From: Pseudomonadota bacterium
GTDB taxonomy: Bacteria > Pseudomonadota > Gammaproteobacteria > Burkholderiales > Sulfuriferulaceae
DNA length: 64,000 nt
Direction of reading: 5' to 3'
Assembly: GCA_021801025.1 (NCBI GenBank)
Contig: JAJYYK010000006.1
Coordinates: 1 to 64,000, forward strand
Positions 1-64,000 of the stretch are shown one piece after another (within the stretch, counting starts at the first letter, position 1; each line of letters starts with the position of its first letter). A program made the position numbers and the translations under genes. A model generated the notes under the pieces. That model was not told the DNA's origin, ran no database searches, and saw only the letters and a list, made by a program, of their open reading frames with translations.

Positions 1-127
1 TGCTTGGCTCAAAGACACATTGGAAAAGCTGCCCACCTGGCCCAACAGCAGGTTGGATGAATTGCTGCCGTTCAAACCGCAAGCATAAAATTTCGGGCGA
101 GAACAGGTGTGTCCGTTAGCCGCTTAC
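1..127 (+). mobile_element. Right end of an IS66-family insertion sequence
   Basis: The first 127 bases hold the end of an IS66-like element: the last codons of its transposase, then a short non-coding tail ending in CCGTTAGCCGCTTAC at 113-127. Read on the other strand this is GTAAGCGGCTAACGG, the type of terminal inverted repeat known for IS66 elements. IS66 elements usually make an 8-bp target duplication, which here would be AGTCAAAT at 128-135. The left end lies outside the window, so element length and the second copy of the duplication cannot be checked. Confidence 0.75.
2..88 (+). CDS. IS66 transposase, C-terminal end (partial)
   Basis: The frame is open from the window edge to a TAA at 86-88 and encodes AWLKDTLEKLPTWP followed by SRLDELLPFKPQA. 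This matches the usual C-terminus of IS66-family DDE transposases (TnpC), which ends in a short 'RLPTHP...DELLPW'-like segment. Only 28 codons are present because the gene starts outside the window, so intactness cannot be judged. The stop lies about 39 bp before the inverted repeat, as expected for the last gene of an IS66 element. Family assignment rests on this short motif plus the adjacent terminal repeat. Confidence 0.7.
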   Translation, partial: AWLKDTLEKLPTWPNSRLDELLPFKPQA

Positions 128-160
128 AGTCAAATGACGCGCTATAAATATCATGAGTGC
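128..160 (+). other. CRISPR leader remnant or truncated first unit between IS66 and repeat 1
   Basis: Only 33 bases separate the IS66 inverted repeat from the first CRISPR repeat. They contain TATAAAT at about 142-148, which resembles a -10 box. In type I-F loci the leader lies on this side when repeats end in CTTAGAAA. The 32 bases at 129-160 are also exactly one spacer length, so the element could instead have inserted at the 3' edge of a repeat inside a longer array. The sequence left of the IS would decide. Confidence 0.5.
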
Positions 161-1269
161 GTTCGCCGCCATACGCGCGGCTTAGAAAGCTCGAATCACG
201 GCGGGATTAACTGGGATAAGGTTCGCCGCCATACGCGCGGCTTAGAAACAGTGAATGATTTCACGCACAGCGACTTGGGAGTTCGCCGCCATACGCGCGG
301 CTTAGAAAAAATGGATATTGATGCTCAGGTCTACACTGGCGTTCGCCGCCATACGCGCGGCTTAGAAATACCAAAGGCCATCAAAAAAATAGCACCTGAA
401 GTTCGCCGCCATACGCGCGGCTTAGAAAGTAAAGCATGATCATTGGCAAATAAACAAATAGTTCGCCGCCATACGCGCGGCTTAGAAAAGTAAGTGAAGC
501 CATAGCCTATCATTCTTAACGTTCGCCGCCATACGCGCGGCTTAGAAATTTTTCGCTGTACTCTGCGCCAAACTCAAAAGGTTCGCCGCCATACGCGCGG
601 CTTAGAAATCTCTTGATAAAAATGTGTTTGATGTTTATTCGTTCGCCGCCATACGCGCGGCTTAGAAATCAACAGGCGAAGAAATATGTTGTGTAAAATC
701 GTTCGCCGCCATACGCGCGGCTTAGAAAACTACGGAGTACACGCCATTTCGCATGGGCCAGTTCGCCGCCATACGCGCGGCTTAGAAAGACCGGCATGGG
801 CATGATTCCCTAACACCATGGTTCGCCGCCATACGCGCGGCTTAGAAAATGCGGTGACCGCGGAAACAATTGAGCAGGTGCGTTCGCCGCCATACGCGCG
901 GCTTAGAAAAGGGCGTTTTCGGGCGTTAGGTTAGCCGACGCGTTCGCCGCCATACGCGCGGCTTAGAAATATCGGGGCGTTGAATCCGTCATCAACACCA
1001 AGTTCGCCGCCATACGCGCGGCTTAGAAATCAACAGGCGAAGAAATATGTTGTGTAAAATCGTTCGCCGCCATACGCGCGGCTTAGAAAACAATCTGCTG
1101 GATTTAATCCTGCCCTGTTGCGTTCGCCGCCATACGCGCGGCTTAGAAAGTTATTCACAAACCCATTTTCACACAAAAAAGGTTCGCCGCCATACGCGCG
1201 GCTTAGAAATCAACAGATGTGCCAGTTTCTGGCGGTAATGTGTTCGCCGCCATACGCGCGGCTTAGAAA
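161..1269 (+). CRISPR. CRISPR array, 19 repeats and 18 spacers, type I-F-like repeat
   Basis: Nineteen identical 28-base repeats (GTTCGCCGCC...GCGGCTTAGAAA) begin at 161, 221, 281, 341, 401, 461, 521, 581, 641, 701, 761, 821, 882, 942, 1002, 1062, 1122, 1182 and 1242. Spacers are 32 bases except spacer 12 (849-881), which is 33. Length, 60-bp period and the GTTC...CTTAGAAA ends match the type I-F repeat class. The hairpin pairs repeat bases 5-9 (GCCGC) with 17-21 (GCGGC) around a 7-base loop. Spacer 9 (669-700) and spacer 15 (1030-1061) are identical. Neither end repeat is degenerate. No cas gene occurs in the window; they may lie left of the IS66 element or be missing. Confidence 0.98.
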
Positions 1270-1577
1270 TCAATGGTGAGGCGTGAGGGCTTCGCCGGTA
1301 ATCTCCCCAATAATCCGCCGGGATTTGAAGTAGAGTTTTCTCGCAATTCACAAAGGGGAAGTTTTACGTAAAATGCTCACGATTTTCAGGCAGTCAGATC
1401 ATCGCCTTATATTCCAGCAGTCACAACATCACTCGTTGCAAGCGCCTGAGTTTTTGACCCCTGAGGCTCTCAGAGCTTCAGTTAAAAATCCAGAGTAGAG
1501 ATGAAAAGATCATTCAACCTGTCGTCTGAGCGGAACGCAGCAAAAGCGCGGCGTCCATCAGCTTTACATGATGCGTC
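1270..1577. other. Intergenic stretch after the CRISPR array
   Basis: About 308 bases between the last CRISPR repeat and the toxin gene hold no convincing gene. There is no degenerate extra repeat and no AT-rich leader-like block directly after repeat 19, which supports placing the leader on the other side. I see no RNA gene here. Confidence 0.6.
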
Positions 1578-1832
1578 TCAATAATGAAACCGCAACTGGG
1601 CAATCAGCAACGCATCACCCTCAACGCGATAAACCATGCGGTGCTCGTCGGTGATGCGGCGTGACCAGAAGCCTGATAGCGCATGCTTCAAAGCTTCCGG
1701 CTTTCCCACGCCGGAGAAGGGTTCGCGTTGGGTCTCACGGATCAATTTGTTAATGCGTTCAACCATGCGCTTGTCCTGCTTTTGCCAGTAGAGGTAATCA
1801 TCCCATGCCTCGTCCGCAAAAATCAGCCTCAC
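1578..1832 (-). CDS. yoeB: YoeB-family toxin (mRNA interferase)
   Basis: This 84-residue protein is very close in length and sequence to E. coli YoeB: it has the WDDYLYWQ segment near residue 10 and LSGFWSRRIT near 52-61. YoeB is a RelE-fold endoribonuclease that enters the ribosomal A site and cuts translated mRNA. The residues known as catalytic in E. coli YoeB (Glu46, Arg65, His83) are all present at the same positions, and the protein ends in the usual His-Tyr, so the toxin looks active. Its ATG overlaps the last 4 bases of the antitoxin gene (ATGA), giving translational coupling. It lies in accessory DNA beside a CRISPR array, where it may help stabilise the island (inference). Confidence 0.95.
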   Translation of the reverse strand: MRLIFADEAWDDYLYWQKQDKRMVERINKLIRETQREPFSGVGKPEALKHALSGFWSRRITDEHRMVYRVEGDALLIAQLRFHY

Positions 1833-2080
1833 TCTGCCAGCTTCCGCTCAATGCCTTTGCCGGCGTTCAGTTGCGCGGCTGCCGAAAGAATGCGCTTGGC
1901 GTTAGTGGGCGTGCGCAAGAGGTAAGCAGTTTCCTCAAGCGCTTTGAAATCTTCGAGCGAGAGCATCACCACGGCTTGTTCGCCGTTGCGAGTAATGATT
2001 AAAGCTTCGTGGTCGTTGCAAACTCTATCCATCGTGCTGGCAAGGTTTGCGCGAACAGTGGTGTAGGTCATTGCATCCAT
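1829..2080 (-). CDS. yefM: YefM-family antitoxin
   Basis: This 83-residue protein of the Phd/YefM family starts MDAMTYTTVRANLA and carries the family core (DHEALIITRNGEQAVVMLSLEDFKAL, here shown as overlapping short segments DHEALIITRN and AVVMLSLEDF). The N-terminal half is the DNA-binding dimer domain; the C-terminal tail (about residues 55-83) wraps and neutralises YoeB. It precedes yoeB with a 4-base overlap, the usual antitoxin-first order. The ATG at 2080 follows AGGAG at good spacing. It probably represses its own promoter through the TGTACA-type inverted repeat just upstream. Confidence 0.95.
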   Translation of the reverse strand: MDAMTYTTVRANLASTMDRVCNDHEALIITRNGEQAVVMLSLEDFKALEETAYLLRTPTNAKRILSAAAQLNAGKGIERKLAE

Positions 2081-2095
2081 GTTGGCTCTCCTGAT

Positions 2096-2135
2096 ATGTA
2101 CGCATTACTGTACATCTAAAAGTGTGAATTGTCCA
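2096..2135 (-). promoter_or_regulatory. yefM-yoeB promoter with overlapping operator
   Basis: Reading leftward there is TGGACA (2135-2130), a 17-base spacer and TACAGT (2112-2107), a good sigma70 pair. An inverted repeat ATGTAC-N8-GTACAT occupies 2096-2115 and covers the -10 box. YefM is known to bind repeats with a TGTACA core, so this is a natural autoregulatory site. Confidence 0.7.
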
Positions 2136-2205
2136 GTACGACGCAAAGGCGCCCAACCCGGCAATGAAGCGGACTGTCCCCAGCGAAGCCATATCCACCA
2201 TCATT

Positions 2206-2463
2206 TTATTTCCCCCTGCTGGTTACCTGTTCCTCTTTTGACGGCCTGCCTTTGCGACGCGGTATGGGCTGTGCCATAATAGGCACTGGGTTTTCCATTT
2301 GCGAAGTTATCCAATCCTGAACATCGGATTGACGAAAACGCAGCAAACGCCCCAGTTTCACGGCTGGCGGCAACGATAGCCCTTGTGCTCTGCGGTTGTA
2401 TACGGTTTGAACAGACATGCCGAGCATTTCGCCCAGCACTTCCGGGGTAAGTAATTTTTCCAT
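2206..2463 (-). CDS. AlpA/excisionase-like helix-turn-helix protein
   Basis: This 85-residue protein has a winged-helix HTH of the MerR/AlpA/excisionase type at residues 3-55: LLTPEVLGEMLGMSVQTVYN, then a wing with LGRLLRFRQSDVQDWI. Such proteins act as excisionases or as transcription activators of integrase genes on integrated elements. The C-terminus (IPRRKGRPSKEE) is basic. The ATG follows GGAG with good spacing. It lies about 195 bp inside the tRNA-Asn att scar, as expected for an island recombination module, but no integrase gene is seen in the window. It may be a remnant or may control an integrase at the other end of the island. Confidence 0.75.
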   Translation of the reverse strand: MEKLLTPEVLGEMLGMSVQTVYNRRAQGLSLPPAVKLGRLLRFRQSDVQDWITSQMENPVPIMAQPIPRRKGRPSKEEQVTSRGK

Positions 2464-2468
2464 ATCGC

Positions 2469-2493
2469 AACTCCATTCTTGTTATGTGGAGTT
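2469..2493 (-). promoter_or_regulatory. Inverted repeat upstream of the AlpA-like gene
   Basis: AACTCCA at 2469-2475 and TGGAGTT at 2487-2493 form a perfect 7-bp inverted repeat with an 11-base centre, starting 6 bases before the AlpA-like start codon. It could be an autoregulatory operator or a hairpin that hides the GGAG ribosome binding site, which is part of one arm. Confidence 0.4.
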
Positions 2494-2657
2494 AAATATA
2501 GCTACCGCCGCCTAAAGCTTTGACATATTTTTTGCTGCAAATCTGCTGCACCATACCCGGTAAATGGGGGTATAATCGCAAAACACACGGTATAGCTAAG
2601 CAGATGATTTAATTGGCAACAGTCTCGGAAGCCCCGCCAAATAAGGCGCTTTTCCCC

Positions 2658-2704
2658 GACTGTTAATCCGCAGGTCCCTGGTTCGAGTCCAGGTCGGGGA
2701 GCCA
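2658..2704 (+). repeat. 3' half of tRNA-Asn: probable island attachment site
   Basis: From GACTGTTAATCCG onward the sequence is the anticodon loop (GTT), T arm and 3' acceptor strand of tRNA-Asn, ending in CCA at 2702-2704. The D arm and 5' anticodon strand are missing, so this is not a working tRNA gene. Tyrosine recombinases commonly integrate at the 3' half of tRNA genes and leave such a copy at the far end. The scar marks the right border of the island holding the CRISPR array, TA pair and AlpA-like gene. An intact tRNA-Asn would be expected to the left, outside the window. Confidence 0.8.
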
Positions 2705-2719
2705 AGACATAGCAAGTGG

Positions 2720-2744
2720 GCCATCTTTCGAGATGGCTTTTTTG
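2720..2744 (+). terminator. Rho-independent terminator after the tRNA-Asn fragment
   Basis: GCCATCT at 2720-2726, a TTCG tetraloop and AGATGGC at 2731-2737 form a perfect 7-bp stem followed by a run of seven T. It sits 16 bases after the tRNA-Asn CCA and is probably the original terminator of that tRNA gene. Confidence 0.85.
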
Positions 2745-3016
2745 TTTTTCCAGGTGTTCTGTATTGACTCAAGGCACACGCTTATCCACTTGTCAAAAGG
2801 CTGGGCCTGCCAAAACCGTTTCATCAGATTGGAAACGGGGCAGCCATTGAGGGCGGTGTCGGGGTAATCTGACTAGAGCCACTGACCGCCAGCGATAATG
2901 AGTTCAAGAGCGAACGCTGGTACAAGACATTTTTTCAAAGCCAGGAGTCCAGCGGGTGATCCCTTCAGCGAGGGGTGATTCCAGTGGGTTTCAACCAATA
3001 TTAAGGAGTAATACCA
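2745..3016. other. Intergenic stretch right of the att scar
   Basis: About 270 bases without a clear gene. A short open stretch near 2871-2959 encodes SDNEFKSERWYKTFF and faintly recalls the core of a DDE transposase, but it is too short to assign. Its end holds the AAGGAG ribosome binding site (3003-3008) of the next gene. Confidence 0.5.
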
Positions 3017-3550
3017 GTGACCAACGCACAACGCCGGGCAGCCAGACGCATGGCTGAATTGGATCCATTACGTAACGACAGTAAGTTTGAGCCAACGCAC
3101 AGCAGTGCGTTTTACCCTCATGAGGCAGGCGAGTATTACCTCGCTGCCGTGGATACTGTCGGCACGATCAAGCTATTCGCCAAGGATCTGAAGCCGCCCG
3201 TTCACAGCTATGGCATCACCACCGTTCGTTTTGAACTGGATACTGATACCGGCAAATGGATTTGGTTTGATGGTAAGCAGAATCAATCTCCGCGCAAAAA
3301 CTCGGATGGTTGGCGTCTTGGTAGCAAGAAATTACATGACACGCGCGAAGGTGCGGAAGCCGAGGTTCAGCGCGAGATGATCAAGAACGGTGACCGGGTG
3401 ACCAGGGTGCATGACTTGCCAGACGATATGACTGCGCTGAGAAAGATCCGTAGCGCTCACCATCCAGATCGCAACAACTCCGATGCCGATCAGGATCTCT
3501 ATCAGGCTGTCGTCGAGAAACTGGACAGGATGCGCATGGCAATTCAGTGA
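3017..3550 (+). CDS. Orphan protein with a C-terminal J-domain-like HPD segment
   Basis: This 177-residue protein starts at a GTG with a strong AAGGAG 8 bases upstream. I do not recognise the N-terminal 130 residues: they are polar and rich in charged residues, with no signal peptide or membrane segment. The last 40 residues (LRKIRSAHHPDRNN, then DLYQAVVEKLDRM) look like helix II, the HPD loop and helix III of a DnaJ J-domain; helix I and the usual YxxLG start are not evident. A J-domain would dock DnaK. It lies alone between the tRNA-Asn scar and tRNA-Lys, so it may belong to an older island. The J-domain call is from motif only. Confidence 0.65.
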   Translation: MTNAQRRAARRMAELDPLRNDSKFEPTHSSAFYPHEAGEYYLAAVDTVGTIKLFAKDLKPPVHSYGITTVRFELDTDTGKWIWFDGKQNQSPRKNSDGWRLGSKKLHDTREGAEAEVQREMIKNGDRVTRVHDLPDDMTALRKIRSAHHPDRNNSDADQDLYQAVVEKLDRMRMAIQ

Positions 3551-3810
3551 ACCGGCCGGGGTTCTGGCCCGCACCCCTCACTCTTGCCCAGCAGGTTTTT
3601 ATCACAGTGAAACATCGCGCAGCTTGCCCACCTGTCAATCAGCTTTCAATTTTTGCCGGTAATCAGCATGTGTTTTCCAGTAATCGATTTTAAAAATCGC
3701 TTATGGAATAAGCATTCCAGGCGTTTTTGCAGGGTGCTGATTTTGTCATGAAGTGGAAAATTTTGCGCGCCGTTTGGCAGTGAGTCCTTACCCTCACGCC
3801 GTACTTAAAC
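3551..3810. other. Intergenic stretch with two palindromes
   Basis: No gene is seen. Two short perfect palindromes lie close together: CGATTTT-A-AAAATCG at 3685-3699 and TGGAAT-AAGC-ATTCCA at 3704-3719. They could be protein binding sites or remnants of element ends; nothing around them decides this. Confidence 0.5.
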
Positions 3811-3836
3811 AAAAAGCCACTTTAAAGTGGCTTTTT
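3811..3836 (-). terminator. Terminator after tRNA-Lys
   Basis: AAAAAGCCACTTT/AAAGTGGCTTTTT is a perfect inverted repeat with A and T runs on both sides, so it can end transcription in either direction. Leftward it lies 8 bases past the tRNA-Lys CCA. Confidence 0.85.
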
Positions 3837-3843
3837 ATGTTCT

Positions 3844-3919
3844 TGGTGGGTCGGGCGGGATTCGAACCCGCGACCAACGGATTAAAAGTCCGCTGCTCTA
3901 CCGACTGAGCTACCGACCC
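3844..3919 (-). tRNA. tRNA-Lys (anticodon TTT)
   Basis: On the minus strand a 76-base cloverleaf starts GGGTCGGTAGCTCAG and ends CCGACCC-A-CCA. The anticodon loop is CTTTTAA (anticodon TTT), and the T loop GTTCGAATC is canonical. The CCA is encoded. Confidence 0.97.
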
Positions 3920-3933
3920 AGTTAAGCTTGACG

Positions 3934-3961
3934 ATTATACGGAATTTCGTACTTTCGTCAA
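3934..3961 (-). promoter_or_regulatory. Promoter of tRNA-Lys
   Basis: Leftward TTGACG (3961-3956), 16 bases, TATAAT (3939-3934), just upstream of the tRNA 5' end. The -35 box contains the TGA stop codon of the preceding 94-residue gene. Confidence 0.75.
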
Positions 3962-4242
3962 GAGGTTTGGTCAGGATTTACCCAGTTGTGGATGAGGAGA
4001 AAGTCAGGATGGAGTTGTGAACCTTCTTCATTGAGGATGGGAATACTGATGATATCTCTTCCAACCATTTGGTGCGCGCGACCGTGGACATCATTTTGAA
4101 TATGGGGGGCTGTTTGGTGATTTTGGGCCACCAGTGTTGGAGGATGGCTCAGTATTTCAATTGCTGTGTAACATTGGTCTTTCCAGGTAAATTGACGTCC
4201 GATAAGGACGTATAAGGCTTCAACTTGTATTGGCGCTTTCAT
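3958..4242 (-). CDS. Hypothetical protein, 94 residues
   Basis: I do not recognise this protein. It starts MKAPIQVEALYVLIG, is soluble in character (no signal peptide or membrane helix) and has a His/Asp/Gln-rich middle part. Its ATG overlaps the stop of the glutamine amidotransferase gene by 4 bases, so it is probably translated from the same mRNA as folE2 and the amidotransferase. Its own TGA lies inside the -35 box of the tRNA-Lys promoter. The coupling makes it more likely real than a chance frame, but no function can be given. Confidence 0.6.
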   Translation of the reverse strand: MKAPIQVEALYVLIGRQFTWKDQCYTAIEILSHPPTLVAQNHQTAPHIQNDVHGRAHQMVGRDIISIPILNEEGSQLHPDFLLIHNWVNPDQTS

Positions 4243-4952
4243 GTGCGTTGAAGGCCGGTGAGCCAGCGCCGATAGAGTTGATCCGCAACATGATGCAGGG
4301 CCGCAATGCGTGTGGACATGCCGGTTTGCATGGTTGCAGCAGTTTGGACGTGCGGACTGCTTCGGGCGGATTTGATTTCATTTTCGCCTTCTTTGCACCA
4401 GTCGATAATCATGCCTTCAGTCATTTCTACGTGGCACTGCATGGCCAGGTGCTTGTTATGGAGCACATAGGCCTGGTGGGCACAAGCCTCGCTTCTGAAC
4501 AGGTGCACAGCATCCGGGGGCAAGCTGAAAGTTTCTCCGTGCCAGTGGAAAGCGGTAAATTGTTGGATGCCATTGAGCCAGTCATATGCGGTGGCATTGT
4601 CAAGGGCGTAGGCTTCCCCCCAACCGATTTCTTTGACGGGGTTGTCGCTGACCGTTGCGCCCATGGCCCTGGATATGAGTTGCCCGCCCAAACAATGCCC
4701 CAATACGGGTATACCGGCTGCAACGGCTTGCTGGATGAGTGCCACGGATTGGGCAATCCACGGTAAAGGGTCGTTCACACTCATGTTACCGCCCATGAAC
4801 ACCAAGCCGGAAAAGGGATGTGGGTCGTCAGGAATAGGTTCGCCTTGATCAACTTGTATTAATTGGCTGGGGATGTCGTGACGCGCTAAAAACTCACCGA
4901 AATAACCGGCACCTTCCCACGGCAGATGACGAAAAATGGCAACAGGTTTCAT
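4239..4952 (-). CDS. Class I glutamine amidotransferase-like protein
   Basis: This 237-residue protein has the type 1 glutamine amidotransferase (GATase) fold seen in stand-alone GMP-synthase-like amidotransferases. The nucleophile elbow is GHCLGG with Cys87, and QCHVEM supplies His174 and Glu176 to complete the triad. It should release ammonia from glutamine or hydrolyse a gamma-glutamyl bond; the substrate is unknown. Residues 190-237 go beyond the domain. The start codon overlaps the folE2 stop (TAATG) and the end overlaps the 94-residue gene, so the three form one transcription unit. Confidence 0.85.
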   Translation of the reverse strand: MKPVAIFRHLPWEGAGYFGEFLARHDIPSQLIQVDQGEPIPDDPHPFSGLVFMGGNMSVNDPLPWIAQSVALIQQAVAAGIPVLGHCLGGQLISRAMGATVSDNPVKEIGWGEAYALDNATAYDWLNGIQQFTAFHWHGETFSLPPDAVHLFRSEACAHQAYVLHNKHLAMQCHVEMTEGMIIDWCKEGENEIKSARSSPHVQTAATMQTGMSTRIAALHHVADQLYRRWLTGLQRT

Positions 4953-5770
4953 TATGCGTCTCGAGTTTTATCTCGCTCAATCAGCGCATAAGCGGAATGA
5001 TTGTGAATAGATTCAAAATTTTCACTTTCCACAATATAGCTGTCGATACGCGGGTCGCGGTCAAGGACAGCCGCCACGTCGCGCACCATGTCTTCTACAA
5101 ATTTGGGGTTGTCGTAAGCGCGCTCGGTGACGTACTTTTCATCAGGCCGTTTGAGCAGGCCATAGAGTTCGCACGAGGCCTGGCTTTCAGCCATGGTAAC
5201 CAGTTCTTCAATCCATACAAAATCATTGGTTCGTGCACTGATGGTGACATGCGAGCGCTGGTTGTGCGCACCATAATTGGAGATTTTTTTCGAGCAAGGG
5301 CACAGACTGGTGACGGGAACAACCAGTTTGGTTGTGTGCAGGTAACGACCATCTTCGATTGCCCCGATGAAGGTGACATCATAATCCATCAAACTTTGCA
5401 CGCCGGAGACTGGTGCCGTTTTGTTGATAAAATAGGGGAAACTCATTTCAATATAACCAGAATTCGCTTCCAGGCGCTCGACCATTTTGCGCAGCATGGA
5501 TTCAAAATTTTCAATGGAAATTTCGCGGTCATTTGAGTTGAGTATCTCAACAAAACGCGACATGTGCGTGCCCTTGAAATTGTGCGGCAGGTACACGTAC
5601 ATATTGAAATTAGCGATAGTGTGTTGTACACCGTCACTTTTGTCGGCAATCCTGATCGGATGGCGGATAGATTTAATGCCTACTTTATCAATGGCAATTT
5701 GCCGGCTGTCGGCGTAATTTTGCACATCAGGCATGGGGGTGATGTCGCAACATTCATTCATGGTTGGCAT
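4952..5770 (-). CDS. folE2: GTP cyclohydrolase I type 2 (FolE2)
   Basis: This 272-residue protein belongs to the FolE2/MptA family, which converts GTP to 7,8-dihydroneopterin triphosphate for folate and queuosine synthesis and can use metals other than zinc. Family marks are [10 protein letters not shown] near residue 30, the active-site [18 protein letters not shown] region near 157-174, and the C-terminal [13 protein letters not shown] near 245. Length fits the family. It is the first gene of a three-gene unit with an amidotransferase. FolE2 in other bacteria may be zinc-responsive; no Zur site is evident here. The start could also be the ATG three codons later. Confidence 0.95.
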
Positions 5771-5819
5771 ATCCAGCTAATGGTGATGGTGAGATTATAC
5801 GCCGTATTATCCGACTGAA

Positions 5820-7673
5820 CTACTCGGATAAACGCACACGGACAGTGCTTAAAATACCTGTTGCATCCAGGCCACATTGGCGCAGCAATTGCGCATGATC
5901 ACCGTGTTCGATGTATTCGTCAGGCAAACCTAATTGGAGCACTTTGCACGGAATGCCTAAATAATGCAAGTATTCACTTACGGCACTGCCAGCACCACCC
6001 ATGACGGAGTTTTCTTCCAGGGTGACAAGTAATTCATGTGTGCGGGCCAATTGCTCGATGAGGGCGTGATCGATGGGCTTTACAAAACGCATGTCGGCCA
6101 CACTGGCATCCAGTTGTTCGCCTGCTTGCAATGCGGGGATGACCAGGCTGCCGAAAGCCAACAATGCAACGCGCCGACCTGTGCGACGCAGTACGCCTTT
6201 ACCCAGGGGAAGGCTCTGCATCATGTTGTCAATGGTTGCGTTGGGTCCTGTGCCGCGTGGATAACGCACGGCGCAAGGGGTATTTAACTTCGTGGCAGTG
6301 TAAAGCATTTGCCGGCACTCATTTTCGTCGGAGGGTGCCATAATCGTCAAATTGGGCACGCAGCGCAGATAACTGAGGTCAAATGATCCTGCATGCGTGG
6401 GGCCGTCGGCACCTACTAATCCAGCGCGGTCAATGGCGAAAACGACGGGGAGATTTTGCAAGGCAATGTCGTGGATCAGTTGGTCGTAAGCGCGTTGCAG
6501 AAAAGTTGAATAAATGGCCACAACGGGTTTGTAACCGGCTGCCGCCAAACCGGCGGCAAAGGTAAGTGCGTGTTGTTCTGCGATACCGACATCAAAATAG
6601 CGGTCTGGATACAGTTCAGAAAAACGTACCAAACCTGATCCTTCGCGCATTGCGGGTGTAATACCGACCAGCTTGGGTTCCAGTGCCGCCATGTCGCACA
6701 GCCAGTCACTGAAAACCTGGGTGTAAGTGGCTGGAACAGTCGTTTTTTCCTTGATGCCGGTTTCGGGTTGGAACGCACTGACGCCGTGATACAGACAAGG
6801 ATTTTCCTCGGCCAGAGGATAACCTTTTCCTTTTTGTGTTACCACATGTAAAAATTGTGGGCCGGGCAAACGACGAATGTTCGTAAGCGTGTCAACCAGC
6901 ACATCCAGATCGTGGCCGTCGATAGGACCAATATAATTGAAGCCAAATTCTTCAAACAATGTGCTGGGTGTGATCATTCCTTTTACGTGCTCTTCAGCGC
7001 GTTTTGCCAAATCCAGCATGGGTGGCATGTGAGCGAGTACTTTCTCGCTGGCACGGCGTGCGGCGGAATAAAAACGACCGGACATCAGCTTGGCCAGGTA
7101 ATTGTTGAGCGCACCCACATTGGGTGAAATCGACATGTCATTGTCGTTGAGGATCACCAAAAGATTCGCATTCATATTTCCCGCATTGTTGAGCGCCTCA
7201 AATGCAATGCCCGCAGTCATGGCGCCATCACCAATGACGGCAATGGCGCGGTTGTCTGAACCGTCCAGTTGTGCTGCCACAGCCATACCTAACGCAGCTG
7301 AAATGGATGTGCTGGAATGCCCGGTTCCAAAGGCATCATATTCGCTTTCACTGCGTCGCGGAAATCCGGCGATTCCCCCCGCTCTACGCAGTTCAGCCAT
7401 GGCTGCGCGTCGTCCGGTGAGGATTTTGTGCGGATAGCTTTGGTGACCGACATCCCAGATGATGCGGTCATCAGGTGTATTGAACACATAGTGCAGCGCA
7501 ATGCTGAGTTCTACTGCGCCGAAATTCGAGGCAAAATGACCGCCTGTGCGAGAAATGCTGTCGAGCATGAATTCGCGTATGGACTGTGCCAGTTCGGGCA
7601 ATTGTTCGCGATGAAGCAGGCGCAGATCCGTCGGGGAGTCAATGGAGGTAAGCAAGGAATGGGTTGGATTCAA
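5820..7673 (-). CDS. dxs: 1-deoxy-D-xylulose-5-phosphate synthase
   Basis: A 617-residue thiamine-diphosphate enzyme that condenses pyruvate and glyceraldehyde 3-phosphate, the first step of the MEP isoprenoid pathway. Visible marks are [16 protein letters not shown] near residue 75, the ThDP motif [18 protein letters not shown] near 150, and the transketolase middle domain around [17 protein letters not shown] near 365-380. The start is a TTG that overlaps the ispA stop (TTGA), and the N-terminus [15 protein letters not shown] fits family starts, so TTG is likely real. It closes the xseB-ispA-dxs operon. Confidence 0.98.
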
Positions 7674-8572
7674 GAGGTTCTCTGCAAAATAAGTGCGGCG
7701 AGATCAAGCAAGCGCTGGTTGTGGGGCAGGTGCTTAATGGCAGCAGTGGCTTGTTGATGTAAGGAGTGTGCAAATTGGCGCGCGGCATCACAACCCATGA
7801 GGCTGACATAGGTGGATTTAAGCTGATGGGCGTCTTTGCCAGCGGTTTTGCCCAATTGTTCGCTGGATGCCGTGGCGTCCAAAATATCATCGACCACCTG
7901 GAAAGCCAGTCCAACGGCGCGCGCATACTGCTTGAGTGCGGCCAGATGCGCGGCTTCCAGTGGGCCGCCACACATCGCCCCCAGGCAAATTGCAGCGTCA
8001 ATCAAGGCCCCCGTTTTGTGCTGGTGCATCAATTCAAGCTCCGCCAGGCTAATGTGTTGTCCTGTGTTGGCCAAGTCGATAGCTTGTCCACCCGCCATGC
8101 CGTGAGAGCCGCTAGCCGTTGCCAGCAGTCGTATCATTTCTACTTGTGGTAACCGGGTGTGCGGGGATGTTTGGGCCAAGTCAGGGTGTGCCAGAAGTTC
8201 AAAAGCCAGGCTTTGTAAGCTGTCTCCGACTAAAAGTGCTGTGGCTTCGTCAAAAGCGACATGACAGGTCGGCTTGCCGCGACGCAGTACATCATCGTCC
8301 ATGCAGGGCAGATCATCATGTACCAGTGAATAGGCGTGAACAAGTTCTACCGCGCAAGCAACGATGGTCACGTGTTCGGGGCATGCTTGATGGGTTTCAC
8401 CTGCAGCAAACGCCAGTAAGGGACGAATGCGTTTGCCACCACCCAATGCCACATAACGCATGGCGGTATGTAATCTGTCCGTAGCATCATTCGAAATCGG
8501 TAAAAAACGCTCTAAAGCTTGTTCGACACGGGAAAGCCGGTGATGGGACCAATTGGTAAACTCAGTCGTCAC
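7670..8572 (-). CDS. ispA: Farnesyl diphosphate synthase (polyprenyl synthetase)
   Basis: A 300-residue all-alpha prenyltransferase that builds geranyl and farnesyl diphosphate from IPP and DMAPP. The first Asp-rich motif is [18 protein letters not shown] near residue 90-105 (short spacing typical of bacterial FPP synthases) and the second is VVDDILD near 225. GKRIRPLL near 47 binds the substrate diphosphate. The GTG start overlaps xseB by 11 bases and the stop overlaps dxs by 4, showing translational coupling in an isoprenoid operon. Confidence 0.97.
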
Positions 8573-8807
8573 GCTGCACGCTCACCGGGATATAGGGTTT
8601 GAGTAAAGTATTTTCCAAAATTTCTACTTGTTGACGTGCGCTATCCAAAGTGTTTTGACAAAATTTAAGTAGTTCAGCCCCGTTTTGATATGCCAGCAAT
8701 GACTGTTCAAGGGTAAGTTGGCCGGATTCCATTTCACCAACCAGCCGCTCCAATTCACGCATAGCGGATTCAAAACTGGCGGGGGAGGTGTTTGCCAGAT
8801 GAGTCAT
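8562..8807 (-). CDS. xseB: Exodeoxyribonuclease VII small subunit
   Basis: An 81-residue helical protein with the XseB core SFESAMRELERLVGEMESGQ (about residues 10-29) and LEQSLLAYQNGAELLKFC. Several copies bind XseA to form ExoVII, which degrades single-stranded DNA. I prefer the ATG at 8807; an in-frame TTG at 8825 is possible but would start almost at the predicted transcription start. Its place ahead of ispA-dxs is the common proteobacterial arrangement. xseA is not in the window. Confidence 0.93.
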   Translation of the reverse strand: MTHLANTSPASFESAMRELERLVGEMESGQLTLEQSLLAYQNGAELLKFCQNTLDSARQQVEILENTLLKPYIPVSVQRDD

Positions 8808-8837
8808 AATGAGTTGTACAGGCAATGGAAACTCTAA

Positions 8838-8867
8838 ATTTTACCGAATAATTGCATCGAACGCCAA
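8838..8867 (-). promoter_or_regulatory. Probable promoter of xseB-ispA-dxs
   Basis: Leftward TTGGCG (8867-8862), 18 bases, TAAAAT (8843-8838). The -35 box is one arm of the palindrome CGCCAA-TT-TTGGCG at 8862-8875, which might be an operator. Transcription would start near 8831, giving a short leader to the ATG at 8807. Confidence 0.45.
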
Positions 8868-9118
8868 TTTTGGCGATAATCTGCGATTGGGCGGGTGAGC
8901 AAATTCTGGATTGAGCTTGCCTTGTGTGAATGATGACGAGATTTTCATACCAGAGCCAGTGGGTATGGTTCAGAGTAATCAACGGGCTAAATGTTGAAAT
9001 GCAGATGTGGTGACAATCATTTGAGTGATGTTTTTTAGCGAAATATTTGTCATTAATTTGTTATAAAAAATTTTAATTACTACGGGTTTGCCACTTCATT
9101 GGGTCTGTGCTCTCAATT

Positions 9119-10228
9119 ATGTCTGATTTTCTTGTCACATCGCAGTTAACCTGCGCTTCCCCACATTTACCAATTTCCTGGTATTTTGATCCTGAAATTT
9201 ATGCTTTGGAGCTTGAGTATATTTTTAATCAGGGTCCTGCCTATGTGGGGCATGAATTGATGGTGCCCAACGTGGGTGATTATCAGGTATTGGAAACCAC
9301 TTCGCACGCCTCAATGCTGGTGCGCCACGAGCAGGGTATTTCCCTGTTGTCTAATATTTGCCGTCATCGCCAGGCCACCATGTATGAAGGGCGCGGCCAC
9401 ACCAAACAATTGGTCTGCCCCTTGCATCGCTGGACTTATGACATGCAAGGGAAATTATTGGGTGCACCCCATTTTCCGGAAAATCCATGTTTGAATTTGC
9501 CAGAGCAAGGGCCGCTGACGCAGTGGAAGGGGTTGCTGTTTTCCGGGCAACGCGATGTGGCCGGTGATTTGGCCCGTCTTGGCGTGAGTGATGACCTGAA
9601 TTTCAATGGTTACATGCTCGATCGCGTGATGATCGAGGAGTATGCGTTTAACTGGAAAACCTTTATTGAGGTGTACCTGGAAGATTATCATGTTGAACCT
9701 TTTCATCCGGGATTAGGTAATTTTGTCACCTGTGATGATTTAAAATGGGAATATGGCGACTGGTACAGTGTGCAGTCCGTCGGTGTGGCGCGAGGTTTGC
9801 GTCGGGCCGGCAGTGCTGTGTATGCCAAATGGCAAGAGCGTGTGTTGCAATACCGCAATGGCGTGCCGCCTGAACGAGGGGCTATTTGGTTAACCTATTA
9901 TCCCAATATTATGGTTGAATGGTACCCTCATGTATTGGTAGTCAGCACAATTGTCCCAACGGGCATTGAATCGTGCCGTAATGTAGTGGAATTTTACTAT
10001 CCCGAAGACATTGTGCTGTTTGAGCGTGAATTTATCGAAGCCGAACAAGCCGCATATGCTGAAACGGCTGTCGAAGACGATGAAATTTGTCGCCGTATGC
10101 ATGAAGGCCGCAAATTGTTGTATCAACAAGGTCGTGATGAGCGAGGGCCATATCAGTCTCCCATGGAAGATGGAATGGTTCATTTTCATGAGTTTATGCG
10201 AAAAAAACTGTTGCCGCATTTGGCTTGA
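9119..10228 (+). CDS. Rieske [2Fe-2S] ring-hydroxylating oxygenase, alpha-subunit type
   Basis: A 369-residue oxygenase. The N-terminal Rieske domain binds a [2Fe-2S] cluster through Cys81-x-His83 (ICRHR) and Cys100-x2-His103 (CPLH). The C-terminal catalytic domain shows EVYLEDYHVEPFHPG near residue 185-200, with the two His of the mononuclear iron site. It resembles alpha subunits of aromatic-ring dioxygenases and related demethylases; the substrate cannot be told. No beta subunit, ferredoxin or reductase gene is adjacent. The ATG at 9119 is chosen; a GTG at 9107 is an alternative, and neither has a strong ribosome binding site. Confidence 0.88.
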   Translation: MSDFLVTSQLTCASPHLPISWYFDPEIYALELEYIFNQGPAYVGHELMVPNVGDYQVLETTSHASMLVRHEQGISLLSNICRHRQATMYEGRGHTKQLVCPLHRWTYDMQGKLLGAPHFPENPCLNLPEQGPLTQWKGLLFSGQRDVAGDLARLGVSDDLNFNGYMLDRVMIEEYAFNWKTFIEVYLEDYHVEPFHPGLGNFVTCDDLKWEYGDWYSVQSVGVARGLRRAGSAVYAKWQERVLQYRNGVPPERGAIWLTYYPNIMVEWYPHVLVVSTIVPTGIESCRNVVEFYYPEDIVLFEREFIEAEQAAYAETAVEDDEICRRMHEGRKLLYQQGRDERGPYQSPMEDGMVHFHEFMRKKLLPHLA

Positions 10229-10281
10229 ATCCAAATAATCCATTAGACGGAAGAGAGTCATTGGAAAAATCAGGATGTGAG

Positions 10282-11004
10282 ATGATGACCGACAATGCTG
10301 TTTTAAAAAACAATTCCATCATTCATTTTTCTGCGCTGAGACTTCGTGCTGGGACTTGGCTTAAACTGAGCCATTTTTTGGGGGAGGAGCCTGCCTATGA
10401 TGTGGAGTTTGTTGCGGCAATTCATGGTAAAAGTATTTTTGTGTCGCAGCCGGATGCACCATCAGGCGGTATTCGGGTCGGTGATCAATATGCGATATAC
10501 GGGTTCAATGGAACGAGTGAATTTACCTTTGCTGCTGAGATACTGCAATTGCAAGACGGGCCATTTTTTTATGCGCAATTAACTTATCCTGATGCGGTTG
10601 AGGTACGTGTAGTGCGTGATGCGTTGCGCGTGAACGTGTCTATTCCTGTGCTCGTCATGCCTGATGGTTCGTCCAGTCATGTTTCAGGCGCAATCAAAGA
10701 TTTAAGTGTAAAAGGAGCCATGGTTGAGTCTGCGATACCTGCAGGTCGCGTTGGTGACAAGGTCAGCCTCGTATTTTCGACTGAAATCGACGCGAGAGGG
10801 AAAGTCGATTTGGATATCCCCGCCAGGATCATTTATGTGCGTAAGCTCGATGGAGAGTGTGTTTTCAGAAGTGGACTTGAATTTGGTCATATTGCGCGGA
10901 GTGATGAACTGATTTTGTATTACTTGCTGTTCACGCATTACGCCAAAATAACTAACGAAGTTGGTGCGGCGATTATGCAACTCAAGAAAAACGCTACGCC
11001 TTAA
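10282..11004 (+). CDS. PilZ-domain protein, YcgR-like c-di-GMP receptor
   Basis: A 240-residue two-domain protein: an N-terminal YcgR-type beta domain (to about residue 105) and a C-terminal PilZ domain. The c-di-GMP motif is visible as RDALR (RxxxR) followed by KDLSVKGAMV (D/N-x-S-x-x-G). Such proteins slow flagellar motors or adjust secretion when c-di-GMP rises. The ATG at 10282 has AGGA 6 bases upstream; an upstream in-frame TTG at 10225 is less likely. It follows the Rieske gene on the same strand by 53 bases, but a functional link is not evident. No flagellar gene is in the window. Confidence 0.85.
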   Translation: MMTDNAVLKNNSIIHFSALRLRAGTWLKLSHFLGEEPAYDVEFVAAIHGKSIFVSQPDAPSGGIRVGDQYAIYGFNGTSEFTFAAEILQLQDGPFFYAQLTYPDAVEVRVVRDALRVNVSIPVLVMPDGSSSHVSGAIKDLSVKGAMVESAIPAGRVGDKVSLVFSTEIDARGKVDLDIPARIIYVRKLDGECVFRSGLEFGHIARSDELILYYLLFTHYAKITNEVGAAIMQLKKNATP

Positions 11005-11160
11005 CCCATCACATTCGAAGGCCAAAATAAGGCTTGCCTTGCAAGCGCAGCAAACTACTCATCGCCTTGAGATGCTGCTGTTGTCACGAACGATGATTAT
11101 TGTTTGTATACCGTGATGATCATTTGAAAATTTGGCACCTCAAACAAGCAGGTTTTCAAA

Positions 11161-11191
11161 CAAAAACGGCTCAGAACTTAATCTGAGCCGT
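11161..11191 (-). terminator. Terminator after tRNA-Val
   Basis: ACGGCTCAGA (11166-11175) and TCTGAGCCGT (11182-11191) form a perfect 10-bp stem with a 6-base loop. Leftward it is followed by a run of five T. It lies about 10 bases past the tRNA-Val 3' end. Confidence 0.88.
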
Positions 11192-11200
11192 TGTTTTATC

Positions 11201-11275
11201 TGGTGGGCGATACGGGGTTCGAACCTGTGACCCCTGCCGTGTGAAGGCAGTGCTCTACCGCTGAGCTAACCGCCC
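11201..11275 (-). tRNA. tRNA-Val (anticodon CAC)
   Basis: On the minus strand a 75-base cloverleaf starts GGGCGGTTAGCTCAG and ends ATCGCCC-A-CCA. The anticodon arm CTGCC-TTCACAC-GGCAG gives anticodon CAC, which reads GUG. CCA is encoded. Confidence 0.95.
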
Positions 11276-11289
11276 AAATGAAGGCCGCC

Positions 11290-11319
11290 ATTAAACCATG
11301 TCTGGTAAGGATTCGTCAA
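11290..11319 (-). promoter_or_regulatory. Promoter of tRNA-Val
   Basis: Leftward TTGACG (11319-11314), 18 bases, TTTAAT (11295-11290). The -35 box contains the TGA stop codon of the upstream phosphorylase gene. Confidence 0.65.
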
Positions 11320-12074
11320 GGTGTATTCGATGCGCCGTGTAGCGCGACAAGTTGTTCTAATACCAGGCGCACGCGTGTCATGGCGGGAGTAAGCGCGTCT
11401 TTGATTTCGTTGGCCTGGATGGCGGTCTTACTGCTTCCGCGCCCGGCGGCATAGTTGGACACTACGCCGATAGCGGCGTAACACAGCTCCAATTCGCGGG
11501 CGAGGCATGCTTCCGGCATACCGGTCATGCCGACCATGTCGGCACCATCGCGCTCCAGGCGGTTGATCTCGGCGGCGGTTTCCAGGCGCGGTCCTTGCAC
11601 GCAGGCGTACACGCCATGGTCAATGCAAGGTTCATGGATAGAGGCAGCGGCCTTCATGATGTTGAGTCGTAATTGCGAACAATAGGGCTCTGTAAAATCA
11701 ATGTGCTCAACTGATTGCCCGTCATCATTAAAAAAAGTGGTGGCGCGACCATGGGTGTAGTCGATGATTTGGTCAGGAACGACCAATGTGCCGGGTACCA
11801 GGTCAGGGTGAATGCCCCCAACGCTGGCGACCGAGGCGATGTGGGTCACGCCATGTTGTTTGAGTGCCCAAATGTTGGCCTGGTAGTTGACTTTGTGCGG
11901 TGGAATGGTTTGCCCGTACCCATGCCGGGCAAGAAAGATAATGCCGTGTCCGTTGATTTCGCCAAAGGTCAGTGCACCGGAAGGCTCACCGTAGGGTGTG
12001 CGAGCGACCTGCCGGTGGGTGATGGTCAGGTTGGCGAGTTGAGTGAGTCCGGTTCCGCCGATGATGGCCAGCAT
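11316..12074 (-). CDS. S-methyl-5'-thioinosine phosphorylase (MTAP/PNP family)
   Basis: A 252-residue member of the MTAP/PNP-2 family, starting MLAIIGGTGL with the phosphate-binding GGTG. The purine-site segment is VSNYAAG; family members with Asn here prefer 6-oxopurines, whereas Asp is typical of adenine-type MTAP. This points to methylthioinosine rather than methylthioadenosine as substrate, giving hypoxanthine and methylthioribose 1-phosphate. MVGMTGMPEACLARELEL is close to the Pseudomonas enzyme type. The next gene on the same strand upstream is a hypoxanthine phosphoribosyltransferase, which fits a salvage pair. Confidence 0.87.
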   Translation of the reverse strand: MLAIIGGTGLTQLANLTITHRQVARTPYGEPSGALTFGEINGHGIIFLARHGYGQTIPPHKVNYQANIWALKQHGVTHIASVASVGGIHPDLVPGTLVVPDQIIDYTHGRATTFFNDDGQSVEHIDFTEPYCSQLRLNIMKAAASIHEPCIDHGVYACVQGPRLETAAEINRLERDGADMVGMTGMPEACLARELELCYAAIGVVSNYAAGRGSSKTAIQANEIKDALTPAMTRVRLVLEQLVALHGASNTP

Positions 12075-12089
12075 ATTGAATCCTTTTGA

Positions 12090-12653
12090 TTAATGATCGG
12101 GTTGCGTATTGTCTTGGGGGATGGCATAAATGGCTGGCAGGTTGCGCCATACGCCATTGATGTCCATGCCGCAGCCAAAGACAAAACGATTAGGCAGCGT
12201 TAAGCCCACGTATTCAGCTTGAATGGGTTTTGTCGTGTTGGTAAGTTTTTCCGTCAGGACAGCGCAGGCTACCGTTACTGCGCCCATTTTGAATAATTCC
12301 TGTTTAATGGCGTTCAGGGTGTGGCCTTCATCGAGTATGTCATCGAGCAAGAGCACTTGCTGGCCTGATATGGAGACGCTGGGCATGGACAACCATTCGA
12401 GTTGACCACCTTGGGTGTTCATGCGGTAACGACTGACATGGATGTGATCGCATTGTAAAGGGAAGTTGAGCTGGGGTAATAATTGTCCGGCAAACATCAT
12501 GCCACCGTTCATGACCGTCAGCATCAATGGAAAACGATGCTGGTAATCGGCAGTGATACGTATGGCGAGTTGATGGATGGCCTTATTCACGGTTTCTGCA
12601 TCGCAGATCAAATCTGCCGTGTCGAGGATTTTCTGTGCGTGTTCAGGGTTCAT
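12090..12653 (-). CDS. hpt: Hypoxanthine-guanine phosphoribosyltransferase
   Basis: A 187-residue type I phosphoribosyltransferase with the PRPP loop VLLLDDILDEGHTL near residue 100-113. It makes IMP or GMP from hypoxanthine or guanine and PRPP. MNGGMMFAGQLL near 49 is the usual PPi-loop region. I chose the ATG at 12653 (MNPEHAQKILD); an upstream TTG at 12686 would add 11 residues. It is 15 bases upstream of the methylthioinosine phosphorylase gene and likely shares its mRNA, so hypoxanthine released there can be recycled directly. Confidence 0.9.
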   Translation of the reverse strand: MNPEHAQKILDTADLICDAETVNKAIHQLAIRITADYQHRFPLMLTVMNGGMMFAGQLLPQLNFPLQCDHIHVSRYRMNTQGGQLEWLSMPSVSISGQQVLLLDDILDEGHTLNAIKQELFKMGAVTVACAVLTEKLTNTTKPIQAEYVGLTLPNRFVFGCGMDINGVWRNLPAIYAIPQDNTQPDH

Positions 12654-12723
12654 CGTGCGTGTAAGATGTGTTGAGATGGGGGGCAAGTGCGGCGTTTGTT
12701 AACGCCATTACTTTTTTATTTCA

Positions 12724-13455
12724 TCAACTGCGTTGTCTTCTTGTCTCATATAAACAAATACCGGCGGTAACGGATACATTCATGCTCGCCACGGTTCCGA
12801 ACATGGGAATTTTGACCAGTTCGTCACAATGCTCACGGGTGAGTCGTCGCATGCCGTCGCCTTCTGCACCGAGCACCCATGCGACGGATCCCCGCGCATC
12901 GACCGTGGTGATTTCTTTTTCCGCTTCGCTGTCGGCGCCAATGATGCGCACATGATAGTCCTGAATCTCGCGCAAAGTGCGTGCAAGGTTGACCACCGTC
13001 AGATAGGGCACGGTTTCGGCTGCGCCACAGGCTACCTTGATGACAGTGGGTGTGAGACCTACCGCACGGTCCCTGGGCGCAATGATGGCATTGGCACCCA
13101 TAGCATCTGCGACACGGAGGCAGGCACCCAGATTATGGGGGTCTTGCACACCGTCCAGCACCAGCAACAGCAGTTCTTCGCCTGCGCCTTCCAGCACATC
13201 GTCAATATGGCGCGGCGCGGCGAGTATGGCCACTTTGGCTGCGACCCCCTGATGACGGGCACCACCTGCCATGCCGTCCAGACGGCGTGCATCAATCGGA
13301 ATGACGCGTACATTCTGTTGCTTTGCCGTTTCGAGTAAATCCCGCATACGAGGGTCTTGCCGTGTTGCATCGACATAAACTTCTTCTATACTTGATGCAT
13401 GATTACGTAAACGCGATGTAATGGCGTGGAAACCGTAAATTAAAATACCTGCCAT
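12724..13455 (-). CDS. rlmB: 23S rRNA (guanosine-2251-2'-O)-methyltransferase
   Basis: A 243-residue SPOUT (TrmH-family) enzyme that methylates G2251 of 23S rRNA at the ribose. The N-terminal substrate domain (1-75) starts MAGILIYGFHAITSRL. The knotted SAM-binding domain shows LDGVQDPHNLGACLRVADAMG near 100-120 and VLGAEGDGMRRL with SMNVSVTAGICLYE near 195-238. It follows rnr by 2 bases and is cotranscribed with it, the same order as in many proteobacteria. Confidence 0.96.
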   Translation of the reverse strand: MAGILIYGFHAITSRLRNHASSIEEVYVDATRQDPRMRDLLETAKQQNVRVIPIDARRLDGMAGGARHQGVAAKVAILAAPRHIDDVLEGAGEELLLLVLDGVQDPHNLGACLRVADAMGANAIIAPRDRAVGLTPTVIKVACGAAETVPYLTVVNLARTLREIQDYHVRIIGADSEAEKEITTVDARGSVAWVLGAEGDGMRRLTREHCDELVKIPMFGTVASMNVSVTAGICLYETRRQRS

Positions 13456-13457
13456 CT

Positions 13458-15827
13458 TTAATGTCCTTGTTTTCTTTTGCGAGGTTTATTGTCAGGCTTT
13501 TCGGGTGTGGATTTTACGCGTGTATGGGTTTTTTTGGCCGGTTTTTTCCCCGCCGAAGATTTGGCAGGCGTTTTGATTGCCTTTGGGGTGGTTTGTGGGG
13601 CGTTTTGCGTGGATTTGCTCTGCCCACGCGTGGATTTTCGTCCAGAGTGACCGGATTCAACCAGTTGAAAATCAATCTGGCTGGTATCCAAACTGACCTT
13701 GACGACTTTGACCTCCAGCCGGTCACCCAAACGGAAGCGCGCACCCGTGCGTTCGCCCAACATTTGGTGCCGGGCTTTGTCATAATGGAAATAATCGCTA
13801 CCAAGTTCTGAAATGTGAATCAATCCCTCGACAAACAATTCATCCAGCGCAACAAAGAGGCCAAACCCTGTGACAGCAGAAATGGTGCCGTGGAAAATTT
13901 CACCGACATGGTCCTGCATATAAAAACACTTGAGCCACGATTCTACGTCGCGCGTGGCTTCATCGGCGCGGCGTTCGGTCATCGAGCAATGGGCGCCCAA
14001 GGCTTGCCAGTTGCCGGGATTGTATTTGTCCCCAGTCAGCGCCGCTTTAATGGCGCGATGGATCAGCAAATCGGGATAACGGCGTATCGGTGAAGTGAAA
14101 TGGGTGTAATGCTCATAAGCCAGACCAAAATGCCCCACATTGTCCGGGCTGTATATGGCTTGCTGCAAGGAACGCAACATCACTGTTTGCAACAGTTGAA
14201 CATCCGGACGAGGTTTAATTTGCTGCAACAGGCGAGCATAATCTTTTGCCTGGGGGGTATCTCCACCCGGCAAACCCAAACCAAATTCGGACAAAAACTC
14301 ACGCAAGGCGGTGAGTTTTTCTGGCGTAGGTCCGCCATGGATACGGTAAAGTGTGGTTTGTTTGTGATGTTTTAAATAGCCAGCCGTACACACGTTGGCC
14401 GCCAGCATGCATTCTTCGATGATGCGGTGTGCATCATTGCGTTGAGTAGGCACGATACGCTCGATTTTACGATTTTCATTGAAGATCATTTGAGTTTCAA
14501 TGGTCTCAAAATCGATGGCACCACGGCGTTCCCGCGCTTTTAACAACACCTTAAACAGGCTGTTCAGGTTGTTAAGCTGCGGAAGCAGGTGGCTGTATTC
14601 CTCTGCATTTTCAGGATGTTGCAACCAGTCCCAGACCTGGTCATAGGTCAGTCTTGCATGCGAATACATGACCGCCGGGTAAAAACGATATTGGCTGATC
14701 CCACCGAGTTTGCCTATTTGCATGTCGCATACCATGCACAAGCGCTCCACTTGAGGGTTCAGTGAGCACAGGCCATTGGAGAGCTCTTCCGGTAACATGG
14801 GAATCACACGACGAGGGAAATAGACTGAATTGCCCCGGTTGTAGGCTTCTTTGTCCAAAGGTGAATTGGGCGCAACATAATGGGACACATCGGCGATGGC
14901 CACGATAAGGCGATAGCCACCGTCTTGCGGTTCGCAATACACGGCATCGTCAAAATCACGTGCGGTTTCACCGTCGATGGTGACCAATGGCAAATGCCGG
15001 ATGTCTTCACGTCCGGCAAAATCAACTTTAAGTACTTTTTTGGGTAATTTCGCGGCTTCGGTTTCCACATCATGCGGAAACTCGTAGGGCAGGGCGTGTT
15101 TGCGTAGTGCGATTTCAATTTCCATGCCCGGATCGCTGTATTGACCCAATACTTCCACCACTTGGCCGACAGGCTTGCTGTAACGGGCCACTTGAGCGAT
15201 CAGTTTCACATTCACGACTTCACCGGCTTTCGCCGCGCCTTCGTTGCCGGTCGGAATCAGGATGTCTTGTGTGATGCGCTTGTTTTCAGGTACAACCATC
15301 ATGATGCCGTGTTCGATAATTAAGCGGCCTACAATGTGGGTGTTCGTGCGTTCCAGTACCTCAACAATTTTACCTTCGCGGCGACCACGCCTGTCCAGAC
15401 CGATTTCGCGTCCCATGACGCGATCACCGTGCAGGGCTTTTTGCATCTCTCGTGGCGACAGGAATAAGGAATCACTCCCATCTTCAGGCTCCAGAAAACC
15501 GAAACCATCGGGATGGCCCTGAACGGTGCCCTTGATGAGATCCAGCTTTTCTACCACGCACAAATCGCCGCGCCGGTTTTGAATCAGTTCGCCGTCACGC
15601 TCCATAGCGCGCAAACGTCGGGAAAATAAAATGGATTCTTCTTCGGTAATGCCCAGTTCAGATGCCAATTGGTCAGCCGACCAAGGCACACCTTGCCGCC
15701 GGAGAATCTCCATCACAAATTCGCGGCTGGGCAGGGGGTTGTCGTAACGTTCACGCTCGCGTTCAAGAAATGGGTCTTCAAGGCGCAACGTGTTGAGAGA
15801 TTTTTTAGGATTCGTGGGGTGTGTCAT
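13458..15827 (-). CDS. rnr: Ribonuclease R
   Basis: A 789-residue 3'-5' exoribonuclease of the RNB family that digests structured RNA. Order: N-terminal winged helix (about 25-85), cold-shock domains, RNB domain with the metal-binding DGETARDFDDAVYCE near 285-300, an S1 domain near 640-720 (GEIFHGTISAVTGFGLFV), and a long Lys/Arg-rich tail that may bind RNA. The ATG at 15827 has AAGGA upstream; a TTG two codons earlier is also possible. rlmB follows immediately. The gene diverges from tRNA-Leu. Confidence 0.97.
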   Translation of the reverse strand: MTHPTNPKKSLNTLRLEDPFLERERERYDNPLPSREFVMEILRRQGVPWSADQLASELGITEEESILFSRRLRAMERDGELIQNRRGDLCVVEKLDLIKGTVQGHPDGFGFLEPEDGSDSLFLSPREMQKALHGDRVMGREIGLDRRGRREGKIVEVLERTNTHIVGRLIIEHGIMMVVPENKRITQDILIPTGNEGAAKAGEVVNVKLIAQVARYSKPVGQVVEVLGQYSDPGMEIEIALRKHALPYEFPHDVETEAAKLPKKVLKVDFAGREDIRHLPLVTIDGETARDFDDAVYCEPQDGGYRLIVAIADVSHYVAPNSPLDKEAYNRGNSVYFPRRVIPMLPEELSNGLCSLNPQVERLCMVCDMQIGKLGGISQYRFYPAVMYSHARLTYDQVWDWLQHPENAEEYSHLLPQLNNLNSLFKVLLKARERRGAIDFETIETQMIFNENRKIERIVPTQRNDAHRIIEECMLAANVCTAGYLKHHKQTTLYRIHGGPTPEKLTALREFLSEFGLGLPGGDTPQAKDYARLLQQIKPRPDVQLLQTVMLRSLQQAIYSPDNVGHFGLAYEHYTHFTSPIRRYPDLLIHRAIKAALTGDKYNPGNWQALGAHCSMTERRADEATRDVESWLKCFYMQDHVGEIFHGTISAVTGFGLFVALDELFVEGLIHISELGSDYFHYDKARHQMLGERTGARFRLGDRLEVKVVKVSLDTSQIDFQLVESGHSGRKSTRGQSKSTQNAPQTTPKAIKTPAKSSAGKKPAKKTHTRVKSTPEKPDNKPRKRKQGH

Positions 15828-16011
15828 TGACAACAGTCCTTATTGATTTATAATCCCCAAACTTGTTGAGGCAGGTTTATTATAATCCATCATTAACCAG
15901 GCAAGGCATAATTTGCTTGTTTAGCGCTGGAATTGTTTGGGTGTGGTCACTTGTTTGTATGTGTCACATCACACCACTCAGAATTTTATTTGATTGGTTG
16001 ATTGTCAAAAA

Positions 16012-16096
16012 GCCCAGATGGCGGAATTGGTAGACGCGCACGGTTCAGGTCCGTGTGCCGTAAGGTGTGGAGGTTCGAGTCCTCTTCTGGGCACCA
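16012..16096 (+). tRNA. tRNA-Leu (anticodon CAG)
   Basis: An 85-base class II tRNA starting GCCCAGATGGCGGAATTGG and ending TCTGGGC-A-CCA. The anticodon arm CACGG-TTCAGGT-CCGTG gives CAG, and a long variable arm (TGCCGTAAGGTGT) is present. CCA is encoded. Confidence 0.96.
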
Positions 16097-16266
16097 AACA
16101 GCATTTCGTTTAAATGTGAATGAAAGCGATTTCATGTTAATGAGGCGTAACTGAAAATAGCATCTTTTACTTTGTAACACTCAAATTTTCCGCTTCTTCT
16201 CCGCATTATAACAGGCTGACTCTGTATGACGAGTAATCAGTACAGTTGATTTGTTTTGATAGGGGT

Positions 16267-17019
16267 TTAACCCTGTTGACTATCGCGTATCTGGTCGCAA
16301 TACTGTTGCAGTATCGTGGGCACATCGGGCAAACATATGCCGCATTCACGATTGCCAGGTACGGCATAATTGATGAATTTCGGATACGCTAAATTGAGAT
16401 TAGCCATGATTTCAACGAATTCCGCCAGGGATTTATTGCCGCCTAAACGAGGATTGCGCGTTTTTTCCTGGGCAATAGTGGACACATGGCGACCCTGGTA
16501 GTCATGGGCGGGATATACCAGCGTATCTTCCGTCAGGGCAAACAGCTGGTCATGAATGCTGCGGTATAAAGTCGGCGCATCGCCATTTTGAAAATCGGTA
16601 CGGCCACAACCATCAATCAGTAACGCATCGCCGGTCAACACGCGTCCATCAACCACGTAGGAGAAGTGATTGTCGGTGTGCCCGGGTGTGTGCAGCGGAT
16701 TTATGCTGACATTGCCGAAAATGAAGGGTTTGTGATCTTCTATGCCGATATCAGCACAGGCCAATTTATCTGGGGCAGGATGGGCGATACGACTGCCCGT
16801 TTCTTGGCGCAATTTATGCGCCGCGCTGATATGATCGGCGTGAATATGGGTGTCCAGAGTATAAGCCAGGGTCAATCCCAGCGCATTGATGACACTCAAG
16901 TCACGTTGCCAGGTCGGCAACACCGCATCAACCAGCACGGCCTGTCCAGTTTCCGTGCAGCCAAGTAAATAGGTATAAGTGCTGGATATGGGCTCAAATA
17001 GCTGTTTGAATATCATCAT
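16267..17019 (-). CDS. ETHE1-like persulfide dioxygenase (metallo-beta-lactamase fold)
   Basis: A 250-residue MBL-fold protein. Metal ligands are in THIHADH (57-63), HTPGHTD (110-116), Asp130 in LTGDAL and His171 in YPAHDY. GCGRTDFQNGD after the Asp is characteristic of ETHE1-type persulfide dioxygenases, which use one iron and oxidise glutathione persulfide to sulfite and glutathione. This would serve sulfide detoxification or sulfur oxidation. GGAG lies upstream of tandem ATG codons at 17019 and 17016. No rhodanese or sulfide:quinone reductase gene is adjacent. A glyoxalase II role is less likely given the GRTDFQ motif. Confidence 0.9.
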   Translation of the reverse strand: MMIFKQLFEPISSTYTYLLGCTETGQAVLVDAVLPTWQRDLSVINALGLTLAYTLDTHIHADHISAAHKLRQETGSRIAHPAPDKLACADIGIEDHKPFIFGNVSINPLHTPGHTDNHFSYVVDGRVLTGDALLIDGCGRTDFQNGDAPTLYRSIHDQLFALTEDTLVYPAHDYQGRHVSTIAQEKTRNPRLGGNKSLAEFVEIMANLNLAYPKFINYAVPGNRECGICLPDVPTILQQYCDQIRDSQQG

Positions 17020-17442
17020 AACACTCCAACGTCACTTTGAATAAAGACCTTTAGCAGCCTGACAACCTGCCGGATTTAAAAGAAATCGGCTGCCAACTAA
17101 TCCGATGTGTCTTGCGCCGGAATTTCTGCCAAAGCGATGATCATCATACCGCGCAAACGCGTCGAAGTGAGGCGTTTTTCAGTAAATCGGCAAGGGAAGA
17201 TTACTCTGTGTGGTTCATTGAGTGAGATCGGCTCGCTGGATTTCCCGGTTCGCAGGAATTAGTACATGAATCAAGTAATGCTCTGGCACCCATTATGTGT
17301 GGTTTGGTTGTTATGGTAAAACGGATCGATATGTTGGCTGTGTGAGTGCAGGTATCATACAAGATGAAATAAGTGATAATATCGCCTTAAATATCAAATG
17401 TAGCAGCGAAAGATAACCGGTTAATCCAGGGAGGAGGTCAAC
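17020..17442. other. Divergent intergenic region
   Basis: About 420 bases between the persulfide dioxygenase gene and the YceI gene. No gene or RNA is recognised. TGATAATAT near 17372-17380 could be a -10 region for the YceI gene, but no matching -35 is clear. Confidence 0.5.
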
Positions 17443-18036
17443 ATGAAAAAAATACATCGACTCAGCTTGCTGTCCTGTCTTGTCGCGACGTTTTTTGTTA
17501 CGCCAGCTTACGCGCAATGGCAGTTAGAGAATGATCATTCCAATCTCGATTTTATTAGTATCAAAAAAACCAGTATTGCTGAAGTGCATCAATTTAAAAA
17601 ATTGTCAGGAAGTGTTAGCGATGAGGGTGATATTCATTTGCTCATCGACTTATCCAGTGTGGATACACAAAATGATATTCGCAATGAACGCTTAAAAGCC
17701 ATGCTGTTTGAAGTCGCGCAGTTCCCCACAGCAGAATTTAACGGGAATGTTGACATGAGTAAAGTTGATGCGCTTAAAGTCGGTGAGACGCTGGATATGC
17801 CGGTGAATGGCAAGCTCAGTATGCACGGTGTCGTGCAAGACAGCAAAACAATATTGCATGTAGTGAAACTGAGTGGCAATCAGATTCAAGTGACGACCAA
17901 ACTACCGATTATTCTGAATGCGGATTCATATGGGCTGGCTGCAGGCATAGAAAAACTTCGCGAAGCGGCGGGCTTACCTGTGATTTCAGCAGCGGTGCCC
18001 GTGACATTTGATTTGGTATTTAAGCACCTGGTTTAA
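17443..18036 (+). CDS. YceI-family periplasmic protein
   Basis: A 197-residue secreted protein with a Sec signal peptide (MKKIHRLSLLSCLVATFFV..., cut after AYA, about residue 24). The mature part is a YceI/lipocalin-like beta barrel: it opens with WQLENDHSNLDFISIKK and has IDLSSVDTQNDIRNERL and LFEVAQFPTAEF near the middle, matching the 'D-x3-R-d-x-H/R-L...F-d...yP' pattern. YceI proteins bind isoprenoid-like lipids in the few cases studied; the role is otherwise unknown. AGGAGG lies 7 bases before the ATG. Confidence 0.92.
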   Translation: MKKIHRLSLLSCLVATFFVTPAYAQWQLENDHSNLDFISIKKTSIAEVHQFKKLSGSVSDEGDIHLLIDLSSVDTQNDIRNERLKAMLFEVAQFPTAEFNGNVDMSKVDALKVGETLDMPVNGKLSMHGVVQDSKTILHVVKLSGNQIQVTTKLPIILNADSYGLAAGIEKLREAAGLPVISAAVPVTFDLVFKHLV

Positions 18037-18038
18037 AT

Positions 18039-18173
18039 ATGAGGTTTTGCATCAGGATTCATGATGACAGGTTAGGGTTATCTTCAATGAACAATCCTTC
18101 ACGGGTTGACGGAAATGATGGCGGCACGGGTGATTGGGATGTGGTGAGCACCATTTGCCGACAATATGAATAA
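18039..18173 (+). CDS. Possible small protein, 44 residues
   Basis: A short frame begins 2 bases after the YceI stop and encodes 44 residues, MRFCIRIHDDRLGLSS followed by a Gly/Asp-rich tail ending ICRQYE. I do not recognise it and no ribosome binding site is clear. It may be a chance frame in the interval before the receiver-TPR gene. Confidence 0.15.
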   Translation: MRFCIRIHDDRLGLSSMNNPSRVDGNDGGTGDWDVVSTICRQYE

Positions 18174-18242
18174 TCTTGGCGTTGATGATTTTTAATGGGC
18201 GAGCGTTCGTAATTGCCCTCCAAATGAGGCACCTGTTGCACT

Positions 18243-19868
18243 ATGATGGATTTTACTAAAAAACGCGTGTTGATCATTGATGATAGTTCTGCAATGTGCT
18301 CTTCATTGAAGCATACGTTGGGTAATTTGGGTATTGGTAAATGCGAAACCTCAAACTCGGGCAACGAGGCCATATTCAGAATACGGCAACGGGAATTTGA
18401 TATTATTGTCTGTGATTATTGCCTGGGTGAAGGCAGTGATGGTCAGCAGATACTTGAACAGTTGCGCAAAAGCGCGCTGATTTCCCCTTCAGTGGCTTTT
18501 TTAATGGTCACCGCTGAACGCGGTTACGAAAAAGTAGTGTCGTGTGCAGAACTGGCGCCTGATGATTATTTGCTGAAGCCATTTACGCCTGAAACGATTC
18601 GTTTGCGTCTGGAGCGAGTGTTTGAGAAAAAAGAAACATTCAATGTTATTTATGAATTATTGGCGTTAGGGAATTCCGCTGACGCGATTGTTGAATGCGA
18701 TCGTTTACTGGATTTGAAAAATAAGTTTGCGATTGATTTAATCCGAATGAAAGGCGAATTGCTTATCTCATTGGACAGGCATGAGGAGGCGCGCGTACTT
18801 TATGAGCAAGTCATTTCGGCCAGAGCGATTCCCTGGGCGAGAATCGGTTTGGCAAAAACGCTTAGCATGGCGGGGAGGGTTGAAGAAGCGATAGAGATTT
18901 TGGAGTTGGCAATTGCTGACACCCCCCAATATCTTGAAGCATATGATTTGCTGGCAAAAGAACATGAAGCACAAGGGCAGACAGCGTTAGCTCAAGCTAT
19001 TTTGGAGCAAGCTGTCGAGATTTCACCGCAGACATTGTCACGACAATCCCGTGTTGGCGAAATGGCCTATCGCAATGGCGATTTGGAGAAAGCCAAACGC
19101 GCTTTCGGTATTGTGGTGGAGCAGGGGAGATACTCATTCTCTCGGTCACCCAGTGACTTTATTCGTTTGTCAAAGGTGCATTTGGATGAGGGACAACAGG
19201 ACAAGGCTTTGTCAGTGATCGCCGATGCGCGCAAATCTTTTGACAAAACACCTGATTTTGAGTTGGAAACATCGGTGATGGAAAGCTTGATTCATCACGG
19301 TGCGAGCAATCGCGAATCATCCATGCTGGCACTAGAAAAAGCGCTGGAAATTAAAGAAAAGAATGGACTGATTTTACCTGAATCATCTCATTTGGACTTG
19401 GCAAAAAGTTGTTTCCTTAACGATAAAGTTGAAGAGGGGCGCACTTTGGTGAAAGACATCGTAAGCAACTTTTATGATGATGAAAAAGTGCAAGGGATGG
19501 TCGGCCAAATGTTGGAGCAAGTCGGGCGCGCCGAAGAAAGTAAGGAGTTGGTTGATAACAGTGTTCGCGATGTGATTAAACTTAATAATGAGGGCGTGTC
19601 GTTAGCGAAAAAAGGCGACTTGGCCGGCGCAATTGCATTATTAGTCAGTGCGGCTCAACGGATGCCGCAAAATGTGCAGGTCGCGTTGAATGCGGCGCAC
19701 GCTTTGATCGTTGACAGTGATAGAAACGGCTGGAATGAAACGCGAATGGATATGGCGCGTTATTTGTTGCGCGAACACGAGACCAAGTATTCAAGCCTTG
19801 AAAAATACAAAAAAATAAATGGGCTGATGAAGGAGGTTGGTTTGAAATTTGGCGTGAACATCATATGA
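18243..19868 (+). CDS. Response-regulator receiver domain fused to TPR repeats
   Basis: A 541-residue cytoplasmic protein. Residues 7-125 are a CheY-like receiver with acidic pair Asp13-Asp14, phosphoacceptor Asp58 in IVCDY, the Thr in MVTAERG and the Lys in LLKPF. The rest (about 135-535) is helical with TPR-like repeats, for example WARIGLAKTLSMAGRVEEAI and ALNAAHALI near the end. There is no DNA-binding or enzymatic output domain, so output must be through protein contacts. It overlaps the following histidine-kinase-like gene by 4 bases (ATGA) and should pair with it. Start is one of tandem ATG codons at 18243 and 18246. Confidence 0.85.
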   Translation: MMDFTKKRVLIIDDSSAMCSSLKHTLGNLGIGKCETSNSGNEAIFRIRQREFDIIVCDYCLGEGSDGQQILEQLRKSALISPSVAFLMVTAERGYEKVVSCAELAPDDYLLKPFTPETIRLRLERVFEKKETFNVIYELLALGNSADAIVECDRLLDLKNKFAIDLIRMKGELLISLDRHEEARVLYEQVISARAIPWARIGLAKTLSMAGRVEEAIEILELAIADTPQYLEAYDLLAKEHEAQGQTALAQAILEQAVEISPQTLSRQSRVGEMAYRNGDLEKAKRAFGIVVEQGRYSFSRSPSDFIRLSKVHLDEGQQDKALSVIADARKSFDKTPDFELETSVMESLIHHGASNRESSMLALEKALEIKEKNGLILPESSHLDLAKSCFLNDKVEEGRTLVKDIVSNFYDDEKVQGMVGQMLEQVGRAEESKELVDNSVRDVIKLNNEGVSLAKKGDLAGAIALLVSAAQRMPQNVQVALNAAHALIVDSDRNGWNETRMDMARYLLREHETKYSSLEKYKKINGLMKEVGLKFGVNII

Positions 19869-20521
19869 ATCTCATCGATAAGACCCATATCGATGTCAAA
19901 ACCATCATTGCATTAAATGTACATGAAATTAAAAATTTAATGGCCTTGTTAATGTTCAAGTTAGATACCGTGCAGGTGGTCGATGATGCCATCACTGAAT
20001 CACGTTTGCTGTGTCACCGTGTGAATGATCATATGGAGCGGATGTTATTGTTGTTCAAGTTGCAATCTGAACATTTGACCCCTCACATTTCTGATTATTC
20101 ACCCATTGATTTCGTTGATGAGTTTGTTGCGAATGCACAAATATTGGCTGGCTCTGATATTAAAATAGTGAAAGATGCTGCCGGTGCACCCAGTTACTGG
20201 TTTTTTGATCGTGAACTGGTTGAAATGGCGATGATGAATGCGATACACAACGCCTTGCGTTTTGCGCAACATGAAATCAAAATCCACGTTTATCAAGCCA
20301 ATCAAATGTTGGTGTTTGAAGTGACCGATGATGGCTCTGGTTATCCGGCAGAAATGCTGGCAGCCCCAGTCACTGCGCTTTTACAAACTAACCGGGGGTT
20401 GGGTTTGTATTTGGCGCATGCCATTGCGCAAATTCATACCAATAAAAACTGCCATGGGCAATTGTTGTTGCATAACAACCAACACACACACGGCGCGGTA
20501 TTCAGTTTGCAGTTGCCTTGA
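19865..20521 (+). CDS. Small soluble histidine-kinase-like ATPase
   Basis: A 218-residue protein with a short dimerisation/H-box region (LNVHEIKNLMALL, His20) and a GHKL ATPase domain: N box NAIHNALRFA near 122-131, G1 DDGSGYP near 157, G2 NRGLGLYLAHAIAQ near 176-189. There is no membrane segment or sensor domain, so input must come from a partner. It is translationally coupled to the receiver-TPR gene and probably phosphorylates or dephosphorylates that receiver. The HEIKN box fits HisKA-type kinases. Confidence 0.83.
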   Translation: MNLIDKTHIDVKTIIALNVHEIKNLMALLMFKLDTVQVVDDAITESRLLCHRVNDHMERMLLLFKLQSEHLTPHISDYSPIDFVDEFVANAQILAGSDIKIVKDAAGAPSYWFFDRELVEMAMMNAIHNALRFAQHEIKIHVYQANQMLVFEVTDDGSGYPAEMLAAPVTALLQTNRGLGLYLAHAIAQIHTNKNCHGQLLLHNNQHTHGAVFSLQLP

Positions 20522-20654
20522 CACGCCTGACCATGATTTGGTCTGAGTTCACACAGGTCTTGCTGTCATTTTGTTTCGTACAGGAACTTTATTTCATCGC
20601 ATGCCCTGATGCCGTGTGCAGCATAATTCGGAGTCGTGTCGCGTGGGGAATGTA

Positions 20655-21851
20655 ATGGATTATGATGTCATCGTCATCGGCGCTGGTGCAGCAGGAATGA
20701 TGTGCGCCGCGCAGGCCGGTCAGCGTGGCCGGCGTGTATTGTTGATTGATCATGCGACCAAAATCGGCGAGCGTATTCGTATTTCTGGTGGCGGGCGTTG
20801 TAATTTTACCAACCGTGATGTCGGTGTCGAAAACTTCCTGTCGCAAAACCCACATTTTGCACGCTCGGCGCTGGCGCAGTTTAGCCAGTTTGATTTCATT
20901 CAATTGGTTGAACGGTATCGCATTGCGTATCATGAGAAAACGCTGGGTCAGCTGTTTTGTGATGACAGCGCACAACAAATTGTTGCGATGTTGCAGACAG
21001 AGTGTGAGCGTGGTGCTGTGCAATGGTTGCAGCCGTGCAGGGTGCTGAACGTTGTCAAGTCGGTTGATGGCTTTCACGTGATGATTGAGGAGGCTGTGTT
21101 GGCATGCCAGTCTTTGGTGATTGCAACGGGTGGGTTGGCGATACCGCAACTGGGCGCAACACCGTTCGGATACCAGATTGCCGAGCAATTTGGTGTGGGG
21201 GTTGTCGCGCCGCAGCCCGCATTGGTGCCCTTGGCGCTTGCCCCGGAGACACTCGCTCTTTTGCAGGGTTTGTCAGGCGCTTCATTAGAGGTGAGTTGTC
21301 ATTGTGTCGGGCAACCGGCGAGTTTTTGCGAATCCATGCTGATTACCCATCGTGGCCTGTCGGGCCCGGTAATTTTGCAGATTTCCAGTTACTGGCAAAA
21401 GCAGGCTTATGGTCACGGTAAAAAACAGCCGGTCAGCATCAACTTGTTGCCTCATCTTGATGTGGGTGCATGGTTGGATGCACAGCGTCATAGCAAATTA
21501 ACATTGGCCGCTTTGTTGAGTGAGCATTTGCCTAAACGTTTTGCGCAGGAATGGTGTGCCTGGCAAAAATGGGAAAGACCTTTGGCTGAACACAGCAAGT
21601 TTGATATTTCAGGGATGCAAGCGGCGTTAACCGGTTGGAAGCTGATGCCGGCAGGGACCTTGGGTTATGCCAAGGCTGAGGTGACTTTAGGTGGGATAGA
21701 TACCTGTGATTTATCATCCAGAACCATGGAAGCCAAAGCGGTTCCTGGCCTGTTTTTTATCGGTGAAGTGGTGGATGTGACCGGTTGGTTAGGCGGCTAC
21801 AATTTCCAGTGGGCTTGGTCGTCGGGATGGGTGGCGGGGCAATTTGCCTAA
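20655..21851 (+). CDS. HI0933/BaiN-family flavoprotein
   Basis: A 398-residue FAD-binding protein of the HI0933 family (YhiN/BaiN-like). The N-terminal Rossmann motif is DVIVIGAGAAGMMCA (residues 4-18), followed by GERIRISGGGRCNFTN near 42-57, a hallmark of the family. The C-terminus GGYNFQWAWSSGWVAGQ near 380-396 closes the FAD site. Cellular role is uncertain; some relatives reduce steroid or other double bonds. I chose the ATG at 20655, which has GGGGA 5 bases upstream. Confidence 0.9.
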   Translation: MDYDVIVIGAGAAGMMCAAQAGQRGRRVLLIDHATKIGERIRISGGGRCNFTNRDVGVENFLSQNPHFARSALAQFSQFDFIQLVERYRIAYHEKTLGQLFCDDSAQQIVAMLQTECERGAVQWLQPCRVLNVVKSVDGFHVMIEEAVLACQSLVIATGGLAIPQLGATPFGYQIAEQFGVGVVAPQPALVPLALAPETLALLQGLSGASLEVSCHCVGQPASFCESMLITHRGLSGPVILQISSYWQKQAYGHGKKQPVSINLLPHLDVGAWLDAQRHSKLTLAALLSEHLPKRFAQEWCAWQKWERPLAEHSKFDISGMQAALTGWKLMPAGTLGYAKAEVTLGGIDTCDLSSRTMEAKAVPGLFFIGEVVDVTGWLGGYNFQWAWSSGWVAGQFA

Positions 21852-22063
21852 TTGTTGATGTCGTAGTTCGCACGTGATTCTGCTTTTTAAACCGGGGCGA
21901 GATAAAACCAGATGACCCGTCAGGCGACGTTTTGAGCCTGCGCGAGTGCTGACGGCCATTTTTGCTCAAGCCAACAACTGTCTCGCAACTTGACCCGTCA
22001 TCATCTTGCGTTCTGATGGATTTTTTGGGATAAATTCACGTCATGATGGGGACAATGTCCGGG

Positions 22064-23728
22064 CTAATTGCTTAATGCGACTTTCGCCTCTTCACGCAGG
22101 CGTTTCGATTCGTTCAGCAAGTAGCGCTGGTAATCGTCCAGATCGCCTTCAAATGGTTCTACTTTACCGCGGCCAACCAGCCAGAATTCGTCGCAGACGG
22201 AGCGTAACAGCGCGCGGTCATGACTCACCAGCATGAGTGTACCTTCAAACTCGTTGAGTGCCATCGCAAGTGCCTCGCGGGTGACCAAATCCAGGTGGTT
22301 GGTAGGTTCATCCAGCAAGAGCAAGTTCGGGCGTTGCCATACCATCATCGCCAGAACCAGGCGGGCTTTCTCGCCGCCGCTCATGGTGCCGACGGCTTGT
22401 TTAACCATGTCGCCGCTGAAATTGAAGCCACCCAGATAGCCGCGTAACGCTTGCTCGCCTGTGCGTTCTTTGGATTGTGTTTGTGCTTCACGCGCCAGTC
22501 GTACCATGTGTTCTAACGGATTGTCTTCAGGACGTAGCACGTCTAACTCTTGTTGTGCGAAATAGCCGATATTCAGGCCTTTGCCTTCTGTTATCGTGCC
22601 GCCGAGCGCAGCCATGTCACGGGCAATGGTTTTGACCAGGGTCGATTTGCCCTGCCCGTTTGCGCCGAGTATGCCGATACGCTGCCCTGCCTGCACAGAT
22701 TTGCTGATTTTGTGCAAGATGACTTTGGGCGGTAAATCTTCACCGTCTTCATTCTTGGCCACATAGCCAAAGTTGGCGTTGGATATCGACAGCATGGGGT
22801 TAGGGATGTGGACAGGCTCCTTGAATTCAAAGGTAAAGTCGGCACTGGCCAGCATGGGAGCCACTTTTTCCATACGTTCCAATGCCTTGACGCGGCTTTG
22901 TGCCTGCTTGGCTTTGCTGGCTGATGCTTTGAATCGATTGATAAATTTTTGTAAGTGTTCGATTTTGTCTTGCTGTTTTTCAAATGACGCTTGTTGCAAC
23001 AGCATTTGCTCGGAACGCAAGGTTTCAAACAGGCTGTAATTGCCGCCGTAGCGTGTTAATTGCGCACAATCAATATGCACTGTGGTGGATGTGACCGCAT
23101 CCAAAAATTCGCGGTCATGACTGATGACGATCATCGTTCCGGTATAGCGTTTCAACCAGGCTTCCAGCCACACCAGCGCGTCCAGATCCAAATGGTTGGT
23201 CGGCTCATCCAGCAACAACAAATCCGATGGACACATGAGCGCCCGCGCCAATTGTAAACGCATGCGCCAACCACCCGAAAAGCTGTTTACGGGACTGTCC
23301 AGTTCGTGTAATTGGAAACCTAACCCTAACACCAAAGCTTGTGCTCGTGCGTTAGCGTCATGCTCACCCGCATCCCCCAAATCGATGTACGCTTGCGCAA
23401 TCAACATGCCATCGTCGCTTTCCTCAGCCGTGCGCAAAGCATCTCGCAATTCGGTCAGACGTGAATCGCCGCCGATAACAAAATTCGTTGCGGATTCTTC
23501 GGTCTCTGGCATGTCCTGCGCCACTTGCGCCATACGCCATTGTTTGGGATAGTAAAAATCCCCTGCGTCTTCATGTAGCGTACCATTGAGCAGGCCAAAC
23601 AAGGTGGACTTGCCCGCGCCATTACGCCCTACTAACCCAATTTTTTCGCCTGGGTTTATAGTTAAGGATGTGTCATTAAGTAAGACTTTGGCACTGCGTC
23701 GCAAGGTGACATTTTTTAGGGTAATCAT
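22064..23728 (-). CDS. yheS: ABC-F family ATPase, YheS-like
   Basis: A 554-residue soluble protein with two ABC cassettes and no membrane domain. Walker A motifs are GLVGRNGAGKST (about 30-41) and GILGANGQGKST (about 330-341); signatures are FSGGWRMRLQLARAL and MSGGEKARLVLA; both Walker B motifs read LLLLDEPTNHLD. The linker between cassettes is the charged P-site tRNA interaction motif. ABC-F proteins act on the ribosome; sequence order is closest to E. coli YheS. The start is the ATG at 23728 (MITLKNVTLRRS). A terminator-like hairpin upstream may regulate it. Confidence 0.92.
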   Translation of the reverse strand: MITLKNVTLRRSAKVLLNDTSLTINPGEKIGLVGRNGAGKSTLFGLLNGTLHEDAGDFYYPKQWRMAQVAQDMPETEESATNFVIGGDSRLTELRDALRTAEESDDGMLIAQAYIDLGDAGEHDANARAQALVLGLGFQLHELDSPVNSFSGGWRMRLQLARALMCPSDLLLLDEPTNHLDLDALVWLEAWLKRYTGTMIVISHDREFLDAVTSTTVHIDCAQLTRYGGNYSLFETLRSEQMLLQQASFEKQQDKIEHLQKFINRFKASASKAKQAQSRVKALERMEKVAPMLASADFTFEFKEPVHIPNPMLSISNANFGYVAKNEDGEDLPPKVILHKISKSVQAGQRIGILGANGQGKSTLVKTIARDMAALGGTITEGKGLNIGYFAQQELDVLRPEDNPLEHMVRLAREAQTQSKERTGEQALRGYLGGFNFSGDMVKQAVGTMSGGEKARLVLAMMVWQRPNLLLLDEPTNHLDLVTREALAMALNEFEGTLMLVSHDRALLRSVCDEFWLVGRGKVEPFEGDLDDYQRYLLNESKRLREEAKVALSN

Positions 23729-23791
23729 GTTATTCGGTAGGGTAAATAGTGCTTGTCGTGCGCAATACGCTACGACAATGGGTTGAAATGC

Positions 23792-23814
23792 AAAAAGCCT
23801 GCAATGTTGCAAGC
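23792..23814 (-). terminator. Terminator-like hairpin upstream of the ABC-F gene
   Basis: Leftward GCTTGCAA (23814-23807), CA, TTGCAGGC (23804-23797) form an 8-bp stem with one G-T wobble, followed by five T. It stands 64 bases upstream of the yheS start. It could be an attenuator in the leader or a terminator for upstream transcription. Confidence 0.6.
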
Positions 23815-24043
23815 CTTAAATTGACCAATAGGAGGATTAAAGAAGCGTTAAGCAATAAATAAACATATTAAGTTGATCGCATCATTGACGCGTTCCGGAG
23901 TGCAAGCGTATTTACCAAATGCTGGAAAAGTGGTGATAATCGGACGATAACCATGCGGGATTTTTTAAAACAAATGCAGTGCCGTGATAAGGTTTCCAAT
24001 AATGATCAGGTTGCCGGGGCAGATAAATCATAGACAGATAAAA

Positions 24044-24078
24044 AATTAGTTAGACCATTTTCTGGCCTAACTAATTTT
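24044..24078 (-). terminator. Terminator after tRNA-Arg
   Basis: AATTAGTTAG and CTAACTAATT at the ends of this span form a long A/T-rich stem, continued inward by GCCA/TGGT, followed leftward by a run of T. It begins 7 bases past the tRNA-Arg CCA. Confidence 0.8.
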
Positions 24079-24084
24079 ATTTAT

Positions 24085-24161
24085 TGGTGCGCCCGAAGAG
24101 ATTCGAACTCCTGACCCCTTGGTTCGTAGCCAAGTACTCTATCCAGCTGAGCTACGGGCGC
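24085..24161 (-). tRNA. tRNA-Arg (anticodon ACG)
   Basis: On the minus strand a 77-base cloverleaf starts GCGCCCGTAGCTCAG and ends TCGGGCGC-A-CCA. The anticodon loop CTACGAA gives ACG, which is normally edited to ICG by TadA and reads CGU/CGC/CGA. CCA is encoded. Confidence 0.96.
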
Positions 24162-24183
24162 GCAACTAACTGCGAAGTCCGCC

Positions 24184-24212
24184 ATTCTAGCATAGCTAAA
24201 ATTTGTTCTCAA
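24184..24212 (-). promoter_or_regulatory. Promoter of tRNA-Arg
   Basis: Leftward TTGAGA (24212-24207), 17 bases, TAGAAT (24189-24184), ending 22 bases before the tRNA 5' end. Confidence 0.65.
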
Positions 24213-24431
24213 GTGCCTGCGCATCGATGTTAATGTGTCAATCAAGTGGTGTGCCGGTTTGGTGTGGGTTTGAGATAACGAAGAAAGCCGTGTTAATTTA
24301 CGCGTTAAACAGAGCGTTTTCATTCGTTAACGAGCCCTTAATTGCTTCAATGCGCTGAGTTTGACGTAAAATGATATCGTTGGGTAGTGTGTGCGGATGT
24401 CATCAGTTGATTCACGTGTGGGGTGTTGCAG

Positions 24432-25664
24432 ATGGAAATTTATGCGGTAGGCGGCGCAATTCGTGATGAGATGCTGGGTTTGCCGGTGGCTGATCGGGAT
24501 TATGTGGTGGTGGGCGCAACGGCGGAGGAAATGGTCGCGCAAGGTTTTCTGCCGGTGGGGCGTGATTTCCCGGTCTTTCTGCACCCTGTGACGCATGAGG
24601 AATATGCTTTGGCGCGGACGGAGCGCAAATCGGGTCGTGGTTATCAGGGGTTTGTGGTGTATGCAAACCCTGAGGTGAGTTTGGAAGAAGATTTGGCGCG
24701 ACGTGATTTCACCGTGAATGCCATGGCGCAGGCGGCAGATGGTTCCTTGATTGATCCCTATGGCGGACAAGCTGATTTATCGGCTCGGGTGTTTCGGCAT
24801 GTGGGGGCTGCGTTTGTTGAAGATCCGGTGCGAATTTTGCGTGCGGCGCGTTTCATGGCCCGGTTTCCAGATTTTGTGGTAGCACCAGAAACGATGAGCC
24901 TGATGCGACAGATGGTAATCAATGGTGAAGTTGATCAACTCGTTCCAGAGCGGGTTTGGCAGGAGCTGGCACGGGGATTGATGGCGGAAAAACCTTCCCG
25001 TTTGTTTGATGTGTTGCGTGATTGTGGGGCCTTGAAACATTTGTTGCCGGAAATCGATGCGCTTTTTGGTGTGCCACAATCGCCAGAATACCATCCGGAA
25101 ATTGATGTGGGTTTGCATACCATGCTGGCACTGGATTATTCGGCAAGCCAGGGCGATGAATTGGCAGTACGGTTTGCGGTCTTGTTGCACGATATCGGCA
25201 AAGCACAGACCCCGGACTCCTGTTGGCCTCACCATCCGGGACATGAGCAGGCGGGTGTGGTGTTGGTGAAGCGGTTATGCGCCCGTCTGCGTGTGCCAGG
25301 CAATTGTCGTGATTTGGCTGTGCTGGCAACGGCATACCATGGTCAGATACATCATGTTAGTTCAGCATGTGCGCCTCAACCTGAGGTGTTGGTACATCTT
25401 TTTGAGCGCGTGGACGCATTCCGTCGCCCGCAACGTTTTGAAGCATTGCTGAAGGTATGTGTTGCAGATGCGCGTGGTCGTGCCGGATATGCGCAGTGCG
25501 CATATCCACAGGCCGAACTTTTGCGGGCAAAGCTGGCTTGCGCGCGTTCCGTCGATGCGGGAGCGATTGCGGCACAAACTGACCCAGCGCATATTGCTGC
25601 TCGGGTCCATGTGGCGCGCGTGCGAAAATTAGAACAAATGATGCTGGATATGAACTTTGGATGA
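24432..25664 (+). CDS. cca: CCA-adding tRNA nucleotidyltransferase with HD domain
   Basis: A 410-residue class II CCA enzyme that repairs or adds the 3' CCA of tRNAs. The nucleotidyltransferase head has GGAIRDEMLGLPVADRDYVV near residues 6-25 (GG, RD and the DxD metal pair) and RRDFTVNAMA near 95-104. A C-terminal HD domain follows, LLHDIGKAQTPD near 250-261, typical of the gammaproteobacterial/betaproteobacterial type with phosphatase activity. I chose the ATG at 24432; a TTG three codons earlier is possible. All tRNA genes in the window already encode CCA, so the role is probably repair. Confidence 0.96.
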   Translation: MEIYAVGGAIRDEMLGLPVADRDYVVVGATAEEMVAQGFLPVGRDFPVFLHPVTHEEYALARTERKSGRGYQGFVVYANPEVSLEEDLARRDFTVNAMAQAADGSLIDPYGGQADLSARVFRHVGAAFVEDPVRILRAARFMARFPDFVVAPETMSLMRQMVINGEVDQLVPERVWQELARGLMAEKPSRLFDVLRDCGALKHLLPEIDALFGVPQSPEYHPEIDVGLHTMLALDYSASQGDELAVRFAVLLHDIGKAQTPDSCWPHHPGHEQAGVVLVKRLCARLRVPGNCRDLAVLATAYHGQIHHVSSACAPQPEVLVHLFERVDAFRRPQRFEALLKVCVADARGRAGYAQCAYPQAELLRAKLACARSVDAGAIAAQTDPAHIAARVHVARVRKLEQMMLDMNFG

Positions 25665-25739
25665 CGGCAATTCACTTCCTGACTTTGTTTGGCATGTCGT
25701 GTTAAAGCGGACCCCAAAACTTTACGTTATACTTCACAC

Positions 25740-26273
25740 ATGAAAATGATCATTTTAGACAGAGATGGTGTCATTAATCAGGATTCCGATCACTACATCA
25801 AGACACCTGAAGAATGGAAACCAATTCCGGGGAGCCTGGAGGCGATAGCGCGCTTGAATCAGGCCGGTTATCGGGTGGTGGTCGCCACCAATCAGTCGGG
25901 GGTGGCGCGGGGCTTGTTTGATATGGCGATGTTGAATGCGATTCATGCGCGCATGCACAAGGCAGTTGCTCAAGTGGGTGGGCATATTGATGCGGTATTC
26001 TATTGTCCCCACGCCTCAGATGAGAAATGTGCGTGCCGCAAGCCCTACGCAGGTATGTTTTTGGAAATTGCGGAGCGATTTGATATTTCGCTTGTGGGGG
26101 TGCCTGCAGTTGGAGACAGTTTGCGTGATTTGCAAGCGGCTTCTGCGGTAGGGGCCGCGCCGATTCTGGTGTTAACGGGAAAAGGTCGGACTACGTTGGC
26201 ATCTGGTGATGTGGCGCCGGGTGTGCAAGTGGTTGCTGATTTATCTGCTGCGGTAGATGGGGTACTGGTTTGA
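25740..26273 (+). CDS. gmhB: D-glycero-D-manno-heptose 1,7-bisphosphate 7-phosphatase
   Basis: A 177-residue HAD phosphatase of the ADP-heptose pathway for the LPS inner core. It starts MKMIILDRDGVINQD, with the HAD nucleophile and acid Asp in DRDGVIN. The structural zinc loop is CPHASDEKCACRKP near 92-105, diagnostic for GmhB-type enzymes. Motif III/IV is VGDSLRDLQAA near 128. The start at 25740 is set by homology to the family N-terminus. It overlaps plsC by 4 bases, so the two envelope-lipid genes are coupled. Confidence 0.95.
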   Translation: MKMIILDRDGVINQDSDHYIKTPEEWKPIPGSLEAIARLNQAGYRVVVATNQSGVARGLFDMAMLNAIHARMHKAVAQVGGHIDAVFYCPHASDEKCACRKPYAGMFLEIAERFDISLVGVPAVGDSLRDLQAASAVGAAPILVLTGKGRTTLASGDVAPGVQVVADLSAAVDGVLV

Positions 26274-27004
26274 TGAAATGGGTAGTTGTTGTTCGTTCGG
26301 TGCTGTTTTTGATGTTGCAAACGATTGCAACAGTCTTGTTTGCCGGTTTGGCATTGCTTACGGCGCCTTTGTCTATCTGGTGGCGCTATCGTTTGATTAC
26401 GGGTTGGAATCGCTTCGTCATCTGGCTGGCACGTTGGCTGTGTGGTATTCGTTATCAAGTGTTGGGCCTGGAAAATTTACCTGCTGTACCGAGCATTGTG
26501 ATGGCTAAGCACCAATCGGCTTGGGAAACTATTGCGTTGCCTGTGTTGTTGCCGCCGATGGCGATGGTGATTAAGCAAGAATTGTTGCGCATTCCTTTTT
26601 TTGGCTGGGGAATGGCTCAGTTGGCACCTATTGCAATTGATCGTTCCAGTGCGCGGGCGGCATTAAAACAAATTACAGAACAGGGGCGGGAGCGTTTGGC
26701 GCGAGGAATGTGGGTACTTATTTTTCCCGAAGGAACGCGGATGAAGGCGGGTGAAGCCGGAAAGTATGGGATAGGCGGTGCATGGCTCGCAACCCATGCC
26801 GGCGTTCCCGTGGTGCCTGTGGCACACAATGCGGGTGAGTTCTGGGCGAGAAATACATTGTTGCGTTATCCTGGTTTGATTACAGTCAGTATTGGTGCGC
26901 CCATTAACCCAGCCGGAATGAAACCGGAGGCACTGAATCAGCAGGTGCAAGCATGGATCGAAGCGGAGATGTTGCGCCTGCCGCATTATTCAGCCATCAA
27001 ATGA
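26270..27004 (+). CDS. plsC: 1-acyl-sn-glycerol-3-phosphate acyltransferase, PlsC-like
   Basis: A 244-residue membrane acyltransferase that would make phosphatidic acid from lysophosphatidic acid. An N-terminal hydrophobic segment (about 5-40) anchors it. The catalytic motif reads KHQSAWET, that is H-x4-E instead of the usual H-x4-D; the second motif is FPEGTRMK near 150-157 and the third VPVVPVAHNAGEFW near 178. The Glu variant is, as I recall, common in a subgroup of proteobacterial PlsC proteins, so activity is still likely. It follows gmhB with ATGA overlap. Confidence 0.9.
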   Translation: MMKWVVVVRSVLFLMLQTIATVLFAGLALLTAPLSIWWRYRLITGWNRFVIWLARWLCGIRYQVLGLENLPAVPSIVMAKHQSAWETIALPVLLPPMAMVIKQELLRIPFFGWGMAQLAPIAIDRSSARAALKQITEQGRERLARGMWVLIFPEGTRMKAGEAGKYGIGGAWLATHAGVPVVPVAHNAGEFWARNTLLRYPGLITVSIGAPINPAGMKPEALNQQVQAWIEAEMLRLPHYSAIK

Positions 27005-27015
27005 CAGGTGAAACA

Positions 27016-27087
27016 GTGAAAAATATGCTTTTATTGTATGTCGTTACCTTAATCACGGCCTATTGCTGTTTTTGGGATGGCGCATGA
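27016..27087 (+). CDS. Possible 23-residue hydrophobic peptide
   Basis: A GTG-started frame between plsC and ygjP encodes MKNMLLLYVVTLITAYCCFW and then DGA. It is one membrane helix in character, has AGGTG 5 bases upstream and overlaps the ygjP start. It may be a small membrane protein, a coupling peptide, or chance. Confidence 0.25.
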   Translation: MKNMLLLYVVTLITAYCCFWDGA

Positions 27088-27799
27088 AATGCGTCTGAAT
27101 ATTGAATCAAAGCATATTATGTTGTCTGGTTGCGCGCAGGCATATTGCCTGAAACGCAGCAGGCAACGGCGCACGGTAGCGTTGAGTGTGCAGAGAGCGG
27201 GTTTGGTAGTGTATGCCCCCTGGGCGGTACCGCTGAAGGAAATTGAACATTTTATCCATTCCAAAGCGGATTGGGTAAGGAAAAAACTGACCTTGTGTGT
27301 GGAGCGGGTTGAGCCGTCCTGGTTGGATGGGATGCGTTTATGGTTTAAAGGCGAAGCACTTGAACTAAGGTTGTTGAATCGGGTCAACACCGGTGTATGG
27401 TTAGGGGATGAGGTGTTGTGGGTGCCGCAGCGAGAAGGCGTGCCTGTGCAACACTTGGTGACGCGTTGGTATCAAGAGCAGGCGATGGTGCATTATGCTG
27501 AGCGTGCGCGGCAGTTTTTTCCTCATTTGAAACGGCAGCCAAATATGTTAAAACTAACTTCTGCGCGCACTCGATGGGGCAGTTGCACTTCGGCTGGCGC
27601 GGTGAGAATTAACTGGCGGTTGGTTCAGGCAAGTGACGCGGAAGTGGATTATGTCCTGGCACATGAATTGGCACATTTAACCCATTTGAACCACTCGGGC
27701 CAGTTTTGGCGCGAAGTGGCGCGTTTATACCCTGATTATATGGTTCCGCGAGCGAAATTGAAAAAGATGGGTTCGCATTATTTGTCAAATTTCGGGTGA
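27077..27799 (+). CDS. YgjP-like zinc metalloprotease-fold protein
   Basis: A 240-residue member of the YgjP/DUF45 (SprT-like, M48-type) family. The zinc motif is HELAHLTHLNHSGQFW near 195-210 (HExxH plus a third His), preceded by the family segment RTRWGSCTSAGAVRINWRLV near 165-184. Physiological substrate is unknown. The ATG at 27077 is used, but the ATG at 27089, which has GGGATGG upstream at better spacing, may be the true start. Confidence 0.87.
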   Translation: MAHEMRLNIESKHIMLSGCAQAYCLKRSRQRRTVALSVQRAGLVVYAPWAVPLKEIEHFIHSKADWVRKKLTLCVERVEPSWLDGMRLWFKGEALELRLLNRVNTGVWLGDEVLWVPQREGVPVQHLVTRWYQEQAMVHYAERARQFFPHLKRQPNMLKLTSARTRWGSCTSAGAVRINWRLVQASDAEVDYVLAHELAHLTHLNHSGQFWREVARLYPDYMVPRAKLKKMGSHYLSNFG

Positions 27800-27879
27800 T
27801 CTTGTGAAGACAGTCAGTTGTGTGAGAATTTTAACTAAATATATATCGATCGTTCAATAGATTGTGTGGGAATAAATTT

Positions 27880-29583
27880 ATGCGTGTAGCGATGTTTGAA
27901 TGGTTCGTGGCGGTGGGTATGCTGGGAATGTTGTCGGGTGCCTGGGCTTCAGATGTAGCGATGCCACAGAAACCCCAATCGGCCACGGAGCTGGGTACAG
28001 TGACACTCACGCCCCAAATTGTTTATGAGTATCTGGTGGCGGAAGTAGCCATTCAGCGTGGGGTGTGGCCGATAGCCAGTGAAGCATATCTCAAATTGGC
28101 CAAGGATACAGCTGATCCCCGTATCGCGCGCAGGGCCCTTGAGGTGGCTTTGCAAGCAAGACAGGGTGGCGATGCGCGGCAGGCGGCTGAGTTATGGTTA
28201 GCGAAAGAACCCAAGTCGATAAATGCCTTGCATGCCGAGATCGATTTGTTGATCGATAGCAAGCAGCCTATGGCAGCTTTACCTTATTTGCGGCAAATGT
28301 TATCCATCCATCCGGGTGCGGCAGGTGGGGAATTTTTGGAGTTGGGTAACTTGCTCGGTGAGTTGCCGGATAAATCTGCAGGTGATGAGTTAATCAGGAC
28401 CCTGGCCGCAGACTATCCTCGTTTGCCCGAAGCGCACTTAGCCCTGGCGCAGGTGGATGCCAGGAATGCGCGTTTCGATTTGGCAATGAAAGAGTTGGAT
28501 GTGGTGGACACATTGAAGCCGGGATGGGATTTGTCAGCTAAATTACATTTTGAAGTCCTGCTCAAAACTGTGCCGGATGCGGCTGAACCCTTTGTGCGGT
28601 CTTATTTGAAACAGCACGCGGATGCACCTGAGGCGCGCTTGGCGTACGCCCGCTTTTTGCTCAAACAAAACCGTTTGATTGAAGCGCATGACCAGTTCGC
28701 GCAATTGGTACAAACTTTGCCTGGCAATGCGTTGATGCAAGTAGCATCAGGCATGGTCTCGTTGCAAATGAATGATTTGCCCGCCGCAAAAGAAGCTTTT
28801 ATTCATGCTTTACAGCTTAATTATGATAATCCGGGTTTGCTGGAATTGTATTTGGGCCAGATTGCAGAGGCACTAAAACAGGACAATGAAGCGGGAGAAT
28901 GGTATCTCGCCGTAAAACCGGGCGAGCAATTTATCCCTGCGCAGATACGGTATGCGGACTTGCTGGCGAGGCAGGGAAAGCTTGACGAAGCCCGTGCAAG
29001 ATTGCATGCCGTAACGACTGAATCCGACTTGGAACGGGTGCAATTGATTCGTGCCGAGGCAGAAATATTGCACAATGTAGGGCAGGCCGGGACAGCATAC
29101 AAAGTGCTGGGCGATGGGCTTGCCACGCGCCCCGATTCTGTGGGTCTGCTCTACGATCACGCGATGCTTGCTGAAACATTGGGTCATCTGGATGTGGCTG
29201 AGCGTGATTTGCGACACCTTCTTGTGTTGCAGCCCAATTATGCGCAAGCACTGAACGCTTTGGGCTACATTTACGCCGATCATAATATTCATTTGAACGA
29301 AGCGGTGGAATTGTTGCGACAAGCCTTAGCTTTATCGCCGAATGACGCATTTATCTTGGACAGTATGGGTTGGGCGCAGTTTCGTTTGGGAAACTTGCCC
29401 GAGGCCGAAATATATTTAAACCGCGCTTACAGTACCAGCCAGGATCCTGAAATAGCGGCGCACTTGGGTGAGGTATTGTGGCGGCAGGGCAAGTTTGATG
29501 CGACGAAACAGCTTTGGAAAGCAGCGCTTAGCGCCAGCCCGGATAATGCGGTTTTACAGGCTGCGGCAGAAAAGTTCAAATAG
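27880..29583 (+). CDS. Secreted TPR-repeat protein
   Basis: A 567-residue protein with an N-terminal signal peptide (FEWFVAVGMLGMLSGAWAS) followed by about a dozen TPR-like repeats, e.g. YLKLAKDTADPRIARRALEV and ALNALGYIYADHNIHLNEAV near 460-480. It probably works as a protein-binding scaffold at the cell envelope. Similar TPR proteins stand directly ahead of lolB and ispE in other betaproteobacteria, so this placing is conserved. The ATG at 27880 has GTGGGA upstream. The lolB start is only 4 bases past the stop. Confidence 0.85.
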   Translation: MRVAMFEWFVAVGMLGMLSGAWASDVAMPQKPQSATELGTVTLTPQIVYEYLVAEVAIQRGVWPIASEAYLKLAKDTADPRIARRALEVALQARQGGDARQAAELWLAKEPKSINALHAEIDLLIDSKQPMAALPYLRQMLSIHPGAAGGEFLELGNLLGELPDKSAGDELIRTLAADYPRLPEAHLALAQVDARNARFDLAMKELDVVDTLKPGWDLSAKLHFEVLLKTVPDAAEPFVRSYLKQHADAPEARLAYARFLLKQNRLIEAHDQFAQLVQTLPGNALMQVASGMVSLQMNDLPAAKEAFIHALQLNYDNPGLLELYLGQIAEALKQDNEAGEWYLAVKPGEQFIPAQIRYADLLARQGKLDEARARLHAVTTESDLERVQLIRAEAEILHNVGQAGTAYKVLGDGLATRPDSVGLLYDHAMLAETLGHLDVAERDLRHLLVLQPNYAQALNALGYIYADHNIHLNEAVELLRQALALSPNDAFILDSMGWAQFRLGNLPEAEIYLNRAYSTSQDPEIAAHLGEVLWRQGKFDATKQLWKAALSASPDNAVLQAAAEKFK

Positions 29584-29587
29584 CCCG

Positions 29588-30166
29588 ATGAGGTTCATGG
29601 CGGTATGGTGGGTGATGAGTATGGTGCTGCTTGGGGGGTGCGCGAGTACCCCTGTATCGTATTCCTCCAATACATTAAATGCTTCACCATTGACGGCGTT
29701 TGAGGTGGATGGACGACTGGTGGTACATTCTGTTCATAAATCGGGGCAGCTGGGCTTCCACTGGTTGCATCATCCATCCGATGATGTGGTGACTTTCTAT
29801 TCCCCGCTAGGTCAGACCTTAGCGGTGTTAACCCTCAATGTAACCGGTGCGAGTCTGGTCGACGGTTCGGGAAAAGTTCAGCATGCGGACAGTATGGAAG
29901 CTTTGACGGATAAGTCGTTGGGTTGGACTTTCCCGCTTGCGGAATTAAGTTACTGGATCGTTGGTGCGGCTGCCCCCAATGAAACTTTTATCATAGGCCG
30001 CGATGATGCACACCCTGAACAATTGCAGCTGAGCCAGTCTGGCTGGGTGGTGACATATCTGCGCTGGCGTCAGCAGGATCATCGAAATTTACCTGATAAA
30101 TTGAGCTTTTTTGGTGCGGGTGTGTCAGCCAAGCTGGTGGTAAGTCATTGGGGGGGTGACAAATGA
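29588..30166 (+). CDS. lolB: Outer-membrane lipoprotein receptor LolB
   Basis: A 192-residue lipoprotein. The signal peptide ends in the lipobox LLGGC (about residues 15-19), so the mature protein is acylated and sorted to the outer membrane. The mature part shows LolB features: FEVDGRLVVHSVHKSGQLGFHW and YSPLGQTLAVLTL, with a C-terminal VVTYLRW. LolB takes lipoproteins from LolA and inserts them into the outer membrane. It sits between a TPR protein and ispE, an order also seen in other proteobacteria (lolB-ispE). The ATG at 29597 is an alternative start. Confidence 0.92.
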   Translation: MRFMAVWWVMSMVLLGGCASTPVSYSSNTLNASPLTAFEVDGRLVVHSVHKSGQLGFHWLHHPSDDVVTFYSPLGQTLAVLTLNVTGASLVDGSGKVQHADSMEALTDKSLGWTFPLAELSYWIVGAAAPNETFIIGRDDAHPEQLQLSQSGWVVTYLRWRQQDHRNLPDKLSFFGAGVSAKLVVSHWGGDK

Positions 30167-31137
30167 CAACTGTTGTGGTGCCTGCGCCAGCTAAATTAAA
30201 TTTGTTTTTGCATGTGCTGGGGCGACGTGAAGACGGATACCACCGACTGGAAAGCTTGTTTCGGTTGATTGACTTTGGTGACACCATTACTTTGCGGTTG
30301 CGAAATGATGGAAAAATAGTGCGCCAGAATGGCGTACCGGGAGTGCCGGAGGAGAAAGATTTATGCGTGCGTGCAGCGCATCTGTTGCAACAGGCGGGTG
30401 GGATGCGACTGGGCGTAGAAATTGCTTTGGAAAAACGTTTGCCTATGGGAGGTGGCTTGGGTGGAGGGAGCTCTGACGCCGCCAGTATTTTGATTGCGCT
30501 TAACCGGTTGTGGGGATTGGATTGGCAGCGAGAACGCTTACAGCAATTGGCGCTGCAGTTGGGTGCTGATGTGCCGTTTTTTATCTTTGGGGAAAACGCG
30601 TTTGCCCAGGGGATTGGGGAGCAATTGCAAGCGGTTAATTTAAGGCCGGCGTGGTATGTGGTCTTGATCCCGTCGTGTGAGTTATCGACAGCCCGTGTTT
30701 TTAAGCATGAGCAATTGACAAGGGACAGTAAAAGCATTAGAATTTCGGACTTTCTTGATGAGGTGTCGCAAGATTCCCCAAGCGACGCCTGGAGCGGGAA
30801 TACAGGATTAATTGTTGAACACGCGCCTGTCGGCGGGTCAATTCAAAAGAGTTGGCGCGCTGATGAAGTGAATTATGTGTCCGAAAAATGGATTGCCGCA
30901 AACACGAAAAATGACCTTCAGGCTGTGGCGTGTTTAGAATGTACAGACGTGATGGACCATCTCACTTGGCTTGGGCGATTTTCTCCCGCAAGGATGACGG
31001 GATCCGGGGTTTGTGTTTTTGCTGAATTAAGTAACGAGGCTGACGCGCGTCAAATATTGTCGACGATGCCGAAGGGTATGCGGGGTGTTGTGGCGCGGGG
31101 TTTGGAACGTCATCCGCTGTATGATTGGGTGAGTTGA
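30163..31137 (+). CDS. ispE: 4-diphosphocytidyl-2-C-methyl-D-erythritol kinase
   Basis: A 324-residue GHMP kinase of the MEP pathway. PAPAKLNLFLHVLGRREDGYH (residues 7-27, shown in parts PAPAKLNLFLHV and RREDGYH) holds the active-site Lys; the ATP loop is PMGGGLGGGSSDAASIL (94-110); GADVPFF (134-140) holds the catalytic Asp; the third motif is ARMTGSGVCVFA. The family is usually about 280-290 residues. The excess lies near residues 201-248, an Asp/Ser/Trp-rich insert between STARVF and NDLQAV. It overlaps lolB by 4 bases. Confidence 0.96.
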   Translation: MTTVVVPAPAKLNLFLHVLGRREDGYHRLESLFRLIDFGDTITLRLRNDGKIVRQNGVPGVPEEKDLCVRAAHLLQQAGGMRLGVEIALEKRLPMGGGLGGGSSDAASILIALNRLWGLDWQRERLQQLALQLGADVPFFIFGENAFAQGIGEQLQAVNLRPAWYVVLIPSCELSTARVFKHEQLTRDSKSIRISDFLDEVSQDSPSDAWSGNTGLIVEHAPVGGSIQKSWRADEVNYVSEKWIAANTKNDLQAVACLECTDVMDHLTWLGRFSPARMTGSGVCVFAELSNEADARQILSTMPKGMRGVVARGLERHPLYDWVS

Positions 31138-31192
31138 TTTTGTTGTATTGAGAAAGCCGCTGGGTGGTTTAAAGTCGGTCAAGTAAGAGAAT

Positions 31193-31267
31193 AGGGGAGT
31201 CGCCAAGTGGTAAGGCATCGGATTTTGATTCCGACATTCGCAGGTTCGATCCCTGCCTCCCCTGCCA
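31193..31267 (+). tRNA. tRNA-Gln (anticodon TTG)
   Basis: A 75-base cloverleaf starting AGGGGAGTCGCCAAGTGG and ending CTCCCCT-G-CCA. The anticodon loop TTTTGAT gives TTG. The place between ispE and prs is conserved in beta- and gammaproteobacteria. No clear own promoter is seen, so it may be cotranscribed with ispE. Confidence 0.97.
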
Positions 31268-31278
31268 GGATTTAGCTT

Positions 31279-31314
31279 AAAGCGTGTAATGAGTGTTACA
31301 CGCTTTTATTTTTT
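31279..31314 (+). terminator. Terminator after tRNA-Gln
   Basis: GCGTGTAA (31282-31289) and TTACACGC (31296-31303) form a perfect 8-bp stem with a 6-base loop, followed by TTTTATTTTTT. Confidence 0.88.
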
Positions 31315-31384
31315 GTTCTCACACGAAATCTATGCGAAATCTGGGTTGGATGTGCTGTTTCACACTGCGATTATGGAGTGATGA

Positions 31385-32335
31385 GTGGGCTTCGAAAGTT
31401 TGATGGTGTTTTCCGGGAATGCCAATCCCCGGTTAGCTGAGGATGTGGTCAGTCACCTGAATATTCATTTGGGACGGGCGACTGTTGCCAGATTTTCTGA
31501 TGGCGAGGTCATGGTTGAGTTGCTTGAGCATGTGCGTGGTAAGGATGTCTTCGTCCTGCAATCGACTTGTGCGCCAACCAACGATAGCTTGATGGAAATT
31601 ATGGTAATCGTCGATGCGTTGCGGCGTGCGTCGGCTGGCAGGATTACAGCGGCAATTCCGTATTTCGGGTATGCGCGTCAAGATCGTCGCCCGCGTTCAG
31701 CACGGGTTGCCATTACTGCCAAGGTGGTGGCCAATATGTTGACGGGCGCTGGCATTGACCGCTTGTTGACAATGGATTTGCACGCAGACCAAATACAGGG
31801 GTTTTTCGATATTCCAGTCGATAATGTCTATGCGTCGCCAGTCTTGTTGGGTGATGTGTGGAAGCAGTCCTATGACGATTTGGTGGTGGTTTCTCCTGAT
31901 ATTGGTGGGGTGGTGCGTGCTCGGGCATTGGCCAAACGGCTGGAAGCGGAGTTGGCAATTATCGACAAACGCCGCCCGCGCCCAAATGTGGCGAAGGTAA
32001 TGAATATTATTGGTGACGTTCAAAATCGAACCTGTGTGATTATGGACGATATGGTCGATACTGCCAACACTTTGTGCGAGGCTGCAAAGGCGCTAAAGGA
32101 ACGTGGCGCGAAACGTGTGCTGGCGTATTGTACGCATCCGGTGCTGTCTGGCTCGGCAGTGCAGCGTATAGAAGAATCGGCTTTGGATGAATTGGTGGTG
32201 ACAGATACCATCCCTTTGCGAGAAGATGCCAGAGCCAGTACGCGAATCAGGCAATTGTCGATCTCAGGTCTGTTGGCTGAAACCATGCGTCGTATTAGTA
32301 ACGAGGAGTCGGTCAGCTCCCTGTTTATAGAGTAA
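31385..32335 (+). CDS. prs: Ribose-phosphate pyrophosphokinase
   Basis: A 316-residue PRPP synthase that transfers pyrophosphate from ATP to ribose 5-phosphate, feeding purine, pyrimidine, His, Trp and NAD synthesis and the hpt gene product. [18 protein letters not shown] near 97-114 and [18 protein letters not shown] near 128-145 are family signatures; the PRPP loop is [14 protein letters not shown] near 215-228. The GTG start has GGAG 6 bases upstream. It opens the conserved prs-rplY-pth-ychF run. Confidence 0.97.
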
Positions 32336-32445
32336 ATGAGATAAGCGGGGCACTCAGGTGCCTCGTATGTGTCCGTCGTCTGGTCGCGGGGACGGATAAA
32401 CTAAATGCAGCCATTGGGCTGTTGTTTTTTAAATGGAGTATGAAC

Positions 32446-33036
32446 ATGGAAGTGATTGCGCAAAAACGGGACGTACAGGGTAAGGGTGCGAGCCGCCGCC
32501 TGCGTCGTAGTGGAAAAACCCCAGGCGTGGTTTACGGTGGAGATCAGCCTGCTGTAAATATTGAGTTAGAACATAATGTGCTGTTTTACGCATTGAAGCG
32601 CGAGGCGTTTCATGCATCTGTGCTGACGTTGAATTTGGATGGTGTACAACAGTCCGTTTTGTTGCGTGATTTTGTGATGCATCCTTTCCGTCAGGAAGTG
32701 CAACATATCGATTTTCAGCGTGTAGATAGCACGCATAAAATTCATGTCAACATTCCTTTGCATTTCATTAATGCTGATATTGCTCCCGGTGTGAAGCTTT
32801 CTGGCGGTAATGTGACGCACATCATGACCGAATTATTGGTCAGTTGTTTGCCGGCAGACTTGCCAGAATTCATTGAGGTGGATTTGGCTGCTCTCGCTGC
32901 AGGGCATTCTATCCATGTGGCTGATTTGAAGATGCCTGCTGGTGTAGAAGCGGTACTGACGACGAAAGGCGAAAGCCCGGCAGTTGCAGCGATCAATGTA
33001 CCTCGTGGTGGTCAAGACGAATCTGTCGAAGCGTAA
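32446..33036 (+). CDS. rplY: 50S ribosomal protein L25 (CTC/TL5 form)
   Basis: A 196-residue protein: an N-terminal L25 domain (about 1-90, [20 protein letters not shown] and GVVYGG) that binds 5S rRNA, plus the extra C-terminal TL5/CTC beta domain (about 95-190). E. coli L25 has only the first domain, so this is the long form usual in betaproteobacteria. The ATG at 32446 has GGAG 7 bases upstream. Two short hairpins lie in the 110-base interval after prs. Confidence 0.95.
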
Positions 33037-33065
33037 ATTAGCGTTCTGAATATTTGCCGATATTC

Positions 33066-33644
33066 ATGCCGATGCGTTTAATCGTTGGTTTGGGTAATCC
33101 TGGCCGGGACTATATTCCGACTCGGCATAATGCCGGGTACCGGTGGCTTGAACGGTGCGCGCTATCTTTGGGCGTTTCGATGCAACCCGATGCCAAATGC
33201 TTTGGTTTGGTGGGGAGCGGTCAGGATACGCAGTCTGTGCATTTGTTGATGCCGCAAACTTTTATGAATGTCAGTGGAAAATCAGTGGGTGCCTTCATGC
33301 GGTTTTATAAGATCGCACCGGAGGATTTGCTGGTGGTTCATGATGAGCTTGATCTGCTTCCTGGTGAAGCACGTCTGAAGCAGGGTGGCGGGCACGGCGG
33401 ACATAATGGTTTGAAAGACATTATCAATGTGCTGGGCACGCAGCAGTTTTGGCGTTTGCGACTTGGAATTGGGCATCCTGGTCATCGGGATGCTGTGGCT
33501 GATTGGGTGCTCAGTTCACCTCGTGCAGATGAGTCGGCGTTAATTGAAGATGCCATGGCGAGGAGCCTGGCGCTGTTACCCCAATTATTGCAGGGTGATT
33601 TCCCTGCGGCGATGCGTGAGTTGCACACACAACCGAAACGATGA
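33066..33644 (+). CDS. pth: Peptidyl-tRNA hydrolase
   Basis: A 192-residue esterase that frees tRNA from stalled peptidyl-tRNA. [20 protein letters not shown] near the N-terminus contains the catalytic His; [12 protein letters not shown] near 64-75 and [25 protein letters not shown] near 92-115 (shown as [14 protein letters not shown] and GGHGGHNGL) are signature regions. Start could be the ATG at 33066 or at 33072; neither has a strong ribosome binding site. It is followed 5 bases later by ychF, as in many bacteria. Confidence 0.95.
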
Positions 33645-33648
33645 AGAT

Positions 33649-34740
33649 ATGAGTTTAAAATGCGGGATTGTCGGATTGCCTAATGTGGGCAAATCTACCT
33701 TGTTTAATGCGCTTACCCGAGCGGGTATAGCGGCTGAAAACTATCCATTTTGTACCATTGAGCCGAATACCGGCGTGGTGGAGGTGCCCGATGCGCGGAT
33801 GGATGCGATGTCGCTGATTGTCAAACCGGAGCGTATGGTGCCAGCGATTGTGGAATTTGTGGACATTGCCGGTTTGGTTGCCGGTGCGTCACAGGGTGAG
33901 GGCTTGGGTAACCAGTTTCTTGCAAACATTCGTGAAACAGATGCCATCATGCATGTGGTGCGATGTTTTAATGACGACAATGTCGTGCATGTTGCTGGCA
34001 AAGTCGATCCTGTGGCGGATATCGAAACCATTCAGACAGAATTGGCGCTGGCAGATTTGGGTACCCTGGAAAAAGCCACTGCGCGTTTTCAGAAATCAGC
34101 TCGTTCTGGCGACAAAGTGGCGGCCAGGATGGTCAGTTTAATTGAATCAGTGCGTGCATGGCTGGATCAGGGAAAGCCTGTGCATGCGATGGCGCTGGAC
34201 AGTGAAGAGCGTGAGCTATTGGCACAATTGTGCTTGTTGACGTCCAAACCCGTGCTGTATGCGGCCAATGTGGACGATTCCGGTTTTGAAAATAATCCCT
34301 TGCTTGAGCGTGTGAAGCAATTTGCAGCGCATGAGGGCGCGCCGGTTGTGGTAGTGTGCGCAGCTTTGGAAGCCGAAATGGTCGATATGGATGAATCAGA
34401 CAAGACGTTGTTTTTGGCTGACTTGGGTCAGACTGAACCTGGAATGAACCGGTTGATTCGTGCGGCGTATGGTTTGCTGGGTCTCGAAACTTATTTTACC
34501 GCTGGCGTAAAAGAAGTGCGTGCCTGGACGATTAAAAAAGGCAGTACAGCACCTCAGGCGGCAGGGGTGATACACAGTGATTTTGAGCGCGGATTTATTC
34601 GTGCTGAAGTCATTGCCTATGACGATTTTGTGTCATGCGGTGGTGAGCAGGGCGCGCGTGAAGCGGGTAAAGCACGCGTTGAAGGCAAAGAGTACATAGT
34701 GCGCGACGGTGATGTGGTCCATTTTCGTTTTAATGTTTGA
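33649..34740 (+). CDS. ychF: Ribosome-binding ATPase YchF (Obg family)
   Basis: A 363-residue P-loop NTPase that prefers ATP. G1 is [12 protein letters not shown] (residues 8-19), switch II region [19 protein letters not shown] near 66-84, and the unusual G4 is YAANVDDSG (NxxE-type rather than NKxD), which explains ATP use. The C-terminal TGS domain covers about 275-360. The TGA stop lies in the -35 box of the promoter for the tRNA-tuf unit. Confidence 0.96.
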
Positions 34741-34765
34741 CGTAAGCAGGATTATATAAGATAAT
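34737..34765 (+). promoter_or_regulatory. Promoter of the tRNA-Tyr/Gly/Thr-tuf unit
   Basis: TTGACG at 34737-34742, 17 bases, GATAAT at 34760-34765. Transcription would begin near 34772, 8 bases before tRNA-Tyr. The -35 box includes the ychF stop codon. Confidence 0.8.
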
Positions 34766-34779
34766 AGCTGGCTTATTTT

Positions 34780-34864
<85 letters not shown>

Positions 34865-34992
34865 TTATTTTTGCTGTAATACAATTGGTTATGGCATGTT
34901 TTAAGGCTGTTTAACCGCGTATGAAGCCCGGTAAATAGCGTTGGGTTGAGCAATTAACAGTAAAGAGTCGGCAATTAGTATTGGGCGGCTGT

Positions 34993-35066
34993 GCGGGTGT
35001 AGCTCAATGGCAGAGCAGAAGTTTTCCAAACTTATGACGAGGGTTCGATTCCCTTCACCCGCTCCA
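34993..35066 (+). tRNA. tRNA-Gly (anticodon TCC)
   Basis: A 74-base cloverleaf starting GCGGGTGTAGCTCAATGG and ending CACCCGC-T-CCA. The anticodon loop TTTCCAA gives TCC. Second tRNA of the unit. Confidence 0.97.
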
Positions 35067-35127
35067 AGTGCAAATTGTACTTCAATTTGCCCTTGAAGTT
35101 TCATCGTACGAGTTTGATCAATGCAGC

Positions 35128-35202
<75 letters not shown>

Positions 35203-35250
35203 GATTTTAATTGAAACGTGTAAAGATCGTTAGGCTAAGAGGAAAAGATC

Positions 35251-36441
35251 ATGGCAAAAGGCAAGTTTGAACGGACTAAACCCCACGTAAACGTAGGTAC
35301 GATTGGTCACGTTGACCACGGCAAGACGACATTAACGGCGGCGTTGACGACGATTTTGTCGAGGAAATTTGGTGGGGAAGCAAAGAATTACGCGGACATT
35401 GATTCGGCGCCAGAAGAAAAAGCGCGTGGTATTACCATTAACACGGCGCACGTTGAATACGAAACGGAAAAGCGCCACTATGCGCACGTTGACTGTCCTG
35501 GTCACGCCGACTATGTGAAGAACATGATTACTGGCGCGGCACAAATGGACGGTGCGATTCTGGTTGTTTCAGCTGCTGATGGCCCGATGCCGCAGACCCG
35601 TGAGCACATTTTGCTGGCCCGTCAGGTGGGCGTGCCTTACATCATTGTGTATATGAATAAAGCTGACATGGTCGACGATCCGGAGCTGCTGGAACTGGTC
35701 GAGATGGAAGTGCGCGAGTTGTTGAGTAAATACGATTTTCCGGGTGACGATACGCCAATTATCACTGGTTCGGCCCTGAAAGCGCTGGAAGGTGATCAGA
35801 GTGAAATTGGTGAACCTTCCATTTTCCGTTTGGCCGATGCGCTGGACACCTACATACCGGAACCTGAGCGTGCGATTGACGGCGCATTCCTGATGCCGGT
35901 TGAAGACGTATTTTCAATCTCTGGGCGTGGTACTGTGGTAACAGGCCGTATTGAGCGCGGCATTGTCAAAGTGGGTGAAGAAGTTGAGATCGTGGGTATA
36001 CGTCCCACAGTTAAGACCACCTGTACTGGCGTAGAAATGTTCCGTAAATTGCTTGATCAAGGCCAGGCTGGTGATAACGTGGGCGTGTTGTTGCGTGGCA
36101 CCAAGCGTGAAGATGTGGAGCGGGGTCAGGTTTTGGCCAAGCCAGGTTCCATCAAGCCACACACCAGTTTCACAGCCGAGATTTATGTGCTGTCGAAAGA
36201 TGAGGGCGGTCGGCATACACCATTTTTTAATGGCTATCGTCCACAGTTTTACTTCCGAACGACAGACGTGACGGGCGCGGTTGATTTGGGCGAAGGCGTT
36301 GAGATGGTCATGCCTGGAGACAACGTGTCTGTTACAGTGACTTTGATTGCGCCTGTGGCCATGGAAGATGGTCTGCGATTTGCGATTCGTGAAGGTGGGC
36401 GTACAGTCGGCGCCGGTGTCGTGGCAAAAATTATTGCGTAA
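35251..36441 (+). CDS. tuf: Elongation factor Tu, copy 1
   Basis: The 396-residue GTPase that delivers aminoacyl-tRNA to the ribosome. G1 GHVDHGKTT (residues 18-26), G3 DCPGH (80-84), G4 NKAD (135-138), followed by the two beta-barrel domains. The protein is identical to copy 2 at 51999-53189, and the two genes differ by only five silent bases that I can find. This copy follows three tRNA genes and is the tufB position. AGAGGAAAAG precedes the ATG. Confidence 0.99.
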
Positions 36442-36450
36442 CACCAAGAA

Positions 36451-36483
36451 ATCACGCAGATGCTTAATCCGCATCTGCGTGAT
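36451..36483 (+). other. Long perfect hairpin between tuf and tRNA-Trp
   Basis: ATCACGCAGATGC (36451-36463) and GCATCTGCGTGAT (36471-36483) form a 13-bp perfect stem with a 7-base loop. No T run follows, so it is not a standard terminator. It ends 8 bases before tRNA-Trp and may guide RNA processing or limit read-through into secE. Confidence 0.7.
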
Positions 36484-36491
36484 GCCAGTTT

Positions 36492-36567
36492 AGGCCAGTA
36501 GCTCAATTGGCAGAGTATCGGTCTCCAAAACCGAGGGTTGGGGGTTCGAGGCCCTCCTGGCCTGCCA
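36492..36567 (+). tRNA. tRNA-Trp (anticodon CCA)
   Basis: A 76-base cloverleaf starting AGGCCAGTAGCTCAATTGG and ending CTGGCCT-G-CCA. The anticodon loop CTCCAAA gives CCA. It lies between tuf and secE, the standard bacterial order. Confidence 0.97.
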
Positions 36568-36621
36568 AATTTACCGGAGTGCGTTCACCCTGCTTATTAT
36601 AGGTGGGGTGTTTGAATTAAA

Positions 36622-36972
36622 ATGACCGATCATATTAGATTGTTTGCTGCGGCAGTGCTGGTCATCGCAGGTATTGTCGGGTTTTATATGTTATCAGATG
36701 CCGCGATCGCTTTACGTGTGTTGATGGTGCTGGTGGGGGCCGGACTTGCTGCTGCAGTGGTGTGGCGTGGTGAGCAGGGGCAGCGTTTGCTGACCTTTTT
36801 TGGCGAATCGATCAAAGAGGCGCGTAAAGTGGTTTGGCCAACGCGTAAAGAGACTTTGCAAACTACCGCAATTGTTTTTTTGTTTGTGGTTGTGATGGCT
36901 TTTTTATTATGGCTGGTGGATGCTGGGTTAATGTCAATAATTAAATGGATGATGGGGCGGAGCGATTCATGA
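36622..36972 (+). CDS. secE: Preprotein translocase subunit SecE
   Basis: A 116-residue membrane protein with two N-terminal helices (about 6-45), the conserved cytoplasmic amphipathic segment [17 protein letters not shown] (about 64-80), and a third helix (about 83-108). It clamps the SecY channel. Three-helix SecE is the proteobacterial form. Its TGA overlaps the nusG ATG (ATGA). Confidence 0.96.
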
Positions 36973-37502
36973 GCAAACGCTGGTACGTCGTGCACGCCTA
37001 TTCGGGCTACGAAAAATCGGTTGCCCGTGCGCTCCAAGAGCGCATAGACCGCACCGGTGCTCAAGAAAAATTTGGTCAAATTTTGGTGCCAATAGAAGAG
37101 GTCGTCGAAATGAAAGGCGGCCAGAAGTCTATTTCCGAACGCAAGTTTTTCCCGGGTTATGTCTTGGTCGAAATGGAAATGGACGAGCAAACCTGGCATT
37201 TGATTAAAAGTACACCAAAAGTAAGTGGTTTCGTGGGCGGTTCACCGACCAAGCCTACACCGATAACGGACAAAGAGGTCGATGTGATCTTGCAACAAAT
37301 TCAGGATGGGGTGCAGAAACCTCGTCCTAAAGTGTTGTTTGAAGTGGGTGAGTCTGTACGGGTAATTGATGGTCCGTTTAATGATTTTAACGGCATAGTC
37401 GAAGATGTTAATTATGATAAGAGCAGGCTGCATGTTTCTGTTTTGATTTTTGGACGTGCTACGCCGGTTGAGCTTGAGTTTAACCAGGTTGAAAAAATTT
37501 AA
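36969..37502 (+). CDS. nusG: Transcription termination/antitermination factor NusG
   Basis: A 177-residue factor that binds RNA polymerase and links it to Rho or ribosomal S10. The NGN domain starts [20 protein letters not shown] and holds [12 protein letters not shown] near 58-69; the C-terminal KOW domain has [20 protein letters not shown] near 122-141. The start at 36969 overlaps the secE stop, as in most bacteria. Confidence 0.97.
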
Positions 37503-37653
37503 ATTTAAAGCAAAGTTTGTGTGGCATTGGTTGAATTATTCTTTTAACCCAATGTTGCATGGGTGGCAGAGTCAGGTAATTTGGTTTGATAACAGGGCAG
37601 GGACTGAGTTTGTCTGAACAGTTCCGTGATGACCCACTTTAAGGAGCATAGAC

Positions 37654-38085
37654 GTGGCAAAAAAAGTTGTTGGTTATGTGAAATTGCAGGTGCCTGCAGG
37701 CAAGGCAAATCCAAGTCCCCCAATCGGCCCTGCACTGGGCCAACGTGGATTGAATATCATGGAGTTCTGCAAGGCATTTAATGCTCAGACTCAAGGTATG
37801 GAAGTGGGCTTGCCTATTCCGGTCGTCATTACCGCTTACGCAGATAAAAGCTTTACCTTTGTCCTGAAAACGCCTCCGGCAACAATTCTGATCAAGAAGG
37901 CGGCTGGCATCCAGAAAGGAAGCCCACGTCCCCATACAGACAAGGTTGGAAAAATTACCCGTTCGCAAGCCGAAGAGATTGCAAAAACGAAGATGCCCGA
38001 TTTAACTGCTGCGAACATGGATTCAGCTGTTCAAACCATAGCAGGTAGTGCGCGCAGCATGGGTATTGAAGTGGAGGGTGTGTAA
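37654..38085 (+). CDS. rplK: 50S ribosomal protein L11
   Basis: A 143-residue protein of the GTPase-associated centre that binds 23S rRNA helices 43/44. N-terminal [20 protein letters not shown] and C-terminal KIGKTKMPDL-like segment ([20 protein letters not shown]) are typical. The start is GTG with AAGGAG upstream. It overlaps rplA by one base (TAATG), so the two are coupled; in E. coli L1 represses this pair. Confidence 0.98.
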
Positions 38086-38777
38086 TGGCTAAGATTTCAA
38101 AGCGTTTGAAGGCGATGCGAGCCAAAGTTGATCGGTTAAAGTTATATGCTGTGAACGATGCGCTGGCTTTAATTAAAGATACCGCTGGTGCAAAATTTAA
38201 TGAATCAGTTGATGTGGCTGTGAATTTGGGCATTGATGCGCGCAAATCTGATCAATTGGTTCGTGGGTCTGTTGTACTGCCACGAGGTACGGGCAAGACA
38301 GTCCGTGTGGCCGTATTTGCACAAGGTGAAGCAGCGAATGCTGCACGTGAAGCCGGTGCTGATATTGTTGGCTTTGATGATTTGGCAACTGAAATCAAAG
38401 CAGGACGCATGGATTTCGATGTGGTTATTGCAAGTCCGGATGCGATGCGTGTCGTGGGTCAATTGGGTCAGATTCTTGGTCCACGTGGCTTAATGCCTAA
38501 CCCAAAAGTAGGTACAGTGACGATGGATGTGGCAGGTGCCGTGCGTAATGCGCGAGCTGGACAAGTCCAATACCGGACAGACAAGGGTGGTATTGTGCAA
38601 TGCAGTATAGGCAGGGCTTCATTTGAGGTGGAAGCGCTCCGCGAAAATCTTGCTACGTTGATCGATGCGCTGAATAAAGCACGTCCTACATCGGCCAAGG
38701 GCGTGTATATGAAGAAAATTTCGTTGTCGAGCACAATGGGTATCGGTATTCGTGTTGATGCAGGCAGTCTGGTTTAG
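38085..38777 (+). CDS. rplA: 50S ribosomal protein L1
   Basis: A 230-residue protein of the L1 stalk that helps E-site tRNA leave. [19 protein letters not shown] near 49-67, [13 protein letters not shown] near 126-138 and the C-terminal [12 protein letters not shown] are signatures. In E. coli L1 binds the rplK leader to repress L11-L1; a similar role is likely but not checked here. Confidence 0.98.
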
Positions 38778-39071
38778 TTAAAAGTTTGCTCTGGCTTTAT
38801 TTGTGCATGATGGATAAAGCAGGGATCAGTGTACTTTGGGCAATCAAAAATTTATATTTTGGTTGGTTATCAAAGACCGTTGGGGTTCATGAACTGTTGT
38901 GAACTTAATGAGTGAGCGCCATTTATGGCATCACGCCCAACGCAGATGGCGTGCCCTGAAACAGGAAAGATATTTGTTTCATTTAAGTGTCTCCTGATGA
39001 TAGGTCGTCGATTCTCGTTCTAAATCGATTATTTCGATATGGTGCGATGTAATGGAAAGGGGGTTAAGGCC
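38778..39071 (+). promoter_or_regulatory. Leader region of rplJ-rplL-rpoBC
   Basis: A 294-base interval with several GC-rich inverted segments, for example GCGCCATTTATGGC near 38917-38930 and its neighbours to 38953. In other bacteria L10(L12)4 binds the rplJ leader and represses translation. Position and structure suit that role; I cannot confirm the fold or find a clear promoter. Confidence 0.45.
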
Positions 39072-39593
39072 TTGAGTCTAAATCTAAAGGAAAAACAAGC
39101 GGTTGTATCATCGTTAAGTGAGAAGCTGGTTGATGCACAGGCTGTCGTTGTCGCAGAGTATCGTGGTATGTCAGTTGTGGATATCACCATTTTACGTGCG
39201 AAGGCAAGGGATCAGGGCGTATATTTGCGTGTTTTAAAAAATACGTTAGTGCGTCGTGCAATTGCTGGTACTTCATTTGCGGGTTTGGTTGATCAGTTGG
39301 TGGGTCCGTTGGTGTATGGTTTGTCCAGCGACCCTGTCGCTGTAGCAAAAGTGTTGTCTGACTTTGCTAAAACCAACGACAAGCTCATTATCAAGGCAGG
39401 TGCAATGCCAAATTTTGTGATGAGCGCAAAAGACGTTGCAAACTTGGCAAATATGCCTAGCCGTGATGAATTGTTGGCCAAACTGATGGGCACGATGCAA
39501 GCACCGGTCACACAGTTTGTACGCACATTGAACGAAGTACCAACGCGTTTTGTTCGCGGTCTTGCTGCAGTACGTGATAAACAAGCCGCTTAA
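39072..39593 (+). CDS. rplJ: 50S ribosomal protein L10
   Basis: A 173-residue stalk base protein that anchors L7/L12 dimers. It reads [18 protein letters not shown] at the N-terminus, with [12 protein letters not shown] and the C-terminal L12-binding helix. I chose the TTG at 39072 because it gives the family N-terminus and length and has a G-rich run (39059-39063) 8 bases upstream; an in-frame ATG at 39039 would add 11 unusual residues. Confidence 0.95.
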
Positions 39594-39669
39594 TTATCGG
39601 CAGGGAGTCAGTGCTGTGAAGCACGACCCCATTCGATGACTCATTATTTATTTTATCAGGAGAACGACT

Positions 39670-40047
39670 ATGGCTTTAAAAAAAGCTGAAATTTTGGATG
39701 CTATTGCTGGCATGACTGTGCTTGAATTGTCTGAGCTTATCAAAGAAATGGAAGAAAAATTTGGCGTTTCTGCTGCTGCCGCAGTGGGCGTCGCTGCTGC
39801 ACCAGCTGCAGCTGCCGCTGCCGCAGTGGAAGAAAAAACAGAATTTGATGTTATTTTGACTAAAGCTGGCGAGAACAAAGTCAACACCATTAAAGTGGTT
39901 CGCACGATTACTGGTCTTGGTTTGAAAGAAGCCAAGGATTTGGTTGATGGCGCACCTAAGGCAGTGAAAGAAGGCGTCGCTAAAGCTGAGGCAGATTCTA
40001 TTGCCAAGCAGTTGATCGAAGCCGGCGCAACTTGCGAAATTAAATAA
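39670..40047 (+). CDS. rplL: 50S ribosomal protein L7/L12
   Basis: A 125-residue stalk protein: an N-terminal dimer domain (1-35), an Ala-rich hinge (about 36-55) and a C-terminal domain with [20 protein letters not shown] that recruits translation GTPases. AGGAG precedes the ATG. A small hairpin, ATTGGC-TTA-GCCAAT, follows the stop at 40047-40061. Confidence 0.98.
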
Positions 40048-40220
40048 TTGGCTTAGCCAATTTACCCGATTTGACGGCATTGTTGAGTGTCTTTGTAAAC
40101 CGTTTGCTGAATACATATAGAAGTTCATGACTGATTTAGTTGTAAAAAAACAGGTATGAATCTTGTTTATGTATTCGGTTTTCCTGCCTCGACATGCCGT
40201 CGGGTAACCTTGAATAGAAT

Positions 40221-40267
40221 ACAGAAAACAGCGGCAGTGAATCGTCTGACGTTGCTTTCTGTTTTTT
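40221..40267 (+). terminator. Attenuator-like hairpin between rplL and rpoB
   Basis: ACAGAAA at 40221-40227 can pair with TTTCTGT at 40256-40262, with imperfect pairing inside, and a T6 run ends at 40267. It sits 25 bases before the rpoB ATG. In E. coli a partial terminator in this interval lowers rpoBC relative to rplL; this looks like a counterpart. Confidence 0.5.
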
Positions 40268-40291
40268 GCGTAAGATCCTCCAGGAGATTTC

Positions 40292-43200
40292 ATGACCTAT
40301 TCATTCACCGAGAAAAAACGCATTCGAAAAAGTTTTGCTAAACGTGCGAATGTGCTGCAGGTGCCTTTCTTGCTGGCCACGCAACTTGATTCCTATCGCG
40401 CATTCCTGCAACAGGAAGTTCCAGTTGATCGACGTGCAAATGCGGGGTTGCAGTCCGCATTTACTTCAATCTTTCCTATCGTAAGCCATTCTGGCAATGC
40501 CAAACTGGATTTTGTCAGTTATACCTTGGGCGAGCCTGCGTTTGATATGGTCGAGTGTAAGCAACGAGGTTTAACTTTTGCAGCACCAATGCGCGCAAGG
40601 GTTCGGCTGACTATCATGGACAAGGAATCGTCCAAACCGGTAGTGAAGGAAATGAAAGAGCAAGAGGTTTATATGGGTGAAATGCCACTCATGACGCCAA
40701 CGGGATCTTTTATTATCAATGGTACGGAGCGTGTCATTGTTTCCCAGTTACACCGATCGCCTGGCGTCTTTTTTGAGCATGATCGCGGTAAAACGCACAG
40801 CTCGGGCAAGTTGCTGTTTTCTGCACGAATTATCCCATATCGTGGTTCATGGCTGGATTTTGAATTCGATGCGAAAGATTTGCTGTACTTCAGAATAGAT
40901 CGTCGCCGTAAAATGCCGGTGACGACCTTACTTAAGTCTCTCGGTTATGATAATGAGCGGATACTCTCCGAGTTCTTTAGCACCGATTTGTTCCGTATTA
41001 GCGAATCCGGCATTCGCTTCGAACTGGTTCCTGACCGTTTAAGAGGCGAAATTACACGTTTTGACGTAGTGGGTTCTGATGGTGCAGTGATCGTTCAGAA
41101 AGACAAACGGATTACTGTTAAACACATTCGCATGATGCAAGACGCCAATCTGAAAGAAATCGCTGTGCCACGCGATTATATTTTAGGTCGTGTTCTGGCA
41201 AAAAATGTCATTGATGTTGAAACGGGTGAAATCATCGCGTTAGCGAACGAGGAAATTACAGATCCATTGCTGGATAAATTAATTGAATCGAATGTTAAGT
41301 CAGTAAACACACTTTATGTCAATGATTTAGATCATGGGGCCTTCATTTCCTCAACATTGCGTACGGATGAAACGCCCGATCAATATGCAGCACGTGTAGC
41401 CATTTACAGAATGATGCGCCCTGGTGAGCCTCCGGCAGAAGATGCTGTAGAAGCGCTGTTTGGCGGTCTGTTCTTTAGTGAAGAGCGCTATGACTTGTCG
41501 ACGGTAGGCCGCATGAAATTTAACCGTAGAATTGGTATCGATTCACTGGTTGGTCCCAGTGTGTTGTCCACAGAAGACATCGTTGCGGTGATACGTATTT
41601 TGGTTGATCTGCGCAATGGCCGGGGTGAAATTGACGATATTGATCATCTGGGTAATCGTCGGGTTCGGAGCGTCGGAGAATTGGCTGAGAATCAATTCCG
41701 TGCAGGTTTGGTTCGGGTTGAGCGGGCAGTGAAAGAACGGCTTTCCCAAGCCGAATCAGACAACCTGATGCCGCATGACTTGATCAATGCAAAGCCGGTT
41801 TCGGCTGCGATCAAGGAATTTTTCGGCTCAAGTCAATTGTCGCAATTTATGGATCAAACCAATCCATTATCTGAAATTACCCATAAACGCCGGGTTTCTG
41901 CTTTGGGACCTGGTGGTTTGACACGGGAAAGGGCCGGATTTGAAGTGCGTGACGTACATCCCACCCATTATGGGCGTGTGTGTCCTATTGAGACACCGGA
42001 AGGCCCGAATATCGGTCTGATTAATTCACTGGCTCTGTATGCGCGCACCAATGAATATGGCTTTCTTGAGACGCCATATCGCAAGGTGGTGGATGCGCAC
42101 GTCACTGATGAAATTGAATATTTGTCAGCGATTGAAGAAAGTAAATATGTCATTGCACAAGCCAATGCTGAATTGGATGAAAAAGGTGCATTTACCAGCG
42201 AAATTGTTTCGTGCCGTTTTAAAAATGAATTTGAACTCAGCACGCCAGGCCGTATTCAATATATTGATGTGGCGCCATCGCAAATTGTTTCCGTTGCTGC
42301 TTCATTGATTCCGTTTTTAGAGCATGACGATGCCAACCGTGCATTGATGGGTTCTAACATGCAGCGTCAAGCTGTGCCATGTCTGCGTGCCGAAAAATCT
42401 TTGGTTGGCACGGGCATTGAGCGTACTGCTGCAGTGGATTCCGGGACGACGGTGCAGGCGCGACGCGGCGGCATTGTCGATTATGTTGACGCAGGACGTA
42501 TTGTTGTTCGCGTGAATGATGAAGAAACGATGGCTGGCGAAGTCGGTGTTGACATCTACACCTTGATTAAATATACGCGTTCAAATCAGAACACCAATAT
42601 TAATCAGCGCACTTTGGTGAAGGTAGGCGACAAGCTTGAGCGCGGTGATGTGATTGCGGATGGCGCTTCAACTGATATGGGTGAATTGGCTTTGGGCCAG
42701 AATTTGCTCGTCGCTTTTATGCCGTGGAACGGTTTCAATTTTGAAGACTCTATTTTGATCTCCGAGCGTGTTGTTGCTGATGACCGTTTCACGTCGATAC
42801 ACATTGAAGAGTTGACTGTGGTTGCGCGTGATACGAAACTTGGCGCGGAAGAAGTGACCCGTGATATTCCTAACTTGTCTGAACACATGTTGGGACGTCT
42901 GGATGAGTCGGGCATCTGTTATATCGGGGCTGAAGTTGAGGCGGGCGACGTGCTGGTCGGCAAAGTGACGCCGAAAGGTGAAACCCAATTGACGCCAGAA
43001 GAAAAATTGTTGCGTGCGATTTTTGGTGAAAAAGCTTCCGATGTGAAAGACACTTCCTTGCGTGTTCCTTCGGGTATGGCGGGTACCGTGATCAACGTTC
43101 AGGTATTTACCCGTGAAGGGATGGAGCGTGATGCGCGTGCGGTACAAATTATTGGCGAACATCTGTCTGCCTATAAGAAGGACATGTCTGACCGTATGCG

Positions 43201-44365
43201 GATTGTTGAAAATGACAGTTTCGACCGTTTGAAGCGTCTTGTATTGGGTAAACAAGCCAAGGGTGGTCCTGGTCGTTTGGCAAAGGACAGTGTGATTACC
43301 CAAGTATATCTCGATGCACACAACCGTTATGATTGGTTCGACATTCGTCTCTCGGATGAAGATGCGAGCCGCCAGATGGAAATGCTCAAAGAGGGCATCG
43401 ATCAAAAGCGGGTTGAATTCGAGCAAATGTTTGAAGAGAAAAAGAAAAAAATGACTGCCGGAGACGAGCTTCAACCCGGCGTACAAAAGATGGTGAAGGT
43501 GTATGTTGCGGTGAAACGTCGTTTGCAACCCGGTGACAAGATGGCTGGACGCCATGGTAATAAAGGGGTTGTTTCAAAAATTGTGCCCGTTGAAGACATG
43601 CCATTTATGGCTGATGGAACACCGATGGACATTGTGCTAAATCCTTTGGGTGTGCCGTCACGAATGAACGTTGGTCAGATTTTGGAGACCCATCTTGGTT
43701 GGGCTGCAAAAGGCTTGGGTAAAAAGATTGACGCCATGTTGCAGGCGCAGCGCAAGGTCGGTGAAATTCGCGGATTTATTGAGAAAATCTACAACAGTAC
43801 AGGTAAGCAGGAAACTATTGATGACCTGGATGACGCGTCTGTGCTTGAATTGGCACGTAATTTGACGAAAGGCGTCCCCTTTGCAACCCCCGTCTTTGAT
43901 GGTGCGTCGGAAGAAGAAATCAAATCCATGCTGGAATTGGCTGACTTACCTAGCTCGGGACAAATTCATTTGCATGATGGCCGTACAGGTGAGGCGTTTG
44001 ATAGAAAGGTGACTGTGGGTTATATGCATGTGCTGAAACTGCATCACCTTGTCGATGACAAAATGCACGCGCGTTCAACCGGACCATACAGTTTGGTTAC
44101 GCAGCAACCTCTGGGAGGTAAGGCGCAATTTGGTGGTCAACGCTTCGGTGAGATGGAAGTGTGGGCTTTGGAAGCTTATGGCGCAGCCTATGTCTTACAG
44201 GAAATGCTGACTGTAAAATCGGATGACGTTAATGGACGAACCAAGGTTTATGAAAATATCGTAAAAGGCGAGCACAAGATAGAAGCGGGTATGCCGGAAT
44301 CATTCAATGTGCTGGTGAAGGAAATTCGTTCACTCGCTATTGATATTGATTTGGAACGTTATTGA
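40292..44365 (+). CDS. rpoB: RNA polymerase beta subunit
   Basis: A 1357-residue catalytic subunit, close to E. coli length (1342). The rifampicin pocket reads [20 protein letters not shown] then [10 protein letters not shown], with Asp, His and Ser at the usual resistance sites unchanged. [18 protein letters not shown] and the C-terminal [19 protein letters not shown] lie where expected. The ATG has AGGAG upstream. It is followed by rpoC after 60 bases. Confidence 0.99.
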
Positions 44366-44425
44366 TGATGAACCCGGGGTGAAGTCATTCACCCCGCACC
44401 TGTAGGTGCTTCACGGGAGGACTAT

Positions 44426-47400
44426 ATGAAAGCTTTACTGGATCTGTTTAAACAAGTCACACAAGAAGAAGAATTTGATGCGATTAAAATCGGTCTTGCA
44501 TCGCCGGAAAAAATTCGTTCTTGGTCATATGGTGAAGTCAAAAAACCTGAAACCATTAACTATCGAACTTTTAAGCCGGAACGCGATGGTTTGTTTTGCG
44601 CCAAAATTTTTGGTCCGGTGAAAGATTATGAGTGTTTGTGCGGAAAATATAAGCGCCTCAAACACCGGGGTGTCATTTGTGAAAAGTGTGGCGTTGAAGT
44701 CACCCTGTCGAAAGTGCGTCGTGATCGTATGGGCCACATTGAACTTGCTAGCCCGGTTGCGCATATTTGGTTTCTGAAGTCATTGCCTTCGCGCTTGGGT
44801 ATGGTTCTGGACATGACCTTGCGGGACATCGAGCGGGTGCTTTATTTTGAAGCCTATGTAGTGACTGATCCTGGAATGACACCCTTGCTTCGTGGGCAAT
44901 TACTTCTCGAAGAAGACTTTTTGGCGAAGCAGGATGAGTTCGGTGACGAATTCCGCGCCAGCATGGGCGCCGAAGGTGTGCGTGAACTGCTGAAGACGAT
45001 CGATGTGGTGTCTGAGTTGGAAACAATACGTTCTGACATGACGAAAACGGGTTCGGATACTAAAATAAAAAAATTGTCCAAACGTTTGAAAGTGATCGAG
45101 GGCTTTCAAAAATCTGGTATTAAACCTGAGTGGATGGTGCTGGAAGTATTGCCTGTTTTACCACCTGAATTACGTCCTTTGGTACCGCTTGACGGTGGTC
45201 GTTTTGCAACGTCAGATCTCAATGATTTGTATCGTCGGGTCATCAATCGTAATAACCGCCTTAAGCGCTTGCTTGAACTGAAAGCGCCAGAAATTATTGT
45301 GCGCAATGAAAAGCGGATGCTGCAGGAAGCGGTCGACTCTTTGCTGGACAATGGTCGTCGCGGTAAAGCCATGACTGGTGTCAACAAGCGCCCATTGAAA
45401 TCGCTTGCCGACATGATCAAGGGAAAGGGCGGACGTTTCCGTCAAAACTTGTTGGGCAAACGAGTGGATTATTCTGGTCGTTCCGTCATTGTGGTGGGGC
45501 CGCAGTTGCGCCTCCATCAATGTGGATTGCCCAAGAAAATGGCTTTGGAGCTGTTTAAACCGTTTATCTTTAACCGGTTGGAAGTATTGGGCCTGGCCAC
45601 GACCATTAAGGCTGCCAAGCGTATGGTCGAAAGCGAGGACCCAGTCGTATGGGACATGCTTGAGGATGTAATTCGTGAACATCCTGTACTGTTAAATCGT
45701 GCGCCAACATTGCACCGTTTGGGTATTCAGGCATTTGAACCCATATTGATTGAAGGCAAGGCCATCCAGCTACATCCACTGGTTTGCGCTGCATTCAATG
45801 CCGACTTTGATGGTGACCAAATGGCTGTTCACGTGCCTTTGTCTCTCGAAGCGCAGATGGAGGCGCGGACGCTGATGCTGGCGTCCAATAATGTGTTGTC
45901 GCCTGCAAACGGAGAACCTATTATTGTGCCGTCGCAAGACATCGTTCTGGGCCTGTATTACATGACCAGAGAGCGCGTCAATGCCAACGGTGAAGGCATG
46001 ATGTTCGCCAATGTGGATGAAGTGTCGCGTGCTTATGAGTCTCGGCAAGTGGACTTGAATGCTAAAATCACAGTCCGCATTACCGAAGCTTACTTCAACG
46101 ATGAGGGTGAGCAGGTTGATAAAACCACCCGATATGAAACCACGGTAGGCCGGGCATTGTTGTCTGAAATTCTGCCGGTAGATCTGCCATTTAGCTTAAT
46201 TAACAAAATTCTTAAGAAAAAAGAAATTTCGAGACTGATTAATGCCAGTTTCCGTCGTTGCGGTTTGCGTGATACGGTGCACTTGGCTGATAAGTTGATG
46301 TATACCGGATTTGCTTATGCAACCCGTGGCGGAATATCCATTTGCGTGGATGATATGCTGGTGCCGAAAGAAAAACACGACATCATTAGTACCTCAGAAA
46401 AAGAAGTGAAAGAAATTGAAGCGCAATACACATCAGGCTTGGTCACTCAGGGCGAGCGATACAACAAGGTCGTGGATATTTGGGGACGCGCGGGTGATTT
46501 GGTGGCCAAGGCCATGATGAATCAATTGGGTTCTGAAGCGGTGGTTGATCGTGAAGGTAAATTGACGACGCAAGAATCTTTCAACGCAATTTATATGATG
46601 GCCGATTCTGGGGCGCGTGGTTCAGCTGCACAAATACGGCAATTGGCCGGTATGCGTGGATTGATGGCCAAGCCTGATGGCTCTATTATTGAAACCCCAA
46701 TCACGGCCAATTTCCGTGAGGGTTTGAATGTGTTGCAATACTTCATTTCTACACACGGCGCACGTAAAGGTTTGGCAGATACGGCGTTAAAAACTGCAAA
46801 CTCTGGTTATTTGACACGGCGTTTGGTGGATGTGACACAAGACCTGGTGGTGATCGAGCAAGATTGCGGCACCACTGATGGCGTGGTGCTGAAGGCATTG
46901 GTCGATGGTGGTGAAGTCATTGAAGCGTTGCGAGATCGCATTCTGGGTCGAGTAACAGCGGTGGATGTGGTGCACCCGGAAACTGCTGAAACAGTGATTG
47001 AAGCAGGTGTAATGCTTGATGAAGTGATGGCTGATCATATTGAGTCGCTTTCTATTGATGAAGTGAAGGTGAGAACTGCGCTAACTTGTGCTACCCGCTT
47101 TGGTCTTTGCGCTAAGTGTTATGGCCGTGATTTGGGACGAGGACAGCTTGTCAATGTGGGTGAGGCTGTCGGTGTGATTGCAGCGCAATCCATTGGCGAA
47201 CCTGGTACTCAGTTGACGATGCGTACCTTCCACATCGGTGGCGCGGCATCGCGTTCAGCTGTTGCCAGCCAATTGGAATCCAAATCTGCTGGTACAGTGC
47301 TATATAGCCCGAGCATGCGTTATGTCACCAGTGCGAAAGGCGAATTAATTGCCATCGCACGAAGTGGCGAGATACTGATTATGACCGATGCAGGCCGCGA

Positions 47401-48622
47401 ACGTGAACGTCATAAAGTACCCTATGGCGCCACCTTGACCATTAAGGATGGCGAAAAAATTAAAGCTGGCCAAATTTTGGCCATGTGGGATCCGCATACC
47501 CGTCCTATTATTACTGAGTATGCTGGTGTTGTTCGCTTTGAAAATGTGGAAGAAGGCTCTACAGTTGCAAAACAAATTGACGAAGTGACCGGCTTGTCAA
47601 CACTGGTGGTCATTGATCCAAAACGCAGAGTGGGTGCTGCCAGCAAAGGTTTGCGTCCCCAGGTGAAGCTATTGGACGAATCAGGGCAAGAAATTAAAAT
47701 CGCTGAAACGGATATCGCTGTCAACATCACCTTTCAGATTGGTTGCTTGATTACGGTGAAAGACGGTCAGCAGGTAGGTGTGGGTGAAGTGCTGGCAAGA
47801 ATCCCGCAAGAGACACATAAAACTCGTGATATTACGGGCGGGTTGCCACGTGTTGCGGAATTGTTTGAAGCGCGCTCACCGAAAGATGCGGGCGTGTTGG
47901 CACCGGTAACCGGCACCATCTCGTTTGGCAAGGACACAAAAGGCAAACAAAGATTGGTGATTACCGATCTGGATGGTATAAGCCATGAATATCTGATCCC
48001 GAAAGAAAAACATGTCATGGCCCATGATGGACAGGTGGTCAATAAGGGCGAAATGATTGTCGATGGGCCTGTTGATCCACATGATATCCTGGCACTTAAA
48101 GGCATTGAATCGTTAGCACGTTATATTGCTGATGAAGTGCAAGAAGTCTATCGTTTGCAAGGTGTGAAAATTAACGATAAGCATATTGAAGTGATCGTAA
48201 GGCAAATGCTACGTCGTGTGAACATCATTGATGCAGGTGATACCCGTTTCATTCAGGGTGAGCAGGTAGAACGTGCTGACACACTAATTGAAAATGAACG
48301 TATGGTTGCAGAGGGTAAGGAACCAGCCGTTTATGCAAACATTTTGTTGGGTATTACAAAAGCCTCGTTGTCGACAGATTCGTTTATTTCGGCAGCCTCC
48401 TTCCAGGAAACGACGCGCGTATTGACTGAGGCTGCAATTATGGGTAAACGCGACGAATTGCGAGGGTTGAAAGAGAACGTGATTGTGGGTCGTTTGATTC
48501 CTGCGGGAACCGGGTTGGCCTATCATAAAACACGACGTCAGCCGGTGTCAGAACGTGACATCTTTGTCGATGAAGAAGTGTTTTACCAAGAGGTAGTCGC
48601 CGATGGAGCTCCTCAGGCTTGA
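44426..48622 (+). CDS. rpoC: RNA polymerase beta' subunit
   Basis: A 1398-residue subunit. The N-terminal zinc site is [20 protein letters not shown] (about 70-89), the active-site Mg motif is [10 protein letters not shown] near 460, the bridge/trigger region follows, and the second zinc site has [19 protein letters not shown] near 890-908. GGAGG precedes the ATG. Its TGA stop is part of the -35 box of the next promoter, and the transcript terminator overlaps that promoter. Confidence 0.99.
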
Positions 48623-48647
48623 CGTGTCCGGTGATGGGTACTATAAT
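48619..48647 (+). promoter_or_regulatory. Promoter of the str operon (rpsL-rpsG-fusA-tuf)
   Basis: TTGACG at 48619-48624, exactly 17 bases, TATAAT at 48642-48647: near-perfect sigma70 consensus. The start site would be near 48654, giving a leader of about 255 bases before rpsL. The -35 box contains the rpoC stop. A second weaker pair, TTGAAA (48739-48744) with TAAATA (48763-48768), lies downstream. Confidence 0.8.
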
Positions 48648-48660
48648 TCATCACTTTTTT
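48631..48660 (+). terminator. Terminator of the rpoBC transcript, overlapping the str promoter
   Basis: GTGATGGGT (48631-48639) pairs with ATTCATCAC (48646-48654), seven Watson-Crick pairs and two G-T pairs around a 6-base loop, followed by T6. The TATAAT box of the str promoter lies in the loop and 3' arm. Confidence 0.65.
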
Positions 48661-48908
48661 AAAAGAATGCTCTTCATTTGCCCAGCGTAATGTGCGGTGA
48701 AGAGATTTAATTTGGATTTTTGTTTTCGGCGAGTTGTGTTGAAATGCTGAAGCCAGATTGTGTAAATAAGACAAGATTGATTTATTTCGCATGACTGGTT
48801 TTTCAGCAAGGATAATTGTCGATAAACATTGCTTCGTAAGGGTCTGTGCTCAGGTTGGGTTTCAACACAGGGGCGTCAGGCAGGTAGTTTTAAAATATTG
48901 GAAAAAGC

Positions 48909-49286
48909 ATGCCAACAATTAATCAGCTGGTGCGTAAACCGCGAGCCGCTAAACGAGTAAAAAGCAAGGTGCCTGCCCTGGAGGCCTGCCCACAAAAGCG
49001 GGGCGTTTGTACGCGCGTTTACACCACGACACCAAAGAAACCAAACTCCGCATTGCGTAAAGTTGCGCGGGTGAGGCTAACCAATGGTTTTGAAGTCTCC
49101 AGTTATATCGGTGGTGAAGGTCACAATCTTCAGGAGCACTCAGTTGTGCTCATACGTGGTGGTCGTGTGAAGGATTTGCCGGGTGTGCGTTATCACACCG
49201 TTCGGGGCAGTCTGGATACTGCCGGAGTGAAAGACCGTAAACAAAGCCGTTCAAAATATGGCGCTAAGCGTCCTAAGAAAGCTTAA
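48909..49286 (+). CDS. rpsL: 30S ribosomal protein S12
   Basis: A 125-residue protein of the decoding centre. [20 protein letters not shown] and [17 protein letters not shown] carry Lys at the two classic streptomycin-resistance positions, so it is the wild-type, sensitive form. A GGAAAAAGC run precedes the ATG. First gene of the str operon. Confidence 0.99.
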
Positions 49287-49337
49287 GCACATCACTATTT
49301 GATTCAATTGTGTTGTGTTAGCCGGATTTTGATTTAA

Positions 49338-49817
<480 letters not shown>

Positions 49818-49883
49818 TTTATTTGTACAACTTTTATTTAATTGGCCGGCATTTCGATGTCGGCATTTTACTGGATTGACAAA

Positions 49884-51974
49884 GTGGCTCGTAAAACCCC
49901 CATAGAACGTTACCGTAACATTGGCATCAGTGCGCATATTGATGCAGGTAAAACCACAACAACAGAACGTATTTTGTACTACACCGGTGTTTCCCATAAA
50001 ATCGGCGAAGTGCATGATGGTGCGGCGACGATGGATTGGATGGAGCAGGAGCAGGAGAGGGGAATTACCATCACCTCTGCTGCAACTACCTGCTTCTGGC
50101 GTGGTATGGACAACAGTTATCCAGAGCATCATATTAATATTATTGATACCCCGGGGCACGTTGATTTTACGATTGAAGTTGAGCGTTCGATGCGGGTTTT
50201 GGATGGCGCATGTATGGTTTATTGTGCGGTAGGCGGCGTACAACCACAATCTGAAACAGTTTGGCGCCAGGCCAATAAATACAAAGTCCCCCGTTTGGCT
50301 TTTGTCAATAAAATGGACCGCACGGGCGCAAACTTTCTTAAGGTGCATGACCAGATGCGTACGCGTCTGAAGGCTAATGTTGTGCCTCTGCAATTGCCAA
50401 TCGGCGCAGAAGATAAATTTGAAGGTGTGGTTGATTTAATTAAAATGAAAGCCATTTTTTGGGATGATTCATCCCAGGGTATGAAGTTCGAAGAACGTGA
50501 AATTCCGTCCGACATGCAAGCGGAATGTGAGCGCTGGCGTGAAAAGCTGATTGAAGCTGCGGCAGAAGCTACAGAAGAGCTCATGAACAAATACCTTGAA
50601 GAAGGTGGGTTGTCGGTTGCAGAAATCAAAGGGGCAATTCGCTCACGAACCCTTGCCGGTGAAATTGTGCCAATGCTGTGTGGTTCTGCCTTTAAAAATA
50701 AGGGTGTTCAGGCCATGCTGGATGCGGTGATTGATTATTTGCCTTCCCCAGCCGATATTCCGCCAGTGAAGGGGGAGTTGGAAAACGGTACGATTGTTGA
50801 GCGCAAGCCAGAAGACAGTGAACCATTTTCGGCTTTAGCATTTAAAATCATGACGGATCCATTTGTTGGTCAATTGATTTTTTTCCGTGTCTATTCTGGG
50901 GTGCTGAATTCCGGGGATACTATTTATAACCCGATTAAGGGTAAAAAAGAACGCATAGGCCGCATTTTGCAAATGCACGCCAATCAACGTACCGAAATTA
51001 AAGAAGTGCATGCCGGTGATATTGCGGCAGCGGTTGGTTTAAAGGATGCGACAACAGGTGATACCTTGTGTATCCCGCAAGATGTTGTGATTCTTGAGAG
51101 GATGATATTTCCGGAGCCGGTTATTCACGTTGCCGTGGAACCTAAAACAAAGGCCGATCAGGAAAAAATGGGGATGGCGTTAAATCGTCTGGCGCAAGAA
51201 GATCCTTCGTTTCGTGTGCGCACCGATGAAGAGACCGGTCAGACCATTATTTCGGGTATGGGTGAGTTGCACCTTGAAATTATCGTAGACCGCATGAAGC
51301 GCGAATTTAGCGTAGAAGCTAACGTAGGCGCGCCGCAAGTGGCATACCGCGAGGCGATTCGTAAATCAGTTGAAGTTGAAGGTAAATTTGTCAAACAGTC
51401 TGGTGGTAAAGGTCAGTACGGGCATGTGTGGATTAAAATGGAACCGAACGAAACCGGCAAAGGATATGAGTTCATTGATGCGATTAAAGGCGGAACAGTT
51501 CCCCGTGAATTTATTCCAGCCGTCGACAAGGGCTTGAGAGAGACTTTGCCTAATGGTGTGCTGGCCGGATTCCCTGTCGTCGATGTCAAGGTGACATTGT
51601 TTGATGGTTCGTACCATGATGTGGACTCGAATGAAAACGCTTTTAAAATGGCAGCTTCGTTTGCGTTTAAAGATGGGATGCGGAAAGCCAATCCGGTGTT
51701 GCTGGAGCCGATGATGGCGGTTGAAGTTGAGACGCCAGAAGATTACATGGGTGATGTGATGGGCGATTTGTCTTCGCGTCGTGGCATGATTCAGGGTATG
51801 GACGACAATTCCACAGGAAAAGTAATCAAAGCTGAGGTGCCTCTGGCTGAAATGTTTGGTTACTCGACCACGTTGCGATCAATGTCGCAAGGCCGCGCCA
51901 CCTATAGTATGGAATTTAAACATTACGCTGAAGCCCCTAAAAATGTAGCTGAAGCGATTATCAATAAAAAGTAA
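49884..51974 (+). CDS. fusA: Elongation factor G
   Basis: A 696-residue translocase GTPase. After the start it reads [20 protein letters not shown], with G1 [10 protein letters not shown], switch [13 protein letters not shown]3 DTPGHVDF and G4 NKMDRTGA; domains II-V follow. I chose the GTG at 49884 because it gives the family N-terminus; in-frame TTG (49842) and ATG (49857) codons would add residues not found in relatives. No strong ribosome binding site precedes the GTG, so coupling to rpsG may matter. Confidence 0.97.
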
Positions 51975-51998
51975 GTTTGTTGAGTAAGGGAAAAGATC

Positions 51999-53189
51999 AT
52001 GGCAAAAGGCAAGTTTGAACGGACTAAACCCCACGTAAACGTAGGTACGATTGGTCATGTTGACCACGGCAAGACGACATTAACGGCGGCGTTGACGACG
52101 ATTTTGTCGAGGAAATTTGGTGGGGAAGCAAAGAATTACGCGGACATTGATTCGGCGCCAGAAGAAAAAGCGCGTGGTATTACCATTAACACGGCGCACG
52201 TTGAATACGAAACGGAAAAGCGCCACTATGCGCACGTTGACTGTCCTGGTCACGCCGACTATGTGAAGAACATGATTACTGGCGCGGCACAAATGGACGG
52301 TGCGATTCTGGTTGTTTCAGCTGCTGATGGCCCGATGCCGCAGACCCGTGAGCACATTTTGCTGGCCCGTCAGGTGGGCGTGCCTTACATCATTGTGTAT
52401 ATGAATAAAGCTGACATGGTCGACGATCCGGAGCTGCTGGAACTGGTCGAGATGGAAGTGCGCGAGTTGTTGAGTAAATACGATTTTCCGGGTGACGATA
52501 CGCCAATTATCACTGGTTCGGCCCTGAAAGCGCTGGAAGGTGATCAGAGTGAAATTGGTGAACCTTCCATTTTCCGTTTGGCCGATGCGCTGGACACCTA
52601 CATACCGGAACCTGAGCGTGCGATTGACGGCGCATTCCTGATGCCGGTTGAAGACGTATTTTCAATCTCTGGGCGTGGTACTGTGGTAACAGGCCGTATT
52701 GAGCGCGGCATTGTCAAAGTGGGTGAAGAAGTTGAGATCGTGGGTATACGTCCCACAGTTAAGACCACCTGTACTGGCGTAGAAATGTTCCGTAAATTGC
52801 TTGATCAAGGCCAGGCTGGTGATAACGTGGGCGTGTTGTTGCGTGGCACCAAGCGTGAAGATGTGGAGCGGGGTCAGGTTTTGGCCAAGCCAGGTTCCAT
52901 CAAGCCACACACCAGTTTCACAGCCGAGATTTATGTGCTGTCGAAAGATGAGGGCGGTCGGCATACACCATTTTTTAATGGCTATCGTCCACAGTTTTAC
53001 TTCCGTACGACAGACGTGACGGGCGCGGTTGATTTGGGCGAAGGTGTTGAGATGGTCATGCCTGGAGACAACGTGTCTGTTACAGTGACTTTGATTGCGC
53101 CTGTGGCCATGGAAGATGGTCTGCGATTTGCGATTCGTGAAGGTGGGCGTACAGTCGGTGCCGGTGTCGTGGCAAAAATTATTGCATAA
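51999..53189 (+). CDS. tuf: Elongation factor Tu, copy 2
   Basis: The 396-residue EF-Tu in the tufA position, last gene of the str operon, 24 bases after fusA. The protein is identical to copy 1. The five base differences I see against copy 1 (at 52058, 53006, 53045, 53159 and 53186) are all silent, and identity extends 14 bases upstream of the ATG (GAAAAGATC plus start). This is the pattern left by gene conversion. Confidence 0.99.
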
Positions 53190-53216
53190 GTCTTTTAAGT
53201 ATTGAGCATGTCTTCC

Positions 53217-53245
53217 TTGCGGTAATTGAGATAAGGCGATATAAT
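53217..53245 (+). promoter_or_regulatory. Promoter of the S10 operon
   Basis: TTGCGG at 53217-53222, 17 bases, TATAAT at 53240-53245. Transcription would begin near 53252, leaving a leader of only about 37 bases before rpsJ, much shorter than the E. coli S10 leader that binds L4. Confidence 0.75.
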
Positions 53246-53288
53246 CTTGCACTTTCGTGATTTAAAATTTGTTCTTTAAGGTGTGGCA

Positions 53289-53597
53289 ATGAAAAACCAA
53301 AAAATTCGTATACGGCTAAAAGCTTTTGATTACCGTATCATTGATCAGTCTGCCTTAGAGATTGTGGAAACTGCAAAGCGTACCGGCGCAGTGGTAAAGG
53401 GCCCCGTTCCGTTACCTACTAAAATTGAACGCTTTGATTTGCTTCGTTCTCCACATGTCAATAAAACTTCTCGTGACCAGTTTGAGATACGTACACACCT
53501 CCGTTTAATGGATATTATTGATCCTACGGACAAAACTGTCGATGCGTTGATGAAGTTGGATCTTCCTGCTGGTGTAGAGGTTGAAATTAAAGTTTAA
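53289..53597 (+). CDS. rpsJ: 30S ribosomal protein S10
   Basis: A 102-residue protein, also the NusE transcription factor. [18 protein letters not shown] and [18 protein letters not shown] are typical. The ATG at 53289 matches family length; an in-frame GTG two codons earlier is less likely. First gene of the S10 operon. Confidence 0.98.
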
Positions 53598-53716
53598 TTG
53601 CTGCGCTGTTGTGGTGTCTGTATGTGTAGCAGTTAGTCTTAAAACGTGTCAGGGCGTATCGCCTGTCAATAATGAGCCGGTCAATTGTAATCGGCACCTT
53701 TAAATAAGGAATAAAA

Positions 53717-54361
53717 ATGAGCTTAGGTCTGTTAGGCCGAAAAATCGGCATGACCCGACTGTTCGCTGAGGATGGTAGTACTATCCCGGTAACCGTGTTG
53801 GATGTATCAAATAACCGAGTAACGCAAATAAAATCTGCAGCAATTGATGGATATAATGCAGTTCAAGTCACTTTCGGGGTGCGTCGTGCATCTCGAGTCA
53901 ATAGTGCTCAAGCTGGACATCTGGCTAAGGCCGGCGTAGAGGCAGGTGAAATTCAAAAAGAGTTTCTGATGTCTGCCGAGTCTCTGGCAGCGTTAAATTC
54001 AGGTTCCGTTATTAGCCCTACCATTTTCGAAGCCGGTCAGTATGTCGATGTTACAGGGACAACTCATGGTAAGGGATTTACCGGTGCGATCAAGCGGCAC
54101 CATTTTTCTTCGAATCGCGCGTCACATGGTAACTCACGTTCGCACAATAGCGCTGGCTCAATTGGTCAGGCACAAGATCCTGGTCGCGTGTTTCCTGGTA
54201 AACGTATGGCCGGACATCTCGGAGCCGTAAAGCGTACAGTGCAAAATCTTCAAGTGGTTCGTGTTGATGTTGAGCGACAATTGGTGCTTGTTCGTGGCGC
54301 TGTGCCAGGATCTAAAGGCGGTCATGTTGTGGTTCGCCCTAGTGTGAAAGCGGGGGCATAA
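53717..54361 (+). CDS. rplC: 50S ribosomal protein L3
   Basis: A 214-residue early-assembly protein near the peptidyl transferase centre. It starts [15 protein letters not shown] and has the extended loop [18 protein letters not shown] with a Gln ([11 protein letters not shown]) at the position methylated by PrmB in E. coli. AAGGA precedes the ATG. Its stop overlaps the rplD start by one base. Confidence 0.98.
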
Positions 54362-54984
54362 TGGAACTGATGATGATTAACGAGCAGGGTGAAAAATCTG
54401 CTCAATTAAGTGTTTCAGACGCGTTGTTTGCTCGCGAATACAATGAACCGCTGGTGCACCAGATTGTAACGGCTTATATGGCCAATGCCCGCAGTGGAAA
54501 TCGCAAGCAAAAAGACCGGGGTGAAGTGAGCCATACTACCGCAAAACCATGGCGGCAAAAAGGTACTGGCCGTGCGCGTTCTGGTATGTCTTCCAGCCCG
54601 ATCTGGCGTGGAGGTGGTCGTATTTTCCCAAACTCACCCGAAGAGAATTTTAGCCAAAAAATTAACCGTAAAATGTACCGTGCGGGCATGGCATCCATAT
54701 TTTCTCGTCTTACCAATGATAACAGGCTTTCGGTCGTTTCATCATTTGCTGTGGATAGCCCGAAAACCAAGCAAGTCATACAAAAACTAAAAGGCTTGGG
54801 TATAGATAATCGCGTTCTGATTATTACCGATGAAATGGATGATAATTTGTGGATGGCCTCACGAAATCTGCATGCTGTTTTGGTTTTGGAGGCGCGTCAG
54901 GTCGATCCGATTAGCTTGATCCGTTATGATCGTGTGGTGATCACTGAGGCTGCCGTGAAGATAGTTGAGGAGATGTTTCAATGA
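54361..54984 (+). CDS. rplD: 50S ribosomal protein L4
   Basis: A 207-residue protein whose long loop lines the exit tunnel: [20 protein letters not shown] near 60-79 is the macrolide-related tip and is unaltered in type. In E. coli L4 also represses the S10 operon. It overlaps rplC by one base and rplW by four. Confidence 0.98.
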
Positions 54985-55298
54985 GTAATCATGCCCATAA
55001 AGATGCGCGTTTGCTGCAAATTATATTGGCTCCTCAGGTGTCTGAAAAGAGCACTTATGTTGCTGATAAATACGAGCAAGTCATATTTAAAGTCGCGCCC
55101 GATGCGACCAAGCCTGAAGTGAAGGCAGCGGTCGAATTATTGTTTAAAGTCAAAGTTGATAAAGTTCAAATCCTGGTTGTTAAAGGTAAGCACAAACGCT
55201 TTGGAAAATTCATGGGGCGTCGTTCTAATTGGAAAAAAGCTTTTGTTTGTCTCCAGCCTGGTCAGGAGATTAACTTTGCTCACGGACATCAGGAGTGA
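54981..55298 (+). CDS. rplW: 50S ribosomal protein L23
   Basis: A 105-residue tunnel-exit protein that docks trigger factor and [22 protein letters not shown] near 15-33 and [18 protein letters not shown] near 71-88 are typical. It overlaps rplD by four bases. Confidence 0.98.
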
Positions 55299-55301
55299 TA
55301 A

Positions 55302-56129
55302 ATGGCGCTTGTTAAAGTAAAACCAACTTCACCAGGTCGTCGTGCCGTTGTCAAGGTTGTGACGCCAGGTTTGCACAAGGGACGCCCGATAGCGTCTCTG
55401 GTTGAGAAAAAAGTTAAGACAGCTGGTCGTAATCATAATGGGCATATTACCGTTCGTCACATGGGCGGCGGTCATAAGCAGCATCACCGTATTGTTGATT
55501 TCAAGCGTGACAAGGATGGGGTGCCAGCAAAAGTCGAACGGATTGAATACGATCCAAACCGATCCGCTAACCTTGTACTGTTGTGTTATGCCGATGGTGA
55601 GCGCCGTTATATTATTGCGCCCAAAGGGGTTGCTGTCGGCGGACAAATTATGAATGGTTCTGATTCTCCGATTAAGTCGGGCAATGCGCTTCCGCTTCGT
55701 AATATTCCGGTGGGTAGTACGATACACTGTGTTGAAATGTTGCCGGGCAAAGGCGCGCAACTGGCTCGATCAGCGGGTACTTCCGTTCAGTTGTTGGCAC
55801 GAGAAGGCGCTTACGCCCAACTGCGATTAAGGTCTGGTGAAATTCGCAAAGTGCATGTGGACTGTCGCGCTACCATTGGTGAAGTCGGAAATGAAGAACA
55901 TTCATTGCGCTCTTTGGGAAAAGCGGGTGCAACCAGGTGGCGTGGTATTCGTCCGACTGTGCGTGGTGTGGTCATGAACCCTGTTGATCACCCTCACGGT
56001 GGTGGCGAAGGTAAGACTGCTGCGGGTCGTCATCCTGTTAGTCCATGGGGGGTCCCAGCCAAAGGGTTCCGTACTCGCCGCAACAAGCGGACTGATAGCA
56101 TGATTGTGCGTCGTCGCACTCAACGATAA
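55302..56129 (+). CDS. rplB: 50S ribosomal protein L2
   Basis: A 275-residue protein needed for subunit joining and peptidyl transfer. [18 protein letters not shown] near 53-70 and the C-terminal [20 protein letters not shown] near 223-242, with the conserved His, are signatures. Confidence 0.99.
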
Positions 56130-56139
56130 AGGTTAATTT

Positions 56140-56415
56140 ATGCCACGTTCTATTAGTAAGGGCCCTTTTGTGGATGCCCACTTGCAAAAAAAAGTTGATA
56201 CCGCTCGTGCTACCAGTGACAAGCGACCGATTAAAACTTGGTCGCGCCGTTCAACTGTTTTACCGGATTTCATTGGTATGACGATCGCTGTTCACAATGG
56301 CAAACAACACATCCCTGTGTTTATATCCGAAAATATGGTGGGTCATAAACTGGGTGAATTTTCATTGACTCGTACTTTCAAGGGTCATGCTGCAGACAAG
56401 AAAGCTAAGAAATAG
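56140..56415 (+). CDS. rpsS: 30S ribosomal protein S19
   Basis: A 91-residue 30S-head protein, starting [18 protein letters not shown] and ending in the usual [18 protein letters not shown]. It contacts S13 and the A-site finger. Normal length and position in the S10 operon. Confidence 0.98.
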
Positions 56416-56423
56416 GATATGAC

Positions 56424-56756
56424 ATGAGAGTTTCTGCTGTACTGCGTGGATCACATTTGTCGGCCCAGAAAGGCCGTTTGGTTGCTGACCAGATTCGTGG
56501 ATTGCCTGTCGATAAGGCACTAAATATTTTAAGATTCAGCCCAAAAAAGGCTGCTTTTGTGATTAAGAAGGTGCTTGAATCAGCGATAGCAAATGCTGAG
56601 CATAATGATGGTGCCGATATTGATGACCTAAAAGTGGCTGTGATTACGGTTGATGAAGGCCCGGTGATGAAGCGGTTTATCGCGCGAGCAAAGGGGCGTG
56701 GCAATCGCATTGTTAAGCAAACTTGTCACATTGTTATCACCGTTGGCGATAAATAA
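56424..56756 (+). CDS. rplV: 50S ribosomal protein L22
   Basis: A 110-residue tunnel protein. It starts [20 protein letters not shown] and has the beta-hairpin ending [15 protein letters not shown] that reaches the tunnel constriction. Macrolide-resistance deletions in this hairpin are not present as far as length shows. Confidence 0.98.
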
Positions 56757-56765
56757 GGAACCAAA

Positions 56766-57479
56766 ATGGGTCAGAAAATACATCCAATAGGACTTAGGCT
56801 TTGCGTAAACCATAATTGGACTTCACGTTGGTACGCAAGCAGTAAGAATTTTGCCGAGAACTTGAATGAAGATATCAGGGTTCGCGAGTTCTTGAAAAAG
56901 AAACTTGCAAACGCTTCTGTCAGTAAAATCATCATTGAGCGCCCTGCGAAAAATGCTCGTATCACAATATATAGCGCGAGACCAGGTATTGTTATTGGTA
57001 AGAAGGGCGAAGATATTGAGGCGCTTAAAACCCAATTACAGAAGATGATGAGCGTTCCCGTTCATGTTTCGATAGAAGAAGTTCGCAAGCCCGAAACTGA
57101 TGCACAATTAATCGCGGCGAATATCGCGGGCCAGCTTGAAAAGCGGATAATGTTTCGTCGCGCAATGAAGCGTGCGATGCAAAATGCGATGCGACTGGGT
57201 GCCCAAGGTATTAAAATTATGAGTTCCGGTCGTTTGAATGGTGCAGAAATCGCACGTACAGAATGGTATCGTGAAGGCCGGGTTCCTTTGCATACTTTGC
57301 GCGCTGACATTGATTATGGTTTTTATGAAGCTAAAACCACTTATGGAATTATTGGGGTAAAGGTTTGGGTCTATAAGGGTGATGTTCTGGGTAAAGGTGA
57401 ATTGCCAGCCCCAATCCATACTGCGGAACCTGAAAAGCGAGTAAAAAAGCCAGGAGTTAAACATGCTGCAGCCAGCTAG
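56766..57479 (+). CDS. rpsC: 30S ribosomal protein S3
   Basis: A 237-residue protein at the mRNA entry site with helicase function. The KH domain has [18 protein letters not shown] near 74-91; [20 protein letters not shown] near 156-175 is the C-terminal signature. Its last 17 bases overlap the rplP start. Confidence 0.98.
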
Positions 57480-57879
57480 AAGAAAGTATCGGAAAGAACA
57501 AAAAGGTCGAAATACCGGTATTGCAACAAGAGGGAATTTAGTTAGTTTTGGAGAGTTTGGTTTAAAATCAATTGGTCGTGGAAGGTTAACTTCCCGGCAG
57601 ATTGAAGCAGCACGTCGTGCGATGACCCGGCATATTAAACGTGGTGGACGTATCTGGATTAGAATATTTCCAGACAAACCAATTTCACAGAAACCTGCTG
57701 AAGTTCGCATGGGTAATGGTAAGGGTAATCCTGAGTATTACGTTGCAGAAATACAGCCGGGAAAAATGCTGTATGAAATGGACGGCGTTGATGAGGCGAC
57801 AGCACGTGAAGCATTCCGTTTGGCTGCAGCTAAGTTACCGCTTAAGACTACTTTTGTTGTCCGGATGATTGGTGGTTAA
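57463..57879 (+). CDS. rplP: 50S ribosomal protein L16
   Basis: A 138-residue protein at the A site and 5S rRNA. It starts [20 protein letters not shown] and has [20 protein letters not shown] near 57-76. The ATG lies inside the end of rpsC, a usual arrangement, so the two are coupled. Confidence 0.98.
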
Positions 57880-57880
57880 T

Positions 57881-58084
57881 ATGACAGTGAATGACATGCG
57901 TGCCCAGTCGGCCGCAGAAGTAAAAAATGAGTTGTTGGTTTTGTTACGCACCCAATTTAATTTGCGTATGCAAATATCTACACAGCAAAATAACAATACG
58001 AGTGAGCTGGGCAAAGTGAAAAAAAATATTGCTCGCGCTCATACGGTTTTACGAGAAATGCAGATGAAGGTGGTAGGTAAATGA
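57881..58084 (+). CDS. rpmC: 50S ribosomal protein L29
   Basis: A 67-residue two-helix protein at the tunnel exit. It reads [20 protein letters not shown] and [20 protein letters not shown] with [10 protein letters not shown] near the end. The ATG at 57881 begins one base after the rplP stop and gives the family length. Confidence 0.97.
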
Positions 58085-58350
58085 CAGCTATGGAAAACAA
58101 GCTTGTTCGTAATCTTACGGGGCGTGTAGTCAGTAATAAGATGGATAAAACTGTCACTGTATTGGTCGAACGAAAAGTAAAACATCCGGTAATCGGTAAG
58201 GTGATTCGTCGCACAAAAAAATATCATGCACATGATGAAAATAATGCGTATTCCGAAGGTGATGTCGTCGTTATTGAAGAGTGTCGTCCACTTTCCAAAA
58301 CAAAAGCATGGCGTGTTACTGAAGTGCTTAGTAAAGGCCGTGTTGAATAA
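58081..58350 (+). CDS. rpsQ: 30S ribosomal protein S17
   Basis: An 89-residue OB-fold primary 16S rRNA binding protein. [20 protein letters not shown] and [19 protein letters not shown] are typical. It overlaps rpmC by four bases and is the last S10-operon gene before the spc promoter. Confidence 0.98.
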
Positions 58351-58385
58351 GTACTCGTGTTCATTGATGTTTGTGCTGATTAATC

Positions 58386-58414
58386 TTGCATAAACATTAA
58401 GTTCGGGTTATAAT
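58386..58414 (+). promoter_or_regulatory. Promoter of the spc operon
   Basis: TTGCAT at 58386-58391, exactly 17 bases, TATAAT at 58409-58414, in the 165-base gap between rpsQ and rplN. Start would be near 58421. Confidence 0.8.
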
Positions 58415-58425
58415 CTTTTTTTCAC

Positions 58426-58441
58426 TTGCCGCTTGCGGCAA
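58426..58441 (+). other. Stem-loop at the 5' end of the spc mRNA
   Basis: TTGCCG-CTTG-CGGCAA forms a 6-bp stem with a tetraloop about 5 bases after the predicted start site, followed by TCTTTCCC. It could stabilise the spc mRNA, or serve as a weak terminator for S10-operon transcripts. Confidence 0.5.
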
Positions 58442-58515
58442 TCTTTCCCGTACGGGTCCAAAACTGGCTGTTCAGACAGGTCAAGCCTTGATGACGGGTT
58501 AAGTTGGAGATTTAA

Positions 58516-58884
58516 ATGATACAAATGCAATCAAAATTAGATGTTGCCGATAACACTGGTGCTCGTTCAGTGATGTGTATCAAGGTGCTTGGCGGATCTA
58601 AACGTCGTTATGCAGGTATAGGCGACATCATTAAAGTCACCATCAAAGATGCGGCCCCGCGCGGTCGTGTTAAAAAAGGCGATGTGTACAATGCTGTGGT
58701 CGTCAGGACTGCAAAGGGAGTTCGTCGTGCTGACGGGTCGCTTGTGAAGTTTGATGGCAACGCTGCTGTTCTGCTTAATAATAAGTTGGAGCCCATCGGT
58801 ACCAGGATTTTTGGACCGGTGACGCGCGAATTGCGTACAGAACGTTTTATGAAAATTGTTTCGTTGGCGCCAGAAGTGCTTTGA
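58516..58884 (+). CDS. rplN: 50S ribosomal protein L14
   Basis: A 122-residue protein of the subunit interface that binds RsfS. It starts [20 protein letters not shown] and has [20 protein letters not shown] near 90-109. GGAG precedes the ATG. First gene of the spc operon. Confidence 0.99.
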
Positions 58885-58893
58885 GAGGTTGAT

Positions 58894-59211
58894 ATGAACA
58901 AAATACGTAAAGGCGACAGTATCGTCGTTAGAACTGGTAAAGACAAAGGCAAACGCGGTACAGTAGTCGAAGTTCAAAAAGGTAATCTTGTACTGGTTGA
59001 GGGTGTTAACCTGGTCAAAAAACATGTTAAGCCTAATCCTGCAAAGGGTGAGGCGGGTGGGATTGTGCCAACAGCACTTCCGATTCAAGTGTCTAATATA
59101 GGGTTGTTTAATGCACAAACCGGCCGTGCTGATCGGGTTGGTTTAAAGTTGTTGGAAGATGGACGTAAGGTTCGTTTTTTCAAATCGACCAACGAATTGG
59201 TTGATGCTTGA
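58894..59211 (+). CDS. rplX: 50S ribosomal protein L24
   Basis: A 105-residue assembly initiator with a KOW domain: [20 protein letters not shown] (2-21), then [20 protein letters not shown] near 48-67. AGAGG precedes the ATG. Confidence 0.98.
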
Positions 59212-59220
59212 GGGGTTTTT

Positions 59221-59760
59221 ATGGCGCGCTTACATAAGTTTTATACTGATACGGTAATACCCGGGTTAATGTCGCAATTTGGCTACAAGTCCATCATGGA
59301 AGTTCCTGCTATTGAAAAAATCACACTGAATATGGGTGTGGGAGAAGCAGTTGCTGACAAAAAAGTGATGGAATTCGCTGTGGGTGATCTGCAGAAAATT
59401 TCAGGTCAAAAAGTGATTGTTACCAAATCGAAAAAATCAATTGCAGGTTTTAAAATCCGTGATGATTACCCGGTTGGTTGTATGACTACTTTACGGCGTG
59501 ACCGTATGTATGAGTTTCTTGATCGCCTGGTTACGATAGCTATTCCACGTATTCGTGATTTTCGCGGCCTGTCTGCAAAATCATTTGATGGGCGTGGTAA
59601 CTTTAACATGGGCGTTCGGGAACAAATTATTTTTCCTGAAATTGAGTATGACAAAATTGATACTTTGCGTGGAATGAATATTACGATTACCACCACGGCA
59701 AAGACGGATACAGAAGCGCGTGCTTTGCTTGCGGCATTCCGCTTTCCTTTTAAAAGTTGA
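59221..59760 (+). CDS. rplE: 50S ribosomal protein L5
   Basis: A 179-residue 5S rRNA binding protein. [20 protein letters not shown] near 29-48 and the C-terminal [20 protein letters not shown] are typical. In E. coli the S8 repressor binds near this gene's start. Confidence 0.98.
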
Positions 59761-59766
59761 GACAAA

Positions 59767-60072
59767 ATGGCCAAACTTTCAATCATTAATCGTGATAAAA
59801 AACGTCGGGTTTTGGTAAAGAAATTTGCCGCAAAGCGTGCGGAGTTGATGGCTTCGATTGCGAATACCCAGCTTTCTGATGAGCAGCGTTTGGAGGCACG
59901 AGCTGCACTTCAGTTGTTACCGCGTAATTCCAGTCCGGTGCGGCTGAGAAATCGCTGTGCAATAACTGGGCGTCCGCGTGGTGTCTTTAAGAAATTCGGG
60001 TTGGGTCGCATCAAGTTGCGTGAATATGCGATGCGTGGCGAAGTGCCTGGTATGGTTAAGGCAAGCTGGTAA
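59767..60072 (+). CDS. rpsN: 30S ribosomal protein S14
   Basis: A 101-residue S14 of the long, zinc-free type: it lacks the CxxC pairs of the short form and reads [20 protein letters not shown] near 59-78. Located in the 30S head near the A site. Confidence 0.98.
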
Positions 60073-60086
60073 GCGGGGAGAATTGA

Positions 60087-60482
60087 ATGAGTATGAGTGA
60101 TCCAATTGCGGATATGTTAACGCGTATTCGTAATGCCCAAAGTGTTGAAAAAACAACTGTTTCTATGCCTAATTCAAAAGTTAAAGTTGCGATTGCAGCT
60201 GTTTTGAAAGATGAAGGGTATATTGAGGATTTTGCTGTGCATACAAATGGGGCGATGCAAGAGCTGCGTATTGTCTTAAAGTATTATGCAGGCCGCCCTG
60301 TTATTGAAAAGATTGATCGCGTCAGCCGACCCGGCTTGCGTATATACCGTGGCAGTGACAATTTGCCCAAGGTGATGGCTGGTTTGGGCGTTGCTATTGT
60401 ATCGACATCAAGCGGTGTGATGACGGATCGACGAGCGCGCGCCATGGGTATTGGTGGCGAAGTGCTGTGTGTCGTGGCTTAA
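60087..60482 (+). CDS. rpsH: 30S ribosomal protein S8
   Basis: A 131-residue primary 16S rRNA binding protein; [19 protein letters not shown] near the start and [20 protein letters not shown] near the end. In E. coli S8 represses the spc operon. Confidence 0.98.
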
Positions 60483-60493
60483 GGAGATAAATC

Positions 60494-61027
60494 GTGTCAC
60501 GTGTCGCAAAAAATCCAGTTAAAGTTCCAGTGGGCGTAGAAGTGTTAATTCATGCTCACGCTATTGAAGTCAAAGGCCCTTTGGGGACCTTGTCACAAAC
60601 AAACAGTTCTGTGGTTGATGTGGTTCAAGAGGGTGATGAGTTGCGTTTTACACCCGTTGATGATTCGATCAAAGCCAATGCAATGTCAGGCACTATGCGT
60701 GCTTTACTTGCCAATATGGTTCAAGGCGTCAGTCAGGGGTTTCAAAAGAAACTTCTTTTGGTTGGCGTTGGATACAGAGCGCAAGCTGCTGGCGATGTAC
60801 TGAATCTGACTCTGGGTTTTTCTCATCCGGTTGTACATAAAATGCCTGATGGCATTTTGGTGGAAACACCCACTCAAACCGAGATTGTGATCAAAGGTAC
60901 TGATCGTCAGAAGGTCGGTCAAGTTGCAGCTGATGTTCGAGCTTATCGACGTCCTGAACCCTACAAAGGGAAGGGCGTTCGCTACGCTGGTGAAGTTGTG
61001 TTAATCAAAGAAACCAAGAAGAAATAA
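60494..61027 (+). CDS. rplF: 50S ribosomal protein L6
   Basis: A 177-residue protein next to the sarcin-ricin loop with two similar domains. It starts [34 protein letters not shown] near 151-168 is the C-terminal signature. The start codon is GTG with AGGAG upstream. Confidence 0.98.
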
Positions 61028-61040
61028 TTAGGAAGTTATT

Positions 61041-61394
61041 ATGGACAAAAATACAACGCGTCTGCGCCGGGCACGTAAAACTCGTGCTCGTATTGCTGAA
61101 CAAAGGATGAACCGACTGGTTGTCTTTCGTTCTAATTGTCATATCTATGCTCAAATTATTGATCCGAGTGGTGGCGTGATTTTGACAAGTGCATCATCTG
61201 TTGAAAGTGAAGTGCGTTCAGCGATTCCTCACGGTGGAAATATTGGTGCAGCCATCGTCGTCGGCAAGCGTATTGCTGATAAGGCAAAGTTGCTGGGTGT
61301 GGAAAAGGTTGCTTTTGACCGGTCCGGGTTCCACTATCATGGCCGTGTGAAAGCATTGGCTGATGCTGCGCGCGAAAACGGTTTGAATTTTTAA
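61041..61394 (+). CDS. rplR: 50S ribosomal protein L18
   Basis: A 117-residue 5S rRNA binding protein. [20 protein letters not shown] near 9-28 and the C-terminal [20 protein letters not shown] are typical. Confidence 0.98.
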
Positions 61395-61404
61395 AGAGGT
61401 TGAC

Positions 61405-61917
61405 ATGGCTAAAGTTGAATCTAATCAACAGGAAAGTGCAGACGGATTGCGTGAAAAAATGATCGCAGTCAACCGTGTCACGAAGGTTGTGAAGGGTGGT
61501 CGTATTTTAGGGTTTGCTGCTTTGACCGTTGTAGGCGACGGTGATGGAAGTATCGGCATGGGTAAGGGAAAATCGAGAGAAGTTCCTGTTGCCGTTCAAA
61601 AAGCCATGGATGAAGCTCGACGTAAAATGCATAAGGTTAACTTGAAAAATGGCACCTTGCATCACGCTGTCATTGGTCGTCATGGCGCTGCAATGGTGTA
61701 CATGCAGCCTGCATCCGAAGGTACCGGAATTATTGCGGGCGGTCCAATGCGTGCGGTTTTTGAAGTAATGGGTGTGCACAATATCCTGGCTAAGTGTATC
61801 GGTTCTGCCAATCCTTATAATGTGGTGCGTGCAACGATTGATGGTTTGTTGAAAGTTAACACCCCCTATGAAATCGCCGCAAAGCGCGGAAAGACAATTG
61901 CTGAGATTATGGAGTGA
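61405..61917 (+). CDS. rpsE: 30S ribosomal protein S5
   Basis: A 170-residue protein affecting decoding fidelity and mRNA unwinding. The double-stranded RNA-binding fold holds [20 protein letters not shown] near 23-42; the spectinomycin loop (VKGGR) is intact. Its stop overlaps the rpmD region. Confidence 0.98.
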
Positions 61918-61919
61918 TG

Positions 61920-62105
61920 ATGAGCCATGCTAAAACCGTCAAATTGACGCTTGTTAAGAGTTTAATAGGTGCTAAACGTGCTCATCGTGCTTGCGTGCAT
62001 GGTCTTGGTTTGCGTCGTATTAATCAAACAGTTGAGGTATTAGACACGCCATCTAACCGTGGTATGGTAAACAAAGTCTCTTATCTTCTCAAATGTGAGG
62101 CATAA
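61920..62105 (+). CDS. rpmD: 50S ribosomal protein L30
   Basis: A 61-residue protein: [20 protein letters not shown] then [20 protein letters not shown]. The ATG at 61920 has GGAG 5 bases upstream; the ATG at 61917 overlapping the rpsE stop is an alternative. Typical of proteobacteria. Confidence 0.97.
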
Positions 62106-62540
62106 ATGAAACTCAATGATTTAAATCCCGCTCCAGGCAGTAACAAAGCTTCACGTCGAGTGGGTCGTGGTATTGGTAGTGGCTTGGGTAAAACATGTGG
62201 CCGTGGTCACAAAGGTCAAAAATCGCGCGCAGGTGGATTTCATAAGGTGGGTTTTGAAGGTGGTCAAATGCCGCTTCAACGCCGACTTCCTAAACGCGGT
62301 TTTGTCTCTATGACTGCTGGTCATACTGTAGAAGTTTTGCTTTCTGCTTTGAACAAATTGCCAATTTCTGAAATTGACTTGCAGGTATTGAAGCTTTCTG
62401 GCCTTGTGCCGATTAAGGCGCGTTCTGCTAAAGTCGTGTTGAATGGTGAAATATCTAAAGCCATTTCATTGCGCGGAATATCGGCGACTAAAGGTGCGCG
62501 TGCAGCGATTGAATTGGCTGGCGGAAGTTGTCTGGAATAA
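62106..62540 (+). CDS. rplO: 50S ribosomal protein L15
   Basis: A 144-residue late-assembly protein. The Gly-rich N-terminal arm reads [20 protein letters not shown] near 17-36. The ATG directly follows the rpmD stop. Confidence 0.98.
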
Positions 62541-62542
62541 GA

Positions 62543-63868
62543 TTGGCTACCGATAATCAAATTTTGGGTGGGGCAGGGAAATACGGCGACTTAAAAAAAC
62601 GCTTAATGTTCCTTTTGGGTGCATTGGTGGTGTATCGTATCGGTGCTCATATTCCTGTGCCAGGGATTGACCCTGTTGCATTGGCACATTTGTTTCGTAC
62701 CCAACAGAATGGAATTTTGGGTATGTTCAATATGTTTTCCGGCGGCGCATTGTCCCGATTTACAGTTTTTGCGCTAGGAATTATGCCCTATATTTCGTCA
62801 TCGATTATTATGCAATTGCTGACTGTATTATCGCCTCATCTTGAAGCGCTTAAGAAAGAGGGAGATTCGGGTCGAAAAAAAATCACCCAGTACACACGTT
62901 ATGCAACGGTGGTGCTGGCGTTATTTCAAGGTTTTGGTATTGCTCTGGCACTTGAATCGCAAGCGGGCTTGGTGATTGACCCTGGTTTTGCTTTTCGTAT
63001 GACAACTGTTGTAACTCTGGTCGCTGGCACCATGTTTTTGATGTGGTTGGGTGAGCAAATTACCGAGCGTGGTTTAGGTAATGGCATCTCAATGATTATC
63101 TTTTCGGGTATTGTTGCTGGGTTGCCGCATGCGATAGGTGGAACTCTGGAGTTAACGTCTACTGGCGCGTTTTCAATTCCTGTGGTGATGCTGTTATTTG
63201 CGGTGGTAGTGCTGGTAACAGGTTTGGTTGTTTTTGTAGAACGTGGACAGAGAAAAATACCTGTCAATTATGCAAAGCGACAAGTCGGAAATAAAATGTA
63301 TGGCGGGCAGAGTTCTTATTTACCGCTGAAGCTGAATGTTTCAGGTGTGATTCCTCCGATTTTCGCGTCAAGTATTATTTTGTTTCCTGCGACTTTGGCG
63401 GGTTGGTTCGGTAGCTATCCAGGCATGTCCTGGTTAAAAGATATTTCTGGGGCTTTGTCACCGGGCCAACCAATTTACGTGTTACTGTATGCGACCGCAA
63501 TTATTGTGTTTACCTTTGTTTATATGGCATTGGTTTTTAACCCGAAAGAGACTGCGGACAATTTGAAGAAAAGTGGTGCTTTTGTACCTGGTATTCGTCC
63601 CGGTGACCAAACAGCACGTTATATCGATAAAATATTAACTCGTTTAACGATGATCGGTGCAATTTATATTACATTGGTTTGCTTGGTGCCGGAATTTTTG
63701 ATTGTAAAATTTAACGCGCCATTTTATTTTGGCGGTACTTCACTGCTGATTATTGTGGTGGTGACAATGGATTTTATTTCTCAGGTGCAGGCTTACTTAA
63801 TGACCCATCAGTATGAAGGCTTGCTAAAAAAAGCAAATTTTAAATCAAATGCTTATGGATCTCGTTAA
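62543..63868 (+). CDS. secY: Preprotein translocase subunit SecY
   Basis: A 441-residue ten-helix channel protein of the Sec translocon. It reads [20 protein letters not shown] at the start of helix 1, the plug region [14 protein letters not shown], and the cytoplasmic loops [17 protein letters not shown] and [15 protein letters not shown] that bind SecA and ribosomes. I chose the TTG at 62543 because it gives the family N-terminus two bases after the rplO stop; a TTG at 62528 is possible. Confidence 0.97.
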
Positions 63869-63888
63869 GCGATGGAAGGTTAAGCAGT

Positions 63889-64000
63889 ATGTCTAAAGAA
63901 GACATCATCCAGATGCAGGGCGAAATTCTGGAAACGTTACCGAATGCCATGTTTCGTGTGAAATTAGAAAATGGTCATGTTGTTTTGGGACATATTTCAG
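63889..64000 (+). CDS. infA: Translation initiation factor IF-1 (partial)
   Basis: The first 37 codons of IF-1 run off the window edge: [20 protein letters not shown], then [17 protein letters not shown]. This is the N-terminal half of the OB fold that blocks the A site during initiation. GGAAGG precedes the ATG. The place after secY is usual. Confidence 0.97.

Follow-up and report, generated by a model that had tools for sequence, protein, structure and literature searches.

An IS66 element abuts the leader side of a type I-F-like CRISPR array, with insertion inside the array as the favoured reading

Did the IS66 element that lies 33 bp before a CRISPR array in this genome cut the leader of the array, or did it split a longer array in two? 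We examined a 64,000-nucleotide stretch, hereafter the window, which corresponds to bases 1–64,000 of contig C19. The contig starts inside the IS66 element: window base 1 is base 1 of C19, so that only the final 127 bp of this copy are present. On the plus strand at 2–88, beginning at the contig edge, they encode the 28-aa C-terminal end of the transposase TnpC, whose IS66 C-terminal element (PF13817, DDE_Tnp_IS66_C, E = 1.2e-8) identifies the family; the same bases matched seven plasmid records labelled 'IS66 family transposase' at 79–85% identity across 59–68 bp. The right terminal inverted repeat follows at 105–127 on the minus strand. It is identical at 23 of 23 positions to the IS66 end on contig C15, and bases 105–130 share 96% identity across 26 bp with the IS66 end on C4, the inverted repeat being common to the right and left ends of the IS66 copies of this genome. 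These alignments confirm the original prediction that the element stops at 127. The rest of the junction was also described correctly: repeat mapping places the first CRISPR repeat at 161–188, and the intervening 128–160 reads as 33 bp with A as its first base. The prediction had further stressed that 129–160 is exactly 32 bases long. The length is right, but it carries little weight as a coincidence, because a cut spacer could account for any gap of up to 32 bp, and at 33 bp only the A is put to the test, with a chance of agreement of about 1/4. The A at 128 agrees with the repeat end, as an internal cut requires, and this weak agreement amounts to one base.

In the array itself (161–1269, plus strand), 18 spacers separate 19 identical 28-bp repeats; 17 spacers are 32 nt long and one, at 849–881, is 33 nt. 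In addition to repeat mapping, the Rfam model CRISPR-DR4 gave a weak match (22.4 bits, below its gathering score of 35). The 28-bp repeat, its I-F hairpin shape, its TTAGAAA end and the 32-nt spacers are all those of type I-F arrays, and judged by these features the array is I-F-like; to speak of a full type I-F system would go beyond this evidence. The repeat hairpin has a computed energy of −9.3 kcal/mol, a value at which 24 of 200 shuffled sequences fold equally well (z = −1.32). With its AGAAA end at the right, the repeat has the shape of the I-F repeats in the arrays surveyed below, and in this orientation the leader side is the one facing IS66, to the left. A mismatch in the hairpin (repeat position 10 with 16) was considered as an oddity and dropped, as it also occurs in the repeats of three surveyed loci (L141, L146 and L147). 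The perfect last repeat was likewise dropped as a sign of truncation on the right: in 11 surveyed arrays the end appeared to fall within the fetched stretch, and eight of these close with a perfect repeat, two of the eight being uncertain (L154 is followed by masked bases and L124 perhaps continues), and three with a degenerate one. One spacer is present twice, at 669–700 and 1030–1061, six units apart, and the spacers between the two copies are not duplicated. Beginning 27 bp past the last repeat, 1297–1342 on the plus strand (GGTAATCTCCCC...) is a possible relic of an IS end, with 78–79% identity across 46–47 bp to the ends of another repeated element at the edges of C5, C10 and C18 (E = 3e-4 to 1e-3).

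No further copy of the repeat was found elsewhere in the assembly or in 17 other genomes of the genus when up to three mismatches were allowed. Exact searches gave no match in the genome contig collection or in viral contigs, and neither did a search of the genome contig collection with one base left free and a second repeat start required. Among 399 genomes of the order, a pattern with one mismatch and six free loop bases matched three: the source genome, G112 (a single site) and G393 (47 repeats). As these searches yielded no suitable array, a comparison with the leader of an array carrying the same repeat was impossible. The G393 array belongs to a divergent I-F locus of the same order (L124, about 6200–13904), in which Cas1 lies between Csy4 and the array. 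Its Csy4 reaches 24.8 bits, below the NCBIfam cut-off of 36.25, and in PADLOC fits the type IV Cas6 model best (2.7e-19, vs 2.2e-15 for Cas6f); Cas1f and Csy3 exceed their NCBIfam cut-offs, Csy2 falls below its own (76.8 vs 154.1 bits), and Cas2/3 was not recognised among the 11 of 21 long ORFs tested.

We then set 128–160 against leaders from a wider survey, which covered arrays adjoining the Csy4 genes of the class (Csy4 was detected in 35 of 369 genomes) together with the G393 array. The survey examined 46 loci (30, plus 15 extra stretches and L124) and gave 32 arrays, of which 28 were kept; L161, L172 and L173 had already been counted, and L150 was on the wrong strand. Arrays beyond the fetched stretches were missed, and a first, stricter finder had returned 21. 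A position model was built from the last 33 bp of the 28 I-F leaders, the leaders being scored leave-one-out and 590 spacers with the full model, and it separates the two classes with an AUC of 0.989. Leaders scored −8.1 to 21.2 and spacers −16.1 on average (sd 6.9). At −8.3, 128–160 lies in a range that none of the 28 leaders reaches, since no leader scores as low or lower, whereas 12.4% of the 590 spacers score as high or higher; the lowest true leader, that of the divergent system L170, is practically equal at −8.1. At three of the most conserved positions, 128–160 carries bases that leaders avoid. T is conserved at −33 (25/28), −19 (24/28), −18 (23/28) and −4 (21/28), and 128–160 has A at −33 (0/28), C at −19 (1/28) and G at −4 (1/28); it agrees with most leaders in T at −18 and A at −8. 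In a looser test, 128–160 scores two of five for the TGWTG motif near −33, as do 6 of the 28 leaders, which is not decisive.

Other properties of 128–160 were less discriminating. Its best promoter-like match reaches 8 of 12 positions and consists of TATCAT (149–154), separated from the repeat by 6 bp, and a poor CAGTCA lying 16 bp farther upstream, whose first base lies inside IS66. By manual count, 17 of the 28 leaders have a match of at least 8/12 with the second hexamer ending 3–6 bp before the repeat, and 11.3% of random 45-mers reach 8/12 anywhere; a stricter promoter scan listed no promoter-like site at 128–160. The excerpt of PMC12259127 available for comparison contained no usable leader distance. 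The A+T share of 0.61 does not separate leader from spacer, as it falls both within the range of 21 leaders from the stricter finder (0.52–0.85) and within that of the 11 of 18 spacers of this array that were examined (0.44–0.75). Phage records gave no match to 128–160, and viral contigs none to two of its sub-patterns. This says little, because phage matches to the remaining spacers were not convincing either: the whole array returned 26 phage records at E of about 4 each, which we took as chance, and the initial 23 bases of the repeated spacer had no match in viral contigs. Taken together, 128–160 most likely represents the last base of a lost repeat followed by a complete 32-nt spacer. This is a lean; the original prediction had named the right alternatives, a cut leader or a split array, and the comparison tilts towards the split without proving it.

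An element that transposed into this site should also have left an 8-bp duplication at its other end, and the original proposal to look for it was sound in principle, as another IS66 copy of this genome shows. The same 8 bp, CATCTACC, flank the left end on C4 and the right end on C9, and on this sequence match the two ends are two sides of one insertion with CATCTACC as a proper target duplication. The assembly (2,378,547 bases in 20 contigs, 99.96% complete by a computed estimate) was searched in full for IS66 ends, a search that a degraded left end could escape, and 39 of the 40 contig ends, all except the far end of C20, were fetched for reading. Two left ends are assembled, on C4 and C15, and three right ends, on C19, C9 (127 bp identical) and C11 (101 bp identical), all three at contig edges. 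Three flanks stay unpaired: GGTAATAG at the C15 left end, and the right flanks beginning AATGGACA on C11 and AGTCAAAT on C19. Since these do not pair, the assembly must lack one or more IS66 left ends, unless the element of one right end has lost its left end. A search for the C15 and C11 flanks in the source genome and seven relatives revealed no pairing of IS66 ends. AGTCAAAT was found at neither assembled left end, C4 carrying CATCTACC and C15 GGTAATAG. On its own this octamer is uninformative, with 70 copies in the genome against 72 of a reversed control pattern, so that a copy would be informative only if it touched an IS66 left end; apart from that at window position 128, two copies lie less than 150 bp from a contig end (C6 and C7), and neither touches an IS66 end. 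The smallest of the 20 contigs has 17,860 bases, from which we infer that short contigs were removed from the assembly.

Searches for the genes expected beside such an array had a similar outcome. In the assembly, which lacks some contigs, neither Csy4 (PF09618) nor Cas1 (PF01867) had a match at E 0.001, and no Csy4 was found in 18 genomes of the family, the source genome included and some of them incomplete. The Csy4 search is not fully sensitive, as the divergent Csy4 of the G393 array scores weakly. The absence of both genes may reflect real loss or missing contigs.

With moderate confidence, we favour an insertion of IS66 within a type I-F-like array, at the final base of one of its repeats. 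The downstream part, one spacer and then 19 repeats, would have stayed joined to the IS66 right end. The leader would have lain beyond the element, together with whatever leader-proximal units and cas operon there were, all of this now on a missing contig or deleted. Two arguments support this reading: the poor fit of 128–160 to the leader model, and the larger target, as an array of at least 1.1 kb should be hit by a random insertion more often than a type I-F leader, which measures about 0.1–0.2 kb. Counting against it, the former upstream part of the array, which we infer, was not seen, the assembly holding no other copy of the repeat. That IS66 instead cut into the leader 33 bp ahead of the first repeat seems unlikely to us; 128–160 would then be the repeat-proximal end of a divergent leader, and the −35 box and the integration motifs would have been displaced by IS66. 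The conserved leader block does start at about −34/−33 (T in 21/28 and 25/28, respectively), exactly where IS66 begins, TATCAT could serve as a −10 box at the distance used by leaders, and divergent I-F leaders such as those of L124 and L170 depart from the common pattern; yet 128–160 scores under all 28 leaders, those divergent ones included, and mismatches three of their most conserved positions.

A further explanation concerns the left side of the element and is compatible with either reading of 128–160, so that our confidence in it overlaps with that in the other two. The junction may have arisen by recombination between copies of IS66 or by a deletion between them; the C15 left end and the C19 right end, for example, could now form one hybrid element. 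In that case the DNA between them, with the leader and the cas operon, would be gone and no AGTCAAAT duplication would exist. We hold this to be possible, though on the doubtful side. That two left ends but three right ends are assembled would fit, as would the C15 flank that pairs with no assembled right flank and the failure to find Csy4 and Cas1 in the assembly; in addition, cas deletion beside IS elements has been proposed for E. coli BL21 and close relatives, according to the sections of PMC2886076 considered here. The same facts are, however, explained by missing short contigs, and with all three right ends at contig edges, no complete copy with such a right end is assembled.

Under all of these readings, the array segment is separated from most or all of its leader. 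The remaining array would be parted from the leader's integration and promoter signals and should not grow at its first repeat. Even if 128–160 were leader, 33 bp would probably not suffice, because in Acinetobacter baumannii acquisition was undetectable with a leader cut to 60 bp, and a high rate required 100 bp or more (PMC9602844, in the portion consulted). Transcription would occur at most by read-through from IS66, which is conceivable because the IS66 genes run towards the array and a simple scan listed no terminator-like site on the plus strand at 1–1600; the resulting RNA would be processed only if an undetected Csy4 exists. It is very improbable that, after removal of the leader and cas genes, the leftover array persists as a fixed memory with the IS66 operon driving its transcription. 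If it did, that removal would be the work of IS66 itself or of recombination between IS66 copies.

Such damage is already well known, and an array cut by IS66 is in this sense ordinary. IS elements within CRISPR arrays, and cas-less arrays flanked by IS elements, are described for E. coli in the available sections of PMC2886076. There, CRISPR2 of strain ATCC 8739 likewise has an IS inside the array; its whole locus is known, whereas here one side is assembled. In the same sections, strains BL21, BL21-DE3 and B-REL606, which carry IS elements on both sides, resemble our case in having many repeats, no cas genes found and IS elements by the CRISPR region; they differ in host and repeat, and the lack of cas genes here may be an assembly gap. 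The residual CRISPR of Haloquadratum walsbyi HBSQ001, as presented in the part of PMC3119063 considered, also has a mobile element in a spacer and has lost its cas genes; in this archaeon the element is a MITE and the leader was kept. The present locus adds to the known examples of CRISPR arrays frozen when a mobile element parted them from their leader. It also advises caution with draft genomes: where an array adjoins a contig edge, its seemingly orphan state may be due to nothing more than the loss of a short contig.

Downstream of the array, window 1–3810 had no match in the fetched stretches of eight relatives and looks like an accessory region from this comparison. All eight share the tRNA-Lys gene at 3844–3919 in their fetched stretches. 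In the closest relative by FolE2 (G009, 99%), the contig ends at this tRNA-Lys, at window position 3844, and thus stops short of the array. A YoeB/Phd-YefM toxin-antitoxin pair (1578–2080) lies between the array and the conserved chromosome. A stretch at about 2655–2702 resembles, in our own reading, the 3′ half of a tRNA gene; ARAGORN gives the tRNA-Lys only. This tRNA-like stretch may be the attachment-site remnant of an integrated element that carried the array. A small HTH_17 protein is encoded near it, at 2206–2463.
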